In this document: piece by piece, positions 1 through 44,683 of the stretch
Layout: every line of letters begins with the position of its first letter
How positions within the stretch are numbered: position 1 is the first letter of the stretch
DNA from: a bacterium
GTDB taxonomy: Bacteria; Zixibacteria; MSB-5A5; GN15; FEB-12
Assembly: GCA_029211095.1 (NCBI GenBank)
Contig: JARGFS010000006.1
Coordinates: forward strand, 1 to 44,683
Direction: 5' to 3'
DNA: 44,683 nucleotides
Made by a program: the position numbers and the translations under genes
Notes under the pieces: model-generated
The model's database searches: none
Told to the model about the DNA's origin: nothing
What the model saw: only the letters and a program-made list of their open reading frames with translations

Positions 1-59
1 CCTGTCTCGCCCGGCCCGTGCCAGAACCCCCACGGGACGAGTCCTCCCTTCGGGCCTGC

Positions 60-83
60 GTGGCGTCGGCAGGCCGACGCCAC
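60..83. repeat. GC-rich hairpin upstream of hutU
   Basis: Perfect 10-bp inverted repeat (GTGGCGTCGG / CCGACGCCAC) with a 4-nt loop, in the GC-rich left edge. No T-run follows. It may be an intergenic hairpin belonging to the high-GC source of this edge. Confidence 0.5.
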
Positions 84-158
84 CGGGCAGCGCATCACGA
101 GACCCACGCCCGCGAGGCCCACAGCAGCGCCCGGGCGTCCCTGCCACAGAGAGCATTC

Positions 159-1826
159 ATGCCCACGTCGAAGCCAAGAACCATTCGCGCGCCCCGTGGA
201 ACCGAACTCAGCTGCAAGGGCTGGGTGCAGGAGGCGGCCTTGCGCATGCTGATGAACAACCTCGACCCCGAAGTGGCCGAGCGCCCCGAGGACCTCGTCG
301 TCTACGGCGGCAGCGGTCGCGCGGCCAGGAGCTGGCCGGCGTTCGACGGCATCGTGCGGGCGCTCCGGCGGCTGGAGAACGACGAGACCTTGTTGGTGCA
401 ATCGGGCAAAGCGGTGGGGGTGCTCAAGAGTCACCCCGACGCGCCGCGGGTGCTCTTGGTCAACTCCATGCTGGTGCCCGCCTGGGCCACCTGGGAGAAG
501 TTTCGCCAGCTGGATAAACTCGGCCTGATTATGTATGGCCAGATGACCGCCGGAAGTTGGATATATATCGGCACCCAGGGAATTATCCAGGGGACGTACG
601 AGACTTTTGTTGCCTTGGCCGAAAAGCATTTCAAAGGGGAGATGACCGGGAAATGGATTCTCACCGGCGGGATGGGTGGAATGGGCGGCGCTCAGCCAAT
701 GGCCGCAACCATGTCGGGCGCTTCGATTCTGGTGGTCGAAGTCGATGAGTCCCGGATCAACCGGCGCATCAAACAGGGCTTCTGCAATGTCAAAGTCAAG
801 ACGCTCGACAAAGCGATCAGATTGATCAAAGAGCATACCAAATCCGGTGAGCCGATTTCAATCGGGCTGATCGGCAACTGTGCCGAAGTTTTCCCGGAAA
901 TTTTCCGCCGCGGGATCATCCCCGATGTTGTCACCGATCAGACTTCGGCCCACGATGAACTTAACGGCTACATTCCCGAAGGGCTCACCGTGATTGAGGC
1001 TCGTCGGCTGCGTACTAAAGACCCGAAAGAATATATCACTCGCTCGTACGAATCAATGGTCAAGCACTGCAACGCCATGCTTAAATTCCAAAAGGCGGGT
1101 TCGGTCGTTTTTGATTATGGCAACAACCTTCGTGGTCAGGCCAAAACCGGCGGGCTTAAAAACGCTTTTGATTATCTCGGTTTTGTCCCGGCCTATGTGC
1201 GGCCACTTTTCTGCGAAGGAAAAGGTCCGTTCCGTTGGGCGGCCCTGTCCGGTGACCCCAAGGATATTGCCGTCACCGACAAGATTGTGCAGGAGCATTT
1301 TTCATATAACAAACCGCTCATGCGCTGGATAGAGATGGCCCAAAAACAGATTCCGTTCCAGGGTTTGCCAGCCCGCATCTGCTGGTTTGGTTATGGAGAA
1401 CGAGCCAAGTTTGCTGATATCGTCAATGACTATATCAAAAAGGGAAAGATATCCGGGCCGATTGTTATCGGTCGTGACCATCTTGACTGCGGCTCGGTAG
1501 CTTCGCCAAACCGGGAGACCGAAGGAATGATCGATGGTTCCGATGCTATTGCCGACTGGCCGCTACTCAACGGTCTGCTCAGCACCGCATCGGGGGCCAG
1601 CTGGGTCTCGCTGCATCATGGCGGCGGAGTTGGGATTGGAAATTCTATCCATGCCGGACTGGTTGTGGTGGCCGATGGAACCAAAGAGATGGCTACTCGC
1701 CTCAACCGGGTCCTGACCAATGATCCGGGCATGGGTGTGATAAGGCATGCCGATGCCGGTTATCCGGCAGCTAAAACGTTCGCCAAAAAGAACAAAATCA
1801 AAGTCCCCATGCTTAAGAATCGTTGA
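159..1826 (+). CDS. hutU: Urocanate hydratase
   Basis: Converts urocanate to imidazolonepropionate in histidine degradation, in the cytoplasm with tightly bound NAD+. The 555-residue product has the family's usual length. Family hallmarks include [16 protein letters not shown], the glycine-rich [11 protein letters not shown] segment, [12 protein letters not shown] and the late [12 protein letters not shown] segment. The ATG at 159 is chosen because the residues before it are Arg/Ala-rich low-complexity and not part of the family; a GTG at 18 opens the same frame. hutI follows after 13 nt. Base composition is odd: 46 of 60 bases are G or C at 301-360 but only 28 of 60 at 601-660, with the shift near 480-530. 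The protein reads continuously across this point, so the gene is intact but may be chimeric. Confidence 0.95.
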
Positions 1827-1839
1827 CGGTATTCCTGCT

Positions 1840-3105
1840 ATGAGCCAACCGAAAAAAGCCACACTGCTAATCAAAAATATCGGCCAACTCATAACAATGG
1901 CCGGTCCGGTCCCTCGGTTGGGGGATCAGATGAAAGAGCTGGGTATTATCGAAGACGGCGGTCTGGCCGCCGCCGGTGATGAGATTCTTGCTGTCGACAA
2001 ATCGGACCGGGTCGAAGGTCAGATTGAATTGGCCGAAGGGTGCGAGGTGGTCGACGCCAAGGGAGGAGTGGTAACTCCCGGCCTGATTGATCCGCACACC
2101 CATCCTGTTTTTTCCCGCACGCGCGAAGCGGAATTTGAGATGCGCATCCAGGGAAAATCCTATATGGAGATTGCCGAAGCTGGTGGGGGAATCCGCTCTT
2201 CGGTCCGGGACCTTCGCCAGACCGACTCCGAGACACTTACGGCCAAAACAAAAAAACGTCTTGACCGCATGCTGACCTACGGGGTGACGACTATCGAAGC
2301 CAAGTCCGGCTACGGCCTGTCAACCGAGTCGGAACTAAAACAGCTGGAGATTATCAGGGACTTAAACAGCATTCACCCCGTGGACATGGTCCCAACTTTT
2401 CTGGGAGCCCACGAAGTGCCGGATGAATACCGGGACAAGCGGGATGACTACATAGATTTGGTCATAAATGAGATGATCCCGATCGTGGCTGAGAAAAAGC
2501 TGGCCGAATTCTGTGATATCTTTTGTGAGAAGGGTGTCTTTGAGATAGAGGCCTCCCGGAAAATTATGACGGCCGCAAAAAAGGCCGGGCTAAAACTGAA
2601 ATTCCATGCCGATGAACTTGCCTCCATTGGAGGAGGAGAACTGGCCGCGGAATTGGGAGCTGTCTCGGCTGACCATCTTGTTTATATCTCCGATGCCGGG
2701 ATCAAAGCGATGGCCAAATCCGGCACGGCGGCGGTGCTTCTGCCCGGGACAACTTTCTCTCTGGCGGGGAAACAGTATGCCCCGGCCCGGAAGATGATTG
2801 AAGAGGGGGTGATTGTCGCTATCTCCACCGACTGCAACCCCGGTTCCAGCCACTCAGAATCGCTCCCGTTTATGGTCAGTCTGGCCGCCTTGCAACTAAG
2901 AATGACGGCAGCCGAGGCGATTTCGGCCATAACGGTGAACGCTGCCTGTGCTATTAGCCGGGGCGGGAAAATCGGCCAACTGATGGCCGGTCTTAAAGCG
3001 GACGCAGTTGTTTGGGATATGCAGGACTACCGGGAGTTGCCGTATCATTATGCGGTCAATCTGGTCAGCAAAGTCGTCAAATCCGGGAAATTGGTGAAAA
3101 TCTAA
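1840..3105 (+). CDS. hutI: Imidazolonepropionase
   Basis: Hydrolyses 4-imidazolone-5-propionate to N-formimino-glutamate, the step after HutU. The 421-residue product is an amidohydrolase-fold metalloenzyme. Visible metal and substrate motifs are HTHPVF near residue 87, FHADELA, SADHL and the late STDCNPGS segment. The ATG at 1840 is preferred over an upstream in-frame start at 1747 that lies inside hutU and adds a non-homologous Lys/Arg-rich stretch. It lies 13 nt after the hutU stop, consistent with one transcript. hutH and hutG are not in the window. Confidence 0.95.
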   Translation: MSQPKKATLLIKNIGQLITMAGPVPRLGDQMKELGIIEDGGLAAAGDEILAVDKSDRVEGQIELAEGCEVVDAKGGVVTPGLIDPHTHPVFSRTREAEFEMRIQGKSYMEIAEAGGGIRSSVRDLRQTDSETLTAKTKKRLDRMLTYGVTTIEAKSGYGLSTESELKQLEIIRDLNSIHPVDMVPTFLGAHEVPDEYRDKRDDYIDLVINEMIPIVAEKKLAEFCDIFCEKGVFEIEASRKIMTAAKKAGLKLKFHADELASIGGGELAAELGAVSADHLVYISDAGIKAMAKSGTAAVLLPGTTFSLAGKQYAPARKMIEEGVIVAISTDCNPGSSHSESLPFMVSLAALQLRMTAAEAISAITVNAACAISRGGKIGQLMAGLKADAVVWDMQDYRELPYHYAVNLVSKVVKSGKLVKI

Positions 3106-3161
3106 AGTTGCCAGCCGGGACCATCTTGAGGCCAATAATTGGAACGGTTAAAGAGCTTTTT

Positions 3162-3662
3162 ATGTTTAAAACAGTGGTGAAAACAGTCTTTCTCATAGCC
3201 CTGGTTGCCCTTGCCGGTCTGTCCGGGTGTGGGGTCTATTCCTTTAATCCGCGGGGAAAAGCCTCATTTGAATCAATCTCGGTCCAGCGTTTTGATAACC
3301 AGACGGTTGAGTACGGGCTTTCTGATCGAATAACCGATGAGATTATCGATGCCTTCATCGCCGATGGTACTTTCAAAGTGCTGCCGGAGTCAGGCGCGGA
3401 GGCAATCCTGGTCGGCACGCTTACCCGCTATGACCGGAGGCCGAACACCTATGATCAGAATGACCAGGTGACTCAGTATCGGGTGGAAATGGACTTCTTG
3501 ATTACGATGAAAAATCCGGCCGATGGTTCCGATATTTGGAGTGAACGCCTCAATCCAATTGGGATTTATGATATCGACGATGAGACCGAAGAAGAAGGTC
3601 AGCAAAGAGCGATTGCCCTGCTGATTGAGAATATAATCAACAAGTCTACAAAGAGCTGGTAA
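3162..3662 (+). CDS. lptE: LptE-like LPS-assembly lipoprotein
   Basis: Probable outer-membrane lipoprotein that plugs and helps assemble the LptD translocon for lipopolysaccharide. The 166-residue product has a signal peptide ending in LSGC with the lipid-accepting Cys23, followed by GVYSFN, the typical start of LptE/RlpB-family proteins, then alternating strand and helix segments (SISVQRFDN, EIIDAFIADG). It has the size of the family, but sequence conservation in LptE is low, so the symbol is tentative. The ATG at 3162 is chosen because it directly precedes the signal peptide. It lies 56 nt after hutI with no terminator seen between. Confidence 0.7.
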   Translation: MFKTVVKTVFLIALVALAGLSGCGVYSFNPRGKASFESISVQRFDNQTVEYGLSDRITDEIIDAFIADGTFKVLPESGAEAILVGTLTRYDRRPNTYDQNDQVTQYRVEMDFLITMKNPADGSDIWSERLNPIGIYDIDDETEEEGQQRAIALLIENIINKSTKSW

Positions 3663-3715
3663 CTGATAAATCGATAACTAAGAAGCAGGCACCGATCCGG
3701 TTGATCTAAATATGG

Positions 3716-3744
3716 TTGACATATTCGACCCGGTGCGATAGTAT
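3716..3744 (+). promoter_or_regulatory. Sigma-70-type promoter of the PorV-like operon
   Basis: TTGACA at 3716-3721, 17-nt spacer, TAGTAT at 3739-3744. Predicted transcription start is near 3751, giving a leader of about 64 nt before the ATG at 3815. Confidence 0.65.
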
Positions 3745-3814
3745 CGACAAGAACTACTGTTGCGACCTGACATTGTTGATCCGCAGCGTAGTTGCACGAA
3801 CCGAAAGGAATGGC

Positions 3815-4777
3815 ATGTTATTGAATCCGAGAAAACTTCTCCCACTGTTTATCATTCTGTTATTGATTGCCGCCAATCTCTTTGCCAAAGATAACGCTGA
3901 TATTAACTCCAAAGCCGGAACAACCGCTTTTCCTTTTCTTAAGATCAATGTCGGCGCACGAGCGGTAGCGATGGGGGGAGCTTTCACCGGCCTTGCCGAT
4001 GATGAGTCCTCGCTCTATTACAATCCGGCCGGGATCTATTCCTATGACAAGAACCACTACATTCTCGGATACCACAATTACTTTGTCGATATTCAGACCG
4101 GGTTTGCCGGGTTCATTCGGCAGCTCAATGACAAGTACTTCCTGGGCGGTTATATCTCTTATCTGAACTATGGCAATTTTGTTGAAGCCAACGATCAGGG
4201 GGAAGTAACCGGTGAGTTCTCCGGAAGTGATATGGTTGTCGCGGCCAGCTTTGCCATGCGACCCAAATACTCATACAGTGCCGGAGCAACTGTAAAGCTT
4301 ATCTATGAGTCTATACAGGAGTTCAGTTCTACCGGTCTGGCCGTAGATTTGGGATTCAAGTATATCGGTGATCGGGAAAAACATAGTTTTGGTATAGCTA
4401 TTCAGAATCTGGGCAGCCAGCTATCCGCTCTGGGAGTTGAGAAGTTTGATCTTCCGCTCACTTTCCGTGCCGGTGGCGCATTCCAACCTCGGGGACTTCC
4501 CCTGACCCTGGCCATAGACCTGGTTAAGCCGAACGACAACGATCTTTATGTAGCCATTGGCAGTGAGTATTTCTCTCTAAAACCACTCTACCTAAGGATG
4601 GGATGGAACAGTTTTGGAAATAATTACCGGGCCCGGGATTCCGGAGATAAATGGGCCGGTCTGACTTTTGGAGTCGGGTTTGATTACAAGGAATTACAGC
4701 TCTCGTATTCCCTGGCTCCCGGCGCCGAGTTGGGTGATAGTCACAGAATAACCTTAACAGGGCATTTGAATCCATGA
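3815..4777 (+). CDS. PorV/PorQ family outer-membrane protein
   Basis: The 320-residue product has a cleavable signal peptide (LLLIAANLFAKD), then the family's N-terminal signature FLKINVGARAVAMGGAFTG followed by LYYNPAG. The rest alternates short amphipathic strands typical of a beta barrel. PorV/PorQ proteins of FCB bacteria act as outer-membrane shuttles or accessory factors in type IX secretion, but members of this broad family also occur without that system. No other type IX gene is visible here. The ATG at 3815 is preceded by AAAGGA. The stop overlaps the next gene by 4 nt (ATGA). Confidence 0.75.
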   Translation: MLLNPRKLLPLFIILLLIAANLFAKDNADINSKAGTTAFPFLKINVGARAVAMGGAFTGLADDESSLYYNPAGIYSYDKNHYILGYHNYFVDIQTGFAGFIRQLNDKYFLGGYISYLNYGNFVEANDQGEVTGEFSGSDMVVAASFAMRPKYSYSAGATVKLIYESIQEFSSTGLAVDLGFKYIGDREKHSFGIAIQNLGSQLSALGVEKFDLPLTFRAGGAFQPRGLPLTLAIDLVKPNDNDLYVAIGSEYFSLKPLYLRMGWNSFGNNYRARDSGDKWAGLTFGVGFDYKELQLSYSLAPGAELGDSHRITLTGHLNP

Positions 4778-5241
4778 GACAAAGTAAGTTGATGATAGCT
4801 GTTGTAATGCTTGTTGCGGCAGCAACACTGATAACCGCCTGCGGACAGGATTCGCAAAGCGATCCCCGCGAAGTTGTGATTTCGCTATTTGGCGCCATGG
4901 AAAGGGACGACAAAGCCGCTCTGGCTCACCTTCTTGACCTGGCGGAACTAATGCGAAATATCGACCAGGACTATGCCTTCCACAGCGATGATACCCCCCG
5001 CGTCTTTACATCCCCTCAGCAGATTCTCGAAGACCTCACTGATAACGGCTTGACCAAAAAGCGTTGGTTCTCGTTGCAGAGAATAATCAGCGACACTAAT
5101 GTCGATGGATCCACGGCTACTGTTGAAGTCACTTTTGTTGATAAGGGCGCATCCAAAGGGTACAAGACCAAGTTTGGACTGCATATTGTCAATGGTAAGT
5201 GGAAGATTTATTCTTTCAGGGCAATTACCAGTGAGGGGTAA
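4774..5241 (+). CDS. Hypothetical lipoprotein, NTF2-like fold possible
   Basis: 155-residue predicted lipoprotein; the signal peptide ends in LITAC with Cys23. The mature part begins DPREVVISLFGAMERDD and ends with a VNGKWKIYSF strand, a pattern like DUF4878/NTF2-like lipoproteins (helix carrying a small cone, then a curved sheet). The function is unknown. The ATGA overlap with the PorV-like gene and a 11-nt overlap with the rhodanese gene imply translational coupling of the three. Confidence 0.7.
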   Translation: MRQSKLMIAVVMLVAAATLITACGQDSQSDPREVVISLFGAMERDDKAALAHLLDLAELMRNIDQDYAFHSDDTPRVFTSPQQILEDLTDNGLTKKRWFSLQRIISDTNVDGSTATVEVTFVDKGASKGYKTKFGLHIVNGKWKIYSFRAITSEG

Positions 5242-5635
5242 AAGACTTCTGGCACTGCTGGCAGCTTCCTCCTTTTTTGGATGCGGCACCAAAAGCGGTA
5301 CCGAACCCGCCGTGAGCGTGGCGGAACTAAAATCACAACATGATTCCGGTGTGGAGATGTATGTTGTCGATGTCCGCACTCAGGCCGAATTCAATGAGGG
5401 GCATCTGGAATTTACCGATGATCTCATTCCGTACGACCAGGTAGATGAGCACCTCGCCCAACTCCCCGATGACAAAGATGCCCTGATTTACTGCTTCTGC
5501 CGGAGTGGCCGGAGAAGCGGCATTACTGCCAACGTTCTTCGCTCCAATGGATTCAACAACGTCTTCAATGTTGAGGGCGGGATTATTGCCTGGAAGGAAG
5601 CCGGGTATCCGGTTGTAACTGACTCCTCGCCGTAA
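5231..5635 (+). CDS. Rhodanese-like lipoprotein
   Basis: 134-residue envelope rhodanese. The chosen GTG start at 5231 gives a short signal peptide (KRLLALLAASSFFGC) with a possible lipid Cys18, and CAGGG lies about 10 nt upstream. The domain shows VVDVRTQAEFNEGHL and the active-site loop CRSGRR with nucleophile Cys90, matching the CxxGxR loop of sulfurtransferases. It likely handles persulfide or thiol transfer in the periplasm; the substrate cannot be read from sequence. The start overlaps the preceding lipoprotein gene. A longer in-frame extension from 5099 would remove the signal peptide from the N terminus and is rejected. Confidence 0.8.
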   Translation: MRGKRLLALLAASSFFGCGTKSGTEPAVSVAELKSQHDSGVEMYVVDVRTQAEFNEGHLEFTDDLIPYDQVDEHLAQLPDDKDALIYCFCRSGRRSGITANVLRSNGFNNVFNVEGGIIAWKEAGYPVVTDSSP

Positions 5636-5657
5636 GCTGACCGGTCAGGAAGGGTGG

Positions 5658-5729
5658 CAAAAAAGAAGTTTACTGACCGCGCTATTCGGAATAGAGGGGG
5701 AATCCCGAGAAAACAGCAATCAGTAAACT
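5658..5729 (-). ncRNA. Candidate small RNA with closing 11-bp stem
   Basis: An 11-bp perfect inverted repeat (AAGTTTACTGA at 5666-5676, TCAGTAAACTT at 5720-5730) encloses about 43 nt. On the minus strand its 3' arm is followed by C and six T (5664-5659), a terminator end. A strong promoter sits just upstream, placing the 5' end at the start of the stem. The predicted RNA is about 72 nt and carries no ORF. The enclosed loop has a C-rich stretch (UUCCCCCUCU) and a small CUAUUC/GAAUAG hairpin. It does not resemble SRP, 6S or tmRNA. An alternative is a convergent terminator for the rhodanese operon, but the T-run is on the other strand. Confidence 0.55.
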
Positions 5730-5735
5730 TAATTT

Positions 5736-5765
5736 ATTATATCAAATCCGCCCGCCCCATGTCAA
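5736..5765 (-). promoter_or_regulatory. Consensus promoter for the 5658 small RNA
   Basis: On the minus strand TTGACA (5765-5760), 18-nt spacer, TATAAT (5741-5736): both hexamers match the sigma-70 consensus fully. Predicted start is near 5729. No minus-strand ORF follows. Confidence 0.65.
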
Positions 5766-6129
5766 CAGTATTCGGGCCCAGGAGGCAGGGTTAGATCACA
5801 AATCTCCGATTCAGTGCCACAGCGCTTCCCGTAACAGCATGTGAAACAAGCTTTTAGTATAAACTAAGATGACTTATAATGAGTTTGCTCCGCAATTAAA
5901 TAATTGCTGTTTAACCGGACTTCGCTGTCAGTCCCCTCTTTTCCCTTCAAAATCGGGCAACTCTGGCGAAACCGTACGGACAAGTCTATGATTTAATTTC
6001 AGGTTAAAATATATTGCATAAATCGGCTCTCTGGAGCGTTATTAATCTGAATCTGGTCGACTTTTTGGGGTTGTGAATTCCAGGACACTCCTTTATATTA
6101 TCGGCCTTGGAAAAATAGGAGATTCTTTT
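5766..6129. other. Intergenic stretch without recognised genes
   Basis: AT-rich intergenic DNA between the 5736 promoter and the next lipoprotein gene. Nothing beyond short AT-rich promoter-like stretches near 5990-6030 is seen. Confidence 0.5.
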
Positions 6130-6615
6130 ATGCGCTCTGTTTGGATATTGACTGTCTTTGCCTTGATATCATTGGCTGTAGTAGTAGGCTGTTCTGATGA
6201 CTATGTTCTTCCTCCGGACTCGGTTATTTCCGGAAAATACGAGGGAGTCTATGTGGTAACTGAGGACTATGGCAGCAGCCAGGCCCAGGAACACACGCAG
6301 TTTATTGTATTTGAGTTCATAGACTCATCCTCCACTTATATTATGAGAATTGATACGGAGAAGGATTTTGACCCTACATTTTCTGTATGCCGTGTAGATG
6401 GCAAGTTTCTTTTCACCGATGGCGTCACTTTGCTCCAGCTCCACTCTCTACCGGATGAGCAAGCCGATCAAAATGCCTGTGACCGGAAATTTAATCCCGA
6501 AGGCCTCTTTACTCTGATAAAATCCGGTGAATCCGATAGTCTCCGCCTGACCCAGTTTGACAATGCGGCTAAGGTGTTCAAGGAGATAAGAATAGGTAAA
6601 GTAGCCTCCGAGTAA
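6130..6615 (+). CDS. Hypothetical lipoprotein
   Basis: 161-residue predicted lipoprotein. The ATG at 6130 follows TAGGAGA with good spacing and starts directly at the signal peptide (SVWILTVFALISLAVVVGC, lipid Cys21). An earlier in-frame start at 6073 lacks a ribosome site. The mature part opens SDDYVLPPDSVISGKYEGVYV and has two further Cys (in VCRVDG and QNACDR) that could pair. Beta-rich; no family recognised. It is a single-gene unit ended by a strong terminator. Confidence 0.65.
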   Translation: MRSVWILTVFALISLAVVVGCSDDYVLPPDSVISGKYEGVYVVTEDYGSSQAQEHTQFIVFEFIDSSSTYIMRIDTEKDFDPTFSVCRVDGKFLFTDGVTLLQLHSLPDEQADQNACDRKFNPEGLFTLIKSGESDSLRLTQFDNAAKVFKEIRIGKVASE

Positions 6616-6639
6616 TTTTTTTGCGACAAGAATTCTATT

Positions 6640-6669
6640 ACGGCCCACTTCCTGTGGGCCGTTTTTTTT
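6640..6669 (+). terminator. Rho-independent terminator
   Basis: CGGCCCAC / GTGGGCCG stem with a 5-nt loop followed by eight T. It ends the 6130 lipoprotein transcript. Confidence 0.9.
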
Positions 6670-6707
6670 ATCTCAAAACAGCCAGAAATTAGCAATTGGC
6701 GAAATTT

Positions 6708-6728
6708 GACTGACAGCCTCTGTCAGTC
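6708..6728. repeat. Inverted repeat, possible operator
   Basis: Perfect 9-bp arms GACTGACAG / CTGTCAGTC with a CCT centre. A TTGACT hexamer at 6706-6711 overlaps the left arm. It lies 250 nt upstream of comM, so it could be an operator of a long-leader promoter or an RNA hairpin. Confidence 0.45.
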
Positions 6729-6977
6729 CTATGGCCTATGCTGCAGGCAGGGATAGCAGTTAGTCGCTGGCCGAGAGATCAGATTGCCAAATAGGGGCAA
6801 TTCAGTGGACGCCGGGAGTCACCAGCCAAAAGGAATCTGATCAGTCCGGCCAGGTTTTTTGGAGAGCGCCCGGCCTGAATCTGGTTGAACCCGAGTCCCG
6901 GGGGGAGGCTCGGGCGAGACCTTGATCGGCCCGGACCGTCCGGTAGGATTTAATACTCTAAGGGAGAATAGACTAAT
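6729..6977. other. Leader region of comM
   Basis: Holds a GC-rich hairpin (CCCGAG ... CTCGGG, about 6889-6913) and AAGGGAGAA some 12 nt before the comM ATG. No known riboswitch pattern is recognised. Confidence 0.4.
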
Positions 6978-8516
6978 ATGTTATCAAAAGTAATCTCAAG
7001 CGCCACGATGGGGGTCGATGCCTACACGGTCGAAGTTGAGACCGATATCCAGCAGCAACTTCCGGCTTTTGTGACGGTCGGTCTGCCCGAGGGGGCCGTG
7101 CGAGAATCCAAGGAACGGGTCACGGCGGCAATCAAGAATTCAGATTTTGTTTTTCCGGCCAAACGAGTCACAATAAATCTCGCCCCGGCGGACATCCGCA
7201 AGGAAGGCTCCGCTTTTGACCTTCCGATTGCAGTTGGAATTTTGGCCGCAACCGGTCAGATCTTAAAAGACAGGGTTGATGACTACGCCATGCTGGGAGA
7301 ACTGTCACTCGATGGCGCCCTCAGGCCGATTCCCGGCGTTCTGCCAATGGCCATGAATCTCAATGGTTCCAATGGACTCAAGGGGATGATTGTCCCCAAA
7401 GGGAACGCCCGTGAAGCAGCTATGGCCGGAACCGTACCCGTTTTCCCGGTGGAATCTCTGCAGGAGGCAATCCATTTCCTCGAAGATCAAAGGAGCATTA
7501 GTCAGTTCACGGTCGATGTTGAGGAGGTCTTTCGCAACTCGCACAATTATCCGATTGATTTCTCCGATGTCCGGGGCCAGGAATCGACCAAGCGCGCCCT
7601 TGAGGTTGCTTCGGCTGGCGGACACAACATAATCATGATTGGCCCGCCCGGTTCGGGTAAAACCATGCTGGCCCGAAGAGTCCCGACCGTCCTTCCGGAC
7701 ATGACTATTGATGAAGCTATTGAAACCACCAAGATACACTCTGTCGCCGGAAGGCTCCCCGATGACTGCGCGCTGGTAGCTACCCGACCGTTCCGATCCC
7801 CCCACCACACCATTTCCTACGCCGGCCTGGTTGGGGGAGGGGCTATTCCCAAGCCGGGCGAAGTTTCCATGTCGCATCATGGCGTGCTATTTTTGGATGA
7901 ACTCCCGGAATTCAAAAAGGACATTTTGGAAATGCTCCGGCAGCCGATGGAAGATCACACGGTGACAATCTCCCGGGCCATGACCACGCTCAGTTATCCT
8001 GCTTCGTTCATGCTGGTAGCGGCTATGAATCCCTGTCCGTGCGGTTATTTTGGTGACACTGATCACGATTGCAACTGTTCCAGTACGGAGATCATGCGCT
8101 ATATGTCCCGTATCTCCGGCCCGCTGATGGACCGGATTGATATCCATATCTCGGTTCCTTCGGTTAAGTTCAAGGAACTCTCATCTGATGCTTGTGGTGA
8201 GCGCTCCTCCGATGTTCGCGCTCGGGTCAACGAAGCGCGCCAGCGCCAGCTTGAACGATTTAAGGACGAGAAGGATATCTTTTGCAATGCTCACATGGAG
8301 TCACGAGATATCCGCAAGTATTGCAAGATTGATGATAAGTCCGAGTCACTGCTGGGAATGGCGATCACCAAACAGGGATTGTCGGCCCGGGCTTATGATC
8401 GGATTCTGAAAGTGGCGCGAACGATTGCCGACCTGGCCGGTTTCGATGACATTCAAACCGGCTTCATTGCCGAAGCGATCCACTACCGGACCCTGGATAG
8501 AAAGCTCTGGGCGTGA
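6978..8516 (+). CDS. comM: ComM/YifB family Mg-chelatase-like AAA+ ATPase
   Basis: 512-residue protein of family length. The N-terminal domain (about 1-170) is the Lon-protease-like ChlI fold of this family. The AAA+ core has Walker A GPPGSGKT at about residue 222, Walker B FLDELPEF and the MNPCPCGYFGD insert with its Cys cluster. The C-terminal Mg-chelatase-type domain ends with SARAYDRILKVARTIADL. In Vibrio, ComM is a hexameric helicase that extends branch migration during natural transformation; YifB homologues are widespread. It is transcribed alone here. cinA and a dprA-like gene, two other genes tied to competence, lie in the same window. Confidence 0.93.
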   Translation: MLSKVISSATMGVDAYTVEVETDIQQQLPAFVTVGLPEGAVRESKERVTAAIKNSDFVFPAKRVTINLAPADIRKEGSAFDLPIAVGILAATGQILKDRVDDYAMLGELSLDGALRPIPGVLPMAMNLNGSNGLKGMIVPKGNAREAAMAGTVPVFPVESLQEAIHFLEDQRSISQFTVDVEEVFRNSHNYPIDFSDVRGQESTKRALEVASAGGHNIIMIGPPGSGKTMLARRVPTVLPDMTIDEAIETTKIHSVAGRLPDDCALVATRPFRSPHHTISYAGLVGGGAIPKPGEVSMSHHGVLFLDELPEFKKDILEMLRQPMEDHTVTISRAMTTLSYPASFMLVAAMNPCPCGYFGDTDHDCNCSSTEIMRYMSRISGPLMDRIDIHISVPSVKFKELSSDACGERSSDVRARVNEARQRQLERFKDEKDIFCNAHMESRDIRKYCKIDDKSESLLGMAITKQGLSARAYDRILKVARTIADLAGFDDIQTGFIAEAIHYRTLDRKLWA

Positions 8517-8750
8517 GGCATAGAGTCTCTAATCGCTCCGCGCAAAATTCGCAGGGGGTGTGAGCTGACAGAGTAATCGCTAGATGACACATTCAGAGCG
8601 GCAGCTTTCCTGGTGGAACAGTTTCTGGAATGGAACAGAAGTCCCAATGATGGGGTGGCCCACTCTACGGACGTTACTCTTCATAGGTGATCAACTTCAT
8701 CCCTTGTCGCTGTCCGAAGGAACAAAAACGAGTTGAGCCCGCCAAGTCAG

Positions 8751-9953
8751 TTACTGCTCTACCACCGGTAGGTCATGCTCAATCTCTTTGTCGACACGAT
8801 GTCCCAAAACATAGTCGGCCTGCATCAAGGTATGAATCTCACGGGTGCCTTCGTAAATCGAGGCGCCCTTAGAGTTCCGGTAGAACCGCTCCACCGGGTA
8901 TTCATCGGAGAAACCATACGCCCCATGCACCTGCACCGCATTCGCCGCCGAAGCTTCCGCTTCACGACAGGCGACCCATTTGGCCAGCGAAGTTTCCCGA
9001 GTAGAACGCATCCCCTGGTTCTTCAACCAGCCCGCTTTCATCCAGAGCATGGTCGAATACTGATAACCGGCCTCCATATTGGCGATCATCTGCTTCACCA
9101 ACTGGTGTTCCTCGATCAACTTTCCAAACGTCTGCCGCTCTTTAGAGTATTTCACGGAGGCATCCCGGCAGGCCTTTATCAATCCGCACGATCCGGCCGC
9201 AACGGTGTACCGCCCCTGATCCAGACAGAACATAGCGATCTTGAATCCCTCTCCCTCTTTGTAAACAAGATTCTCTTTAGGAACTTTAACATCCTGAAAC
9301 GAGATATAGCCAGTGTTACCGGCACGAACGCCAAGTTTGCCGTGAAGTGATCCGGTCGTGACGCCATCAAACGCTTTCTCAACGATGAAGGCAGAGATAC
9401 CACTATGGTCGCGCGCTTTCTTTTTCTCCAGATCGGACCAGGCAAAGACCAAAAAGTAGTCGGCGACATCGGCCAGCGAAATCCACATCTTCTCGCCGTT
9501 GAGAAGATAGTGATCCCCTTGATCAACAGCGGTCGACTGCAACCCGACCACATCGGACCCGGCGGCCGGTTCGGTCAAACCAAAAGTGCCTATTTTTTCC
9601 CCTTTGGCTGCCGGGGTCAGATATTTTTGCTTCAGCTGTTCATTGGCCCAGGTCAGAATAGGAAGAGAATAGAGCCCGATATGAACCGACAGGATTACGC
9701 GCGCCGAAGTGTCTCCGTATTCCATTTCTTCCGAGGCCAACCCCAGCGAGATATAATCCATTCCCAGACCGCCATACTGTTCCGGGATACAGAACCCAAG
9801 CAGGTTGGATTCGGCCATTGCGGGCAGCAGGGCCGGGTTCATTTTTTGCTCCTGGTCAAATTTCTGGATATTCGGGATAATATGTTTGGCGGCAACTTCG
9901 CGTGCCATATCACGTACAGCTAACTGGTTCTCTGTATAAGCAAAATCTATCAT
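8751..9953 (-). CDS. Acyl-CoA dehydrogenase
   Basis: 400-residue FAD enzyme that oxidises acyl-CoA to enoyl-CoA and passes electrons to electron-transfer flavoprotein. Signatures: FGLTEPAAGSDV in the FAD/substrate region, the middle beta domain, AVQVHGAYGFSDEYPVERFYR, and the candidate catalytic base Glu368 in IYEGTREIH. The YEGT base location is that of short-chain and glutaryl-CoA dehydrogenases; the exact chain length is not certain. The ATG at 9953 has AAGGAG upstream. A TTGACT-17-TATATA promoter lies at 10028-10000. An enoyl-CoA hydratase is nearby on the other strand, consistent with acyl-CoA oxidation. Confidence 0.92.
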   Translation of the reverse strand: MIDFAYTENQLAVRDMAREVAAKHIIPNIQKFDQEQKMNPALLPAMAESNLLGFCIPEQYGGLGMDYISLGLASEEMEYGDTSARVILSVHIGLYSLPILTWANEQLKQKYLTPAAKGEKIGTFGLTEPAAGSDVVGLQSTAVDQGDHYLLNGEKMWISLADVADYFLVFAWSDLEKKKARDHSGISAFIVEKAFDGVTTGSLHGKLGVRAGNTGYISFQDVKVPKENLVYKEGEGFKIAMFCLDQGRYTVAAGSCGLIKACRDASVKYSKERQTFGKLIEEHQLVKQMIANMEAGYQYSTMLWMKAGWLKNQGMRSTRETSLAKWVACREAEASAANAVQVHGAYGFSDEYPVERFYRNSKGASIYEGTREIHTLMQADYVLGHRVDKEIEHDLPVVEQ

Positions 9954-9999
9954 CTGTCTATTTTCTCCTTAAAGAATGAAACGAAAATTCTCGGCGCAC

Positions 10000-10028
10000 T
10001 ATATAGCATATAACGGTCTGGAAGTCAA
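10000..10028 (-). promoter_or_regulatory. Promoter of the acyl-CoA dehydrogenase gene
   Basis: Minus-strand TTGACT (10028-10023), 17-nt spacer, TATATA (10005-10000). It stands back to back with the GNAT promoter 21 bp away, so one regulator could control both. Confidence 0.6.
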
Positions 10029-10048
10029 TTTGTGCCGTCAGCCCTTTC

Positions 10049-10077
10049 TTGCCAGACCGTCCTGATTTGGCTATATT
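10049..10077 (+). promoter_or_regulatory. Promoter of the GNAT acetyltransferase gene
   Basis: TTGCCA at 10049-10054, 17-nt spacer, TATATT at 10072-10077, about 28 nt before the GTG start. Confidence 0.55.
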
Positions 10078-10105
10078 CGGACTCAATAAGCATAAAGGAA
10101 GCAAT

Positions 10106-10582
10106 GTGACTGACCCAATCAATGTAAAAGCTGACCTGATCCCTTACGTACCGGAATATTCCCGGGTGGTCCATTCCTGGATTGATACGGAAGAGACCTA
10201 TCATGATCTATGCCGGGGGAAGCAATTCCCGCCGCCGGAAGATATTGTCGATAGCTGGCAGCGCGAAGGAGTCAGTTCATTTGTCATGCTTTCCGAGCGC
10301 AAGCCGGTCGCATACGGAGAGCTCTGGTATCGCCCGATGGACCTGGCTATGGAAATAGCCCACCTGATTGTCGATCGCTACAGGCGCTCCGAAGGGTACG
10401 GCACCAAAATGCTTGAGTTGCTTTATGATCGTGCCGCCCAGCGCGAAAATACTTCCCGCGTGATGATCCATCTTTACGGCGAAAACGAGGTTGCCCTGGG
10501 TTGCTACGTGAAAGCCGGTTTTGAACTACTGGGTACCACCAGCTACACTTCCGGCCTGAGATTGGTACGGACAGTTGAATAA
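10106..10582 (+). CDS. GNAT family N-acetyltransferase
   Basis: 158-residue acetyl-CoA-dependent acetyltransferase. The central fold shows AYGELWYRPMDLAMEIAHLIVD, then the pyrophosphate-binding loop RRSEGYGTKML (R/QxxGxG/A) and the late IHLYGENEVALGCYVKAGFE motif. The substrate is unknown; this type includes ribosomal-protein and small-amine acetyltransferases. The start is GTG at 10106, preceded by AAGGAAG with correct spacing; an out-of-frame ATG overlaps it. The longer in-frame start at 10049 would fall on the promoter. Confidence 0.85.
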   Translation: MTDPINVKADLIPYVPEYSRVVHSWIDTEETYHDLCRGKQFPPPEDIVDSWQREGVSSFVMLSERKPVAYGELWYRPMDLAMEIAHLIVDRYRRSEGYGTKMLELLYDRAAQRENTSRVMIHLYGENEVALGCYVKAGFELLGTTSYTSGLRLVRTVE

Positions 10583-10668
10583 GAATGAAAAAAAACTGAC
10601 AAGAATAATGATAAAAGGATGTAACCGGCCCATCCGGGCATCCAAGTTGTAATTTACGGGAGTAGATC

Positions 10669-11454
10669 ATGTCCGAATACAAGAACCTGATTGTGGAACA
10701 AAAAGATGCTATCCTCGTGGTGAAAATCAACCGCGAACGAGCCCTCAACGCCCTCAACCGTGAGACGGTCGATGAACTGCAGCAGCTGTTCAGCTATCAT
10801 TGGACTGATGAATCAGTTCGCTGCGTTATCCTGACCGGCGGCGGTGACAAGGCGTTTGTGGCCGGAGCCGATATTCCGGAACTGGCCGATCTGGATGTCC
10901 GGGCTGGGAACGATCTCTCGGCCAGAGGGCTCTACCTGATGAAGACTATTCAGAATTTCCCCAAACCGGTGATTGTGGCTATCAATGGTTTTGCGCTCGG
11001 CGGCGGGTGCGAAATTGCCATGGCCTGCGACATCCGGCTTGCATCCGAGAAAGCAAAACTGGGACAGCCCGAAGTCAACCTGGGGATAATCCCCGGATAT
11101 GGCGGTACCCAGCGCCTCTCCCGTCTGGTGGGACGCGGCAAAGCGATGCAGCTTATTTTTACCGGTGATATGGTCTCGGCTGTCGAAGCACATCGTATTG
11201 GCTTGGTAGACGAAATCTATCCACCGGCGGAACTGATGGACAAAGCGATGGAAATGGCCAAGACCATCGCCTCCAAAGGGCCGTTGGCAATAGCCGCGGC
11301 AAAGGAATGTATCAACCGCGGTCTGGATATGGACCTGGCCCACGGCTGTGATTTTGAGAAGGTGCAGTTTGGATCGCTCTGTGGAACCGGCGACAAAAAC
11401 GAAGGAATGGAAGCGTTTCTGGAGAAACGGAAACCGACCTTCTCCGGCCACTAG
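10669..11454 (+). CDS. Enoyl-CoA hydratase (crotonase family)
   Basis: 261-residue crotonase. Hydrates trans-2-enoyl-CoA to 3-hydroxyacyl-CoA in fatty-acid oxidation or the butyrate pathway. The oxyanion-hole segment AGADIPEL, FALGGGCEIAMACD with Glu115, and GQPEVNLGIIPGYGGTQRL with Glu135 place both catalytic glutamates of true hydratases. The ATG at 10669 follows GGGAG. It sits 86 nt after the GNAT gene and is opposite to the acyl-CoA dehydrogenase that would supply its substrate. No clear terminator follows; a repeat-rich spacer comes next. Confidence 0.92.
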   Translation: MSEYKNLIVEQKDAILVVKINRERALNALNRETVDELQQLFSYHWTDESVRCVILTGGGDKAFVAGADIPELADLDVRAGNDLSARGLYLMKTIQNFPKPVIVAINGFALGGGCEIAMACDIRLASEKAKLGQPEVNLGIIPGYGGTQRLSRLVGRGKAMQLIFTGDMVSAVEAHRIGLVDEIYPPAELMDKAMEMAKTIASKGPLAIAAAKECINRGLDMDLAHGCDFEKVQFGSLCGTGDKNEGMEAFLEKRKPTFSGH

Positions 11455-11539
11455 CAGAGCTAGGGTTACCGCTTCGCGCGGCGCCAGAGACGTGCTAATA
11501 GACTGGCAGTGTTCTGCGACAATTTAGATTCTTGTGGGC

Positions 11540-11605
11540 GGCAGACGTTCCTGTCTGCCCCAACAGTAGACTATATTTGTAGGGCAGGAGCCCTGTGATC
11601 CTGCC
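11540..11605. repeat. Pair of REP-like palindromes
   Basis: Two hairpins of matching design: GGCAGAC/GTCTGCC at 11540-11559 (6-nt loop) and GGCAGGA/TCCTGCC at 11583-11605 (9-nt loop). Each is preceded by a similar lead-in (TTGTGGGC and TTGTAGGGC). This looks like two divergent copies of one intergenic palindrome family. Confidence 0.5.
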
Positions 11606-11722
11606 AATTGCTATAGCGAATAGACATGGTCTTCGTAGATCAAACCCCTGCGGTTTCGACAATGGAAATAGTAAACCTCTTTTGCCGGGCAATTCCCTTG
11701 GACTTCACAATCCGACAAACCA

Positions 11723-11745
11723 CCCTTCGACTCCGCTCAGGATGA
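11723..11745. repeat. REP-like half element
   Basis: Contains CCTTCGACTCCGCTCAGG, related to the paired copies at 29266-29325. Confidence 0.45.
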
Positions 11746-11754
11746 CTCCATCAC

Positions 11755-12189
11755 CTACTTCTTCCCGAAGAACAGGTAGTCCAGTGACAGTTTTCCGGGG
11801 CCCATGAGCAGGATCGCTAAGTATGGAGCCAGGTAAAGCAATCCAAGTTCCTGCTTCTTGAACGGGTCATTGATATGAATGATCAGGACCGCCACCAGCA
11901 TGGTAATGATCAATGGTATCACTGCCGCCCGCGTCAAGAATCCGGCGGCCAGTGCCAACCCGCAGAAAAACTCAGCGAATACTGTCAGGGCAAGTGAGAC
12001 CGGGCTGGAGACACCAAGTGGGTCAGGGAACTGATGCATTCTATCACTATAGCCAATCAGTTTTCCATAGCCGTGACCGAGAGACATGATCAGTCCGGTC
12101 GCCAAACGAATAACCAACAATCCGACCGCAACTCCGGCTGAATTCGAGTAAGAACCTTTGCCCAGCACCCAATTAATAAGTGATTTCAT
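11755..12189 (-). CDS. DoxX family membrane protein
   Basis: 144-residue inner-membrane protein with four predicted transmembrane segments (LLVIRLATGLIMSL, LALTVFAEFFCGLALAAGF, AAVIPLIITMLVAVLIIHI, LLYLAPYLAILLMG). The RLATGLIMSLGHGYGKL and AEFFCGLALAAGFLTR segments are typical of DoxX/SURF4 proteins, which are associated with thiosulfate oxidation or redox stress, mostly uncharacterised. The ATG at 12189 follows AAGGAG; a longer frame start at 12258 lies inside thpR. It is the last gene of the pgsA operon. Confidence 0.85.
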   Translation of the reverse strand: MKSLINWVLGKGSYSNSAGVAVGLLVIRLATGLIMSLGHGYGKLIGYSDRMHQFPDPLGVSSPVSLALTVFAEFFCGLALAAGFLTRAAVIPLIITMLVAVLIIHINDPFKKQELGLLYLAPYLAILLMGPGKLSLDYLFFGKK

Positions 12190-12208
12190 CTTTGCTCCTT
12201 CATCTTTA

Positions 12209-12787
12209 TCAGTCGTCAAATCTTTCTTCACCAAGGACAGATTCAAACAGCCTGTCATAAATCGGCCCGCGCGGAGTCAGAGTTGATTGATACAACACCA
12301 CCCTGGCAAGCTCAGCCTCCAACGGAGGGAACTTGTAATCAACAAGAGCATCGGCCACTTTGCTGATTTCGGCATTACGGCGTACTCTTCCCAGGGTCAA
12401 ATGCGCCCGGAATGGTTTATTCTCCAGTTCAAATCCGAGTTCATGCATCCCGGCATCAATAGACTTGGCCATCTCAGTCAGAGAGTCGATCGCTTCCTGC
12501 GCTCCCAGCCAGATCACCCGGGGCCGCCTCAGACTTGGAAAGCAACCCAGTCGGTTGATTTGCATTTTCACCGGCTTGAATTCGCGGACATTATCGGACA
12601 TTGATCTTTTGATTGGCTCAACCAATCTCCGGTCAGTTTCACCCAGGAATTTAAGGGTGAGGTGGATGTTTGTTGAGACGGCCCATTTGACGCCGTCATG
12701 GTTATCGTGCCGCTTCAGCTCCGAAATAGTTTTGCCGAGTTGTTTTTCGACGAAAGCACCGAGCGGAAGGGCTATAAAAAGTCGCAT
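12209..12787 (-). CDS. thpR: RNA 2',3'-cyclic phosphodiesterase
   Basis: 192-residue 2H phosphoesterase (LigT/ThpR family). It opens 2',3'-cyclic phosphate ends of RNA; some members also ligate tRNA halves in vitro. It starts MRLFIALPL and has two catalytic HxTL motifs: HLTLKFLGE near residue 42 and HLTLGRVRR near residue 130. It begins 3 nt after cinA stops and ends 19 nt before doxX, so it is inside the operon. cinA and thpR are neighbours in many bacteria. Confidence 0.92.
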   Translation of the reverse strand: MRLFIALPLGAFVEKQLGKTISELKRHDNHDGVKWAVSTNIHLTLKFLGETDRRLVEPIKRSMSDNVREFKPVKMQINRLGCFPSLRRPRVIWLGAQEAIDSLTEMAKSIDAGMHELGFELENKPFRAHLTLGRVRRNAEISKVADALVDYKFPPLEAELARVVLYQSTLTPRGPIYDRLFESVLGEERFDD

Positions 12788-12790
12788 ACT

Positions 12791-14032
12791 CTATTTGATA
12801 TCGAGGATTTCTCGTCGCAGTAGTTCCAGTGCGGCATAACTGGCCCGGATACGGTTGCTGTTTCGCTCCGTTCCAAAGTTATACTTTTTGGCTATGCTGC
12901 TATGGGCCGAGGCCAGTCCAATCCAGGTGGTCCCGACCGGTTTATCTTCGGTCCCCCCATCCGGTCCGGCAATGCCGGTGACTGAGAGGGCATAGCTGGA
13001 CCCGTAGGCCTGTCGTGCTCCCTCCGCCATAGCCAGGGCGCACTCTTCGGAGACGGCTCCATCCTTTTCAATAATCTCCGGGTCAACCCCAAGCCGCTCA
13101 ATCTTGGCTTCGTTGGCATAAACAATCCCGCCGCCCACAAAATATCTTGAAGCGCCGCTTACCGAAGTTATCGTCATGCCCAGTTGCCCGGCGGTGCAGG
13201 ATTCGGCTACACTGAGAGTTTTGTCGTTATCCAGCAGGAGCTGTCCCACGATCCCCTCCAGAGTATCATCATCCCGCCCAAAGATATATTTGTCACATTT
13301 TTTAGCAATCTCAGTGGCCAGTGCGTTGCATTTGGCCTGAGCTTCTTCGGGAGTATCAGCCCGCGCGATAATTCTGAGGTTTACGCCCGAGTAACCGGGC
13401 AGGTAGGCCAGTTTGACCCCCTGTTCGAGTTTTAATCCGGGGGCAATGAGTTCGGCCAGCCTGGATTCAACTATTCCGGTCGTCTTGAGAGTCGTCGAAC
13501 TTATATTCTGAGTCGTTTTCAGGGAGAGCAGGTAGGGAATCAATTCGTCTTGAACAATCTGTTCCATCTCTCTCGGTACACCCGGCAGGGCGACAAATAT
13601 CTTCCCCTGCTCGGCAATGCAAATCCCCACTGCGGAACCGGTCTTGTTCGGAAAGAACCTCGCCCCCTGGGGGAGAAGCGCCTGGTTCTGATTTATCGCC
13701 GGCATCTCAATCCCTCGCCGGGCGTAACGCTCCTTGATTTCGCTGAGGATATCTTCGTGGAAAATCAAGTTCCGTTTGAACGTCTTGACAATCGCCTTCT
13801 TGGTAATGTCATCATCGGTCGGACCCAGACCGCCCGTAGTCACAACCAGAGAGGCGCGTCTCATAGCCAGACGGAAAGCTTCTTCCATTGATTCGATGCT
13901 GTCACCAACCGAAGTTGTGAAATTAATAATATAACCGGCCGAGGTCAACTGGCGACAGATAAAGGCACAATTGGTATCAACCCGAAACCCGGTGACCAGC
14001 TCGTCCCCTATGGTAATGATCTCAGCGTTCAT
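12791..14032 (-). CDS. cinA: CinA family protein (NMN amidohydrolase / ADP-ribose pyrophosphatase)
   Basis: 413-residue two-domain protein of standard length. The N-terminal molybdopterin-binding-like (COG1058) domain starts EIITIGDELVTG and carries TTGGLGPTDDDITK. The C-terminal CinA domain (from about 250) has SVAESCTAGQLG, GGIVYANEAK and SVTGIAGPDGG. The family recycles pyridine nucleotides by NMN deamidation and is named for competence induction in streptococci. The ATG at 14032 follows AGAGG. It sits 17 nt after pgpA. Confidence 0.95.
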   Translation of the reverse strand: MNAEIITIGDELVTGFRVDTNCAFICRQLTSAGYIINFTTSVGDSIESMEEAFRLAMRRASLVVTTGGLGPTDDDITKKAIVKTFKRNLIFHEDILSEIKERYARRGIEMPAINQNQALLPQGARFFPNKTGSAVGICIAEQGKIFVALPGVPREMEQIVQDELIPYLLSLKTTQNISSTTLKTTGIVESRLAELIAPGLKLEQGVKLAYLPGYSGVNLRIIARADTPEEAQAKCNALATEIAKKCDKYIFGRDDDTLEGIVGQLLLDNDKTLSVAESCTAGQLGMTITSVSGASRYFVGGGIVYANEAKIERLGVDPEIIEKDGAVSEECALAMAEGARQAYGSSYALSVTGIAGPDGGTEDKPVGTTWIGLASAHSSIAKKYNFGTERNSNRIRASYAALELLRREILDIK

Positions 14033-14049
14033 AAAAAGAGAGCCTCTGT

Positions 14050-14511
14050 TTAATGGTAGTACCGGTTCAGCAGCAGGATGATCAGTTGGGTGGCAATATT
14101 AGCCTGTATCCCGGCTGCGATATCATCCATCGTTATACCCCAGCCGCCCGGAAGTCGTTCAAACTGCCTGGCCGGCGGAATCTTTACAACGTCAAAAAAT
14201 CTAAAGGTAAAAAAAGCGATCAGGTAGTTTGCGTAACTGAATGGAACCAGCAGGAGAGCGACAAACATCCCCCCCCACTCATCAATGACAATCTTGCGGG
14301 CATCATGCCCGTAGAATTTCTCAGCTTCGCCGGAACTCCAGACCGATGCTACAAAGGAAATAAGCGCTGCTGCAGCCATGATTGTCGTATTATCTTGAAT
14401 CAAGAAGATCGCAATCGCCAGAGCCGGAAGTGTCCCCCAGGTACCGGGAAATGGTTTCATCAGGCCGGAGTAAAGTCCGGTCGCCATACATTTGACAATC
14501 AGTTCTTTCAT
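14050..14511 (-). CDS. pgpA: Phosphatidylglycerophosphatase A
   Basis: 153-residue membrane phosphatase that converts phosphatidylglycerophosphate to phosphatidylglycerol, the step after PgsA, whose gene is 5 nt upstream. Family motifs: PFPGTWGTLPAL, VIDEWGGM (metal-binding DE pair) and WGITMDDIAAGI with Asp residues. Three or four hydrophobic segments. There is no clear ribosome site, so translation is probably coupled to pgsA. Confidence 0.9.
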   Translation of the reverse strand: MKELIVKCMATGLYSGLMKPFPGTWGTLPALAIAIFLIQDNTTIMAAAALISFVASVWSSGEAEKFYGHDARKIVIDEWGGMFVALLLVPFSYANYLIAFFTFRFFDVVKIPPARQFERLPGGWGITMDDIAAGIQANIATQLIILLLNRYYH

Positions 14512-14516
14512 GCAGT

Positions 14517-15104
14517 TTATTTCAGCACCGTTTTTATCATAAAGAAGTACTTGATTATATAATCAACGCCCGTCCAAAATGTTATCACAGCCGTGGTCCA
14601 GATGAGAATACCGAAATAGAATTGATAATCAAATTGAAAAAAGGAAAGAGAAGGACTCTGGTAATATTCCAGTATAGCGATCAGGTTGATGTAGGCCAAT
14701 ATGATCCCTACCGAAGTCAGCTGGAGCAAGGTCTTAACTTTGGCCCACCAGGTAGGGGAGATGACCACGCCGCGGTAGGCGGCCAGAAGTCTCAAACCGG
14801 TAATGGAGAACTCCCGCCCAATGATCAGCATGACCGGCAGGGGTGAAACGAATTTTAGGGCGATAAAGGCGATCAGGGCCGAAGAGACCAGAATCTTATC
14901 CGCCAGCGGGTCCATGAATTTACCAAACCCGGTTACAATCCCGTACTTTCTGGCATAGTAACCATCGGCAAGGTCGGTCAGAGCGGCAATTATAAACAAG
15001 GCCAGCGATGACAGACGGAGGTAGAAATTATCGACAATCAGCATATACATAAATACCGGGGCGATAATTATCCGTAACAGGGTTAGTTTGTTAGGCGTAT
15101 TCAT
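14517..15104 (-). CDS. pgsA: CDP-diacylglycerol-glycerol-3-phosphate 3-phosphatidyltransferase
   Basis: 195-residue integral-membrane enzyme of the CDP-alcohol phosphatidyltransferase family, first committed step of phosphatidylglycerol synthesis. It starts NTPNKLTLLRIIIAP and has the signature DG-x2-AR-x8-G-x3-D-x3-D (from DLADGYYAR to MDPLADK, residues about 43-68), then several membrane helices. It is first gene of a five-gene minus-strand operon. A promoter ends 9 nt before the ATG, so the mRNA is probably leaderless. Confidence 0.94.
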   Translation of the reverse strand: MNTPNKLTLLRIIIAPVFMYMLIVDNFYLRLSSLALFIIAALTDLADGYYARKYGIVTGFGKFMDPLADKILVSSALIAFIALKFVSPLPVMLIIGREFSITGLRLLAAYRGVVISPTWWAKVKTLLQLTSVGIILAYINLIAILEYYQSPSLSFFQFDYQFYFGILIWTTAVITFWTGVDYIIKYFFMIKTVLK

Positions 15105-15113
15105 GAGGTTCCC

Positions 15114-15142
15114 AAGTTACGTGGCGGCACCTTTACTGTCAA
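15114..15142 (-). promoter_or_regulatory. Promoter of the pgsA operon
   Basis: Minus-strand TTGACA (15142-15137), 17-nt spacer, TAACTT (15119-15114). The pgsA ATG begins at 15104, only 9 nt after the -10 hexamer, so the expected 5' untranslated leader is 0-4 nt and there is no ribosome site. Confidence 0.55.
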
Positions 15143-15236
15143 TCGTAAAGGGGAATCACTGTCCGGGTATTCGTCTGAGTTGAGGAAGAGAGCGGCAGAA
15201 GATACTCTCCTGCCGCGGCAGTGGATCAGGACCGAC

Positions 15237-15503
15237 TTAGTTGTTGGCAATCAGCCAGTCTGAGATGAGAGCAATGTTCTCGGGAGTCAGTTTTGCTCTT
15301 TCCCCATATCTCTGAACCAGGATTGGCCACTCTTCGTCACTCTTGTTGGCCGGATTCGGAAGCCGGTGACAGGCCTGACAGTTCTTTCTAAAAGAAACGG
15401 CGGCAGGTGACTGATCCTCAGCCTGGCTGGCCGGCTGGCAGGCTGAGAGCAGCGCTGCCGTTACGGTCAGCAGTACTATTCCGGAAAAGAACTTAGCTTT
15501 CAT
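15237..15503 (-). CDS. Small monoheme cytochrome c lipoprotein
   Basis: 88-residue predicted lipoprotein; the signal peptide ends LLSAC with Cys22. One heme site, CQACH (Cys42, Cys45, His46). The following part (KSDEEWPILVQRYGERAKLTPENIALISDWL) resembles the C-terminal half of small class I cytochromes. The mature protein contains no Met and no second His, so the usual sixth heme ligand is missing. It follows the barrel gene by 3 nt and is probably co-translated with it under the Fur-like operator. Confidence 0.8.
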   Translation of the reverse strand: MKAKFFSGIVLLTVTAALLSACQPASQAEDQSPAAVSFRKNCQACHRLPNPANKSDEEWPILVQRYGERAKLTPENIALISDWLIANN

Positions 15504-15506
15504 GAG

Positions 15507-16220
15507 TTACAGTCCCACACCCATGAGGAAGCGTACCCGACCATCGTTGCTGTCATCGGTGAGCCCGGCAAGATAACCAATCGTATAGAAGATTGGGCCG
15601 GAGGCATATGAGAAAGAGGGACCAAAGTAGAAAGCGGACTCGCTCTCTTCCCCCTTGCGAGTCTCATACCTTATCACCGACTCAACACCAATAGAGTAAC
15701 TGAAACTCGGAGCGTAGGACAGACCGATATCCGCCCCAAGTTCATGCTTTGGTTCTCCGGGTGCCCAGAAGAATTCATACAGCGGGTTTATGGAAAAGTT
15801 GACCTTGTCAAAATCCTTGGCCAGAATGAGCTTGGCTTCCAGTTTATTCTGCTCTTTGAGGTCAATCTTGCGCCGGTACTCAAGGTAGAGTAGAGGATCA
15901 AGGAATGCGGTGCCAGGGTCGGCCAGGCGATATCTCGTGCGCACTTGAACCGCATCCCACTTGAAATCTCCGCCCTCAGGCTGCGAATAGATTTGGTAGA
16001 TAGCCATATCCAGATCATCAGTCAGCCCGTGCTCAACCTCGAGCCGGTATTCCCAACTGTCAGATTCATCGAGCTTGGTTGTCTGGTAGAATTCGAGTTC
16101 GGCGGCATCTTTGGGGACCATTGAATACTGGTAGGTCCAGGCGTATTTGCGCCGATCAGCCTTGAGAGTGGGGACCGCGATAAGCAGTACCAACAGCGAT
16201 AGAATAGCTCTCCTGTACAT
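15507..16220 (-). CDS. Putative outer-membrane beta-barrel protein
   Basis: 237-residue protein with a signal peptide (ILSLLVLLIAVPTLKA) and many alternating strands (for example LEYRRKIDLKEQNKLEAKLIL, FYFGPSFSYASGPIFYTIGY). No family is firmly recognised; it resembles small barrel proteins of unknown role. The ATG at 16220 follows AAGGAG; an earlier in-frame ATG at 16250 lies near the operator and is less likely. It is the first gene of a two-gene operon with the monoheme cytochrome. Confidence 0.6.
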   Translation of the reverse strand: MYRRAILSLLVLLIAVPTLKADRRKYAWTYQYSMVPKDAAELEFYQTTKLDESDSWEYRLEVEHGLTDDLDMAIYQIYSQPEGGDFKWDAVQVRTRYRLADPGTAFLDPLLYLEYRRKIDLKEQNKLEAKLILAKDFDKVNFSINPLYEFFWAPGEPKHELGADIGLSYAPSFSYSIGVESVIRYETRKGEESESAFYFGPSFSYASGPIFYTIGYLAGLTDDSNDGRVRFLMGVGL

Positions 16221-16264
16221 TTTTGCTCCTTTAATGAAGTAGTTACTCATTTCATTTACAGCTC

Positions 16265-16295
16265 ATAAATGAAAATGAAATTCATTTTCATTTAT
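16265..16295. promoter_or_regulatory. Fur-like palindromic operator
   Basis: Perfect palindrome: 15-bp arms (ATAAATGAAAATGAA / TTCATTTTCATTTAT) around one base. The core GAAAATGAAATTCATTTTC matches the classical 19-bp Fur consensus at 15 of 19 positions by hand count. It begins about 10 bp downstream of the -10 element, in the transcribed leader, where a bound repressor would block initiation or elongation. Other Fur-superfamily regulators (Zur, PerR) are possible. Confidence 0.65.
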
Positions 16296-16305
16296 GTCAC
16301 AGGAT

Positions 16306-16334
16306 ATAGTACAAATAGAGTTCTGTTTTGTCAA
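16306..16334 (-). promoter_or_regulatory. Promoter of the barrel-cytochrome operon
   Basis: Minus-strand TTGACA (16334-16329), 17-nt spacer, TACTAT (16311-16306). Transcription would run directly into the 31-bp palindrome. Confidence 0.65.
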
Positions 16335-16373
16335 GAGGATTGTCGCCGAAAAATGCGGAATTCGGTCAGCTCT

Positions 16374-17069
16374 TTATATCTGGATTCCTAAGTTATAGAC
16401 AAGCAGATAATAGATACCAACCAGAAGAAAAACGAGGGCCGTGATTCGCTTGGCCCAGATGGCTATTTGCCTGAGCCGGTCAAAGACGGAACTGACATAC
16501 TGGGTAAAGAAGCTGATCAGCACGGCAAAGAGGACAACCGGCAGCGAAGAACCAACGGCGTAGGCAACGGGCATACTGATCGCTGAGCTATGATCAATGG
16601 CCAGCGGGATGAGGGATCCAAAATAAAGTGCGGCAGAAATTGGGCAAAATGAAAGGGCAAATAACAGGCCCAGAAGGGCCGAGCCCGTAATTGAGCCATC
16701 GGCCAGCCGGTTGCGAAGCTTTTCGCCCGCAGAAAAGCCGGGCATTCGGAGCGGAATCAGGTCAAACAGCAGCAATGAGACGACAATCAAAATCGGGCCG
16801 ATCAGCTTGTTGAAATCCAATTGAAGAAACATGGCCAGTTCCGAGACACTCATGAAGCTGAAGACAATGATAGCGGCCAGAGCGATATAGCTCACCATCC
16901 GACCCAGAATGTAGGCCAGTCCGGATTTCAGAACCAGACCCGGTTCATCCACCCGCTTGCCGATAAAAGTCATGGCTGCAATATTCGTGGCCAGGGGGCA
17001 GGGGGAGATTGAGGTCAGAATTCCTAACCAGAAGGCGGAGCCCAGGGCCGCCCAGAAAGAGAGTTCCAT
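16374..17069 (-). CDS. arsG: ArsG-like membrane transporter (CcdA/sulfite-exporter fold)
   Basis: 231-residue polytopic protein with about six membrane segments. The conserved ISPCPLATNIAAM near residue 22 and LSFCPISAALYFGSLIPL near residue 134 each place a Cys-Pro in a helix, as in CcdA/DsbD-type and ArsG proteins. ArsG exports aminoaromatic arsenicals in Shewanella arsEFG systems. The ATG at 17069 follows AGGAG and overlaps the arsF stop. The gene order with ArsE- and ArsF-like genes supports the name; a general thiol-electron transporter is the alternative. Confidence 0.75.
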   Translation of the reverse strand: MELSFWAALGSAFWLGILTSISPCPLATNIAAMTFIGKRVDEPGLVLKSGLAYILGRMVSYIALAAIIVFSFMSVSELAMFLQLDFNKLIGPILIVVSLLLFDLIPLRMPGFSAGEKLRNRLADGSITGSALLGLLFALSFCPISAALYFGSLIPLAIDHSSAISMPVAYAVGSSLPVVLFAVLISFFTQYVSSVFDRLRQIAIWAKRITALVFLLVGIYYLLVYNLGIQI

Positions 17070-17545
17070 CACTTCTCCTGATTATTGATAAACTGCTCCG
17101 TACTGCTCTGGATGTAGGCAGTATATTTCTCTTTGTCTCCCACCAGTTTCCAAATCTGATCCAGATTAACCCAGTCAGTCTCCTCTCCATCAATAACTCT
17201 TGAGAGAATCACCGACTGACTAATAAGCTGGTAATCTTTGGCAATATGCTCGTTCCCTTCCTCTTCAAAATTTACTACCTGCCATTCCAACTGTCCCTGT
17301 TCAATCTGGTCGGCAAACAGTCCGGTGATAGCTTCGGCGGTATATTCCTCCAGCTTCATACAGGTGGCACAGCGGCGGTTGCTGTGGAAGTAATAAGCTA
17401 CGACTTTGCTATCTGAATTGTTCTCTGCTGCCTCCGGTCCGGATTCAGCTTTCATCTCCAGACTGTCTTCCGGCTCAGCCTGTACTACTGCTCCCACTGT
17501 GAGAACAAATAGGAGTGTGGTTATAATTGTTAATAGCTGCTTCAT
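17069..17545 (-). CDS. arsF: ArsF-like periplasmic thiol protein
   Basis: 158-residue exported protein. The signal peptide ends VVQAEPED; an acidic linker leads to VAYYFHSNRRCATCMKLE, with a CxxC motif, the hallmark of the ArsF (nitrophenyl nitroreductase subunit) family. The rest is a thioredoxin-like fold. In Shewanella, ArsE and ArsF together reduce nitrophenyl arsenicals. The second ATG (17545) is chosen because AAGAGG precedes it at 7 nt; the ATG at 17560 lacks a ribosome site. Confidence 0.78.
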   Translation of the reverse strand: MKQLLTIITTLLFVLTVGAVVQAEPEDSLEMKAESGPEAAENNSDSKVVAYYFHSNRRCATCMKLEEYTAEAITGLFADQIEQGQLEWQVVNFEEEGNEHIAKDYQLISQSVILSRVIDGEETDWVNLDQIWKLVGDKEKYTAYIQSSTEQFINNQEK

Positions 17546-17570
17546 TTTATGCCTCTTCATTTTGTAGTTC

Positions 17571-17807
17571 TCATTCGTTGAGGAACTGTTTCAATTCGTC
17601 CACCGAAGGGACCCGGCCGGAAACCACTACTTTGCCATTTATTACCAAGGCCGGGGTCATCATTACGCCAAAACTGCTGATTTCCACAATGTCGGTGATC
17701 TTCTCCACCTCACACGACAATTCCAGCTCTTTCACGGCGCTTTCCGTCTTTTTCATGAGTTCCTGACACTTGGCACAGCCGGGGCCAAGAACTTTCACCT
17801 CTTTCAT
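17571..17807 (-). CDS. arsE: ArsE/MTH895-type small thioredoxin-like protein
   Basis: 78-residue cytoplasmic protein with the redox motif GCAKCQELMKK near residue 11 and the cis-Pro region MMTPALVINGKVVVSG, a minimal glutaredoxin/thioredoxin fold. This class (MTH895/ArsE) sits beside permease and ArsR genes in many anaerobes. A strong AGGAGG precedes the ATG. It lies between the permease and arsF, with 9 and 25 nt gaps. Confidence 0.85.
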   Translation of the reverse strand: MKEVKVLGPGCAKCQELMKKTESAVKELELSCEVEKITDIVEISSFGVMMTPALVINGKVVVSGRVPSVDELKQFLNE

Positions 17808-17816
17808 AAATCCTCC

Positions 17817-19121
17817 TTATTGATAGATGGCTCCAAACAGCAAACCGGAGATAGTTGCCATAACTATGACCAGCAGGATAAATACAATAGTCTTTTTTGT
17901 TCCCATCACCGATCTAATCACCAACATATTTGGCAACGAGAGAGCCGGTCCGGCCAACAGTAAAGCGAGCGCCGGTCCCTGTCCCATACCATTGCCGAGC
18001 AGACCGAGCAGTATTGGAATCTCAGTCAGCGTTGCGAAGTACATAAAGGCCCCGACCACGGCAGCAAAGAGATTGGCTCCCAGCCCATTGCCGCCGACCG
18101 CATTGGTAATCCAGTGTGGAGGGATCAGCCCCCGCTGTTCCACGCTTCCCAGCAGAAGTCCCGCAACTATAATACCGGCCAGCAACAGTGGCAGGATCTG
18201 CTTGGCAAAGCCAAATGACTGTGAAAACCATTCTCCGGCATCATCTTTGCGAACGCCGGTTACAATGGCCAGCCCAACAAAAGCGACTACAAACGGGATA
18301 ATCGGCTGGCTGTCAAAGATCAGGCTGGCACCAATAACGGCAGCGGTGGCAAGAGCCAAATGCCACCGGGGGATGGAAAACCAGAGCCAGAGCATAAGGG
18401 CGAGCAAGAAACCAAGCAGCGAAGTCAAATACCATTTGGCCGAATACAACTGATACCAGAGACCTGTGCTCTCTTGCGGACTCCCCAGGTTGGCGAATAC
18501 CAGTATCCCTACCATCGAGCCAAGCAGAAGTCCGTTTTTGGTCGCCGACACTTTCACCTCTTCATCCGGTGTCGCCATTTTAGCTGCGTTCCGCTTTTGC
18601 TCTTCAGAGCGAAACAATAGCGCCATTATCAAACCAATGACAATACTAAAGAGCACCGCCCCGACTGCCCGAGCGACCCCGATTTCCACGCCCAGGACCC
18701 GAGCGGTCAGAATAATCGCCATAATGTTGATCGCCGGTCCGGCATAGAGGAAGGCCGAAGCTGGCCCCAGGCCGGCCCCCATCCGGTATATCCCGGCAAA
18801 GAGCGGAATGATGGTACAGGAGCAGACGGCCAGAATGGAACCGGAGGTAGAGGCTACCCCGTATGAGATGAACTTGTTTGACTCTGCACCAAGATACTTG
18901 AGGACGATCCCCTGGCGAATAAAGACCGCGATTGCTCCGGCAATAAAAAAGGCCGGGACCAGGCAGAGGATAACATGCTCGCGGGCGTACCATTTGGCCA
19001 ACCGGAGAGCTTCGAATAACGGACCGGAAAAGGAAAGCTGATCCAGTGGGAAATAGTAGAATAGACCAAATACAGCTACCATCGCTGTCAATGATTTCCA
19101 GGTCCGGTTAAAAAGGTTCAT
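17817..19121 (-). CDS. arsP: ArsP-like permease (DUF318 family)
   Basis: 434-residue membrane protein with about ten helices. Hallmark SILAVCSCTIIPLFAGIYRM holds the CxC pair of the permease family, followed by GPAINIMAIILTARV and a second repeat with ATLTEIPILLGLLG and GPALSLPNMLVI. Family members export trivalent organoarsenicals (ArsP); others serve unknown substrates. AGGTGA precedes the ATG at 19121. The gene follows arsR by 15 nt. Confidence 0.8.
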   Translation of the reverse strand: MNLFNRTWKSLTAMVAVFGLFYYFPLDQLSFSGPLFEALRLAKWYAREHVILCLVPAFFIAGAIAVFIRQGIVLKYLGAESNKFISYGVASTSGSILAVCSCTIIPLFAGIYRMGAGLGPASAFLYAGPAINIMAIILTARVLGVEIGVARAVGAVLFSIVIGLIMALLFRSEEQKRNAAKMATPDEEVKVSATKNGLLLGSMVGILVFANLGSPQESTGLWYQLYSAKWYLTSLLGFLLALMLWLWFSIPRWHLALATAAVIGASLIFDSQPIIPFVVAFVGLAIVTGVRKDDAGEWFSQSFGFAKQILPLLLAGIIVAGLLLGSVEQRGLIPPHWITNAVGGNGLGANLFAAVVGAFMYFATLTEIPILLGLLGNGMGQGPALALLLAGPALSLPNMLVIRSVMGTKKTIVFILLVIVMATISGLLFGAIYQ

Positions 19122-19136
19122 GCTGTCACCTGGAAG

Positions 19137-19493
19137 CTAACCATCACGCCCAATCCGGATTTGCTGCAGCGGTTCTGCTTTGCAATTAGACTCCAACACA
19201 GACTCCACGCAGCCAAAGAAATCCATTACACAGGGGACTTTCAATCGATACCAGACCTGCAGCCCCCGCCGGTTGTCTTCCACAATCCCCACCTCTTTCA
19301 AGCGGGAAAGATGTTTTGAGACGGTCGAAATATCATCACCAACCAGATCAGTCAGTTCTCGCACGCAGGACTCTCCCCGGGACAGCCTGTCAACCAGAAG
19401 CAGCCGGGTCGGGTGGGCCATCGCCTTGATGATTTTGGCTCTGGCTTTGTAGCGAGCGGTTTGGCTCTCTTTTGTTTCGCTGTTCTTACACAT
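19137..19493 (-). CDS. arsR: ArsR family transcriptional repressor
   Basis: 118-residue winged-helix repressor and first gene of the ars operon. Recognition helix DISTVSKHLSRL at about 54-65; wing DNRRGLQVWYRL. Cys residues lie at 2, 43, 88, 95 and 104. The usual CVC metal site is reduced to SCVRELT, with only Cys43, and a C-terminal trio (88, 95, 104) is present, so the arsenic site is atypical for the classical type and may bind organoarsenicals. The ATG at 19493 follows an operator and a -10 element by 11 nt. An upstream frame extension has no family match. Confidence 0.88.
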   Translation of the reverse strand: MCKNSETKESQTARYKARAKIIKAMAHPTRLLLVDRLSRGESCVRELTDLVGDDISTVSKHLSRLKEVGIVEDNRRGLQVWYRLKVPCVMDFFGCVESVLESNCKAEPLQQIRIGRDG

Positions 19494-19497
19494 AACT

Positions 19498-19532
19498 ATT
19501 TGGCAATATAGCCAAATAGGGGATGGAGTCAA
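19498..19532 (-). promoter_or_regulatory. arsR promoter with nested operator
   Basis: Minus-strand TTGACT (19532-19527), 16-nt spacer, TATATT (19510-19505). The -10 hexamer is the exact centre of the inverted repeat ATTTGGC-6-GCCAAAT (19498-19517), so ArsR binding would cover it. Expected start of transcription is 19497-19499, leaving a leader of about 5 nt. Confidence 0.7.
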
Positions 19533-19620
19533 TACTCTTGGAAGCAATAATTGCGATGAAGAGAGAGTGGGTTGAAAGTCCGTGGGATTCGGATCGTTGG
19601 AGTAAGCGAGCTTAATAGGC

Positions 19621-19700
19621 AAAAAAAACCCAAGCAGGTCAAACCTGCCTGGGCGGACGATATTAGGTAATCCACAGAAAGAGTAACACTTTCCGATTGC
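19621..19700 (-). ncRNA. Candidate small RNA upstream of arsR
   Basis: On the minus strand a TTGACA-16-TATCTT promoter is followed about 80 nt later by an 11-bp stem with one mismatch (CCCAGGCAGGT / ACCTGCTTGGG, loop 3 nt) and eight T, a strong terminator. No ORF lies between. A short RNA of about 80 nt is predicted. It could alternatively be a leader that ends before arsR, but arsR has its own promoter downstream. Confidence 0.5.
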
Positions 19701-19706
19701 ACTTCA

Positions 19707-19734
19707 AAGATAACAGGATTGATAATTTTGTCAA
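19707..19734 (-). promoter_or_regulatory. Promoter for the 19621 small RNA
   Basis: Minus-strand TTGACA (19734-19729), 16-nt spacer, TATCTT (19712-19707). Predicted start near 19700. Confidence 0.55.
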
Positions 19735-19825
19735 GGGAAAAATAGCAGCTTTTCTGCTATCCAAACAAAACAACCCGCCACGATCCGCCAGGCTTAAACT
19801 ATTGTAGTATCGCCGTTTACGATGA

Positions 19826-19852
19826 TTCTACGTATACCGTAGAACTCTACGG
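19826..19852. repeat. Nested TCTACG inverted repeats
   Basis: TTCTACG-5-CGTAGAA at 19826-19844 overlaps CCGTAGA-2-TCTACGG at 19837-19852: three alternating copies of one 6-mer. It lies about 250 nt upstream of lon. It may be a dimer-binding operator or a switchable RNA hairpin. Confidence 0.45.
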
Positions 19853-19885
19853 AAAAATAAAACGGTCCGCTCTGGTGGGAAATGG

Positions 19886-19916
19886 CTCAAAGATGCGGCT
19901 TTGAGGCCGCTTTTTT
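19886..19916 (+). terminator. Possible attenuator: terminator with competing hairpin
   Basis: GCGGC/GCCGC (19895-19899, 19906-19910) followed by six T makes a terminator. An alternative 7-bp stem CTCAAAG/CTTTGAG (19886-19892, 19899-19905) shares bases with it, so the two exclude each other. No gene ends just upstream, so this may control a transcript into lon or end another small RNA. Confidence 0.45.
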
Positions 19917-20096
19917 GCCCATTGCGCAAGCCACTCTTTCCCATTATCTTCGTTGGTCCATTTAAAGCATTAATCGAAAAAGACCGGACTGGCCCAATTA
20001 ACCCAAAAGATGGTTGCGTGCCTCTTTCAAAAGCGTATCTTAAGTGGTTTGGCAATTGTAGATAACAGGGCGAAATCGCCTCATTAGAGCGGAATT

Positions 20097-22499
20097 ATGA
20101 AACTAAAACATCATTCAGAGTCAATTACTATCGCTTCACGCCTGCCGGTTCTTCCCCTTCGGGATGTGGTCGTCTTTCCTTACATGATCTACCCCTTGCT
20201 GATCGGACGCGAGAAGACTATGAATGCTTTGCAGGAAGCAATGATAAGAGATAAGCAGGTGCTGCTGGTTGCGCAGAAACAGGCCGGGATGGATAATCCT
20301 TCGGCCAACGACCTGTACGAAATTGGTATCGTGGCCCGCGTTCTTCAAGTCATGAAGATGCCGAACGGCACGCTCAAAGTGCTTGTTGAAGGCTTGGTCC
20401 GCGCCCAGGTCAAGAAGATGACCCGCTCTCGTAATTTTCTTTCGGCTTCGCTGGAAATTGTCTCCCCCGGCCCCGTCAAGGCTGACAAAGAGCTCGAAGC
20501 TATGTCACGCACGGTCGCCGAGAGCTTCGCCGAATATGTGCGACTTAATCGAAGAGTCCCGGATGAGATTCTCGTCTCACTGGCTTCAATAGAAGACTAC
20601 CAGCAGCGGGCAGATTCTATCTCCGCTCACCTGCTGCAGAATATTGAGGCCAAGCAGAAAGTTCTGGAAGCCCCGACTATTAAAAAGCAGTTTAAGATTC
20701 TGGCCGAAATACTGAAGAGCGAGATTGAGATACTGAAGATTGAGCAGAAGATTGATGGCTCGGTGCGGGAATCAATGTCCCGGAGCCAGCGAGAGTTCTA
20801 TCTTCAGCAGCAGCTAAAAGCAATCAAGGATGAGTTGGGACAGTACGATGAACCGGCGGCCGAAGTCGAGGATCTCTATTCCAAATTAGAAAACCATGAT
20901 TTCCCGGAGCAGGTCAGAGCCAAAGCGGAAGAAGAGATTCGGAAGCTGTCCAAGATGCATCCGTATTCAGCTGAGTCCGGGGTGGTCAGAAGTTACCTGG
21001 AGTGGATTCTCAACCTGCCGTGGGACACTCATACGGACGACCGTACAAATTTCAAGGAAGTACGCGCCATTCTGGATGGAGACCACTATGGCCTGGAGAA
21101 ACCTAAGCAGCGCATTCTTGAACATCTGGCCGTGATTCGGCTGGCCGGAAAAGTGAAGGGGCCCATTCTCTGTCTGGTGGGACCTCCCGGAGTAGGGAAA
21201 ACTTCGGTAGGAAGATCAATCGCCCGCTCTTTGGATCGTGAATTTGTCCGGATGTCTTTGGGTGGAGTGCATGACGAGGCCGAAGTTCGCGGTCATCGCC
21301 GCACCTATATTGGAGCCATGCCGGGACGAATAATTCAGGCCTTGAAAAAGGCCGGTTCGTCCAACCCGGTCTTTCTTTTTGATGAGATTGATAAGGTAGG
21401 TAAGGACTTCCGGGGCGACCCATCTTCGGCCCTGCTGGAAGTGCTGGACCCGGAGCAGAACAATACTTTTGCAGATAATTATCTCGAAGTTGAATATGAT
21501 CTTTCGGACATTCTATTTATTACCACCGCCAACAGCACGGCCAGTATTCCCCCGCCGTTGCGCGACCGGATGGAGATAATTCGTCTGCCCGGCTATCTTG
21601 ATTTTGAAAAAGTGCGCATTGCCAGAAGTTTCCTCATTCCAAAACTGCTCAAAGAGATTGGACTGGACAAAGTCGAAGTCGATTTCAAGGATGAGGCCCT
21701 CTTTGAGATAATAGGGCATTACACCCGTGAGGCCGGAGTGCGCGAACTGGAACGTCAGTTGAGCGCCATCCTCCGCAAGTCGGCTGTGAGTCTGGCCGAA
21801 GGGAAACGGGTTCGTAAGATCAGTTTTGGAAGAGCCAAGGTAAACAGACTTCTTGGCGCTCCCAAGTATGTAGGAACCAACATCAAGACCAAACCTACCG
21901 TGGGTTACGCCGTTGGACTGGCCTGGACCGAAGTAGGCGGCGATGTTCTCCCGGTCGAAGTTGTCCCGATGACCGGCAAAGCGAGGTTGACGCTGACCGG
22001 TTCTCTGGGGGATGTAATGCGAGAGTCAGCTACGGCCGCCCTCTCATTTATTCGGAAGCATGCCGAGCTGTTTGGCCTCAAGGATGATTTCTTTGAAACG
22101 CTTGATCTGCATATTCATATTCCGGAAGGGGCGGTTCCGAAAGAAGGTCCCTCAGCCGGTGTGACCCTGATCACCGCCGTTCTGTCCTCTTTGACTGCTA
22201 CCGAAGTCAGGACGGACATTGCTATGACCGGTGAGATCACTCTCACTGGCGATGTCCTTCCGGTAGGTGGTCTCAATGAGAAACTACTGGCGGCCAAGCG
22301 TCAGAAAATCGTTCGTCTGGTTGTGCCCGAAAAGAACCGGAAGGATATCGAAGAGCTTCAGGCAGACCTTCTTGAAGGACTGGAGATCAACTACGTCAAG
22401 ACAATCTTTGATGTCCTGAAACTAACCCTGGTCTCCATGCCGGGTGGAACTAACCGTCGGATGAAAGGGAGTTCCGGACGGATGGCTCGCAACAGTTAA
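20097..22499 (+). CDS. lon: ATP-dependent Lon protease
   Basis: 800-residue cytoplasmic protease for damaged and regulatory proteins. N-terminal substrate domain (from LPVLPLRDVVVFPYMIYPL), coiled-coil middle (QREFYLQQQLKAIKDELGQ), AAA+ module with Walker A GPPGVGKT at about 362 and FLFDEIDKVG, then the protease domain with the Ser-Lys dyad: Ser686 in PKEGPSAG and Lys729 in GGLNEKLLAAKR. Length is standard. GAGCGGA lies before the ATG. It begins a run of lon-engB-purA-FKBP, the lon-engB order being common in proteobacteria. A long, structured upstream region may regulate it. Confidence 0.97.
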   Translation: MKLKHHSESITIASRLPVLPLRDVVVFPYMIYPLLIGREKTMNALQEAMIRDKQVLLVAQKQAGMDNPSANDLYEIGIVARVLQVMKMPNGTLKVLVEGLVRAQVKKMTRSRNFLSASLEIVSPGPVKADKELEAMSRTVAESFAEYVRLNRRVPDEILVSLASIEDYQQRADSISAHLLQNIEAKQKVLEAPTIKKQFKILAEILKSEIEILKIEQKIDGSVRESMSRSQREFYLQQQLKAIKDELGQYDEPAAEVEDLYSKLENHDFPEQVRAKAEEEIRKLSKMHPYSAESGVVRSYLEWILNLPWDTHTDDRTNFKEVRAILDGDHYGLEKPKQRILEHLAVIRLAGKVKGPILCLVGPPGVGKTSVGRSIARSLDREFVRMSLGGVHDEAEVRGHRRTYIGAMPGRIIQALKKAGSSNPVFLFDEIDKVGKDFRGDPSSALLEVLDPEQNNTFADNYLEVEYDLSDILFITTANSTASIPPPLRDRMEIIRLPGYLDFEKVRIARSFLIPKLLKEIGLDKVEVDFKDEALFEIIGHYTREAGVRELERQLSAILRKSAVSLAEGKRVRKISFGRAKVNRLLGAPKYVGTNIKTKPTVGYAVGLAWTEVGGDVLPVEVVPMTGKARLTLTGSLGDVMRESATAALSFIRKHAELFGLKDDFFETLDLHIHIPEGAVPKEGPSAGVTLITAVLSSLTATEVRTDIAMTGEITLTGDVLPVGGLNEKLLAAKRQKIVRLVVPEKNRKDIEELQADLLEGLEINYVKTIFDVLKLTLVSMPGGTNRRMKGSSGRMARNS

Positions 22500-22532
22500 A
22501 GGTTAGATATTATTCTTGCAAGACATCACAGC

Positions 22533-22546
22533 GAGGTGCGACCATC
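22533..22546 (+). promoter_or_regulatory. Ribosome site and AUC start of engB
   Basis: GAGGTG at 22533-22538 is followed after 5 nt by ATC at 22544. No ATG, GTG or TTG occurs in this frame between a stop at 22451 and a TTG at 22673 that lies inside the P-loop domain. Confidence 0.6.
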
Positions 22547-23125
22547 GCAAAGATAACTTCGTGCGAGTTCATTGGATCATTCTTTCAACTCGATCAATTA
22601 CCCCGGGACCGTCGGGTACAGATCGCCCTGGCCGGCCGTTCCAATGTCGGGAAGTCTTCGCTCCTCAACAAATTGGTCGGGCGCAAGAAGATGGCCAAAG
22701 TTTCCACCACGCCGGGGAAAACGAGATCACTGAACTTCTTTATAGTAAACGAAAAATTCTACCTGGTAGACCTTCCCGGATACGGTTATGCAAAAGTATC
22801 TCGTTCCATTCGGGAGAGCTGGGGGAAGATGATCGAAGATTACCTCAATCAGTCATCAGATCTGATTGGGCTTTTCCTGTTGCTGGATTGTCGGCGCGAA
22901 CCAACCGCAGAGGATGTCCAATTGCTGGAGTGGCTGGCCGAACGGCAGATTCCCACTCTGGTAGTCATTACCAAAGCGGACAAACTCAGCCGGGACAAAA
23001 TAAACAGAAAGAGGCAGCAGGTAGAGAAGGCTCTGGGTGTGGCGACGATAGCTTTTTCCACTCTCTCCGGAGAGGGGAAAGCAGAACTGGTCAGCTCGGT
23101 CCTTCAATTGGTAGAAGACAATTAG
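22544..23125 (+). CDS. engB: Ribosome-biogenesis GTPase EngB (YihA/YsxC)
   Basis: 193-residue P-loop GTPase needed for large-subunit ribosome assembly. G1 is GRSNVGKSS, G2 region STTPGKTRSLNFF, G3 LVDLPGYGYAKVS, G4 ITKADKL, G5 FSTLSGEGK. The start is inferred at ATC (22544): it gives (M)AKITSCEFIGSFF, aligns with the known N terminus of B. subtilis YsxC (MKVTKSE...) and has a well-placed GAGGTG. Starting at TTG 22673 would delete the P-loop and leave 150 residues. It follows lon by 44 nt and precedes purA by 21. A sequencing error in ATG is the alternative. Confidence 0.88.
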   Translation: MAKITSCEFIGSFFQLDQLPRDRRVQIALAGRSNVGKSSLLNKLVGRKKMAKVSTTPGKTRSLNFFIVNEKFYLVDLPGYGYAKVSRSIRESWGKMIEDYLNQSSDLIGLFLLLDCRREPTAEDVQLLEWLAERQIPTLVVITKADKLSRDKINRKRQQVEKALGVATIAFSTLSGEGKAELVSSVLQLVEDN

Positions 23126-23146
23126 TAAACTGTTAAGGCATAGATT

Positions 23147-24421
23147 ATGAAAAGAAACGTTGCAGTATTAGGCTGTCAGTGGGGAGACGAGGGAAAAGGG
23201 AAGATTGTAGACCTGCTTGCCGCGGAGGCAGATATTATCGCCCGTTCTCAGGGAGGGGCCAATGCCGGGCACACGATTATTGTCGGGGATACCAAGTATG
23301 TCCTGCACCTGATTCCATCCGGAATAATTCATCCCGGCAAAATTTGCTATATCGGAAACGGGGTTGTAATTGATCCTTTTGGCCTGAAAGAGGAACTTGA
23401 TTTCCTGGCTGAGAAAGGGATAGACTATACCGGCCGCCTCTTTGTCTCCGCCGCGGCCAACCTGGTTCTGCCCTATCACAAACTAATAGATGCGGTGGAA
23501 GAGAGAAATCGGGGGACGGAATCAATCGGGACAACCATGCGCGGTATTGGTCCGGCCTATGTCGATAAAGTGGCCCGTAACGGGATACGGGTCGCCGACC
23601 TGTTTGCCCCGGATAGACTTCGCAACCGCCTTGAATACCAGTTGAAGATTAAGTCGGTTTATCTTGCCGGTTCCGATGATGAGCGGGCCAATATCAATCT
23701 TACTTTTGAAAAACTTCAGGAGTTAGTTCCGCTGTTTAAGGAACTGGCTCGGGATGTTTCGTTGGAATTGACTCGCGCGATCAAGAATGGAAAGTCGATT
23801 CTGTTTGAAGGAGCGCAGGGAACTATGTTGGACGTTGACCTCGGCACCTATCCTTACGCGACTTCATCAAATACTACTGTTGGTGGGGTGCTCACCGGTT
23901 TGGGTCTGGGTCCCAAAGCGATTGAAGAGGTAGTCGGGGTTGTCAAAGCGTACACCACGCGAGTGGGTGCGGGTCCTTTTCCAACTGAACTGGTTGACCG
24001 GACCGGGGAGAAACTTCGGGATATCGGGGATGAATTCGGCGCCACCACCGGCCGCCCCCGACGTTGCGGTTGGCTGGACCTGGTCGCCTTGAGACATGCA
24101 GTCAGAATCAACGGAGTTGATTCTATCGCGGTTACAAAACTTGATGTACTGGACAGTTTCAGCGAGATCAAGATATGTACCGGATATTCGCTCAACGGGG
24201 AGGATCTGAGCGAAGTACCGCTTGATCTGGCGGAACTATGCCATGTCAAGCCGGTATACACCAGTATGGACGGTTGGAACAGCGACACTACCGGCATAAC
24301 CAAATTTGATGATCTTTCGGAAAACGCCCGGGATTATCTGCGTTATATTGCAGATGATCTGGAAGTTAAGATCAGAATTGTGTCCACCGGGGCCAAGAGA
24401 CAAGAAACAATATTAGTCTAA
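23147..24421 (+). CDS. purA: Adenylosuccinate synthase
   Basis: 424-residue enzyme joining IMP and aspartate with GTP, the first committed step to AMP. The N terminus has LGCQWGDEGKGKIVDLL (GTP loop, catalytic Asp14) and NAGHTI (catalytic His). The middle holds ESIGTTMRGIGPAYVDK and FEGAQGTMLDVDLGTYP; the C-terminal part has TTGRPRRCGWLDLVALRHA and ITKLDVLD-like GTP specificity. Length is standard. Same direction as engB, 21 nt after it. Confidence 0.97.
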   Translation: MKRNVAVLGCQWGDEGKGKIVDLLAAEADIIARSQGGANAGHTIIVGDTKYVLHLIPSGIIHPGKICYIGNGVVIDPFGLKEELDFLAEKGIDYTGRLFVSAAANLVLPYHKLIDAVEERNRGTESIGTTMRGIGPAYVDKVARNGIRVADLFAPDRLRNRLEYQLKIKSVYLAGSDDERANINLTFEKLQELVPLFKELARDVSLELTRAIKNGKSILFEGAQGTMLDVDLGTYPYATSSNTTVGGVLTGLGLGPKAIEEVVGVVKAYTTRVGAGPFPTELVDRTGEKLRDIGDEFGATTGRPRRCGWLDLVALRHAVRINGVDSIAVTKLDVLDSFSEIKICTGYSLNGEDLSEVPLDLAELCHVKPVYTSMDGWNSDTTGITKFDDLSENARDYLRYIADDLEVKIRIVSTGAKRQETILV

Positions 24422-24447
24422 TCTATAATGAACAGGAGAAATCCAAA

Positions 24448-24963
24448 ATGAAGAGAGTTGTCGTATTTTTGGGCATACTGGCTCTGGCTGTAGCTTTGGC
24501 CTGGGCTGGCGACAAAGAGAATTCCGAGAAGCCTGAGAAAGCTGAAAAAGCCGAGGATACCAAGAAAGTGGAAAAAGAGGCTGATGGAGAGATGAGCGAA
24601 GACTTGAAGTGGATCACAACTGAGACCGGCCTGAAATATGTTGACCTGGTTGAAGGGGACGGAGAGGAGATAGTCGCGGGCAATGTTGTAAATATGCACT
24701 ATACCCTCTGGCTGGTTGGCGAAGATGGCAAGAAGGGGAAGCGGATTCAGAGTTCAAAAGACAGCAATCAGCCGTTCAAGACCAGTATTCCCGGCCGCCT
24801 GATTCAGGCTTGGAACGAGGGTGTCCCGGGAATGAAACAGGGAGGCACGCGGTTGCTGCTCTCTCCGCCGGAACTGGCCTATGGTCCTCGTGGAATGGGA
24901 GGGATGATTCCACCAAATGCAACTCTCTTCTTTGAAATCGAGTGTCTTGAGATTATAAAATAA
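24448..24963 (+). CDS. FKBP-type peptidyl-prolyl isomerase, periplasmic
   Basis: 171-residue exported prolyl isomerase. Signal peptide (VVVFLGILALAVALAWA), then a Lys/Glu-rich linker (about 21-50) and the FKBP domain (about 55-171) with VVNMHYTLW, IQAWNEGVPGMKQGG, PPELAYGPRGMGGMIPPNATLFFEIEC. It probably helps folding of envelope proteins. The ATG follows AGGAGAAA. It is the last gene of the lon run and is closed by a strong terminator. Confidence 0.9.
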   Translation: MKRVVVFLGILALAVALAWAGDKENSEKPEKAEKAEDTKKVEKEADGEMSEDLKWITTETGLKYVDLVEGDGEEIVAGNVVNMHYTLWLVGEDGKKGKRIQSSKDSNQPFKTSIPGRLIQAWNEGVPGMKQGGTRLLLSPPELAYGPRGMGGMIPPNATLFFEIECLEIIK

Positions 24964-24990
24964 GAAATCTGTCATAGGATTCGGTTTAAG

Positions 24991-25020
24991 AGACGTCGTG
25001 GGTTCGCGACGTCTTTTTTT
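24991..25020 (+). terminator. Rho-independent terminator after the FKBP gene
   Basis: AGACGTCG/CGACGTCT stem with an 8-nt loop and seven T. Confidence 0.9.
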
Positions 25021-25047
25021 ATGAAATGTCTTTCCTGAATCAGAGTC

Positions 25048-25116
25048 AAAAAAAAACGACGCCCTTAAGGAGCGCCGTTAATATCGAGAGGTAAGAAGTA
25101 TGCTTTGTTAGTTGCT
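25048..25116 (-). ncRNA. Candidate small RNA downstream of the membrane-protein gene
   Basis: On the minus strand an imperfect GC hairpin (25056-25079) followed by nine T forms a terminator. About 70 nt upstream is a TATATT -10 element with a tandem TGACA repeat. The RNA would be about 68 nt without an ORF. The same terminator could simply end the 25188-25934 transcript, which is on the same strand. Confidence 0.4.
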
Positions 25117-25122
25117 GAAACG

Positions 25123-25164
25123 AATATAGGCGGAATAAGTGTTCAAATGTCATAACTCTGTCAT
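25123..25164 (-). promoter_or_regulatory. Tandem TGACA (Pho-box-like) promoter of the small RNA
   Basis: Direct repeat with 11-bp period at 25147-25164 (plus strand ATGTCAT-AACT-CTGTCAT, like an E. coli Pho box), then 18 nt, then -10 TATATT (25128-25123). Its layout matches the upstream region of the 25188-25934 gene. Confidence 0.45.
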
Positions 25165-25187
25165 GACAATAGAGAAATCTCAATTAA

Positions 25188-25934
25188 TTACCCATTCTCC
25201 TCGGCAAGCGGTATTTTTTCGTAATTGGTTGTATCGCTATTACTTACAAGACCCGGTTGGCGACGACAGTAGTTATACCCCACCCAAATCAATATTAATC
25301 CAAGCAATTCGCCAATGTATAGAGCCTCGGTGTAGCCGGCCCGACTCAAACCGCCACCAACCCCCGGAAGAATAGCGCCGATAGCAATGTAGATATTTCC
25401 GATAAAACGGTTTCTCGTTTCCGGCCTTTTCCGATATTGCGAAGCTGAATAAAATGCACCGCCAATCAGCACAATGGCCGCCCAGCTGTTTACAATTGGA
25501 GAAACAAGTCTGATCGACTGCCACTCCAACAGTGACCCGTTGGGAGTGCTATTAGCAATCAAGTTCATTCGTATCGGTGATTGTATCACAAAGAAGGATG
25601 TTATAGTCACTAAAACAATCAGACTGGCCGCAGAAAAATGACCGGTTCTCTTTCCAAAGAGTAAATAGGCGGTTCCAATGGCGAGCGGAGCTCCTCCTAA
25701 TAGGGCACCTGCTATATACCATGACTTAAACACCAGTTCGCTATAGCCAAAGAGCGTATAGAGACTCTCCATTAGGGTACCAAGTCCGTATATGGCCACG
25801 CCCATTCCCCACCAAAGCAGGTGAATATTCCCGACTGCAGGTGCGTACCGTCTCAATATACTTACCGCAAAAACGGCCGACATCAGAGTTGTCAGTATTG
25901 GCAGATAATGTACGACTTGATAAGCAGTCTCCAT
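25188..25934 (-). CDS. Unknown polytopic membrane protein
   Basis: 248-residue protein with about seven hydrophobic segments, including VVHYLPILTTLMSAVFAVSIL, LLWWGMGVAIYGLGTL, ALLGGAPLAIGTAYLLFG, SLIVLVTITSFFVI and ELLGLILIWVGYNYC. The N terminus likely faces outside with a 7TM topology. I do not recognise a family. The ATG at 25934 follows GGAAGGGA. Upstream is a tandem TGACA element matching that of the small RNA downstream, so the two are probably co-regulated. Confidence 0.7.
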   Translation of the reverse strand: METAYQVVHYLPILTTLMSAVFAVSILRRYAPAVGNIHLLWWGMGVAIYGLGTLMESLYTLFGYSELVFKSWYIAGALLGGAPLAIGTAYLLFGKRTGHFSAASLIVLVTITSFFVIQSPIRMNLIANSTPNGSLLEWQSIRLVSPIVNSWAAIVLIGGAFYSASQYRKRPETRNRFIGNIYIAIGAILPGVGGGLSRAGYTEALYIGELLGLILIWVGYNYCRRQPGLVSNSDTTNYEKIPLAEENG

Positions 25935-25967
25935 GAATCCCTTCCGTCAATAGTGATTTTCTCTCGC

Positions 25968-26009
25968 AACGTAGGCTGTATTACTCCAACATTGTCACAA
26001 GATTGTCAC
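25968..26009 (-). promoter_or_regulatory. Tandem TGACA (Pho-box-like) promoter of the membrane-protein gene
   Basis: Direct repeat TTGTCAC-AAGA-TTGTCAC at 25992-26009 (7-4-7 spacing on the plus strand), then 18 nt, then -10 TACGTT (25973-25968 on minus). Read on the minus strand, GTGACA plus a 19-nt spacer forms the -35 to -10 pair. The leader to the ATG is about 27 nt. Confidence 0.45.
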
Positions 26010-26052
26010 TTCCGTAAATCTGCGAGTCATTTGTAGGAGCGGCAGAAATGGG

Positions 26053-26081
26053 TTGACTTTACTGCTTATGCTGGATATTTT
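26053..26081 (+). promoter_or_regulatory. Promoter of tRNA-Lys
   Basis: TTGACT at 26053-26058, 17-nt spacer, TATTTT at 26076-26081, about 30 nt before the tRNA. Confidence 0.65.
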
Positions 26082-26111
26082 TTGAATTCCTTGATTTGAG
26101 AAGATCTTATC

Positions 26112-26183
26112 GGGGGTGTAGCTCAGGGGTAGAGCATCTGCCTTTTAAGCAGAGAGTCGATGGTTCGATCCCATCCACCCTCA
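26112..26183 (+). tRNA. tRNA-Lys (UUU)
   Basis: 72-nt cloverleaf. Acceptor GGGGGTG/CACCCTC with one G-U pair, anticodon stem TCTGC/GCAGA, loop CTTTTAA with anticodon TTT, T arm GATGG-TTCGATC-CCATC, discriminator A. CCA is not encoded. Confidence 0.96.
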
Positions 26184-26193
26184 TTTATTTTTG

Positions 26194-26229
26194 ACCACCG
26201 TGCAGGACCACAGTACGGTGGTTTTTTTT
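26194..26229 (+). terminator. Terminator after tRNA-Lys
   Basis: ACCACCGT/ACGGTGGT stem, 13-nt loop, eight T. Confidence 0.88.
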
Positions 26230-26292
26230 GTGTTCTTGTAATAGAAACTTCTGAAGGGCTAATAATAGGGGGGCAATTAGCTTAACAATCTA

Positions 26293-26320
26293 TTGTGAAT
26301 TGTCGATTTCAACTTATAAT
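26293..26320 (+). promoter_or_regulatory. Promoter of the hexaheme cytochrome gene
   Basis: TTGTGA at 26293-26298, 16-nt spacer, consensus TATAAT at 26315-26320. Confidence 0.55.
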
Positions 26321-26358
26321 ACTATTTAGAAAGAGTTTGAACTAAGGTGGTAGTCAAC

Positions 26359-27411
26359 TTGAAGACTCTCTTGATCGTCCAGATACTTTTGTTTGTTGTC
26401 ATGGTTCCGGCCGCCAATGGATTCCATCGGGATGGTGTTGCTCAGTGCGGAAGCTGTCATGTCATGCACAATCAGGAGGGTGGTGTAGTGATGTTACCGG
26501 GGGGCTCGCCGCAGTTACTCAACGATGCCAGTGCCAGTGGTGTCTGTCTTTCCTGTCATGGAGAACAATTCGGGGCAGTCTTGGGAATTGATCCCCTGGT
26601 ACCCCCGCCAGAATTCGGCGGCGGGAAATTTGTGTTTCTATTTGAGGATAATATCAATGATGGTCCCGCCGGCGCTGACAACCCAATAGGTGGATACGCC
26701 TCAGGTCACAGCATTATTGAGCCCTCGGTTGGACTTTCAGAAGATCCTGTTAACATGAGAGCTCCGGGCGGTACTTTCAGGTCCAACAAACTCTCCTGTG
26801 CCAGCTGCCATGACCCGCACGGAAATCAGAACTTCCAGATGCTGTATGGTGTCGGGCATATCAAGTCTTCAAATTACAATTTCAACTACCCCGCTCCTAT
26901 CGCCCAGAGTATTGACATCGCCAGTCGCCGAAGTGAGACTCAGGACAACCATACCGCCTATATTTCCGGGATGAGCGAATGGTGCGCTAATTGTCATGGC
27001 TTCTATCATGATCTGGTTGGGCGCGAAAGTCTGGAGCATGAGTTTAACCTTACTTTTGAGGAGTCTCAGATCTCTCGTTACAACAGCTACAGTGGGATTC
27101 AGAATCCCGATGGCGGAGACCCGGCCACATCGTACATTGTCGAAGTCCCTTTTGAAGATGCCAGTGCCACTATTAACAAAACCAGCGGTCCTACATCAAC
27201 CAGCAGAGTAATGTGCCTGACCTGCCACCGGGCCCACGGGAGCTCTTCGGTGGCCGCCGGTCGGTGGGATTTCCGAGTGACCTCTCTTGACTATGACGGA
27301 GTTGAATCCGGTTCCTACCCCATTCCGAGCCCTTACAACGGTCCCAACGAGCCGCCGCTTTGCAGCAAGTGCCATTCCACCGTGCCTTCTGCGCCAGCCA
27401 CTCAGGAGTGA
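26359..27411 (+). CDS. Multiheme (six CXXCH) c-type cytochrome
   Basis: About 350 residues, exported (signal LLIVQILLFVVMVPAANG). Six heme motifs in order: CGSCH, CLSCH, CASCH, CANCH, CLTCH and CSKCH. The pairs CASCHDPHG and CLTCHRAHG match the doubled-CXXCH pattern of periplasmic or surface electron carriers. Probable role is electron transfer in the envelope; partners are not visible. The TTG at 26359 is chosen because AAGGTGG lies 8 nt upstream; a GTG at 26347 gives four more residues without a better ribosome site. Single-gene unit. Confidence 0.88.
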   Translation: MKTLLIVQILLFVVMVPAANGFHRDGVAQCGSCHVMHNQEGGVVMLPGGSPQLLNDASASGVCLSCHGEQFGAVLGIDPLVPPPEFGGGKFVFLFEDNINDGPAGADNPIGGYASGHSIIEPSVGLSEDPVNMRAPGGTFRSNKLSCASCHDPHGNQNFQMLYGVGHIKSSNYNFNYPAPIAQSIDIASRRSETQDNHTAYISGMSEWCANCHGFYHDLVGRESLEHEFNLTFEESQISRYNSYSGIQNPDGGDPATSYIVEVPFEDASATINKTSGPTSTSRVMCLTCHRAHGSSSVAAGRWDFRVTSLDYDGVESGSYPIPSPYNGPNEPPLCSKCHSTVPSAPATQE

Positions 27412-27492
27412 TTCTTAATCTTTTGCCTTTCTTTTTAAAAGACCCTACAATTGGTCACCCGGCCTGAAGGCTGGACGGACAAGATAGAACTT

Positions 27493-27587
27493 AAAAAGAG
27501 TAACCCCCGGCTTCGGGGAGAAGCCGAGGGTTATAGGTGATAGGTTGGGAACATCTAAGCAATTTGAAATCAGTTTATTAACACTTC
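27493..27587 (-). ncRNA. Candidate small RNA upstream of asnS
   Basis: Minus-strand TTGAAA (27624-27619), 19-nt spacer and TATAAG (27599-27594) are followed about 90 nt later by a 13-bp stem with one mismatch (27502-27532, loop GGGGA on plus) and then CTCTTTTT. No ORF. The longer spacer and the CTC before the T-run make this weaker than the others. Confidence 0.35.
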
Positions 27588-27739
27588 ATATCTCTTATAC
27601 GGAAAGTCTCGGCCAGGGTTTCAATTTGCCGGTGAAAAAGAGACTTACAACGGTTAGCTGTTGCCAGATGCGACCGAATATATTTACTTAGACGACTGAT
27701 CCGAAAACTATTACCAGATTGCTTGTACCGGAGTCTAAA

Positions 27740-29140
27740 ATGGATTACAAAACCAGAACCAGAGTTGCCGCAATTCTTGTGGATGATAAGATCGCGGCAG
27801 GGACAGAAGTGACAATACTCGGGCTCGTGCGAACTCGCCGGGTTGGCAAAGAGGTCGCGTTTCTCGAAATCAACGATGGTTCCTGCATGGCCAATATTCA
27901 GGGCGTCATTGATCCACCTGATAAATTTGAGATTCTGGAAGAGATACAGACCGGAGCCGCCGTGCGCATGAAAGGGGAACTGGTAGCTTCACCCGGCGGT
28001 GGACAGAAATACGAACTGAAAGTCACCGACCTGGAGATGGTCGGGTCGGCCGGAACCGATTACCCACTGCAGAAAAAAAGGCACAGTTTTGAGTTTCTCA
28101 GAGAGATAGCGCATCTCCGCCCGAGAACCAACACCTTTGGGGCAGTGAACAGGATCAGATCCAAACTGGCCTACGGCATCCACCAGTTCTACCAGGAAAG
28201 AGGTTTTTATTATATTCACACGCCGTTGATTTCTGCTTCGGACTGCGAAGGGGCCGGTGAGATGTTCCGTGTTACCACCTTTGATCTGCCCCAAGTTCCC
28301 ACTGTGGATGGGAAAGTAGACTGGGACAAGGATTTCTTTGCCGCTGAGGCATACCTGGCCGTGTCCGGGCAACTCGAAGGGGAACTATTGGCGACCGCTC
28401 TCGGGGACATTTATACTTTCGGTCCGACTTTTAGAGCAGAGAATTCCAACACCAGCCGCCATGCCAGTGAATTCTGGATGATTGAACCGGAGATGGCCTG
28501 GGCGGAACTTGATGACAACATGGATTTGGCCGAGGAATTCCTGAAATATCTTCTGACCTATGTCTTTGACAAGTGTGGCGATGAAATGGATTTCTTCAGT
28601 AAGTGGGTCGATAAGGAACTTCGCCAAACCCTGGAGTCAGTCATCGAATCTGAATTTGTCCGTCTGCCGTATACCGAAGCAATAGCTGAATTAGAGAAAT
28701 CCAAAGACAGCTTTGAGTTCCCGGTCAAGTGGGGGATAGACATGCAGTCCGAGCATGAACGCTGGCTGACTGAGAAGCGGTTCAAGAAGCCGGTGATAGT
28801 CTATGACTACCCGGAAGAAATCAAAGCGTTCTATATGCGGGTCAACGATGACGGCAAGACTGTTCGCGCGATGGATGTCCTGGTGCCGCGCGTAGGCGAG
28901 ATTATCGGCGGGTCACAGCGCGAAGAAAGACTCGATATTCTGCAAGAGAGAATGACAAAACTGGGCATGGCCGATGATTTTGACAAATACCAATGGTACT
29001 TTGATATTCGCAAATACGGAAGCTGCCCGCATTCCGGCTTTGGTCTCGGGTTTGAACGGGCGATTATGTATATCACCGGCATGACCAACATTCGGGATGT
29101 AATCTCATTCCCGCGCGTCCCCCGCTGGGCCAAATTTTAA
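27740..29140 (+). CDS. asnS: Asparaginyl-tRNA synthetase
   Basis: 466-residue class IIb synthetase that charges tRNA-Asn. N-terminal OB-fold anticodon domain (VTILGLVRTRR, VAFLEINDGS), then the class II core: motif 1 near RIRSKLAYGIHQFYQERGF, motif 2 around FGPTFRAENSNTSRHASEFWMIEPE, motif 3 GFGLGFERAIMYITGMTNIRDV. The SASDCEGAGEMFRVTTFD insert separates AsnRS from AspRS. The ATG at 27740 is preceded by GGAG and gives the standard length. The C terminus ends FPRVPRWAKF as usual. Confidence 0.96.
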   Translation: MDYKTRTRVAAILVDDKIAAGTEVTILGLVRTRRVGKEVAFLEINDGSCMANIQGVIDPPDKFEILEEIQTGAAVRMKGELVASPGGGQKYELKVTDLEMVGSAGTDYPLQKKRHSFEFLREIAHLRPRTNTFGAVNRIRSKLAYGIHQFYQERGFYYIHTPLISASDCEGAGEMFRVTTFDLPQVPTVDGKVDWDKDFFAAEAYLAVSGQLEGELLATALGDIYTFGPTFRAENSNTSRHASEFWMIEPEMAWAELDDNMDLAEEFLKYLLTYVFDKCGDEMDFFSKWVDKELRQTLESVIESEFVRLPYTEAIAELEKSKDSFEFPVKWGIDMQSEHERWLTEKRFKKPVIVYDYPEEIKAFYMRVNDDGKTVRAMDVLVPRVGEIIGGSQREERLDILQERMTKLGMADDFDKYQWYFDIRKYGSCPHSGFGLGFERAIMYITGMTNIRDVISFPRVPRWAKF

Positions 29141-29205
29141 GCCACGAAGTGGCTTCTATGGCTTCCCCCTTCGACGGAGCACAGAATTAATTCTTATTTG
29201 AGTAG

Positions 29206-29243
29206 GGCGGGACCCTTTAGCGGTCCCGCCATTTTCTTTTTTT
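29206..29243 (+). terminator. Terminator after asnS
   Basis: GGCGGGACC/GGTCCCGCC stem, 7-nt loop, then a T-rich tail (ATTTTCTTTTTTT). Confidence 0.9.
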
Positions 29244-29265
29244 GGCAGAACTGCTAAAGCCTGTC

Positions 29266-29325
29266 CTGAGCCTGTCGAAGGGTAACTTGTTTTGGAGCGA
29301 AGCAATCATGCTTCGACAAGCTCAG
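29266..29325. repeat. REP-like inverted pair (REPIN-like)
   Basis: CTGAGCCTGTCGAAG (29266-29280) and CTTCGACAAGCTCAG (29311-29325) are inverted copies with one wobble pair, 30 nt apart. The motif resembles intergenic elements widespread in bacteria that can be moved in trans by RAYT transposases; no RAYT gene is in the window. Confidence 0.65.
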
Positions 29326-29804
29326 CATGACTTAGATTCATGGTGACAGGCTGATCTTCAGATTGGCTGTTCTTCCTGGATGTTCATAACGAAGGGGGGG
29401 GGTGACTTTCCCCAGCGGACCCAGACATAAAAGTGCCCCGTATCGGGGGGAGGGGGTACGACACGGGGCGAATAGACGGTCAGATGAAAGTGCAAGATGC
29501 GAATCACGACCGCCTAAGGCTTTTCTCTACTTCCTTAGATACTTAAACCACAAGAATGATCCAGGAAGTTCAAACAATTTATGATTTTATTAAGTTTCTT
29601 CAATTGTTTTCTCGGAGATTCAAGAATAGTTGCAGATACTTCAGTTCCCACAGCCATAGAACAATACTGGAAAAACAGTGTCCGTTATTTGCAACTCAGG
29701 GCAACAATCACTAAAGATGGTCCGTGCGGTCGGTGATTTTACTACTCTTAGGCGACTTAAGATAAGTTTTGTCTACATAAGTGAGAGCAGATTGTACTTT
29801 TTTT
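29326..29804. other. Gene-poor region before the sigma factor
   Basis: About 480 bases with no credible gene. It holds a run of ten G (29393-29402), the hairpin at 29435-29469, and AT-rich DNA near 29780-29804 leading to the sigma-factor promoter. Confidence 0.45.
29435..29469 (-). ncRNA. C-rich-loop hairpin, weak small-RNA candidate
   Basis: Stem GCCCCGT/ACGGGGC extended by a mismatch and three pairs, with a 13-nt loop that on the minus strand reads ACCCCCTCCCCC. The minus-strand tail is ACTTTT, a weak T-run. No clear promoter was found upstream on that strand. Confidence 0.25.
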
Positions 29805-29834
29805 TGAATCATTTTCCCCCTATTCTTGGTCTTA
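29805..29834 (+). promoter_or_regulatory. Putative ECF sigma-dependent box before the sigma gene
   Basis: TGAATCATTT (29805-29814), CTATT (29820-29824) and TCTTA (29830-29834). The same elements occur before the RND operon with spacing one base different. It overlaps the start codon at its 3' end. Confidence 0.45.
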
Positions 29835-30433
29835 TGAGCGAAAGAGAACTAATAGCACGGGCAAAAGCTGGTGATTTCAGCGCCTTTAGCGCATTAATCG
29901 ACAAACACAAGTCAAGGATTTACGGGCTGGCGAGAAAGTTGGCCGGCAATGACCAGGACGCCGAGGATATTATGCAGGATACCTTCCTGAAAGCGATAGA
30001 CAAGATTGGTCAGTTTCGCGGTGAGGCCGCTTTCGGAACCTGGCTCTATTCCATTGCTCTGAACGAGGGACGTTCCTTGCTTTCCAAACAGAAATGGACC
30101 GAGCTACAGCCGGTGGAAGCTTACTTGCCCTCTGGTGGTTCATCTGATATGCACAGTGAGCAGGCGGCCCGTCTTTTCGATTGGAAAGACCCCCATAAAC
30201 TGCTTGAACAGGAAGAACTTAGGGCAATTATTGACAATGCCATAGCGGAACTGCCTTATCAATATCGAGTCGCGTTCCTTCTCAGATATTCTGAGGAGCT
30301 CTCTATTAAAGAGATTTCAGAGCTTATTGGCGAATCAGTAGCGGCTACCAAATCACGGGTTCTTCGCGCCCGACTGGCTCTGCGTGATACTCTCTCCAGC
30401 TCATTTGAGGTGAAGTATGCCAAAAAAGTGTAG
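29834..30433 (+). CDS. ECF (extracytoplasmic function) RNA polymerase sigma factor
   Basis: 199-residue sigma-70-family factor of the two-domain ECF type. Region 2 covers about 20-85 (FSALIDKHKSRIYGLARKL, DAEDIMQDTFLKA, FGTWLYSIALNEGRSLL). Region 4 is near the C terminus (LPYQYRVAFLLRYSEELSIKEISELIGESVAATKSRV). The ATG at 29834 gives the usual ECF start MSERELIARAKAGD; there is no ribosome site before it, and the -10-like TATTCT is 7 nt upstream, hinting at a leaderless mRNA. Its stop overlaps the anti-sigma gene by 17 nt, the usual pairing. Confidence 0.92.
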   Translation: MSERELIARAKAGDFSAFSALIDKHKSRIYGLARKLAGNDQDAEDIMQDTFLKAIDKIGQFRGEAAFGTWLYSIALNEGRSLLSKQKWTELQPVEAYLPSGGSSDMHSEQAARLFDWKDPHKLLEQEELRAIIDNAIAELPYQYRVAFLLRYSEELSIKEISELIGESVAATKSRVLRARLALRDTLSSSFEVKYAKKV

Positions 30434-30674
30434 CGACTATATCCAGGACCTCAACGACTATCTCGACGGTGAAATTTCGCCCGAGCTGTGCGAAGAGATC
30501 GATAAGCATGTCGGTGAATGTAAGAACTGCCGTCTTATGGTAGACAGTATGAAAATGACCGTCAAGCTCTGCCGCGAAGGCAAGTCTGAGGAATTGCCGG
30601 TCCAACTCCAGGATAAACTCACTTCCCTGCTAAAAAAACGCTGGGACGAGAAGTTCAAATCCTCTCAAAAGTAA
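30417..30674 (+). CDS. Zinc-binding anti-sigma factor (ZAS type)
   Basis: 85-residue cytoplasmic protein: Cys5, YLDGEISPE, then the zinc motif H31-x3-C35-x2-C38 (HVGECKNC), typical of zf-HC2 anti-sigma factors. No membrane segment, so it senses a cytoplasmic signal such as redox state, or acts through partner proteins. It overlaps the sigma gene and is translated in its frame context. It should hold the ECF factor inactive until zinc release or a partner acts. Confidence 0.88.
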   Translation: MPKKCSDYIQDLNDYLDGEISPELCEEIDKHVGECKNCRLMVDSMKMTVKLCREGKSEELPVQLQDKLTSLLKKRWDEKFKSSQK

Positions 30675-30707
30675 TTCAGACGTCGCCCAATCGGCGTTAA
30701 TTTACCT

Positions 30708-30734
30708 AAAGGGGATGATTTACCCCCTTTTTTT
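30708..30734 (+). terminator. Terminator after the anti-sigma gene
   Basis: AAAGGGG/CCCCTTT stem with a 9-nt loop and seven T, separating the sigma pair from the RND operon. Confidence 0.75.
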
Positions 30735-30805
30735 AGAATCTTCCCATCTCACTATTGTGGATTAAAACTGCAATTATAAGATCAATTTACTGGCCAAATT
30801 TTCCC

Positions 30806-30834
30806 TGAATCATTTAGTTGGCTATTACATCTAA
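30806..30834 (+). promoter_or_regulatory. Putative ECF sigma-dependent box before the RND operon
   Basis: TGAATCATTT (30806-30815), CTATT (30822-30826) and TCTAA (30830-30834), matching the sigma-gene upstream region. TCTAA resembles ECF -10 elements. It lies 40 nt before the RND start codon. Confidence 0.5.
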
Positions 30835-30874
30835 TCGGAAAGTAGATAACTGCAGAAAAATTGTGAGGTGAGAT

Positions 30875-33217
30875 ATGAAAAAAGGACTTACGGAGATAGC
30901 CATCAAAAGGCCCTGGTGGGTGATCGGCATAATGGTCGTTATCACGGCCTTCTTTGCCGCCCAGTTCCCGGATATCAAGATTGACACCGATCCGGAAAAT
31001 ATGCTTCCGGCCGATGAACCGGTCAGAACATTCCACCATGAAGCCCAGGAAGAATTTGGCTTGGCCGATTTTGTGGCAATGGGCGTAGTTATTGAGGATG
31101 GTGCCTTCACACCGGACCTGCTCAATCGGATATACAGGATCACATCGGAGATCGAAGATATTGAAGGGGTTATTGTCGAAGATATCATGGCGCCTTCAAC
31201 GGTCGAAGATATCAAGCAGGGTTCCGGAGGCTCTATAGCAATCGAAATCCTAATGGAAGATGAAATAGAGTCTCAAGAAGAAGCGGACTATATTTTTGGC
31301 CGTATCATGGCTAACCCGATTCTCAAAGGGAAGCTGGCGAGTGACGACGGAAAAGCGATTGCGATCTTTGTACCGATTGAGTCCAAAGATATGTCGCATC
31401 GAATTGCTGGAGAAATTACTGCTCTAACCGAAAAATATGGCGGCAACGAAACCTACCATATTGCCGGGCTACCGGTTGCAGAAGATTCCTTTGGTGCAGA
31501 AATGTTCGCCCAGATGGCCTACTCCGCCCCGGCGGCCATGTTAATAATCTTCCTGCTCATGCTGCTGTTTTTTAGGCAGGCCAAGATCATTATTGCACCG
31601 ATGATAGTTGCTGTAATGTCCATTATCTGGTCGATGGGGTTGCTCATTATGACCGGGCATACGGTGCATATAATGTCATCCATGATCCCAATTTTCCTGA
31701 TGCCGATATCGGTGCTCAACTCAATTCATATCATTTCTGAATTCCATGACCATTACAAAAGATATAAACACAAAGATGCCACCATTCGCCATGCTATAAA
31801 CGAGCTCTTTGTTCCCATGTTGTTCACATCGATGACCACTGTGGCCGGGTTTATTTCGCTGGCCCTGACACCCATTCCTCCGGTTCAGGTCTTTGGTATC
31901 TTTGTCGCCTTTGGAATTATCACCGCCTGGTTCTTGTCCCTGACACTCAATCCGGCAATTGCAATGTTGATCTCTACCAAGACCCTGCAGAACTTTGGCA
32001 AGTCCGATGACGAGCATGGCACGCTGGCCAAGATTATGCACAGCTTCAGGAATATTTCCGGCCGCCATAACAAGGGTATTATTGCTACTGCCCTGGTGGT
32101 AGTGGTGGTTGCGGCAGTCGGCTTGTCTATGGTGATTGTCAACGACAATCCGGTTAAATGGTTTAAAGAGTCGCATCCTATCCGGCAGGCCGATGCCGCC
32201 ATGAATGACCATCTGGCCGGTACATACATGAACTACTTGATCTTTGCCTCTGAAGAGGAAGATGGCATGAAAAATCCGGCGGTCCTGAAATACATTGAAG
32301 GCGTGCAGAATGCCCTGCTTGAAGACGAGGTTGTTGGCGCTACAACCGGCCTGACCGATATCGTCAAAAAAGTTCGCTATGAACTATTCGAAGCTGATTC
32401 AGCCAAGGCAGCAATTCCGGAGAGTCAAAACGAAGTTGCCCAGATGCTGTTTATGTTCGAGATGTCGGGCGGTAATCCGGATGATTTGTTCAAATTTGTA
32501 ACGAGTGAATATGACCGGACCAATCTCTGGGTGCAGATGAACAATGGGGACAACCAAAGAGTGTCGGCCTTGGTCAATAACATGAACCAGTATTTCATTG
32601 ATAATCCTCCTCCGGTACCGCTTGAAATCAAATGGGCCGGACTGCCCTATATTAATATTACCTGGCAGGAAAAAATGGTCACTGGTATGCGGAGATCCCT
32701 GGTCAGCTCCTTTGCGGTAGTTTTCTTGATGATGATCTTTTTGTTCAGATCGATCAAATGGGGATTCATTTCAATGCTTCCGCTGACAATTACAATTATG
32801 GCAATCTACGGCTTCATTGGCTACATTGGTAAGCCGTACGACATGCCGGTGGCGGTGCTGTCATCGCTAACGCTCGGATTATCCATTGATTTCGCCATTC
32901 ACTTTATTCAGCGGGTCAGGACAATCTACAAACGAAACAATGATTTCAACGAGTCCTTTCACGAGATTTTTGAGGGAGCCGGGCGTGCCATCAGTCGTAA
33001 CGTACTGGTTATCGCCATTGGTTTTGTCCCCATGCTGTTTTCATCACTGGTCCCTTACATCACGGTAGGATCGTTCTTCCTGGCCATCATGATTGTATCC
33101 GGATTGGTGACCATGCTGCTTCTTCCGGCCATCGCCAAGACTTTTAATAAGGGTCTGTTCAAACCGGGGACGAAACATGGCAAACCGGCAGTTCTGGCTG
33201 AAAAGACAAGTTCGTAA
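30875..33217 (+). CDS. RND superfamily exporter (MMPL-like)
   Basis: 780-residue inner-membrane transporter with the two-fold RND plan: an N-terminal helix, large periplasmic domain, a five- to six-helix block (about 210-360), a second periplasmic domain and a final block (about 610-770). The second block has LGLSIDFAIHF with Asp672, the usual proton-relay position; the matching spot in the first block is Asn282 (SVLNSIHII). It probably exports a lipid or hydrophobic molecule, as HpnN or MmpL proteins do. AGGTGAG precedes the ATG. It starts a four-gene operon with a LolA-like protein, a barrel and a DUF2892 protein. Confidence 0.88.
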   Translation: MKKGLTEIAIKRPWWVIGIMVVITAFFAAQFPDIKIDTDPENMLPADEPVRTFHHEAQEEFGLADFVAMGVVIEDGAFTPDLLNRIYRITSEIEDIEGVIVEDIMAPSTVEDIKQGSGGSIAIEILMEDEIESQEEADYIFGRIMANPILKGKLASDDGKAIAIFVPIESKDMSHRIAGEITALTEKYGGNETYHIAGLPVAEDSFGAEMFAQMAYSAPAAMLIIFLLMLLFFRQAKIIIAPMIVAVMSIIWSMGLLIMTGHTVHIMSSMIPIFLMPISVLNSIHIISEFHDHYKRYKHKDATIRHAINELFVPMLFTSMTTVAGFISLALTPIPPVQVFGIFVAFGIITAWFLSLTLNPAIAMLISTKTLQNFGKSDDEHGTLAKIMHSFRNISGRHNKGIIATALVVVVVAAVGLSMVIVNDNPVKWFKESHPIRQADAAMNDHLAGTYMNYLIFASEEEDGMKNPAVLKYIEGVQNALLEDEVVGATTGLTDIVKKVRYELFEADSAKAAIPESQNEVAQMLFMFEMSGGNPDDLFKFVTSEYDRTNLWVQMNNGDNQRVSALVNNMNQYFIDNPPPVPLEIKWAGLPYINITWQEKMVTGMRRSLVSSFAVVFLMMIFLFRSIKWGFISMLPLTITIMAIYGFIGYIGKPYDMPVAVLSSLTLGLSIDFAIHFIQRVRTIYKRNNDFNESFHEIFEGAGRAISRNVLVIAIGFVPMLFSSLVPYITVGSFFLAIMIVSGLVTMLLLPAIAKTFNKGLFKPGTKHGKPAVLAEKTSS

Positions 33218-33252
33218 ACTAATTTATTATTGATAGTAAAGGAGAAAGAGTC

Positions 33253-34053
33253 ATGAAAAAATTTACATCCACCCTAATAGCCCTGTTGCTGGCCTCGCTC
33301 ACGCTGGCTGGCTCACTGTATGCAGAAGATGCTTCCGAGATTATGAAAAAATCTCATCTGGCCTACTACTATTCTGCCGATGACGGCGTTGCCGAAGTCA
33401 GTATGAGTATTGTTGACAAGAAAGGAAAAGAGCGGATCAGAGAATTCACTATGCTTCGGATGGACGAAACCGACGGTGGTGCTCAGAAATACTATACCTA
33501 CTTCCGGAAACCATCGGATGTCTCTCGTCTGACTTTCATGGTTCACAAGAACCCGGACGCATCGGATGCCCGCTGGATTTATGTCCCGGCCGTTGACCTG
33601 GTAAAGCCGATCTCCGCCGATGATAAAAACTCCAGTTTTGTCGGCTCTGATTTCAGCTACGAAGATGTTTCCGGTCGTCACTGGAGCGAAGACACCCACA
33701 CTCTGGTCAAAGATTCAACCCTTGATGGAGCCGCGGTCTTTGTTATTGAATCAATCCCGCTTGAGGAATACAGTGGATTTGCGCGCAAAGTAACCTTTGT
33801 CGACAAGGCTTCATACCTGCCGCTAAGAGAAGAGTACTATGACAACAAGGACAAACTACGCAGGATCTTTCTGGCTGAAAAGTTAGAAGAGGTTGACGGC
33901 TTCCTTACGGTTACGCAGCGTTCCATGCAGGATGTAAAGAAAGATCGCAAGACCACTATCGTCTTTTCCAGCATTGCCTATAACCAGGGGCTGGGGGACG
34001 ACCTGTTCAGCGAGCGCTATCTCAAGAACCCACCCCGTGAGTTTATCAAGTAA
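33253..34053 (+). CDS. LolA-like outer-membrane lipoprotein-sorting protein
   Basis: 266-residue periplasmic protein with a signal peptide ending SLYAEDAS. The body is the LolA/LolB-like half-barrel of COG2834 (DARWIYVPAVDLVKPI, DFSYEDVSGRHW, AVFVIESIPL, LRREE-type strands such as LPLREEYYD). Such proteins often sit beside MMPL exporters and carry lipids across the periplasm. AAAGGAGAAAG precedes the ATG. It is 35 nt after the RND gene and 14 nt before the barrel gene. Confidence 0.85.
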   Translation: MKKFTSTLIALLLASLTLAGSLYAEDASEIMKKSHLAYYYSADDGVAEVSMSIVDKKGKERIREFTMLRMDETDGGAQKYYTYFRKPSDVSRLTFMVHKNPDASDARWIYVPAVDLVKPISADDKNSSFVGSDFSYEDVSGRHWSEDTHTLVKDSTLDGAAVFVIESIPLEEYSGFARKVTFVDKASYLPLREEYYDNKDKLRRIFLAEKLEEVDGFLTVTQRSMQDVKKDRKTTIVFSSIAYNQGLGDDLFSERYLKNPPREFIK

Positions 34054-34067
34054 GGAGGGATGGTAGA

Positions 34068-35339
34068 ATGCGTAAGATTATACCAGCAATCATATTGGTG
34101 CTTGCGGCCGTGGTTTCCTTTGCCCCGGCTCAGGCCGAAATCAACCTTGATGGTTTCATGCAGGGGTTGTATGGCGGACGCCTGGACGAAAACAACCCGA
34201 CTGCGACTGAGTATACGGTGTCAGAGTCTCGGATGCAGCTAAGAGCCGAGCACTTTGGTGAACGTGGAGAGTTTTTTGGACGTCTTGATTTTGTCTACGA
34301 TGGATCACTTGAGCCGACCTATGATTGGGAGCTCCGCGAAGGATATTTCAAGTTCCGGATGGGGAACAATATTGATGTTAAAGTCGGTCGACAGATTCTG
34401 ACCTGGGGAACGGGCGATCTGATTTTTATCAACGATCTGTTCGCCAAAGATTACGCTTCCTTTTTTGTCGGGCGGGATGATCAGTATCTCAAAGCGCCGC
34501 AGAACGCGATCCGGTTTGAGTACTACAGTTCAATCGGCTCCTGGACCCTGGTCTGGTCTCCCCGTTATGAGCCTAACCGCCTCCCCACCGGTGAGAAACT
34601 TAGCTTTTACAATCCTATGGCCGGAATGTTTATTGGAGCCGGGATGGGCGGCGAAGTTCCCCTCCCGGAATCAAAGTTCGAGAATAGCGAAATTGCCCTG
34701 AGGTTCAATCGCCAGTTGGGCGGTTTCAATTCCGCAGCCTATTTCTATAAGGGCTTCTACAAAAACCCGGCCGGGATGCGCCAGGCTGACTTTGGTGCCG
34801 GACCGGATACTATTCCATATTATCCGGAACTAACTGTTATTGGCGCCTCCGCAAGAGGGATGCTCATGGGGGGAATTCTCTGGCTGGAGGGAGGCTATTA
34901 CAACTCCCAGGATGATCCGGACAACGATAATCCGCTGGTCCCCAATTCTTCCATCAAGGGACTGTTCGGCTTTGAACGTCAAATTGCCGACAATCTCACG
35001 GCCAATCTCCAGTGGCAAGTGGATATGATGACGGATTATGAGATATACAAAGCGCAACAGACTATGTTCGGCGGCTATGTCCGGGATGAAGTCTATCATC
35101 TGCTGACTTCCCGAGTCACAAAGATGCTCAACTCAGAGCTGATCAAGCTGTCCGGTTTTCTGTTCTACTCACCTACGGATGAGGACCTTTATGGACGGTT
35201 CTCGGTAACATACAAGTATACTGACGAAGTTACCCTTACGGCCGGAGCCAATATCTTTGATGGAGAAAACCCGGCTACGGATTTTGGACAGTTTCAGTTG
35301 AACGACAATCTTTATGCAAAAATGACCTACGGATTTTAG
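34068..35339 (+). CDS. Outer-membrane beta-barrel protein (DUF1302-like)
   Basis: 423-residue barrel with signal peptide (IILVLAAVVSFAPAQA). It opens INLDGFMQGLYGGRLDENNP and has paired strands throughout (GEFFGRLDFVYDG, IDVKVGRQILTWGTGD), and it ends YAKMTYGF with the C-terminal Phe used by the BAM machine. The GRQILTWGTGD region is typical of DUF1302/alginate-export-like porins that partner with RND and LolA-like genes. It probably forms the outer-membrane end of the exporter. AAGGAGGG precedes the ATG. Confidence 0.8.
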   Translation: MRKIIPAIILVLAAVVSFAPAQAEINLDGFMQGLYGGRLDENNPTATEYTVSESRMQLRAEHFGERGEFFGRLDFVYDGSLEPTYDWELREGYFKFRMGNNIDVKVGRQILTWGTGDLIFINDLFAKDYASFFVGRDDQYLKAPQNAIRFEYYSSIGSWTLVWSPRYEPNRLPTGEKLSFYNPMAGMFIGAGMGGEVPLPESKFENSEIALRFNRQLGGFNSAAYFYKGFYKNPAGMRQADFGAGPDTIPYYPELTVIGASARGMLMGGILWLEGGYYNSQDDPDNDNPLVPNSSIKGLFGFERQIADNLTANLQWQVDMMTDYEIYKAQQTMFGGYVRDEVYHLLTSRVTKMLNSELIKLSGFLFYSPTDEDLYGRFSVTYKYTDEVTLTAGANIFDGENPATDFGQFQLNDNLYAKMTYGF

Positions 35340-35356
35340 GTTGAGGAGAATAAGAA

Positions 35357-35551
35357 ATGACGGTAGAAAACTCAATTAGGATGATGGCCGGAACTATGGT
35401 CCTGCTATCGCTGGTGTTGTACTATTTTGTCTCTGCCTGGTGGCTTTTGCTAGCCGCTTTTGTGGGTTTAAACCTCCTGCAGTCTTCGGTTACCAAGTTT
35501 TGCCCGGCTGAGATTATTTTGAAAAAGCTGTTCTTCTCCAAGGGGAACTGA
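35357..35551 (+). CDS. DUF2892 family small membrane protein
   Basis: 64-residue protein with two membrane helices (GTMVLLSLVLYYFV, WWLLLAAFVGLNLLQSS) and KFCPAEIILKKLF, the YgaP-like DUF2892 signature. The function is unknown. GAGGAG lies before the ATG. It is the last gene of the RND operon, followed by a terminator. Confidence 0.85.
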   Translation: MTVENSIRMMAGTMVLLSLVLYYFVSAWWLLLAAFVGLNLLQSSVTKFCPAEIILKKLFFSKGN

Positions 35552-35575
35552 CCTCCTCTGATGTTTGTAGGAATG

Positions 35576-35610
35576 CCCGGCAGTTGACAATCAGCTGTCG
35601 GGTTTTTTTT
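35576..35610 (+). terminator. Terminator of the RND operon
   Basis: CCCGGCAG/CTGTCGGG stem with one G-U pair, 11-nt loop and eight T. Confidence 0.88.
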
Positions 35611-35695
35611 GGGGCCAAAAGTCCTTTCTGGCCGCCACTTTTTGGTATAATAAATTGAGTTAAAACTGTAATCGTTCACTGCCGATACTCTTACT

Positions 35696-36505
35696 ATGGA
35701 AAATATGAGAAATATATCCGGACAGCTGATCATATTGGCTATTATCTCGATGGTGATTTTTGGACCTCTGGGCTGCGACAGTCATCCATCAAAAAATGAA
35801 ATCACAGCTTTCAGCAGTTACGGCCTGGAAGGTGTTCTGGTCAAAGATGCCAACCTCTCAACCATCCGGTCGGCAATTGAACTAACCAGAAACGACACCA
35901 TCCTGACTACCGCAACGCTTCTGTTTGGCTCTGACAGCCTTTCTTTTAATCATACGCTCGGTCTGTTTGACTCTGTCTTTGCCCATCAGATATCCCCGGA
36001 TACCGCCTATGGAGCGGGGAACTATTCTCTAACAGTTATTGACCCCGGCAAATACGCAGACACTCTTACGGTGGCAGTTGGCGGTAGTTTTGGTATGACT
36101 ATTTCAGACCCGCCCAACCACCAGTGGCGTCCTACCGATGGTATTGTTAGTCTTGACTGGTCCGGCTCGGCGATGGCCGAAGGATACGTTATGGCGGCCG
36201 TAAAGTCGAACCTTGCCTATTCCGGAGCTGGCTACAGCGTCTATGCGGGTGAACAGGTTACAGCCGGAAGTCTCAGGCCGGACAGCGCTTTCTACCTCAA
36301 CGCTGGCTCTGTCGTTGACACCGGCATGTACTATATCTATCTCTTTGCCTACAACGGGTCTCCGGATAAACAGTTTGCGGACAAACTTCTTCCGGTTCCA
36401 ATCCCCACTCAGCTACCCCCGTCCATTGATGTTGGAGATTTGGAAGGGCACTTTGGATCGCTGGTTGTAGCTGCCTTTGACAGCTTGCATGTTGTTAGCC
36501 AGTAG
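35696..36505 (+). CDS. Hypothetical lipoprotein
   Basis: 269-residue predicted lipoprotein; signal peptide ends FGPLGC with Cys27. The mature part has beta-rich segments (NYSLTVIDPGKYADTLTVAVGG, VSLDWSGSAMAEGYVMAAV) with the look of Ig- or fibronectin-like folds. No family recognised. A TATAAT lies at 35646-35651 with no good -35 at 16-18 nt. A second ATG at 35705 is possible. Confidence 0.6.
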   Translation: MENMRNISGQLIILAIISMVIFGPLGCDSHPSKNEITAFSSYGLEGVLVKDANLSTIRSAIELTRNDTILTTATLLFGSDSLSFNHTLGLFDSVFAHQISPDTAYGAGNYSLTVIDPGKYADTLTVAVGGSFGMTISDPPNHQWRPTDGIVSLDWSGSAMAEGYVMAAVKSNLAYSGAGYSVYAGEQVTAGSLRPDSAFYLNAGSVVDTGMYYIYLFAYNGSPDKQFADKLLPVPIPTQLPPSIDVGDLEGHFGSLVVAAFDSLHVVSQ

Positions 36506-36550
36506 GCTGGTATATCGCCAATTCTCAGGCTGATTTCTCCTTTTTTTTGG

Positions 36551-36580
36551 TTGCCGACTGCGGGTTACACAAGATAACTT
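36551..36580 (+). promoter_or_regulatory. Promoter of murQ
   Basis: TTGCCG at 36551-36556, 18-nt spacer, TAACTT at 36575-36580. The ATG at 36587 is 7 nt after it, so the start of transcription would fall at or next to the start codon. Confidence 0.4.
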
Positions 36581-36586
36581 GTGCCG

Positions 36587-37534
36587 ATGACAGACTATTC
36601 CCAACTGATTGAAAAGTTGGCCGAGTTGGATACGGAAGCTCCAAACCCTAACTCGACCAAGATAGACAGCCTCCCCCCAGGCGAGATAGTCCGGATCATT
36701 AATGCCGAAGATCAGTTGGTAGCCAAAATCGTAGAATCAGAACTGGACCATCTGGCTGCGGTTGCTCAGCTCTATGCTTTGACGCTTCGGAACAACGGCC
36801 GGGTCTTTTATATTGGGGCGGGAACTTCGGGAAGATTAGGAGTTCTGGATGCGGCGGAATGTCCGCCAACCTTTGGGACCGACCCGGACAAAATTGTCGG
36901 ATTGATTTCCGGTGGTTATGATACCCTGATCCTGTCACAGGAGGGGGTCGAAGACCAACGTGAAGAAGCAATCAAGGACCTTGACAAAAAGAATGTCTCG
37001 GTTTCGGACCTGGTTATCGGCCTGGCGGCATCGCGAAGAACGCCATACACCTTGTCAGGCTTAGGACATGCCCAGGCCCAAGGGGCGGCAACGGTATTTA
37101 TAATCTGTAACAAGACAGACTCAGATTTTCTCGCCAACCCGATCATAAAAAGACTGGATCAACTGATCTGCCTGCCGGTCGGCCCCGAAGTCATCACCGG
37201 TTCTACCCGGATGAAATCGGGCACCGCCCAAAAGATGGCTCTGAATATTATCTCTACCACAGCAATGGTCCTGATGGGGAAGACTTACGGGAACTTGATG
37301 GTAGACTTGCAGGCCAGATCAGAAAAGCTGGCCGCCCGCTCCCGTAAAATGTTGATCGACCTGTTGAATATCACCCTGGAAAGGGCAGATCAACTTCTGG
37401 CCGAAGCTGATGGGTCGGTCAAGCTGGCTATTGTAATGCATAAACTGAACTGTAACAAAGGCGAAGCAGCCCGGCGACTGGCGGGAGCCAACGGGATCAT
37501 GAGCCGACTGCTTCAACAACATCAGATTTCATAG
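36587..37534 (+). CDS. murQ: N-acetylmuramic acid 6-phosphate etherase
   Basis: 315-residue SIS-domain enzyme that cleaves D-lactate from MurNAc-6-phosphate during peptidoglycan recycling. It opens TEAPNPNSTKIDSL-like (EAPNPNSTKIDSL), then YIGAGTSGRLGVLDAAECPPTFG (SIS sugar-phosphate site), GLAASRRTPY and GPEVITGSTRMKSGTAQKMALN. Length is standard. GTG 36581 is two codons upstream; ATG 36587 is preferred. No ribosome site is seen, and a -10 lies immediately before, so it may be leaderless. Next gene is 13 nt downstream. Confidence 0.94.
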   Translation: MTDYSQLIEKLAELDTEAPNPNSTKIDSLPPGEIVRIINAEDQLVAKIVESELDHLAAVAQLYALTLRNNGRVFYIGAGTSGRLGVLDAAECPPTFGTDPDKIVGLISGGYDTLILSQEGVEDQREEAIKDLDKKNVSVSDLVIGLAASRRTPYTLSGLGHAQAQGAATVFIICNKTDSDFLANPIIKRLDQLICLPVGPEVITGSTRMKSGTAQKMALNIISTTAMVLMGKTYGNLMVDLQARSEKLAARSRKMLIDLLNITLERADQLLAEADGSVKLAIVMHKLNCNKGEAARRLAGANGIMSRLLQQHQIS

Positions 37535-37547
37535 GAACTACATAAGA

Positions 37548-38084
37548 ATGAAACAGACCAAAAACAGACTGACCACCAGCCTGATGATTACCCTGTTTGG
37601 ATTGCTGATCGTCCTGTCGGTTAGTTCTCAAACATCGGAAGAGCAGACGGCCGTGGATACCATGCAGGCCAAAGACTCCATACTTGCCGTTATCAATACT
37701 GACTATCAGTCCATCAAGCCAATTCTTCAGAAGAGCTGTTTTGATTGCCACAGTGACCAGACGGACTATCCCTGGTACCATTCTCTTCCCGTGATAGGAT
37801 CAATGATAGATGATCATATCAAGGAGGGGAGAGAGCATCTGGATCTGTCGAATGACTTCCCCTTTGGGACCAAGGAATCGTTAAAAGGTATTCTACACGA
37901 GATCAAGGGAGAGCTAGAGAGTGGTGATATGCCTCTTGCGGGATATCAGCTCTTTCATTGGAATTCGGCTATTGAAGGGGAAGCGCAGGATTCGGTCTTC
38001 GCCTGGATTGATAGTACTCTGGCCAGAATGGAGATGTTCCGTCTCGAGGTTGAGTCGGCACCTGAGCCGACCGAAGATCATTAG
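37548..38084 (+). CDS. Heme-binding domain protein (Haem_bd type)
   Basis: 178-residue protein with a signal or anchor helix (MITLFGLLIVLSVSS). One CXXCH at Cys64-Cys67-His68 (CFDCHSDQTDYPWY), followed by PVIGSMIDDHIKEGREHLDLS and GDMPLAGYQLFHW, the plan of PF14376-like haem-binding proteins. The role in electron transfer or redox sensing is not known. AGGAAC lies upstream of the ATG. It follows murQ in the same direction. Confidence 0.85.
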   Translation: MKQTKNRLTTSLMITLFGLLIVLSVSSQTSEEQTAVDTMQAKDSILAVINTDYQSIKPILQKSCFDCHSDQTDYPWYHSLPVIGSMIDDHIKEGREHLDLSNDFPFGTKESLKGILHEIKGELESGDMPLAGYQLFHWNSAIEGEAQDSVFAWIDSTLARMEMFRLEVESAPEPTEDH

Positions 38085-38243
38085 GTCTGTACCGCATTTT
38101 CACATTCTAATCTCAACTTTCCTGCCGGTTCTGTACCACTCTGTTCACTTCAGACGTACCGACCGGTACAGATGCTGTCCCTGCTGCTGTTCGGAATAAT
38201 TCTATTATTATAATTTACAATGACTTAACTCGACCGGATTGAT

Positions 38244-38272
38244 TTGGCACGCAGCTTGATAAGTAATAATAC
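38244..38272 (+). promoter_or_regulatory. Promoter of the G-rich-repeat lipoprotein gene
   Basis: TTGGCA at 38244-38249, 17-nt spacer, TAATAC at 38267-38272. Predicted start near 38279, 32 nt before the ATG. Confidence 0.55.
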
Positions 38273-38310
38273 GAGCCACACAAAAAGTCAATTTAACCGG
38301 AGGTCAACTT

Positions 38311-39471
38311 ATGTTAAAAAAGAGTCTAATCGTCCTGCTCCCCACCCTGCTTCTGTTCCTGGCCATTGGCTGTTCAGACAATAGTGTGGAGACAGTATTA
38401 ACTACCACCGGGACGAACCTGGAAGATGAATTTGGCGGCTACAATGCCACCGCCGAGCAGATTGGATTTGGAGATAGCGAGCTACTTGCCGCGGCTGCCG
38501 AAGAAGAGGTCTACGATGATCCTATTATGACGGCTTCGGTGGTCGATTCAATCCTGGCCGACCCCGATGCCGGCTTCTACAGGTTCTGTGCTGTCTGGGG
38601 GATGCTGGAGTTTGACTCCACTGTTACCAATGTGACAGACTGGACCGGTTCACTTACAATTACGAGAGGGGCCGAAGTTGTCCGCAGACTTATCCGATTT
38701 GAACCCGGACAGGACTACCTGGTTGAACGAACGGACCGACAGCTGGTAGAATGGGTCTCAAAAACCACCGTACACAATGACGGCATTGTTGTAGATCTGA
38801 TAATTCCTCCCGTGCGACCGGTTTTTGATACCACAATTACAATTGTTGTCGATTCATTGGGTGACACCACTGAGGTTGCTGTTGTTGATACGGTAATGCC
38901 GATAATGGAACCTGTTTCTGTCTCGTTTACGACTGGTCCCTATTCTCAGCAGTTCTCATTAACTGACATTGCAGCCCTTGACACAATTGTGACATTGGCC
39001 GATGGAAATGCGGTAGCTTTACATGGCCTCAGAATGGATGGATATCCTTGTCCGCGCGGACTGGTGTCCGGTCGGTGGGGTGTGGATGAGAATGGCCAGG
39101 GAGTGTTCCGTGGCGTTTGGCATTCACGGGCGGGAACTATCAGAGGTTTCCTGCAGGGGCATTACGGCACTAATGATGCCGGAAAACGAGTGTTCTTTGG
39201 CAAGTGGATATCGGAAACAGGTAAATTTGAGGGATTCCTCAAAGGGAACTGGCGGCCGCATGCGGTTAACAATATGAGTGAGCATGCCATGCGTCCGGGT
39301 GGATTTTTTGAAGGTGGCGTATACGATGCCTCCAGAGCCGAGATAGGCAGGCTGAGAGGTCAGTATAGAGCGGCACCACAGGGTCCCGGGGGTTTCTTCC
39401 AGGGAAGGTGGAAACTTAGTTGCCCGCAGATTTCACTTGATGGAAACGAGCGTAGCGAAAGCGGCTTTTAG
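38311..39471 (+). CDS. Hypothetical lipoprotein with C-terminal G-x-x-x-G-x-W/Y repeats
   Basis: 386-residue predicted lipoprotein; signal peptide ends LAIGC with Cys21. The middle part is beta-rich with valine and Asp/Thr. Residues about 245-375 hold eight units of the type G-[LVF]-[LVF]-x-G-x-[WY] (GLVSGRW, GVFRGVW, GFLQGHY, VFFGKW, GFLKGNW, GFFEGGVY, GRLRGQY, GFFQGRW). The pattern resembles MORN-like hairpin repeats. Function unknown. GGAGGT precedes the ATG. Confidence 0.65.
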   Translation: MLKKSLIVLLPTLLLFLAIGCSDNSVETVLTTTGTNLEDEFGGYNATAEQIGFGDSELLAAAAEEEVYDDPIMTASVVDSILADPDAGFYRFCAVWGMLEFDSTVTNVTDWTGSLTITRGAEVVRRLIRFEPGQDYLVERTDRQLVEWVSKTTVHNDGIVVDLIIPPVRPVFDTTITIVVDSLGDTTEVAVVDTVMPIMEPVSVSFTTGPYSQQFSLTDIAALDTIVTLADGNAVALHGLRMDGYPCPRGLVSGRWGVDENGQGVFRGVWHSRAGTIRGFLQGHYGTNDAGKRVFFGKWISETGKFEGFLKGNWRPHAVNNMSEHAMRPGGFFEGGVYDASRAEIGRLRGQYRAAPQGPGGFFQGRWKLSCPQISLDGNERSESGF

Positions 39472-39503
39472 CCGATAAACTACGTATAGTGGAGGCTGTA
39501 GAG

Positions 39504-39527
39504 CTGGGAATCTGTTTTGATTCCCAG
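39504..39527 (+). terminator. Hairpin after the repeat lipoprotein gene
   Basis: Perfect CTGGGAATC/GATTCCCAG stem with a 6-nt loop, 32 nt after the stop. It lacks a T-run, so it may protect the mRNA end instead of terminating. Confidence 0.4.
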
Positions 39528-39628
39528 TCTCTGAAAAGCAGATGGATCTCTTAGTGAAGAAAAACCAGTTGATTATGCGCCTCCCTATGAAACGGCCGCT
39601 TTTTTTGAGATTTCTACGAACAAATGGG

Positions 39629-39656
39629 TTGACTCTGACGTTTAATTAGGTAGATT
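39629..39656 (+). promoter_or_regulatory. Promoter for the 39663 small RNA
   Basis: TTGACT at 39629-39634, 16-nt spacer, TAGATT at 39651-39656. Confidence 0.55.
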
Positions 39657-39662
39657 TAGTGA

Positions 39663-39740
39663 CCCAAAAGACCCCCCTCTGTCTCATCCTAGAGACAGCC
39701 CTGCGTTGGGCAGGATTAGCAATAATCCTGCCCGTTTTTT
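39663..39740 (+). ncRNA. Candidate small RNA with two hairpins
   Basis: A promoter is followed by a 7-bp hairpin (CTGTCTC/GAGACAG, 39679-39698) and then an 11-bp perfect terminator stem (GGGCAGGATTA/TAATCCTGCCC, GCAA loop, 39708-39733) with six T. No ORF. The 5' part has the C-rich ACCCCCCUCU also seen in the 5658 candidate. The RNA of about 78 nt ends just before the convergent TPR lipoprotein gene. Confidence 0.55.
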
Positions 39741-39741
39741 A

Positions 39742-40590
39742 TTAATCCATATTCTCCAGTTCTGCCGTAGTCCTGATGATGAGGGAGTCGATATCGACCG
39801 AGCCACCCAGCTCTTGTTTGATCGCATCGAAGAGGTTCAACGCTTCCTCTTTTTTGTCACGACGATCATACGATGCAAGAGTGCTGGCCAGATTCAGTTT
39901 GTAAAAGCTGTTGGCGGAATCAGTGGCCAACAGCGTGCGGAATATGTTTTCCGCCTTTTCATATTCTCCCAAAAAGGAATAAATTGAACCACGATTGGCG
40001 GTGAACTCTTCACGTGGTCCAAATTTGTCAATCGCCGTATCCAGAATGGCCGAAGCTACATAAAGCGAGTTGGCGGAGATGGCGGCACCCACCAGTTTGA
40101 GATAGGCCGCAGTGTCTTCGGGCTGGTTCTCCACAATCTTACGCATGTAGAAAAGGACATGCATGTAATGTTTCAGGTAAGCGTTGTATTCAGCCAGCTG
40201 TGGCCAGTATTGGTCCGGCGGGTCACCAAGATCAATCAGGGTCAGCATTGCGTCAATGGCCAGATCCCAGTCCCGCACTTGCGGAGCAATCTGCAATTTG
40301 GCCAGGTTGATCTCGCGGTTGTTGCGGTAAAGAAGGTCAGCCTTCCGAATGTAAAAGAGGGCTGAGTCATAAACATACTCTTTCTGGTAGCAGAGCCCCA
40401 TGTAGTAAATCAGGTCCTGATTGGAAGGAGCCAGGGTCAGCCCTTTGCCCAGTAGATCTCTCGCCTCGCGATACTTGCCGGCCAGAAACGCTTTTTGGCC
40501 ATCCTTGAGATAACTGGCGGCATCGGACCCCTCCTGCGAACAGCTGACAACAATGCTCAGAACGAATAGTAATAGTAATATGCGCTTCAT
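39742..40590 (-). CDS. TPR-repeat lipoprotein
   Basis: 282-residue predicted lipoprotein; signal peptide ends VVSC with Cys17. It has several tetratricopeptide-like helices (AFLAGKYREARDLLGKGLTLAPSN, LIYYMGLCYQKEYVYDSALFYI, NRGSIYSFLGEYEKAENIFRTLLATD). TPR lipoproteins scaffold protein assemblies in the outer-membrane periplasmic face; the partner is unknown. A TTGAAA-17-TATTTT promoter lies upstream, divergent from the dprA-like gene. Confidence 0.75.
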   Translation of the reverse strand: MKRILLLLFVLSIVVSCSQEGSDAASYLKDGQKAFLAGKYREARDLLGKGLTLAPSNQDLIYYMGLCYQKEYVYDSALFYIRKADLLYRNNREINLAKLQIAPQVRDWDLAIDAMLTLIDLGDPPDQYWPQLAEYNAYLKHYMHVLFYMRKIVENQPEDTAAYLKLVGAAISANSLYVASAILDTAIDKFGPREEFTANRGSIYSFLGEYEKAENIFRTLLATDSANSFYKLNLASTLASYDRRDKKEEALNLFDAIKQELGGSVDIDSLIIRTTAELENMD

Positions 40591-40625
40591 CTCTTGATAT
40601 CCTTTGGTCTGTTTTGTTCTGATCC

Positions 40626-40654
40626 AAAATACTATTATTTATGCCCATTTTCAA
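40626..40654 (-). promoter_or_regulatory. Promoter of the TPR lipoprotein gene
   Basis: Minus-strand TTGAAA (40654-40649), 17-nt spacer, TATTTT (40631-40626). Confidence 0.55.
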
Positions 40655-40688
40655 GTTTATCGACAGCCAAGATATCAAATGTGTTCGG

Positions 40689-40717
40689 TTGACAAACCAG
40701 ACTGTGCAAAGCAAATT
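40689..40717 (+). promoter_or_regulatory. Promoter of the DprA-like gene
   Basis: TTGACA at 40689-40694, 17-nt spacer, CAAATT at 40712-40717 (only half-matched -10). The ATG at 40723 is 6 nt downstream, so a leaderless mRNA is likely if this promoter is real. Confidence 0.4.
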
Positions 40718-40722
40718 GGGGA

Positions 40723-41625
40723 ATGCCAAATCAGATCGACGAAAGAACTATCAAAACTGTCGCTTTGTGCCGGTTTGCCGATGTTACCCCGCGCCTGTTT
40801 GAAGCGCTTCTGCACCATTTTGGCAACCTGGAGAGGATTGTTCGGGCGGACTCCGGAAGCCTTATGGCCATTGACAAGATTGGTGTCGAAGCGGCCAATA
40901 AGGTCAGCCAGGTCTCCCAATATTTTGAAGATGCGGAGCTTTTCCTCAGGACAATGGAGCAAAAGGGAATCAGTGTCACAACCAGATTTGATGATGAATA
41001 CCCCAAATCCCTGTTTGAAATAAACGATCCACCGCCCCTTCTGTATGTTCGCGGCAAGCTGCCGGTGGACAATAAGAAGTCAGTCGCTCTGGTCGGGGCT
41101 GACCAGCCGACTAACGAAGGGATTGAACTCACTACCACGGCCGCTGACCATTTTGTGCGGGCTTCGGTGCAGGTTATCTCTTCGCTCTATCGCGGTATTG
41201 ATGCCGCCGCCCATCTTGGTTGTATAGCAGCCGAGGCAACTTCGTTTGCCGTGCCTGAGACAGGATTGGAAGAAGTACGCGCCGATGCAGTTGTCCCGTT
41301 GGCTATTGATATTGTCAAAGAAGGGGGATTGATAACTGACTTTAGTCCCGAAACTGAGTTTGCCGAAGGGAACTACAAGCAGGCCAATCGGCTACTGGTC
41401 GGAATGAGCCAGGCAGTGGTGGTGACTGAACTGTACTCCCATTCTGCCCGTACTCTGGACCTGCTGGAGTTCTGCCACCAGACCGGCATGCTGACATTTC
41501 TGTTGATTGATCCTGCAAAAGCTGCGCTGTCTGACGAGAGCGCCCTCAACAGTGCTGTCAAGTGTGGGGCCCTGCCGATGTTGGGTCTGGATAAACTTGA
41601 CGATATTGTCAAATCACTTGTCTGA
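40723..41625 (+). CDS. Divergent DprA/Smf family protein
   Basis: 300-residue Rossmann-fold protein of the DprA family, which loads RecA on single-stranded DNA during transformation. Helical N-terminal part, then EYPKSLFEINDPPPLLYVRG (about 93-111), the usual DprA lead-in. The family's GSR motif is GAD (125-127), the SGxAxGID motif is SSLYRGID (153-160) and the RNR motif is QANR near GMSQAVVVTE. The DNA-binding residues are therefore changed. It could be a second DprA with another role; a canonical DprA may lie elsewhere. yigZ follows by 7 nt. Confidence 0.8.
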   Translation: MPNQIDERTIKTVALCRFADVTPRLFEALLHHFGNLERIVRADSGSLMAIDKIGVEAANKVSQVSQYFEDAELFLRTMEQKGISVTTRFDDEYPKSLFEINDPPPLLYVRGKLPVDNKKSVALVGADQPTNEGIELTTTAADHFVRASVQVISSLYRGIDAAAHLGCIAAEATSFAVPETGLEEVRADAVVPLAIDIVKEGGLITDFSPETEFAEGNYKQANRLLVGMSQAVVVTELYSHSARTLDLLEFCHQTGMLTFLLIDPAKAALSDESALNSAVKCGALPMLGLDKLDDIVKSLV

Positions 41626-41632
41626 TTAAATT

Positions 41633-42262
41633 ATGAATGACAGTTACTTCTCAGTAGCAAAAGAGGCTCGGGCTGAGACCAAGGTAAAAGGCTCCCGGTT
41701 CATTGGGCGAGTCTGGCCAATCGAGAGTCAGGAAGCAGCCCTGGAACTTCTGGCCCAGGTCAGACGGGATGAGTATGCCGCTACGCATAATTGCTATGCC
41801 TACCGGGTCGGTCTGGGACCACACGCGCTGTTCAAGTATTCTGATGACGGAGAGCCTTCCGGAACCGCCGGAAAGCCAATCTATGACATTCTGGAGGGGC
41901 GTGATCTGACCAACACGATTGTTGTTGTCACCCGCTACTATGGCGGGACAAAACTGGGGACCGGAGGTCTGGTCCGTGCTTATTCGGAGGCAGCCGCACT
42001 TGCTTTGGATGAGGCCGGGCTGAAGGAACACTACTTGAGCGATCAAATCAAAATTGAAATCCTGCCCGGACTGTATAACCAGTTTATGCAAATGACGCAG
42101 CATTTCCTGATCCTTGACCAACAGGCCGAATTCTCTGACCGGGTGATAATTCAATTGAGAGTCAGGAAGAGCCAGACCAAAAAACTAATCGAGAGTATTG
42201 TGGAACTAAGCAGTGGCAAGGCGGTGATCGAAAAGCAGGTGGAAAATGAACCGGAAGATTGA
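41633..42262 (+). CDS. yigZ: IMPACT/YigZ family protein
   Basis: 209-residue protein of the conserved UPF0029/YigZ family. The N-terminal IMPACT domain shows KVKGSRFIGRVWPI, THNCYAYR, YSDDGEPSGTAGKPI and VTRYYGGTKLGTGGLVRAY; the C-terminal DUF1949 part follows. The exact biochemical role is unknown, though IMPACT proteins bind ribosomes or regulators in eukaryotes. It overlaps the PfkB gene by 17 nt and probably shares its transcript with the DprA-like gene. Confidence 0.92.
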   Translation: MNDSYFSVAKEARAETKVKGSRFIGRVWPIESQEAALELLAQVRRDEYAATHNCYAYRVGLGPHALFKYSDDGEPSGTAGKPIYDILEGRDLTNTIVVVTRYYGGTKLGTGGLVRAYSEAAALALDEAGLKEHYLSDQIKIEILPGLYNQFMQMTQHFLILDQQAEFSDRVIIQLRVRKSQTKKLIESIVELSSGKAVIEKQVENEPED

Positions 42263-43160
42263 TTGCCTGGGGCTGGGGATCATACCGTACGATCTTCTTT
42301 ATTCGGTCAAAGCATATCCCGAAGCTGAGATGAAGATTGATGCGGAGTCACTTTTCATGCAGGGTGGGGGACCGGTTCCGTCGGTTTTGGTCGGACTTTC
42401 ACGACTCGGTTTTAGGTCGGCTATGATCGGCGTGGTTGGAGATGATCCTATCGGCCGGATAGGAGTCGAAGAATTAAAGCGGGCAAAAGTAAACACGGAA
42501 TTTATCCGCGTCAGAAACGGAAAGCCATCGGCCGTTGCCGCCGGATGGGTGGAAAAGGGTACCGGAAGACGGACGCTGGTGCTGGGGCGGGAGGTTTTTG
42601 TCCAACCGGCCGACCTGAAACTAAGCCGGTATCCCATCCCCCGACTGGTGCACCTCGATGGTCGTGATATGCCCGCTACTCTTAAACTGGCTAAATGGGC
42701 CAAGAGGAACGGGGCGGTTGTCTCGTTTGATATTGGCTCTATACGAAATGATGTTTCGGCTGTGTTTCCGTACGTAGACCACTTGGTAGTGGCGGACAGC
42801 TATGCTTTTCCGTTCACAAAGTGCTCGGACGTCAAACAGGCCATCAAAAAGCTCTGTAAGTACGGATCCGGGACGGTCGTTGTGACCGAAGGGATTAAAG
42901 GTTCGACCGGTTATGAGTCCGGAGAATTTTTCTATCAGCCAGCGTATAGAGTCCGCACGGTAGATACCACCGGGGCCGGGGATGCTTTTCACACCGGGTA
43001 TATCATGGGACTGCTTAACGGCGCTTCCATCGCAGAGAGGCTCCATCTTGGCGCGGCAGTTGCGGCCATCAAGTGCCGTCAACCGGGGGCTCGGACCGGC
43101 CTTCCGGGTAAAGCAGAGCTGAAGAAGTTTTTGAGTGGCCAGCCCAGGAAGTACAAGTAA
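42246..43160 (+). CDS. PfkB family carbohydrate kinase
   Basis: 304-residue ribokinase-fold sugar or nucleoside kinase. N-terminal GGGPVPSVLVGLSRLG (substrate-binding GG), GVVGDDPIGR and the C-terminal anion hole with catalytic base VDTTGAGDAFHTGYIMGLL. The substrate cannot be read from sequence; ribose, fructose and adenosine kinases share this pattern. AGGTGG precedes the ATG inside yigZ. The PAP2 gene follows after 24 nt. Confidence 0.9.
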   Translation: MNRKIDCLGLGIIPYDLLYSVKAYPEAEMKIDAESLFMQGGGPVPSVLVGLSRLGFRSAMIGVVGDDPIGRIGVEELKRAKVNTEFIRVRNGKPSAVAAGWVEKGTGRRTLVLGREVFVQPADLKLSRYPIPRLVHLDGRDMPATLKLAKWAKRNGAVVSFDIGSIRNDVSAVFPYVDHLVVADSYAFPFTKCSDVKQAIKKLCKYGSGTVVVTEGIKGSTGYESGEFFYQPAYRVRTVDTTGAGDAFHTGYIMGLLNGASIAERLHLGAAVAAIKCRQPGARTGLPGKAELKKFLSGQPRKYK

Positions 43161-43184
43161 CTGGTTAGCGAGGATCTGATTTAG

Positions 43185-43754
43185 ATGTTAGAGTTTTTGG
43201 CCGGAATTGATCAGGCTGTTTTTGTATTCATAAATAGCCAACTGGCCAATCCGGTTACCGATTGGTTGATGCCAATTATAACTTCAAACAATCTGTTGCG
43301 CCTTCTGTATGGGCTGGCTCTACTGTTGATGCTCCTGTTCGGCAACAGCCGGGTGCGCTGGCTCTGCCTTTTTTCGGCCCTGGTTCTTCTTCTGACCGAT
43401 CAGACCTCAGCGTCGCTTATAAAACCGCTCATTGGCCGCCTGCGCCCCTGCCATACCTTGCCGGATGTACATCTGCTCGTTGATTGCGGGGGAGGGAAAG
43501 CGATGCCTTCGTCCCACGCCGCTAACGCGTTCGGCCTGGCAGCTCTTTTCTCGTTAGCGCTGCCGCGCACGCGGGTCTATCTTCTGATTTTTGCCGCTCT
43601 TGTTGCACTCAGTCGTATCTTTGTGGGGGTGCATTACCCGGCGGACATAGTTGTCGGGGGAGTTGTGGGCTGTCTGTTTGGTTATCTGGTCTGGATTCTT
43701 TTTGCCAGAGTTGAAAACAGACTGCCGGGTATCAGGAACAGAGTTCGGACGTAA
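43185..43754 (+). CDS. PAP2-type phosphatase (lipid phosphatase)
   Basis: 189-residue inner-membrane protein with five to six helices and the PAP2 signature: K-x6-RP (KPLIGRLRP), PSSH (AMPSSHAANAFG) and SR-x5-H-x3-D (SRIFVGVHYPAD). It probably dephosphorylates undecaprenyl pyrophosphate or phosphatidic or phosphatidylglycerol phosphates. The start ATG at 43185 has GCGAGGA upstream. The macro-domain gene follows after 13 nt. Confidence 0.9.
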   Translation: MLEFLAGIDQAVFVFINSQLANPVTDWLMPIITSNNLLRLLYGLALLLMLLFGNSRVRWLCLFSALVLLLTDQTSASLIKPLIGRLRPCHTLPDVHLLVDCGGGKAMPSSHAANAFGLAALFSLALPRTRVYLLIFAALVALSRIFVGVHYPADIVVGGVVGCLFGYLVWILFARVENRLPGIRNRVRT

Positions 43755-43767
43755 TTGGAGGTTCCAA

Positions 43768-44289
43768 ATGCAGATTGAGGTTGTTCGCGGAGATATTACC
43801 AGGACCGAAGTTGAGGCGATTGTCAATGCCGCCAATAACCAGTTCTGGATGGGGTCCGGTGTAGCCGGAGCTATCAAGGCTGCCGGGGGTGAGATTATCG
43901 AGCGGGAAGCGGTGGCCAAAGGTCCGGCCTTCCCCGGCGACTCTATTCACACGACAGCGGGCGATTTGCCATACAAAGTGATCATACATGCGGCGGTTAT
44001 GGGGCAGGACCTCAGGACTTCGGCCAGGCTTATCCGTCAGGCAACCGTGAGCAGTCTGAAGCTGGCCGATGAATTAGGTATCAAGTCGGTTGCTCTTCCC
44101 GCGTTCGGAACCGGGGTCGGCAATTTCCCTATGAAGGCGTGCGCGAATCTAATGGTGGCCTCGGCAGGTGGCTTCCAGCAGATGGCCAAACAGCTTGAAC
44201 TGGTGCAGTTCTGCCTGTTTGATGAGTTTGGGTATGTTCTGTTTCAGGAGAGTCTGGAAAAAGCGCTCAATCGCGGAACCGCATTTTGA
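43768..44289 (+). CDS. Macro-domain (ADP-ribose-binding) protein
   Basis: 173-residue macro domain. It opens IEVVRGDITRTEVEAIVNAANNQ, then FWMGSGVAGAIKAAGG (the adenine/ribose loop) and ALPAFGTGVGNFP. Such proteins bind or remove ADP-ribose or O-acetyl-ADP-ribose. The loop GSG replaces the usual GGGGV motif, so catalysis is uncertain. ATG 43768 follows GGAGG at correct spacing. An upstream extension from 43651 would overlap the PAP2 gene and is rejected. The 3' end overlaps a convergent gene by 23 nt. Confidence 0.85.
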   Translation: MQIEVVRGDITRTEVEAIVNAANNQFWMGSGVAGAIKAAGGEIIEREAVAKGPAFPGDSIHTTAGDLPYKVIIHAAVMGQDLRTSARLIRQATVSSLKLADELGIKSVALPAFGTGVGNFPMKACANLMVASAGGFQQMAKQLELVQFCLFDEFGYVLFQESLEKALNRGTAF

Positions 44290-44683
44290 ACTGACCATCC
44301 AGCTTGATAGTGTCACTGGTCACGCTCTCAAAGCTGGCATCAACCGTAAGAAAGAGCATCGTGCTGGTCAGGGAGTCGACACTGAATTCCCCTGTGATCG
44401 GGGCATAAACCTTCTGTTCGGCTGGCATCTCATAATTCCCCAGAAGCTGTGCCCCGGAATTATCCAAAACCGGGAACCGTGCCTTTTCCAATTTGGTCGG
44501 AAGTTCCAGGAATAGTTTTACTCGGAGATGTTGATCAAACGCCAGAGCGTACTGGGTGCCAACATGGTGCGTTTTCCCGCGCCGACCGGTTGTAATGATG
44601 GCCACATCCCCATCTCCCGGAACCAGCTTAATCTCTGATTCGGTTGGTTCTATCGTGGCTGACTTGACCAGTTCGGTCGTCTC
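44267..44683 (-). CDS. Partial hypothetical protein at right edge
   Basis: The minus-strand frame is open to the window edge, so this is the C-terminal 138 residues of a longer protein. It is beta-rich (VAIITTGRRGKTHHVG, LRVKLFLELPTKLEKA, AQLLGNYEMPAEQKVYAP) and ends FKMRFRD. No family recognised; it could be a lipoprotein or outer-membrane protein. Its stop overlaps the macro-domain gene tail by 23 nt in a convergent layout. Confidence 0.6.
   Translation of the reverse strand, partial: ETTELVKSATIEPTESEIKLVPGDGDVAIITTGRRGKTHHVGTQYALAFDQHLRVKLFLELPTKLEKARFPVLDNSGAQLLGNYEMPAEQKVYAPITGEFSVDSLTSTMLFLTVDASFESVTSDTIKLDGQFKMRFRD

Follow-up and report, generated by a model that had tools for sequence, protein, structure and literature searches.

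We found that the engB gene (ysxC/yihA) in a 44,683-nucleotide stretch of bacterial DNA, hereafter the window, begins, as far as can be read from its sequence, at an AUC codon, and that this codon belongs to a recurrent AUH (AUA, AUC or AUU) start of engB within the family of the window's genome. The AUC start had been proposed by a first-pass annotation made from the letters of the window; our analysis confirms this observation, which is very unlikely to be an error. The best reading of the data would make engB a further gene in the small set with AUH starts, with a weak start resembling that of infC. Here, ATG, GTG and TTG are termed canonical codons, G000 denotes the window's genome, and codon positions are given relative to the GRSN motif, with the ATC of the window at -30 (Table 1).

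Table 1. Features of the engB locus in the window
Feature	Coordinates	Strand	Remarks
lon (ATP-dependent protease)	20097..22499	+	Lon_C, LON_substr_bdg and AAA matches; directly upstream of engB
Shine-Dalgarno-like GAGGTG	22533..22538	+	identical in G001
engB ATC start codon	22544..22546	+	sole workable in-frame start; AUH at homologous place in relatives
engB (ysxC/yihA), ribosome biogenesis GTPase, 193 aa	22544..23125	+	TIGR03598, PDB, Pfam MMR_HSR1
purA (adenylosuccinate synthetase), next gene	23147..24421	+	normal ATG at 23147

The lon gene ends with TAA at 22497-22499, and the reading frame of engB runs from its last upstream stop (TAA 22451-22453) to its own stop at 23123-23125. As the first-pass annotation had stated, the first in-frame canonical codon after 22451 is the TTG at 22673, a start downstream of the P-loop GRSNVGKSS that would remove it from the protein. 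Its two further statements on the start also hold, namely that the ATC stands behind GAGGTG at start spacing (a spacer of 5 nt) and that the N terminus aligns with that of YsxC: residue 3 of the query pairs with residue 2 of Bacillus subtilis YsxC, which puts the ATC one codon before YsxC Met1. Translated from the ATC, the product reaches 222.1 bits with TIGR03598, where the curated cut-off for EngB is 124.45, and matches solved EngB/YsxC structures in PDB (e.g. 1sul, E 2e-45). The P-loop GRSNVGKS, DLPGYG and TKxD, in one G domain, are invariant columns in an alignment of 19 sequences that includes the window. Three sequence marks of an infC-like AUH start are present: the AUH codon is the sole usable in-frame start, it has a Shine-Dalgarno sequence at start spacing, and it is kept in relatives with a varying third base, in part of the family alone.

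In a standard list of open reading frames, the sole engB entry in frame is a 150-aa fragment without the P-loop, because the first canonical codon, TTG 22673, follows this motif. A 206-aa open reading frame starting at TTG in another frame (22516-23136) covers engB, and an automatic caller may prefer it, or an engB cut to start at 22673. Annotation restricted to ATG, GTG and TTG would thus remove the P-loop of EngB or call a wrong-frame open reading frame in such genomes.

The search for relatives covered 61 genomes and then the 54 genomes of the window's family, 48 of which hold engB at E <= 1e-30 (one locus each; the other six are without such a match). Under a strict definition, 10 of these 48 genes qualify: from the in-frame stop upstream to the conserved block at the N terminus they contain no canonical codon, and at -30 or -31 they carry AUA, AUC or AUU. 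These strict cases (G000, G001, G019, G025, G027, G029, G032, G062, G068 and G076) come from seven genera. G023 is a borderline eleventh, which combines AUU at -30 and GAGGT with a GTG (position -23) that borders on the conserved block. More broadly, a canonical codon at -36 to -26 is absent from 21 of the 48 genes and present in 27, so that the AUH start is not universal in the family. An AUH codon lies at -32 to -30 in 19 of the 21 genes without such a canonical codon, versus 7 of the 27 genes with one (Fisher p value = 8e-6; genus-collapsed 12/1 versus 6/7, p value = 0.03), the range -36 to -26 having been chosen post hoc, after the data had been seen. From the frequency of AUH inside the gene, about 11% would be expected. 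The AUH site exceeds chance, since G001, of the window's genus, has ATA behind the same site and since 19 of 21 stands against this expectation. Neither an AUH codon at -32 to -30 nor a near canonical codon was found in G018 and G026.

When the first AUH of every gene is taken, the 19 AUH genes comprise 8 ATA, 6 ATC and 5 ATT. In eight of them an ATG or GTG also occurs in frame at -38 to -50, mostly at or just after the lon stop, and for this reason the use of AUH in these eight is probable and not certain. The third base differs within AUH between near pairs: G000 (ATC) and G001 (ATA), G029 and G077 (both ATA) and G076 (ATT), and G028 (ATC at -31) and G063 (ATT at -32). A tree was built by a quick method from EngB together with the C-terminal part of Lon (62 rows; support is poor at 22 of 59 inner branches). 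On it the AUH label has to change 5 times, at least 3 changes being forced by the starred branches.

Many of the AUH sites in the family have a Shine-Dalgarno sequence at start spacing. The three g12 genomes are without a convincing one, and the strict case G027 shows no match of 4 bases or more. The 16S 3' end ...GGATCACCTCC was present in three of the six family genomes tried (G009, G027 and G029) and was not found in the other three (G000, G001 and G012). Taken together, the family data suggest that a weak start of engB may be kept on purpose, as it is for IF3.

Control genes served to place this start within the habits of the genomes. The infC gene starts at AUA (31 loci) or AUC (5 loci) behind a Shine-Dalgarno match in all 36 scored loci, which span four families; of the 37 loci given, one was without an anchor and was not scored. 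At six of the 36 scored loci, a TTG or GTG occurs as well between -25 and -1 (five at -1 and one at -19). In the window's own genome (locus L047, contig G000:C186), infC starts at ATC behind AGGAGG, which bears out the analogy with infC drawn in the first-pass annotation; infC of a same-genus relative (L059) has ATC also.

The remaining controls start normally. For purA, 38 of the 39 family loci that hold the gene have ATG; at the remaining one (L011, G005) the ATG is shifted by one base against the reading frame of the gene, which is probably an assembly error in that draft genome. Canonical codons were found within the expected range in all scored loci of der (27/27; of 30 loci, 3 matched the second GTPase domain and were left out), obg (30/30; range -15 to +2 of the profile start, by match coordinates) and rpsB (27/27; of 30 loci, 3 were without an anchor), these counts giving the presence of a canonical codon in range and not which codon is used. 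An apparent ATT start of der at L217 was discarded, the anchor there having matched the second GTPase domain. These four genes rule out a general tolerance of odd starts in these genomes.

We also scanned 400 kb of G029, one of the strict cases, where 3 of 214 gene models have an AUH codon with a Shine-Dalgarno sequence before every canonical codon. In these three, the first canonical codon follows 3, 6 and, in engB, 16 codons on, and engB is alone in having it more than 6 codons on. With looser coding filters the counts rose to 4 of 232 and 5 of 337 through models whose coding scores are negative, and when the first canonical codon had to be 10 or more codons away, 1 of 213 was left, which is engB. 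The scan under-detects such starts, because it missed infC. As far as tested, the odd start is specific to the gene and not a habit of the genome, since the control genes start normally and the scan singles out engB. The AUC start proposed for the window is strongly backed by these normal starts and by AUA, AUC or AUU at the same or a neighbouring codon in relatives.

Outside the family, engB mostly has a canonical codon in range. In three other families of the order, all 22 genes counted have a canonical codon in range (17 ATG and 5 GTG); of the 24 order-level genomes, G047, with no engB match of note, and G041, with a match in two pieces, were left out. Among named bacteria, nearly all of other phyla, the best 80 of 593 confirmed loci were taken, and 78 of them carry a canonical codon at -45 to -20. 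Furthermore, a DNA pattern search across 132 genomes of the phylum matched 14 of the 54 family genomes and 2 of the 78 others. Inspected by eye, both hits outside the family show an ATG within a few bases downstream of the AUH. Because the pattern uses GRAG, it misses G000 and other GAGGTG sites, also elsewhere.

At L116 (Gemmatimonadetes, VGVM01000008.1), engB has an ATC at -33 behind AAGGAGG with no ATG, GTG or TTG in range, and CTG and GTC stand near the place where the Gemmatimonadota-named loci L068 and L109 have GTG at -29; it is possibly an independent AUH start of engB in another phylum. L072, a Candidatus Zixiibacteriota contig among the 80 named loci, probably belongs to the window's phylum, a tentative assignment made from one protein: its EngB shares 64-66% identity with members of f4, another family of the window's order, and the one f4 member compared has 61-78% EngB identity to its nearest others. 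Our searches of open-licence literature gave no description of engB starting at AUH; a study of bacterial genes that prefer non-AUG starts (arXiv 2008.10758) might list engB.

Collectively, we consider it likely that the AUC of engB, positioned by GAGGTG, is part of the recurrent AUH start of the family, that it gives a low yield compared with lon and purA, and that it is sensitive to IF3, as is infC. Comparison of the genomes establishes the position of the putative start, its Shine-Dalgarno sequence, its conservation and, within the controls, its gene specificity. We infer that lon, engB and purA share a single transcript on which the AUC would hold EngB well below its neighbours and, from the codon type alone, that the start would respond to IF3. 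The initiator tRNA would pair with only two bases of an AUH codon, which would make initiation inefficient, and starts of this type would be rejected by IF3. Inefficient initiation would in turn set the EngB protein made per mRNA much below the protein made from lon and purA, the flanking genes on the transcript presumed to be shared, and, as with infC, a higher ratio of IF3 to free 30S subunits would lower the yield. The further idea of the first-pass annotation, that the AUC serves to hold expression low, is plausible. In Staphylococcus aureus, AUA and AUU starts give about 10% of the AUG reporter output in poor medium, and the ccpN start gives up to 30% of AUG output in rich medium (PMC13009471).

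A plain set point, to which we give somewhat less than an even chance, shares the AUC start and the low yield with this explanation and differs from it in the IF3 step: the AUC would lower EngB from the lon-engB-purA mRNA to a suitable ratio without regulation by IF3, and lineages would reach the same low output variously, by AUH with a Shine-Dalgarno sequence, by TTG, by GTG or by ATG with a poor Shine-Dalgarno sequence. Consistent with this, only 9 of the 48 family genes have ATG at -36 to -27, and 18 have TTG or GTG there without ATG, versus ATG at these positions in 17 of the 22 genes outside the family in the order and in 72 of the 80 named bacteria. Moreover, the ATG starts at -35 in G006, G011, G017, G033 and G035 are without a Shine-Dalgarno match of 4 or more. 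However, AUH is the very codon class that IF3 rejects, the same genomes use it for infC, and the genes labelled AUH fall into several clades of the tree. An unregulated low set point fits the data nearly as well as a start regulated by IF3, since other family members favour TTG and GTG over ATG.

A homeostat, in which engB would be a second start-codon target of IF3 and would share with infC a switch that reads the ratio of IF3 to 30S, is attractive as a feedback on 50S assembly, and we regard it as unlikely. When 50S assembly lags, unpaired 30S subunits would accumulate and bind IF3, discrimination against AUH would relax and more EngB would be made; once 50S catches up, IF3 would be freed and engB shut down again. 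Relaxed discrimination would raise EngB and so close a loop, because a shortage of EngB leaves free 30S able to hold IF3. IF3 at high level discriminates against its own AUU start (PMC9410913). YsxC is reported to bind and mature the 50S subunit in S. aureus and B. subtilis; when it is depleted, 70S ribosomes become fewer while subunits increase, and in B. subtilis an immature large subunit is left (PMC2811118). With AUH kept at a ribosome-assembly GTPase in several genera of one family, a link of ribosome assembly to the level of IF3 becomes testable.

Next, RNA structure offers another way to limit engB. Within 22481-22546, pairing is possible between the end of lon and GTGCGACCATC across the engB start. 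Such a hairpin could mask the start as long as it is not opened by a ribosome that translates lon, and the AUC would matter only together with this masking. The duplex between the lon end and the start region stands out in G000 (z -2.2) and G001 (z -1.5), although the single-strand fold is unremarkable (z -0.92), none of the other 17 AUH genomes tested reaches z -1.5, and the pairing strand is lon coding sequence, conserved anyway. With a notable duplex in 2 of 19 genomes tested, we rejected masking as a general mechanism, and the reading as a whole is improbable.

The junction with lon suggests still another start. The lon gene is directly upstream of engB in 47 of the 48 family loci, the 48th (G072) having only 194 bases upstream. 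In 17 of the 47, an ATG, GTG or TTG in the engB frame overlaps the lon stop (as in G009, G011, G012, G018, G020, G024, G026, G033 and G036), and in 32 of the 47 the relative frame of the lon stop is the same. From these two counts, engB of some relatives probably has its start at the lon stop and would carry some 20 additional residues, and in G026 the codon at the lon stop is the sole candidate upstream of the conserved block. EngB could be N-extended from a start overlapping the lon stop (ATGA or TGATG), by coupling or re-initiation, with the AUH at -31 as an internal Ile. The window, however, has no canonical codon there, which refutes such an extension at the sequence level; in-frame stops upstream of the AUH rule it out in G001, G023, G025, G027, G032, G062, G068 and G076, and many AUH sites have a Shine-Dalgarno sequence at start spacing. 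As an account of the AUH codons the extended start is thus very improbable, and in some relatives, for instance G009, G012, G024, G028, G034, G063 and G067, it would be a real option.

Hardly credible is an assembly or base-call error, with a true ATG or a small indel that hides a normal start: the window comes from a draft genome of 241 contigs, but in the same-genus G001 an ATA occupies this very site behind the same GAGGTGCGACC, which makes a sequencing error unlikely, the sequence is conserved on both sides of the start (GAGGTGCGACCAT.GCAAAGATAAC being identical in the two genomes save for the third base of the start codon, ATC versus ATA), and eight further strict cases come from other genomes. 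The ATG base call or nearby frameshift at 22544 that the first-pass annotation had considered is likewise unlikely, because independent genomes show the same arrangement.

Very few genes of bacteria are known to start at AUH, and infC is the one generally taken to be regulated by IF3. The infC gene, whose AUU, AUA or AUC start is autoregulated by its product IF3, resembles engB in having an AUH codon with a Shine-Dalgarno sequence, in a third base that is free within H, in belonging to the translation machinery and in starting at ATC in the window's own genome. The two differ in extent, infC having AUH in every scored locus whereas AUH in engB was seen in part of one family only (plus the candidate L116), and in circuitry, since engB encodes a 50S-assembly GTPase and its regulation would not be direct self-feedback. 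In Escherichia coli, translation of pcnB is reportedly limited by its AUU start; this is again a gene other than infC with an AUU start, of another identity and function. The ccpN (AUA) and cvfC1 (AUU) genes of S. aureus also have conserved non-canonical starts with strong Shine-Dalgarno sequences (PMC13009471); they encode regulatory or small proteins of Firmicutes and their starts were shown by ribosome profiling, whereas the engB start is known from sequence. The Bacillus-named loci L091, L108 and L117 have engB ATG at -29, unlike the window, with which B. subtilis nevertheless presumably shares the gene order, lonA being directly upstream of ysxC.

Elsewhere in the window, the minus strand at 17817-19622 encodes a putative membrane permease beside a small regulator that is ArsR-like by eye, and the product of 26347-27411, in which several CxxCH motifs occur, looks by eye like a multihaem cytochrome.
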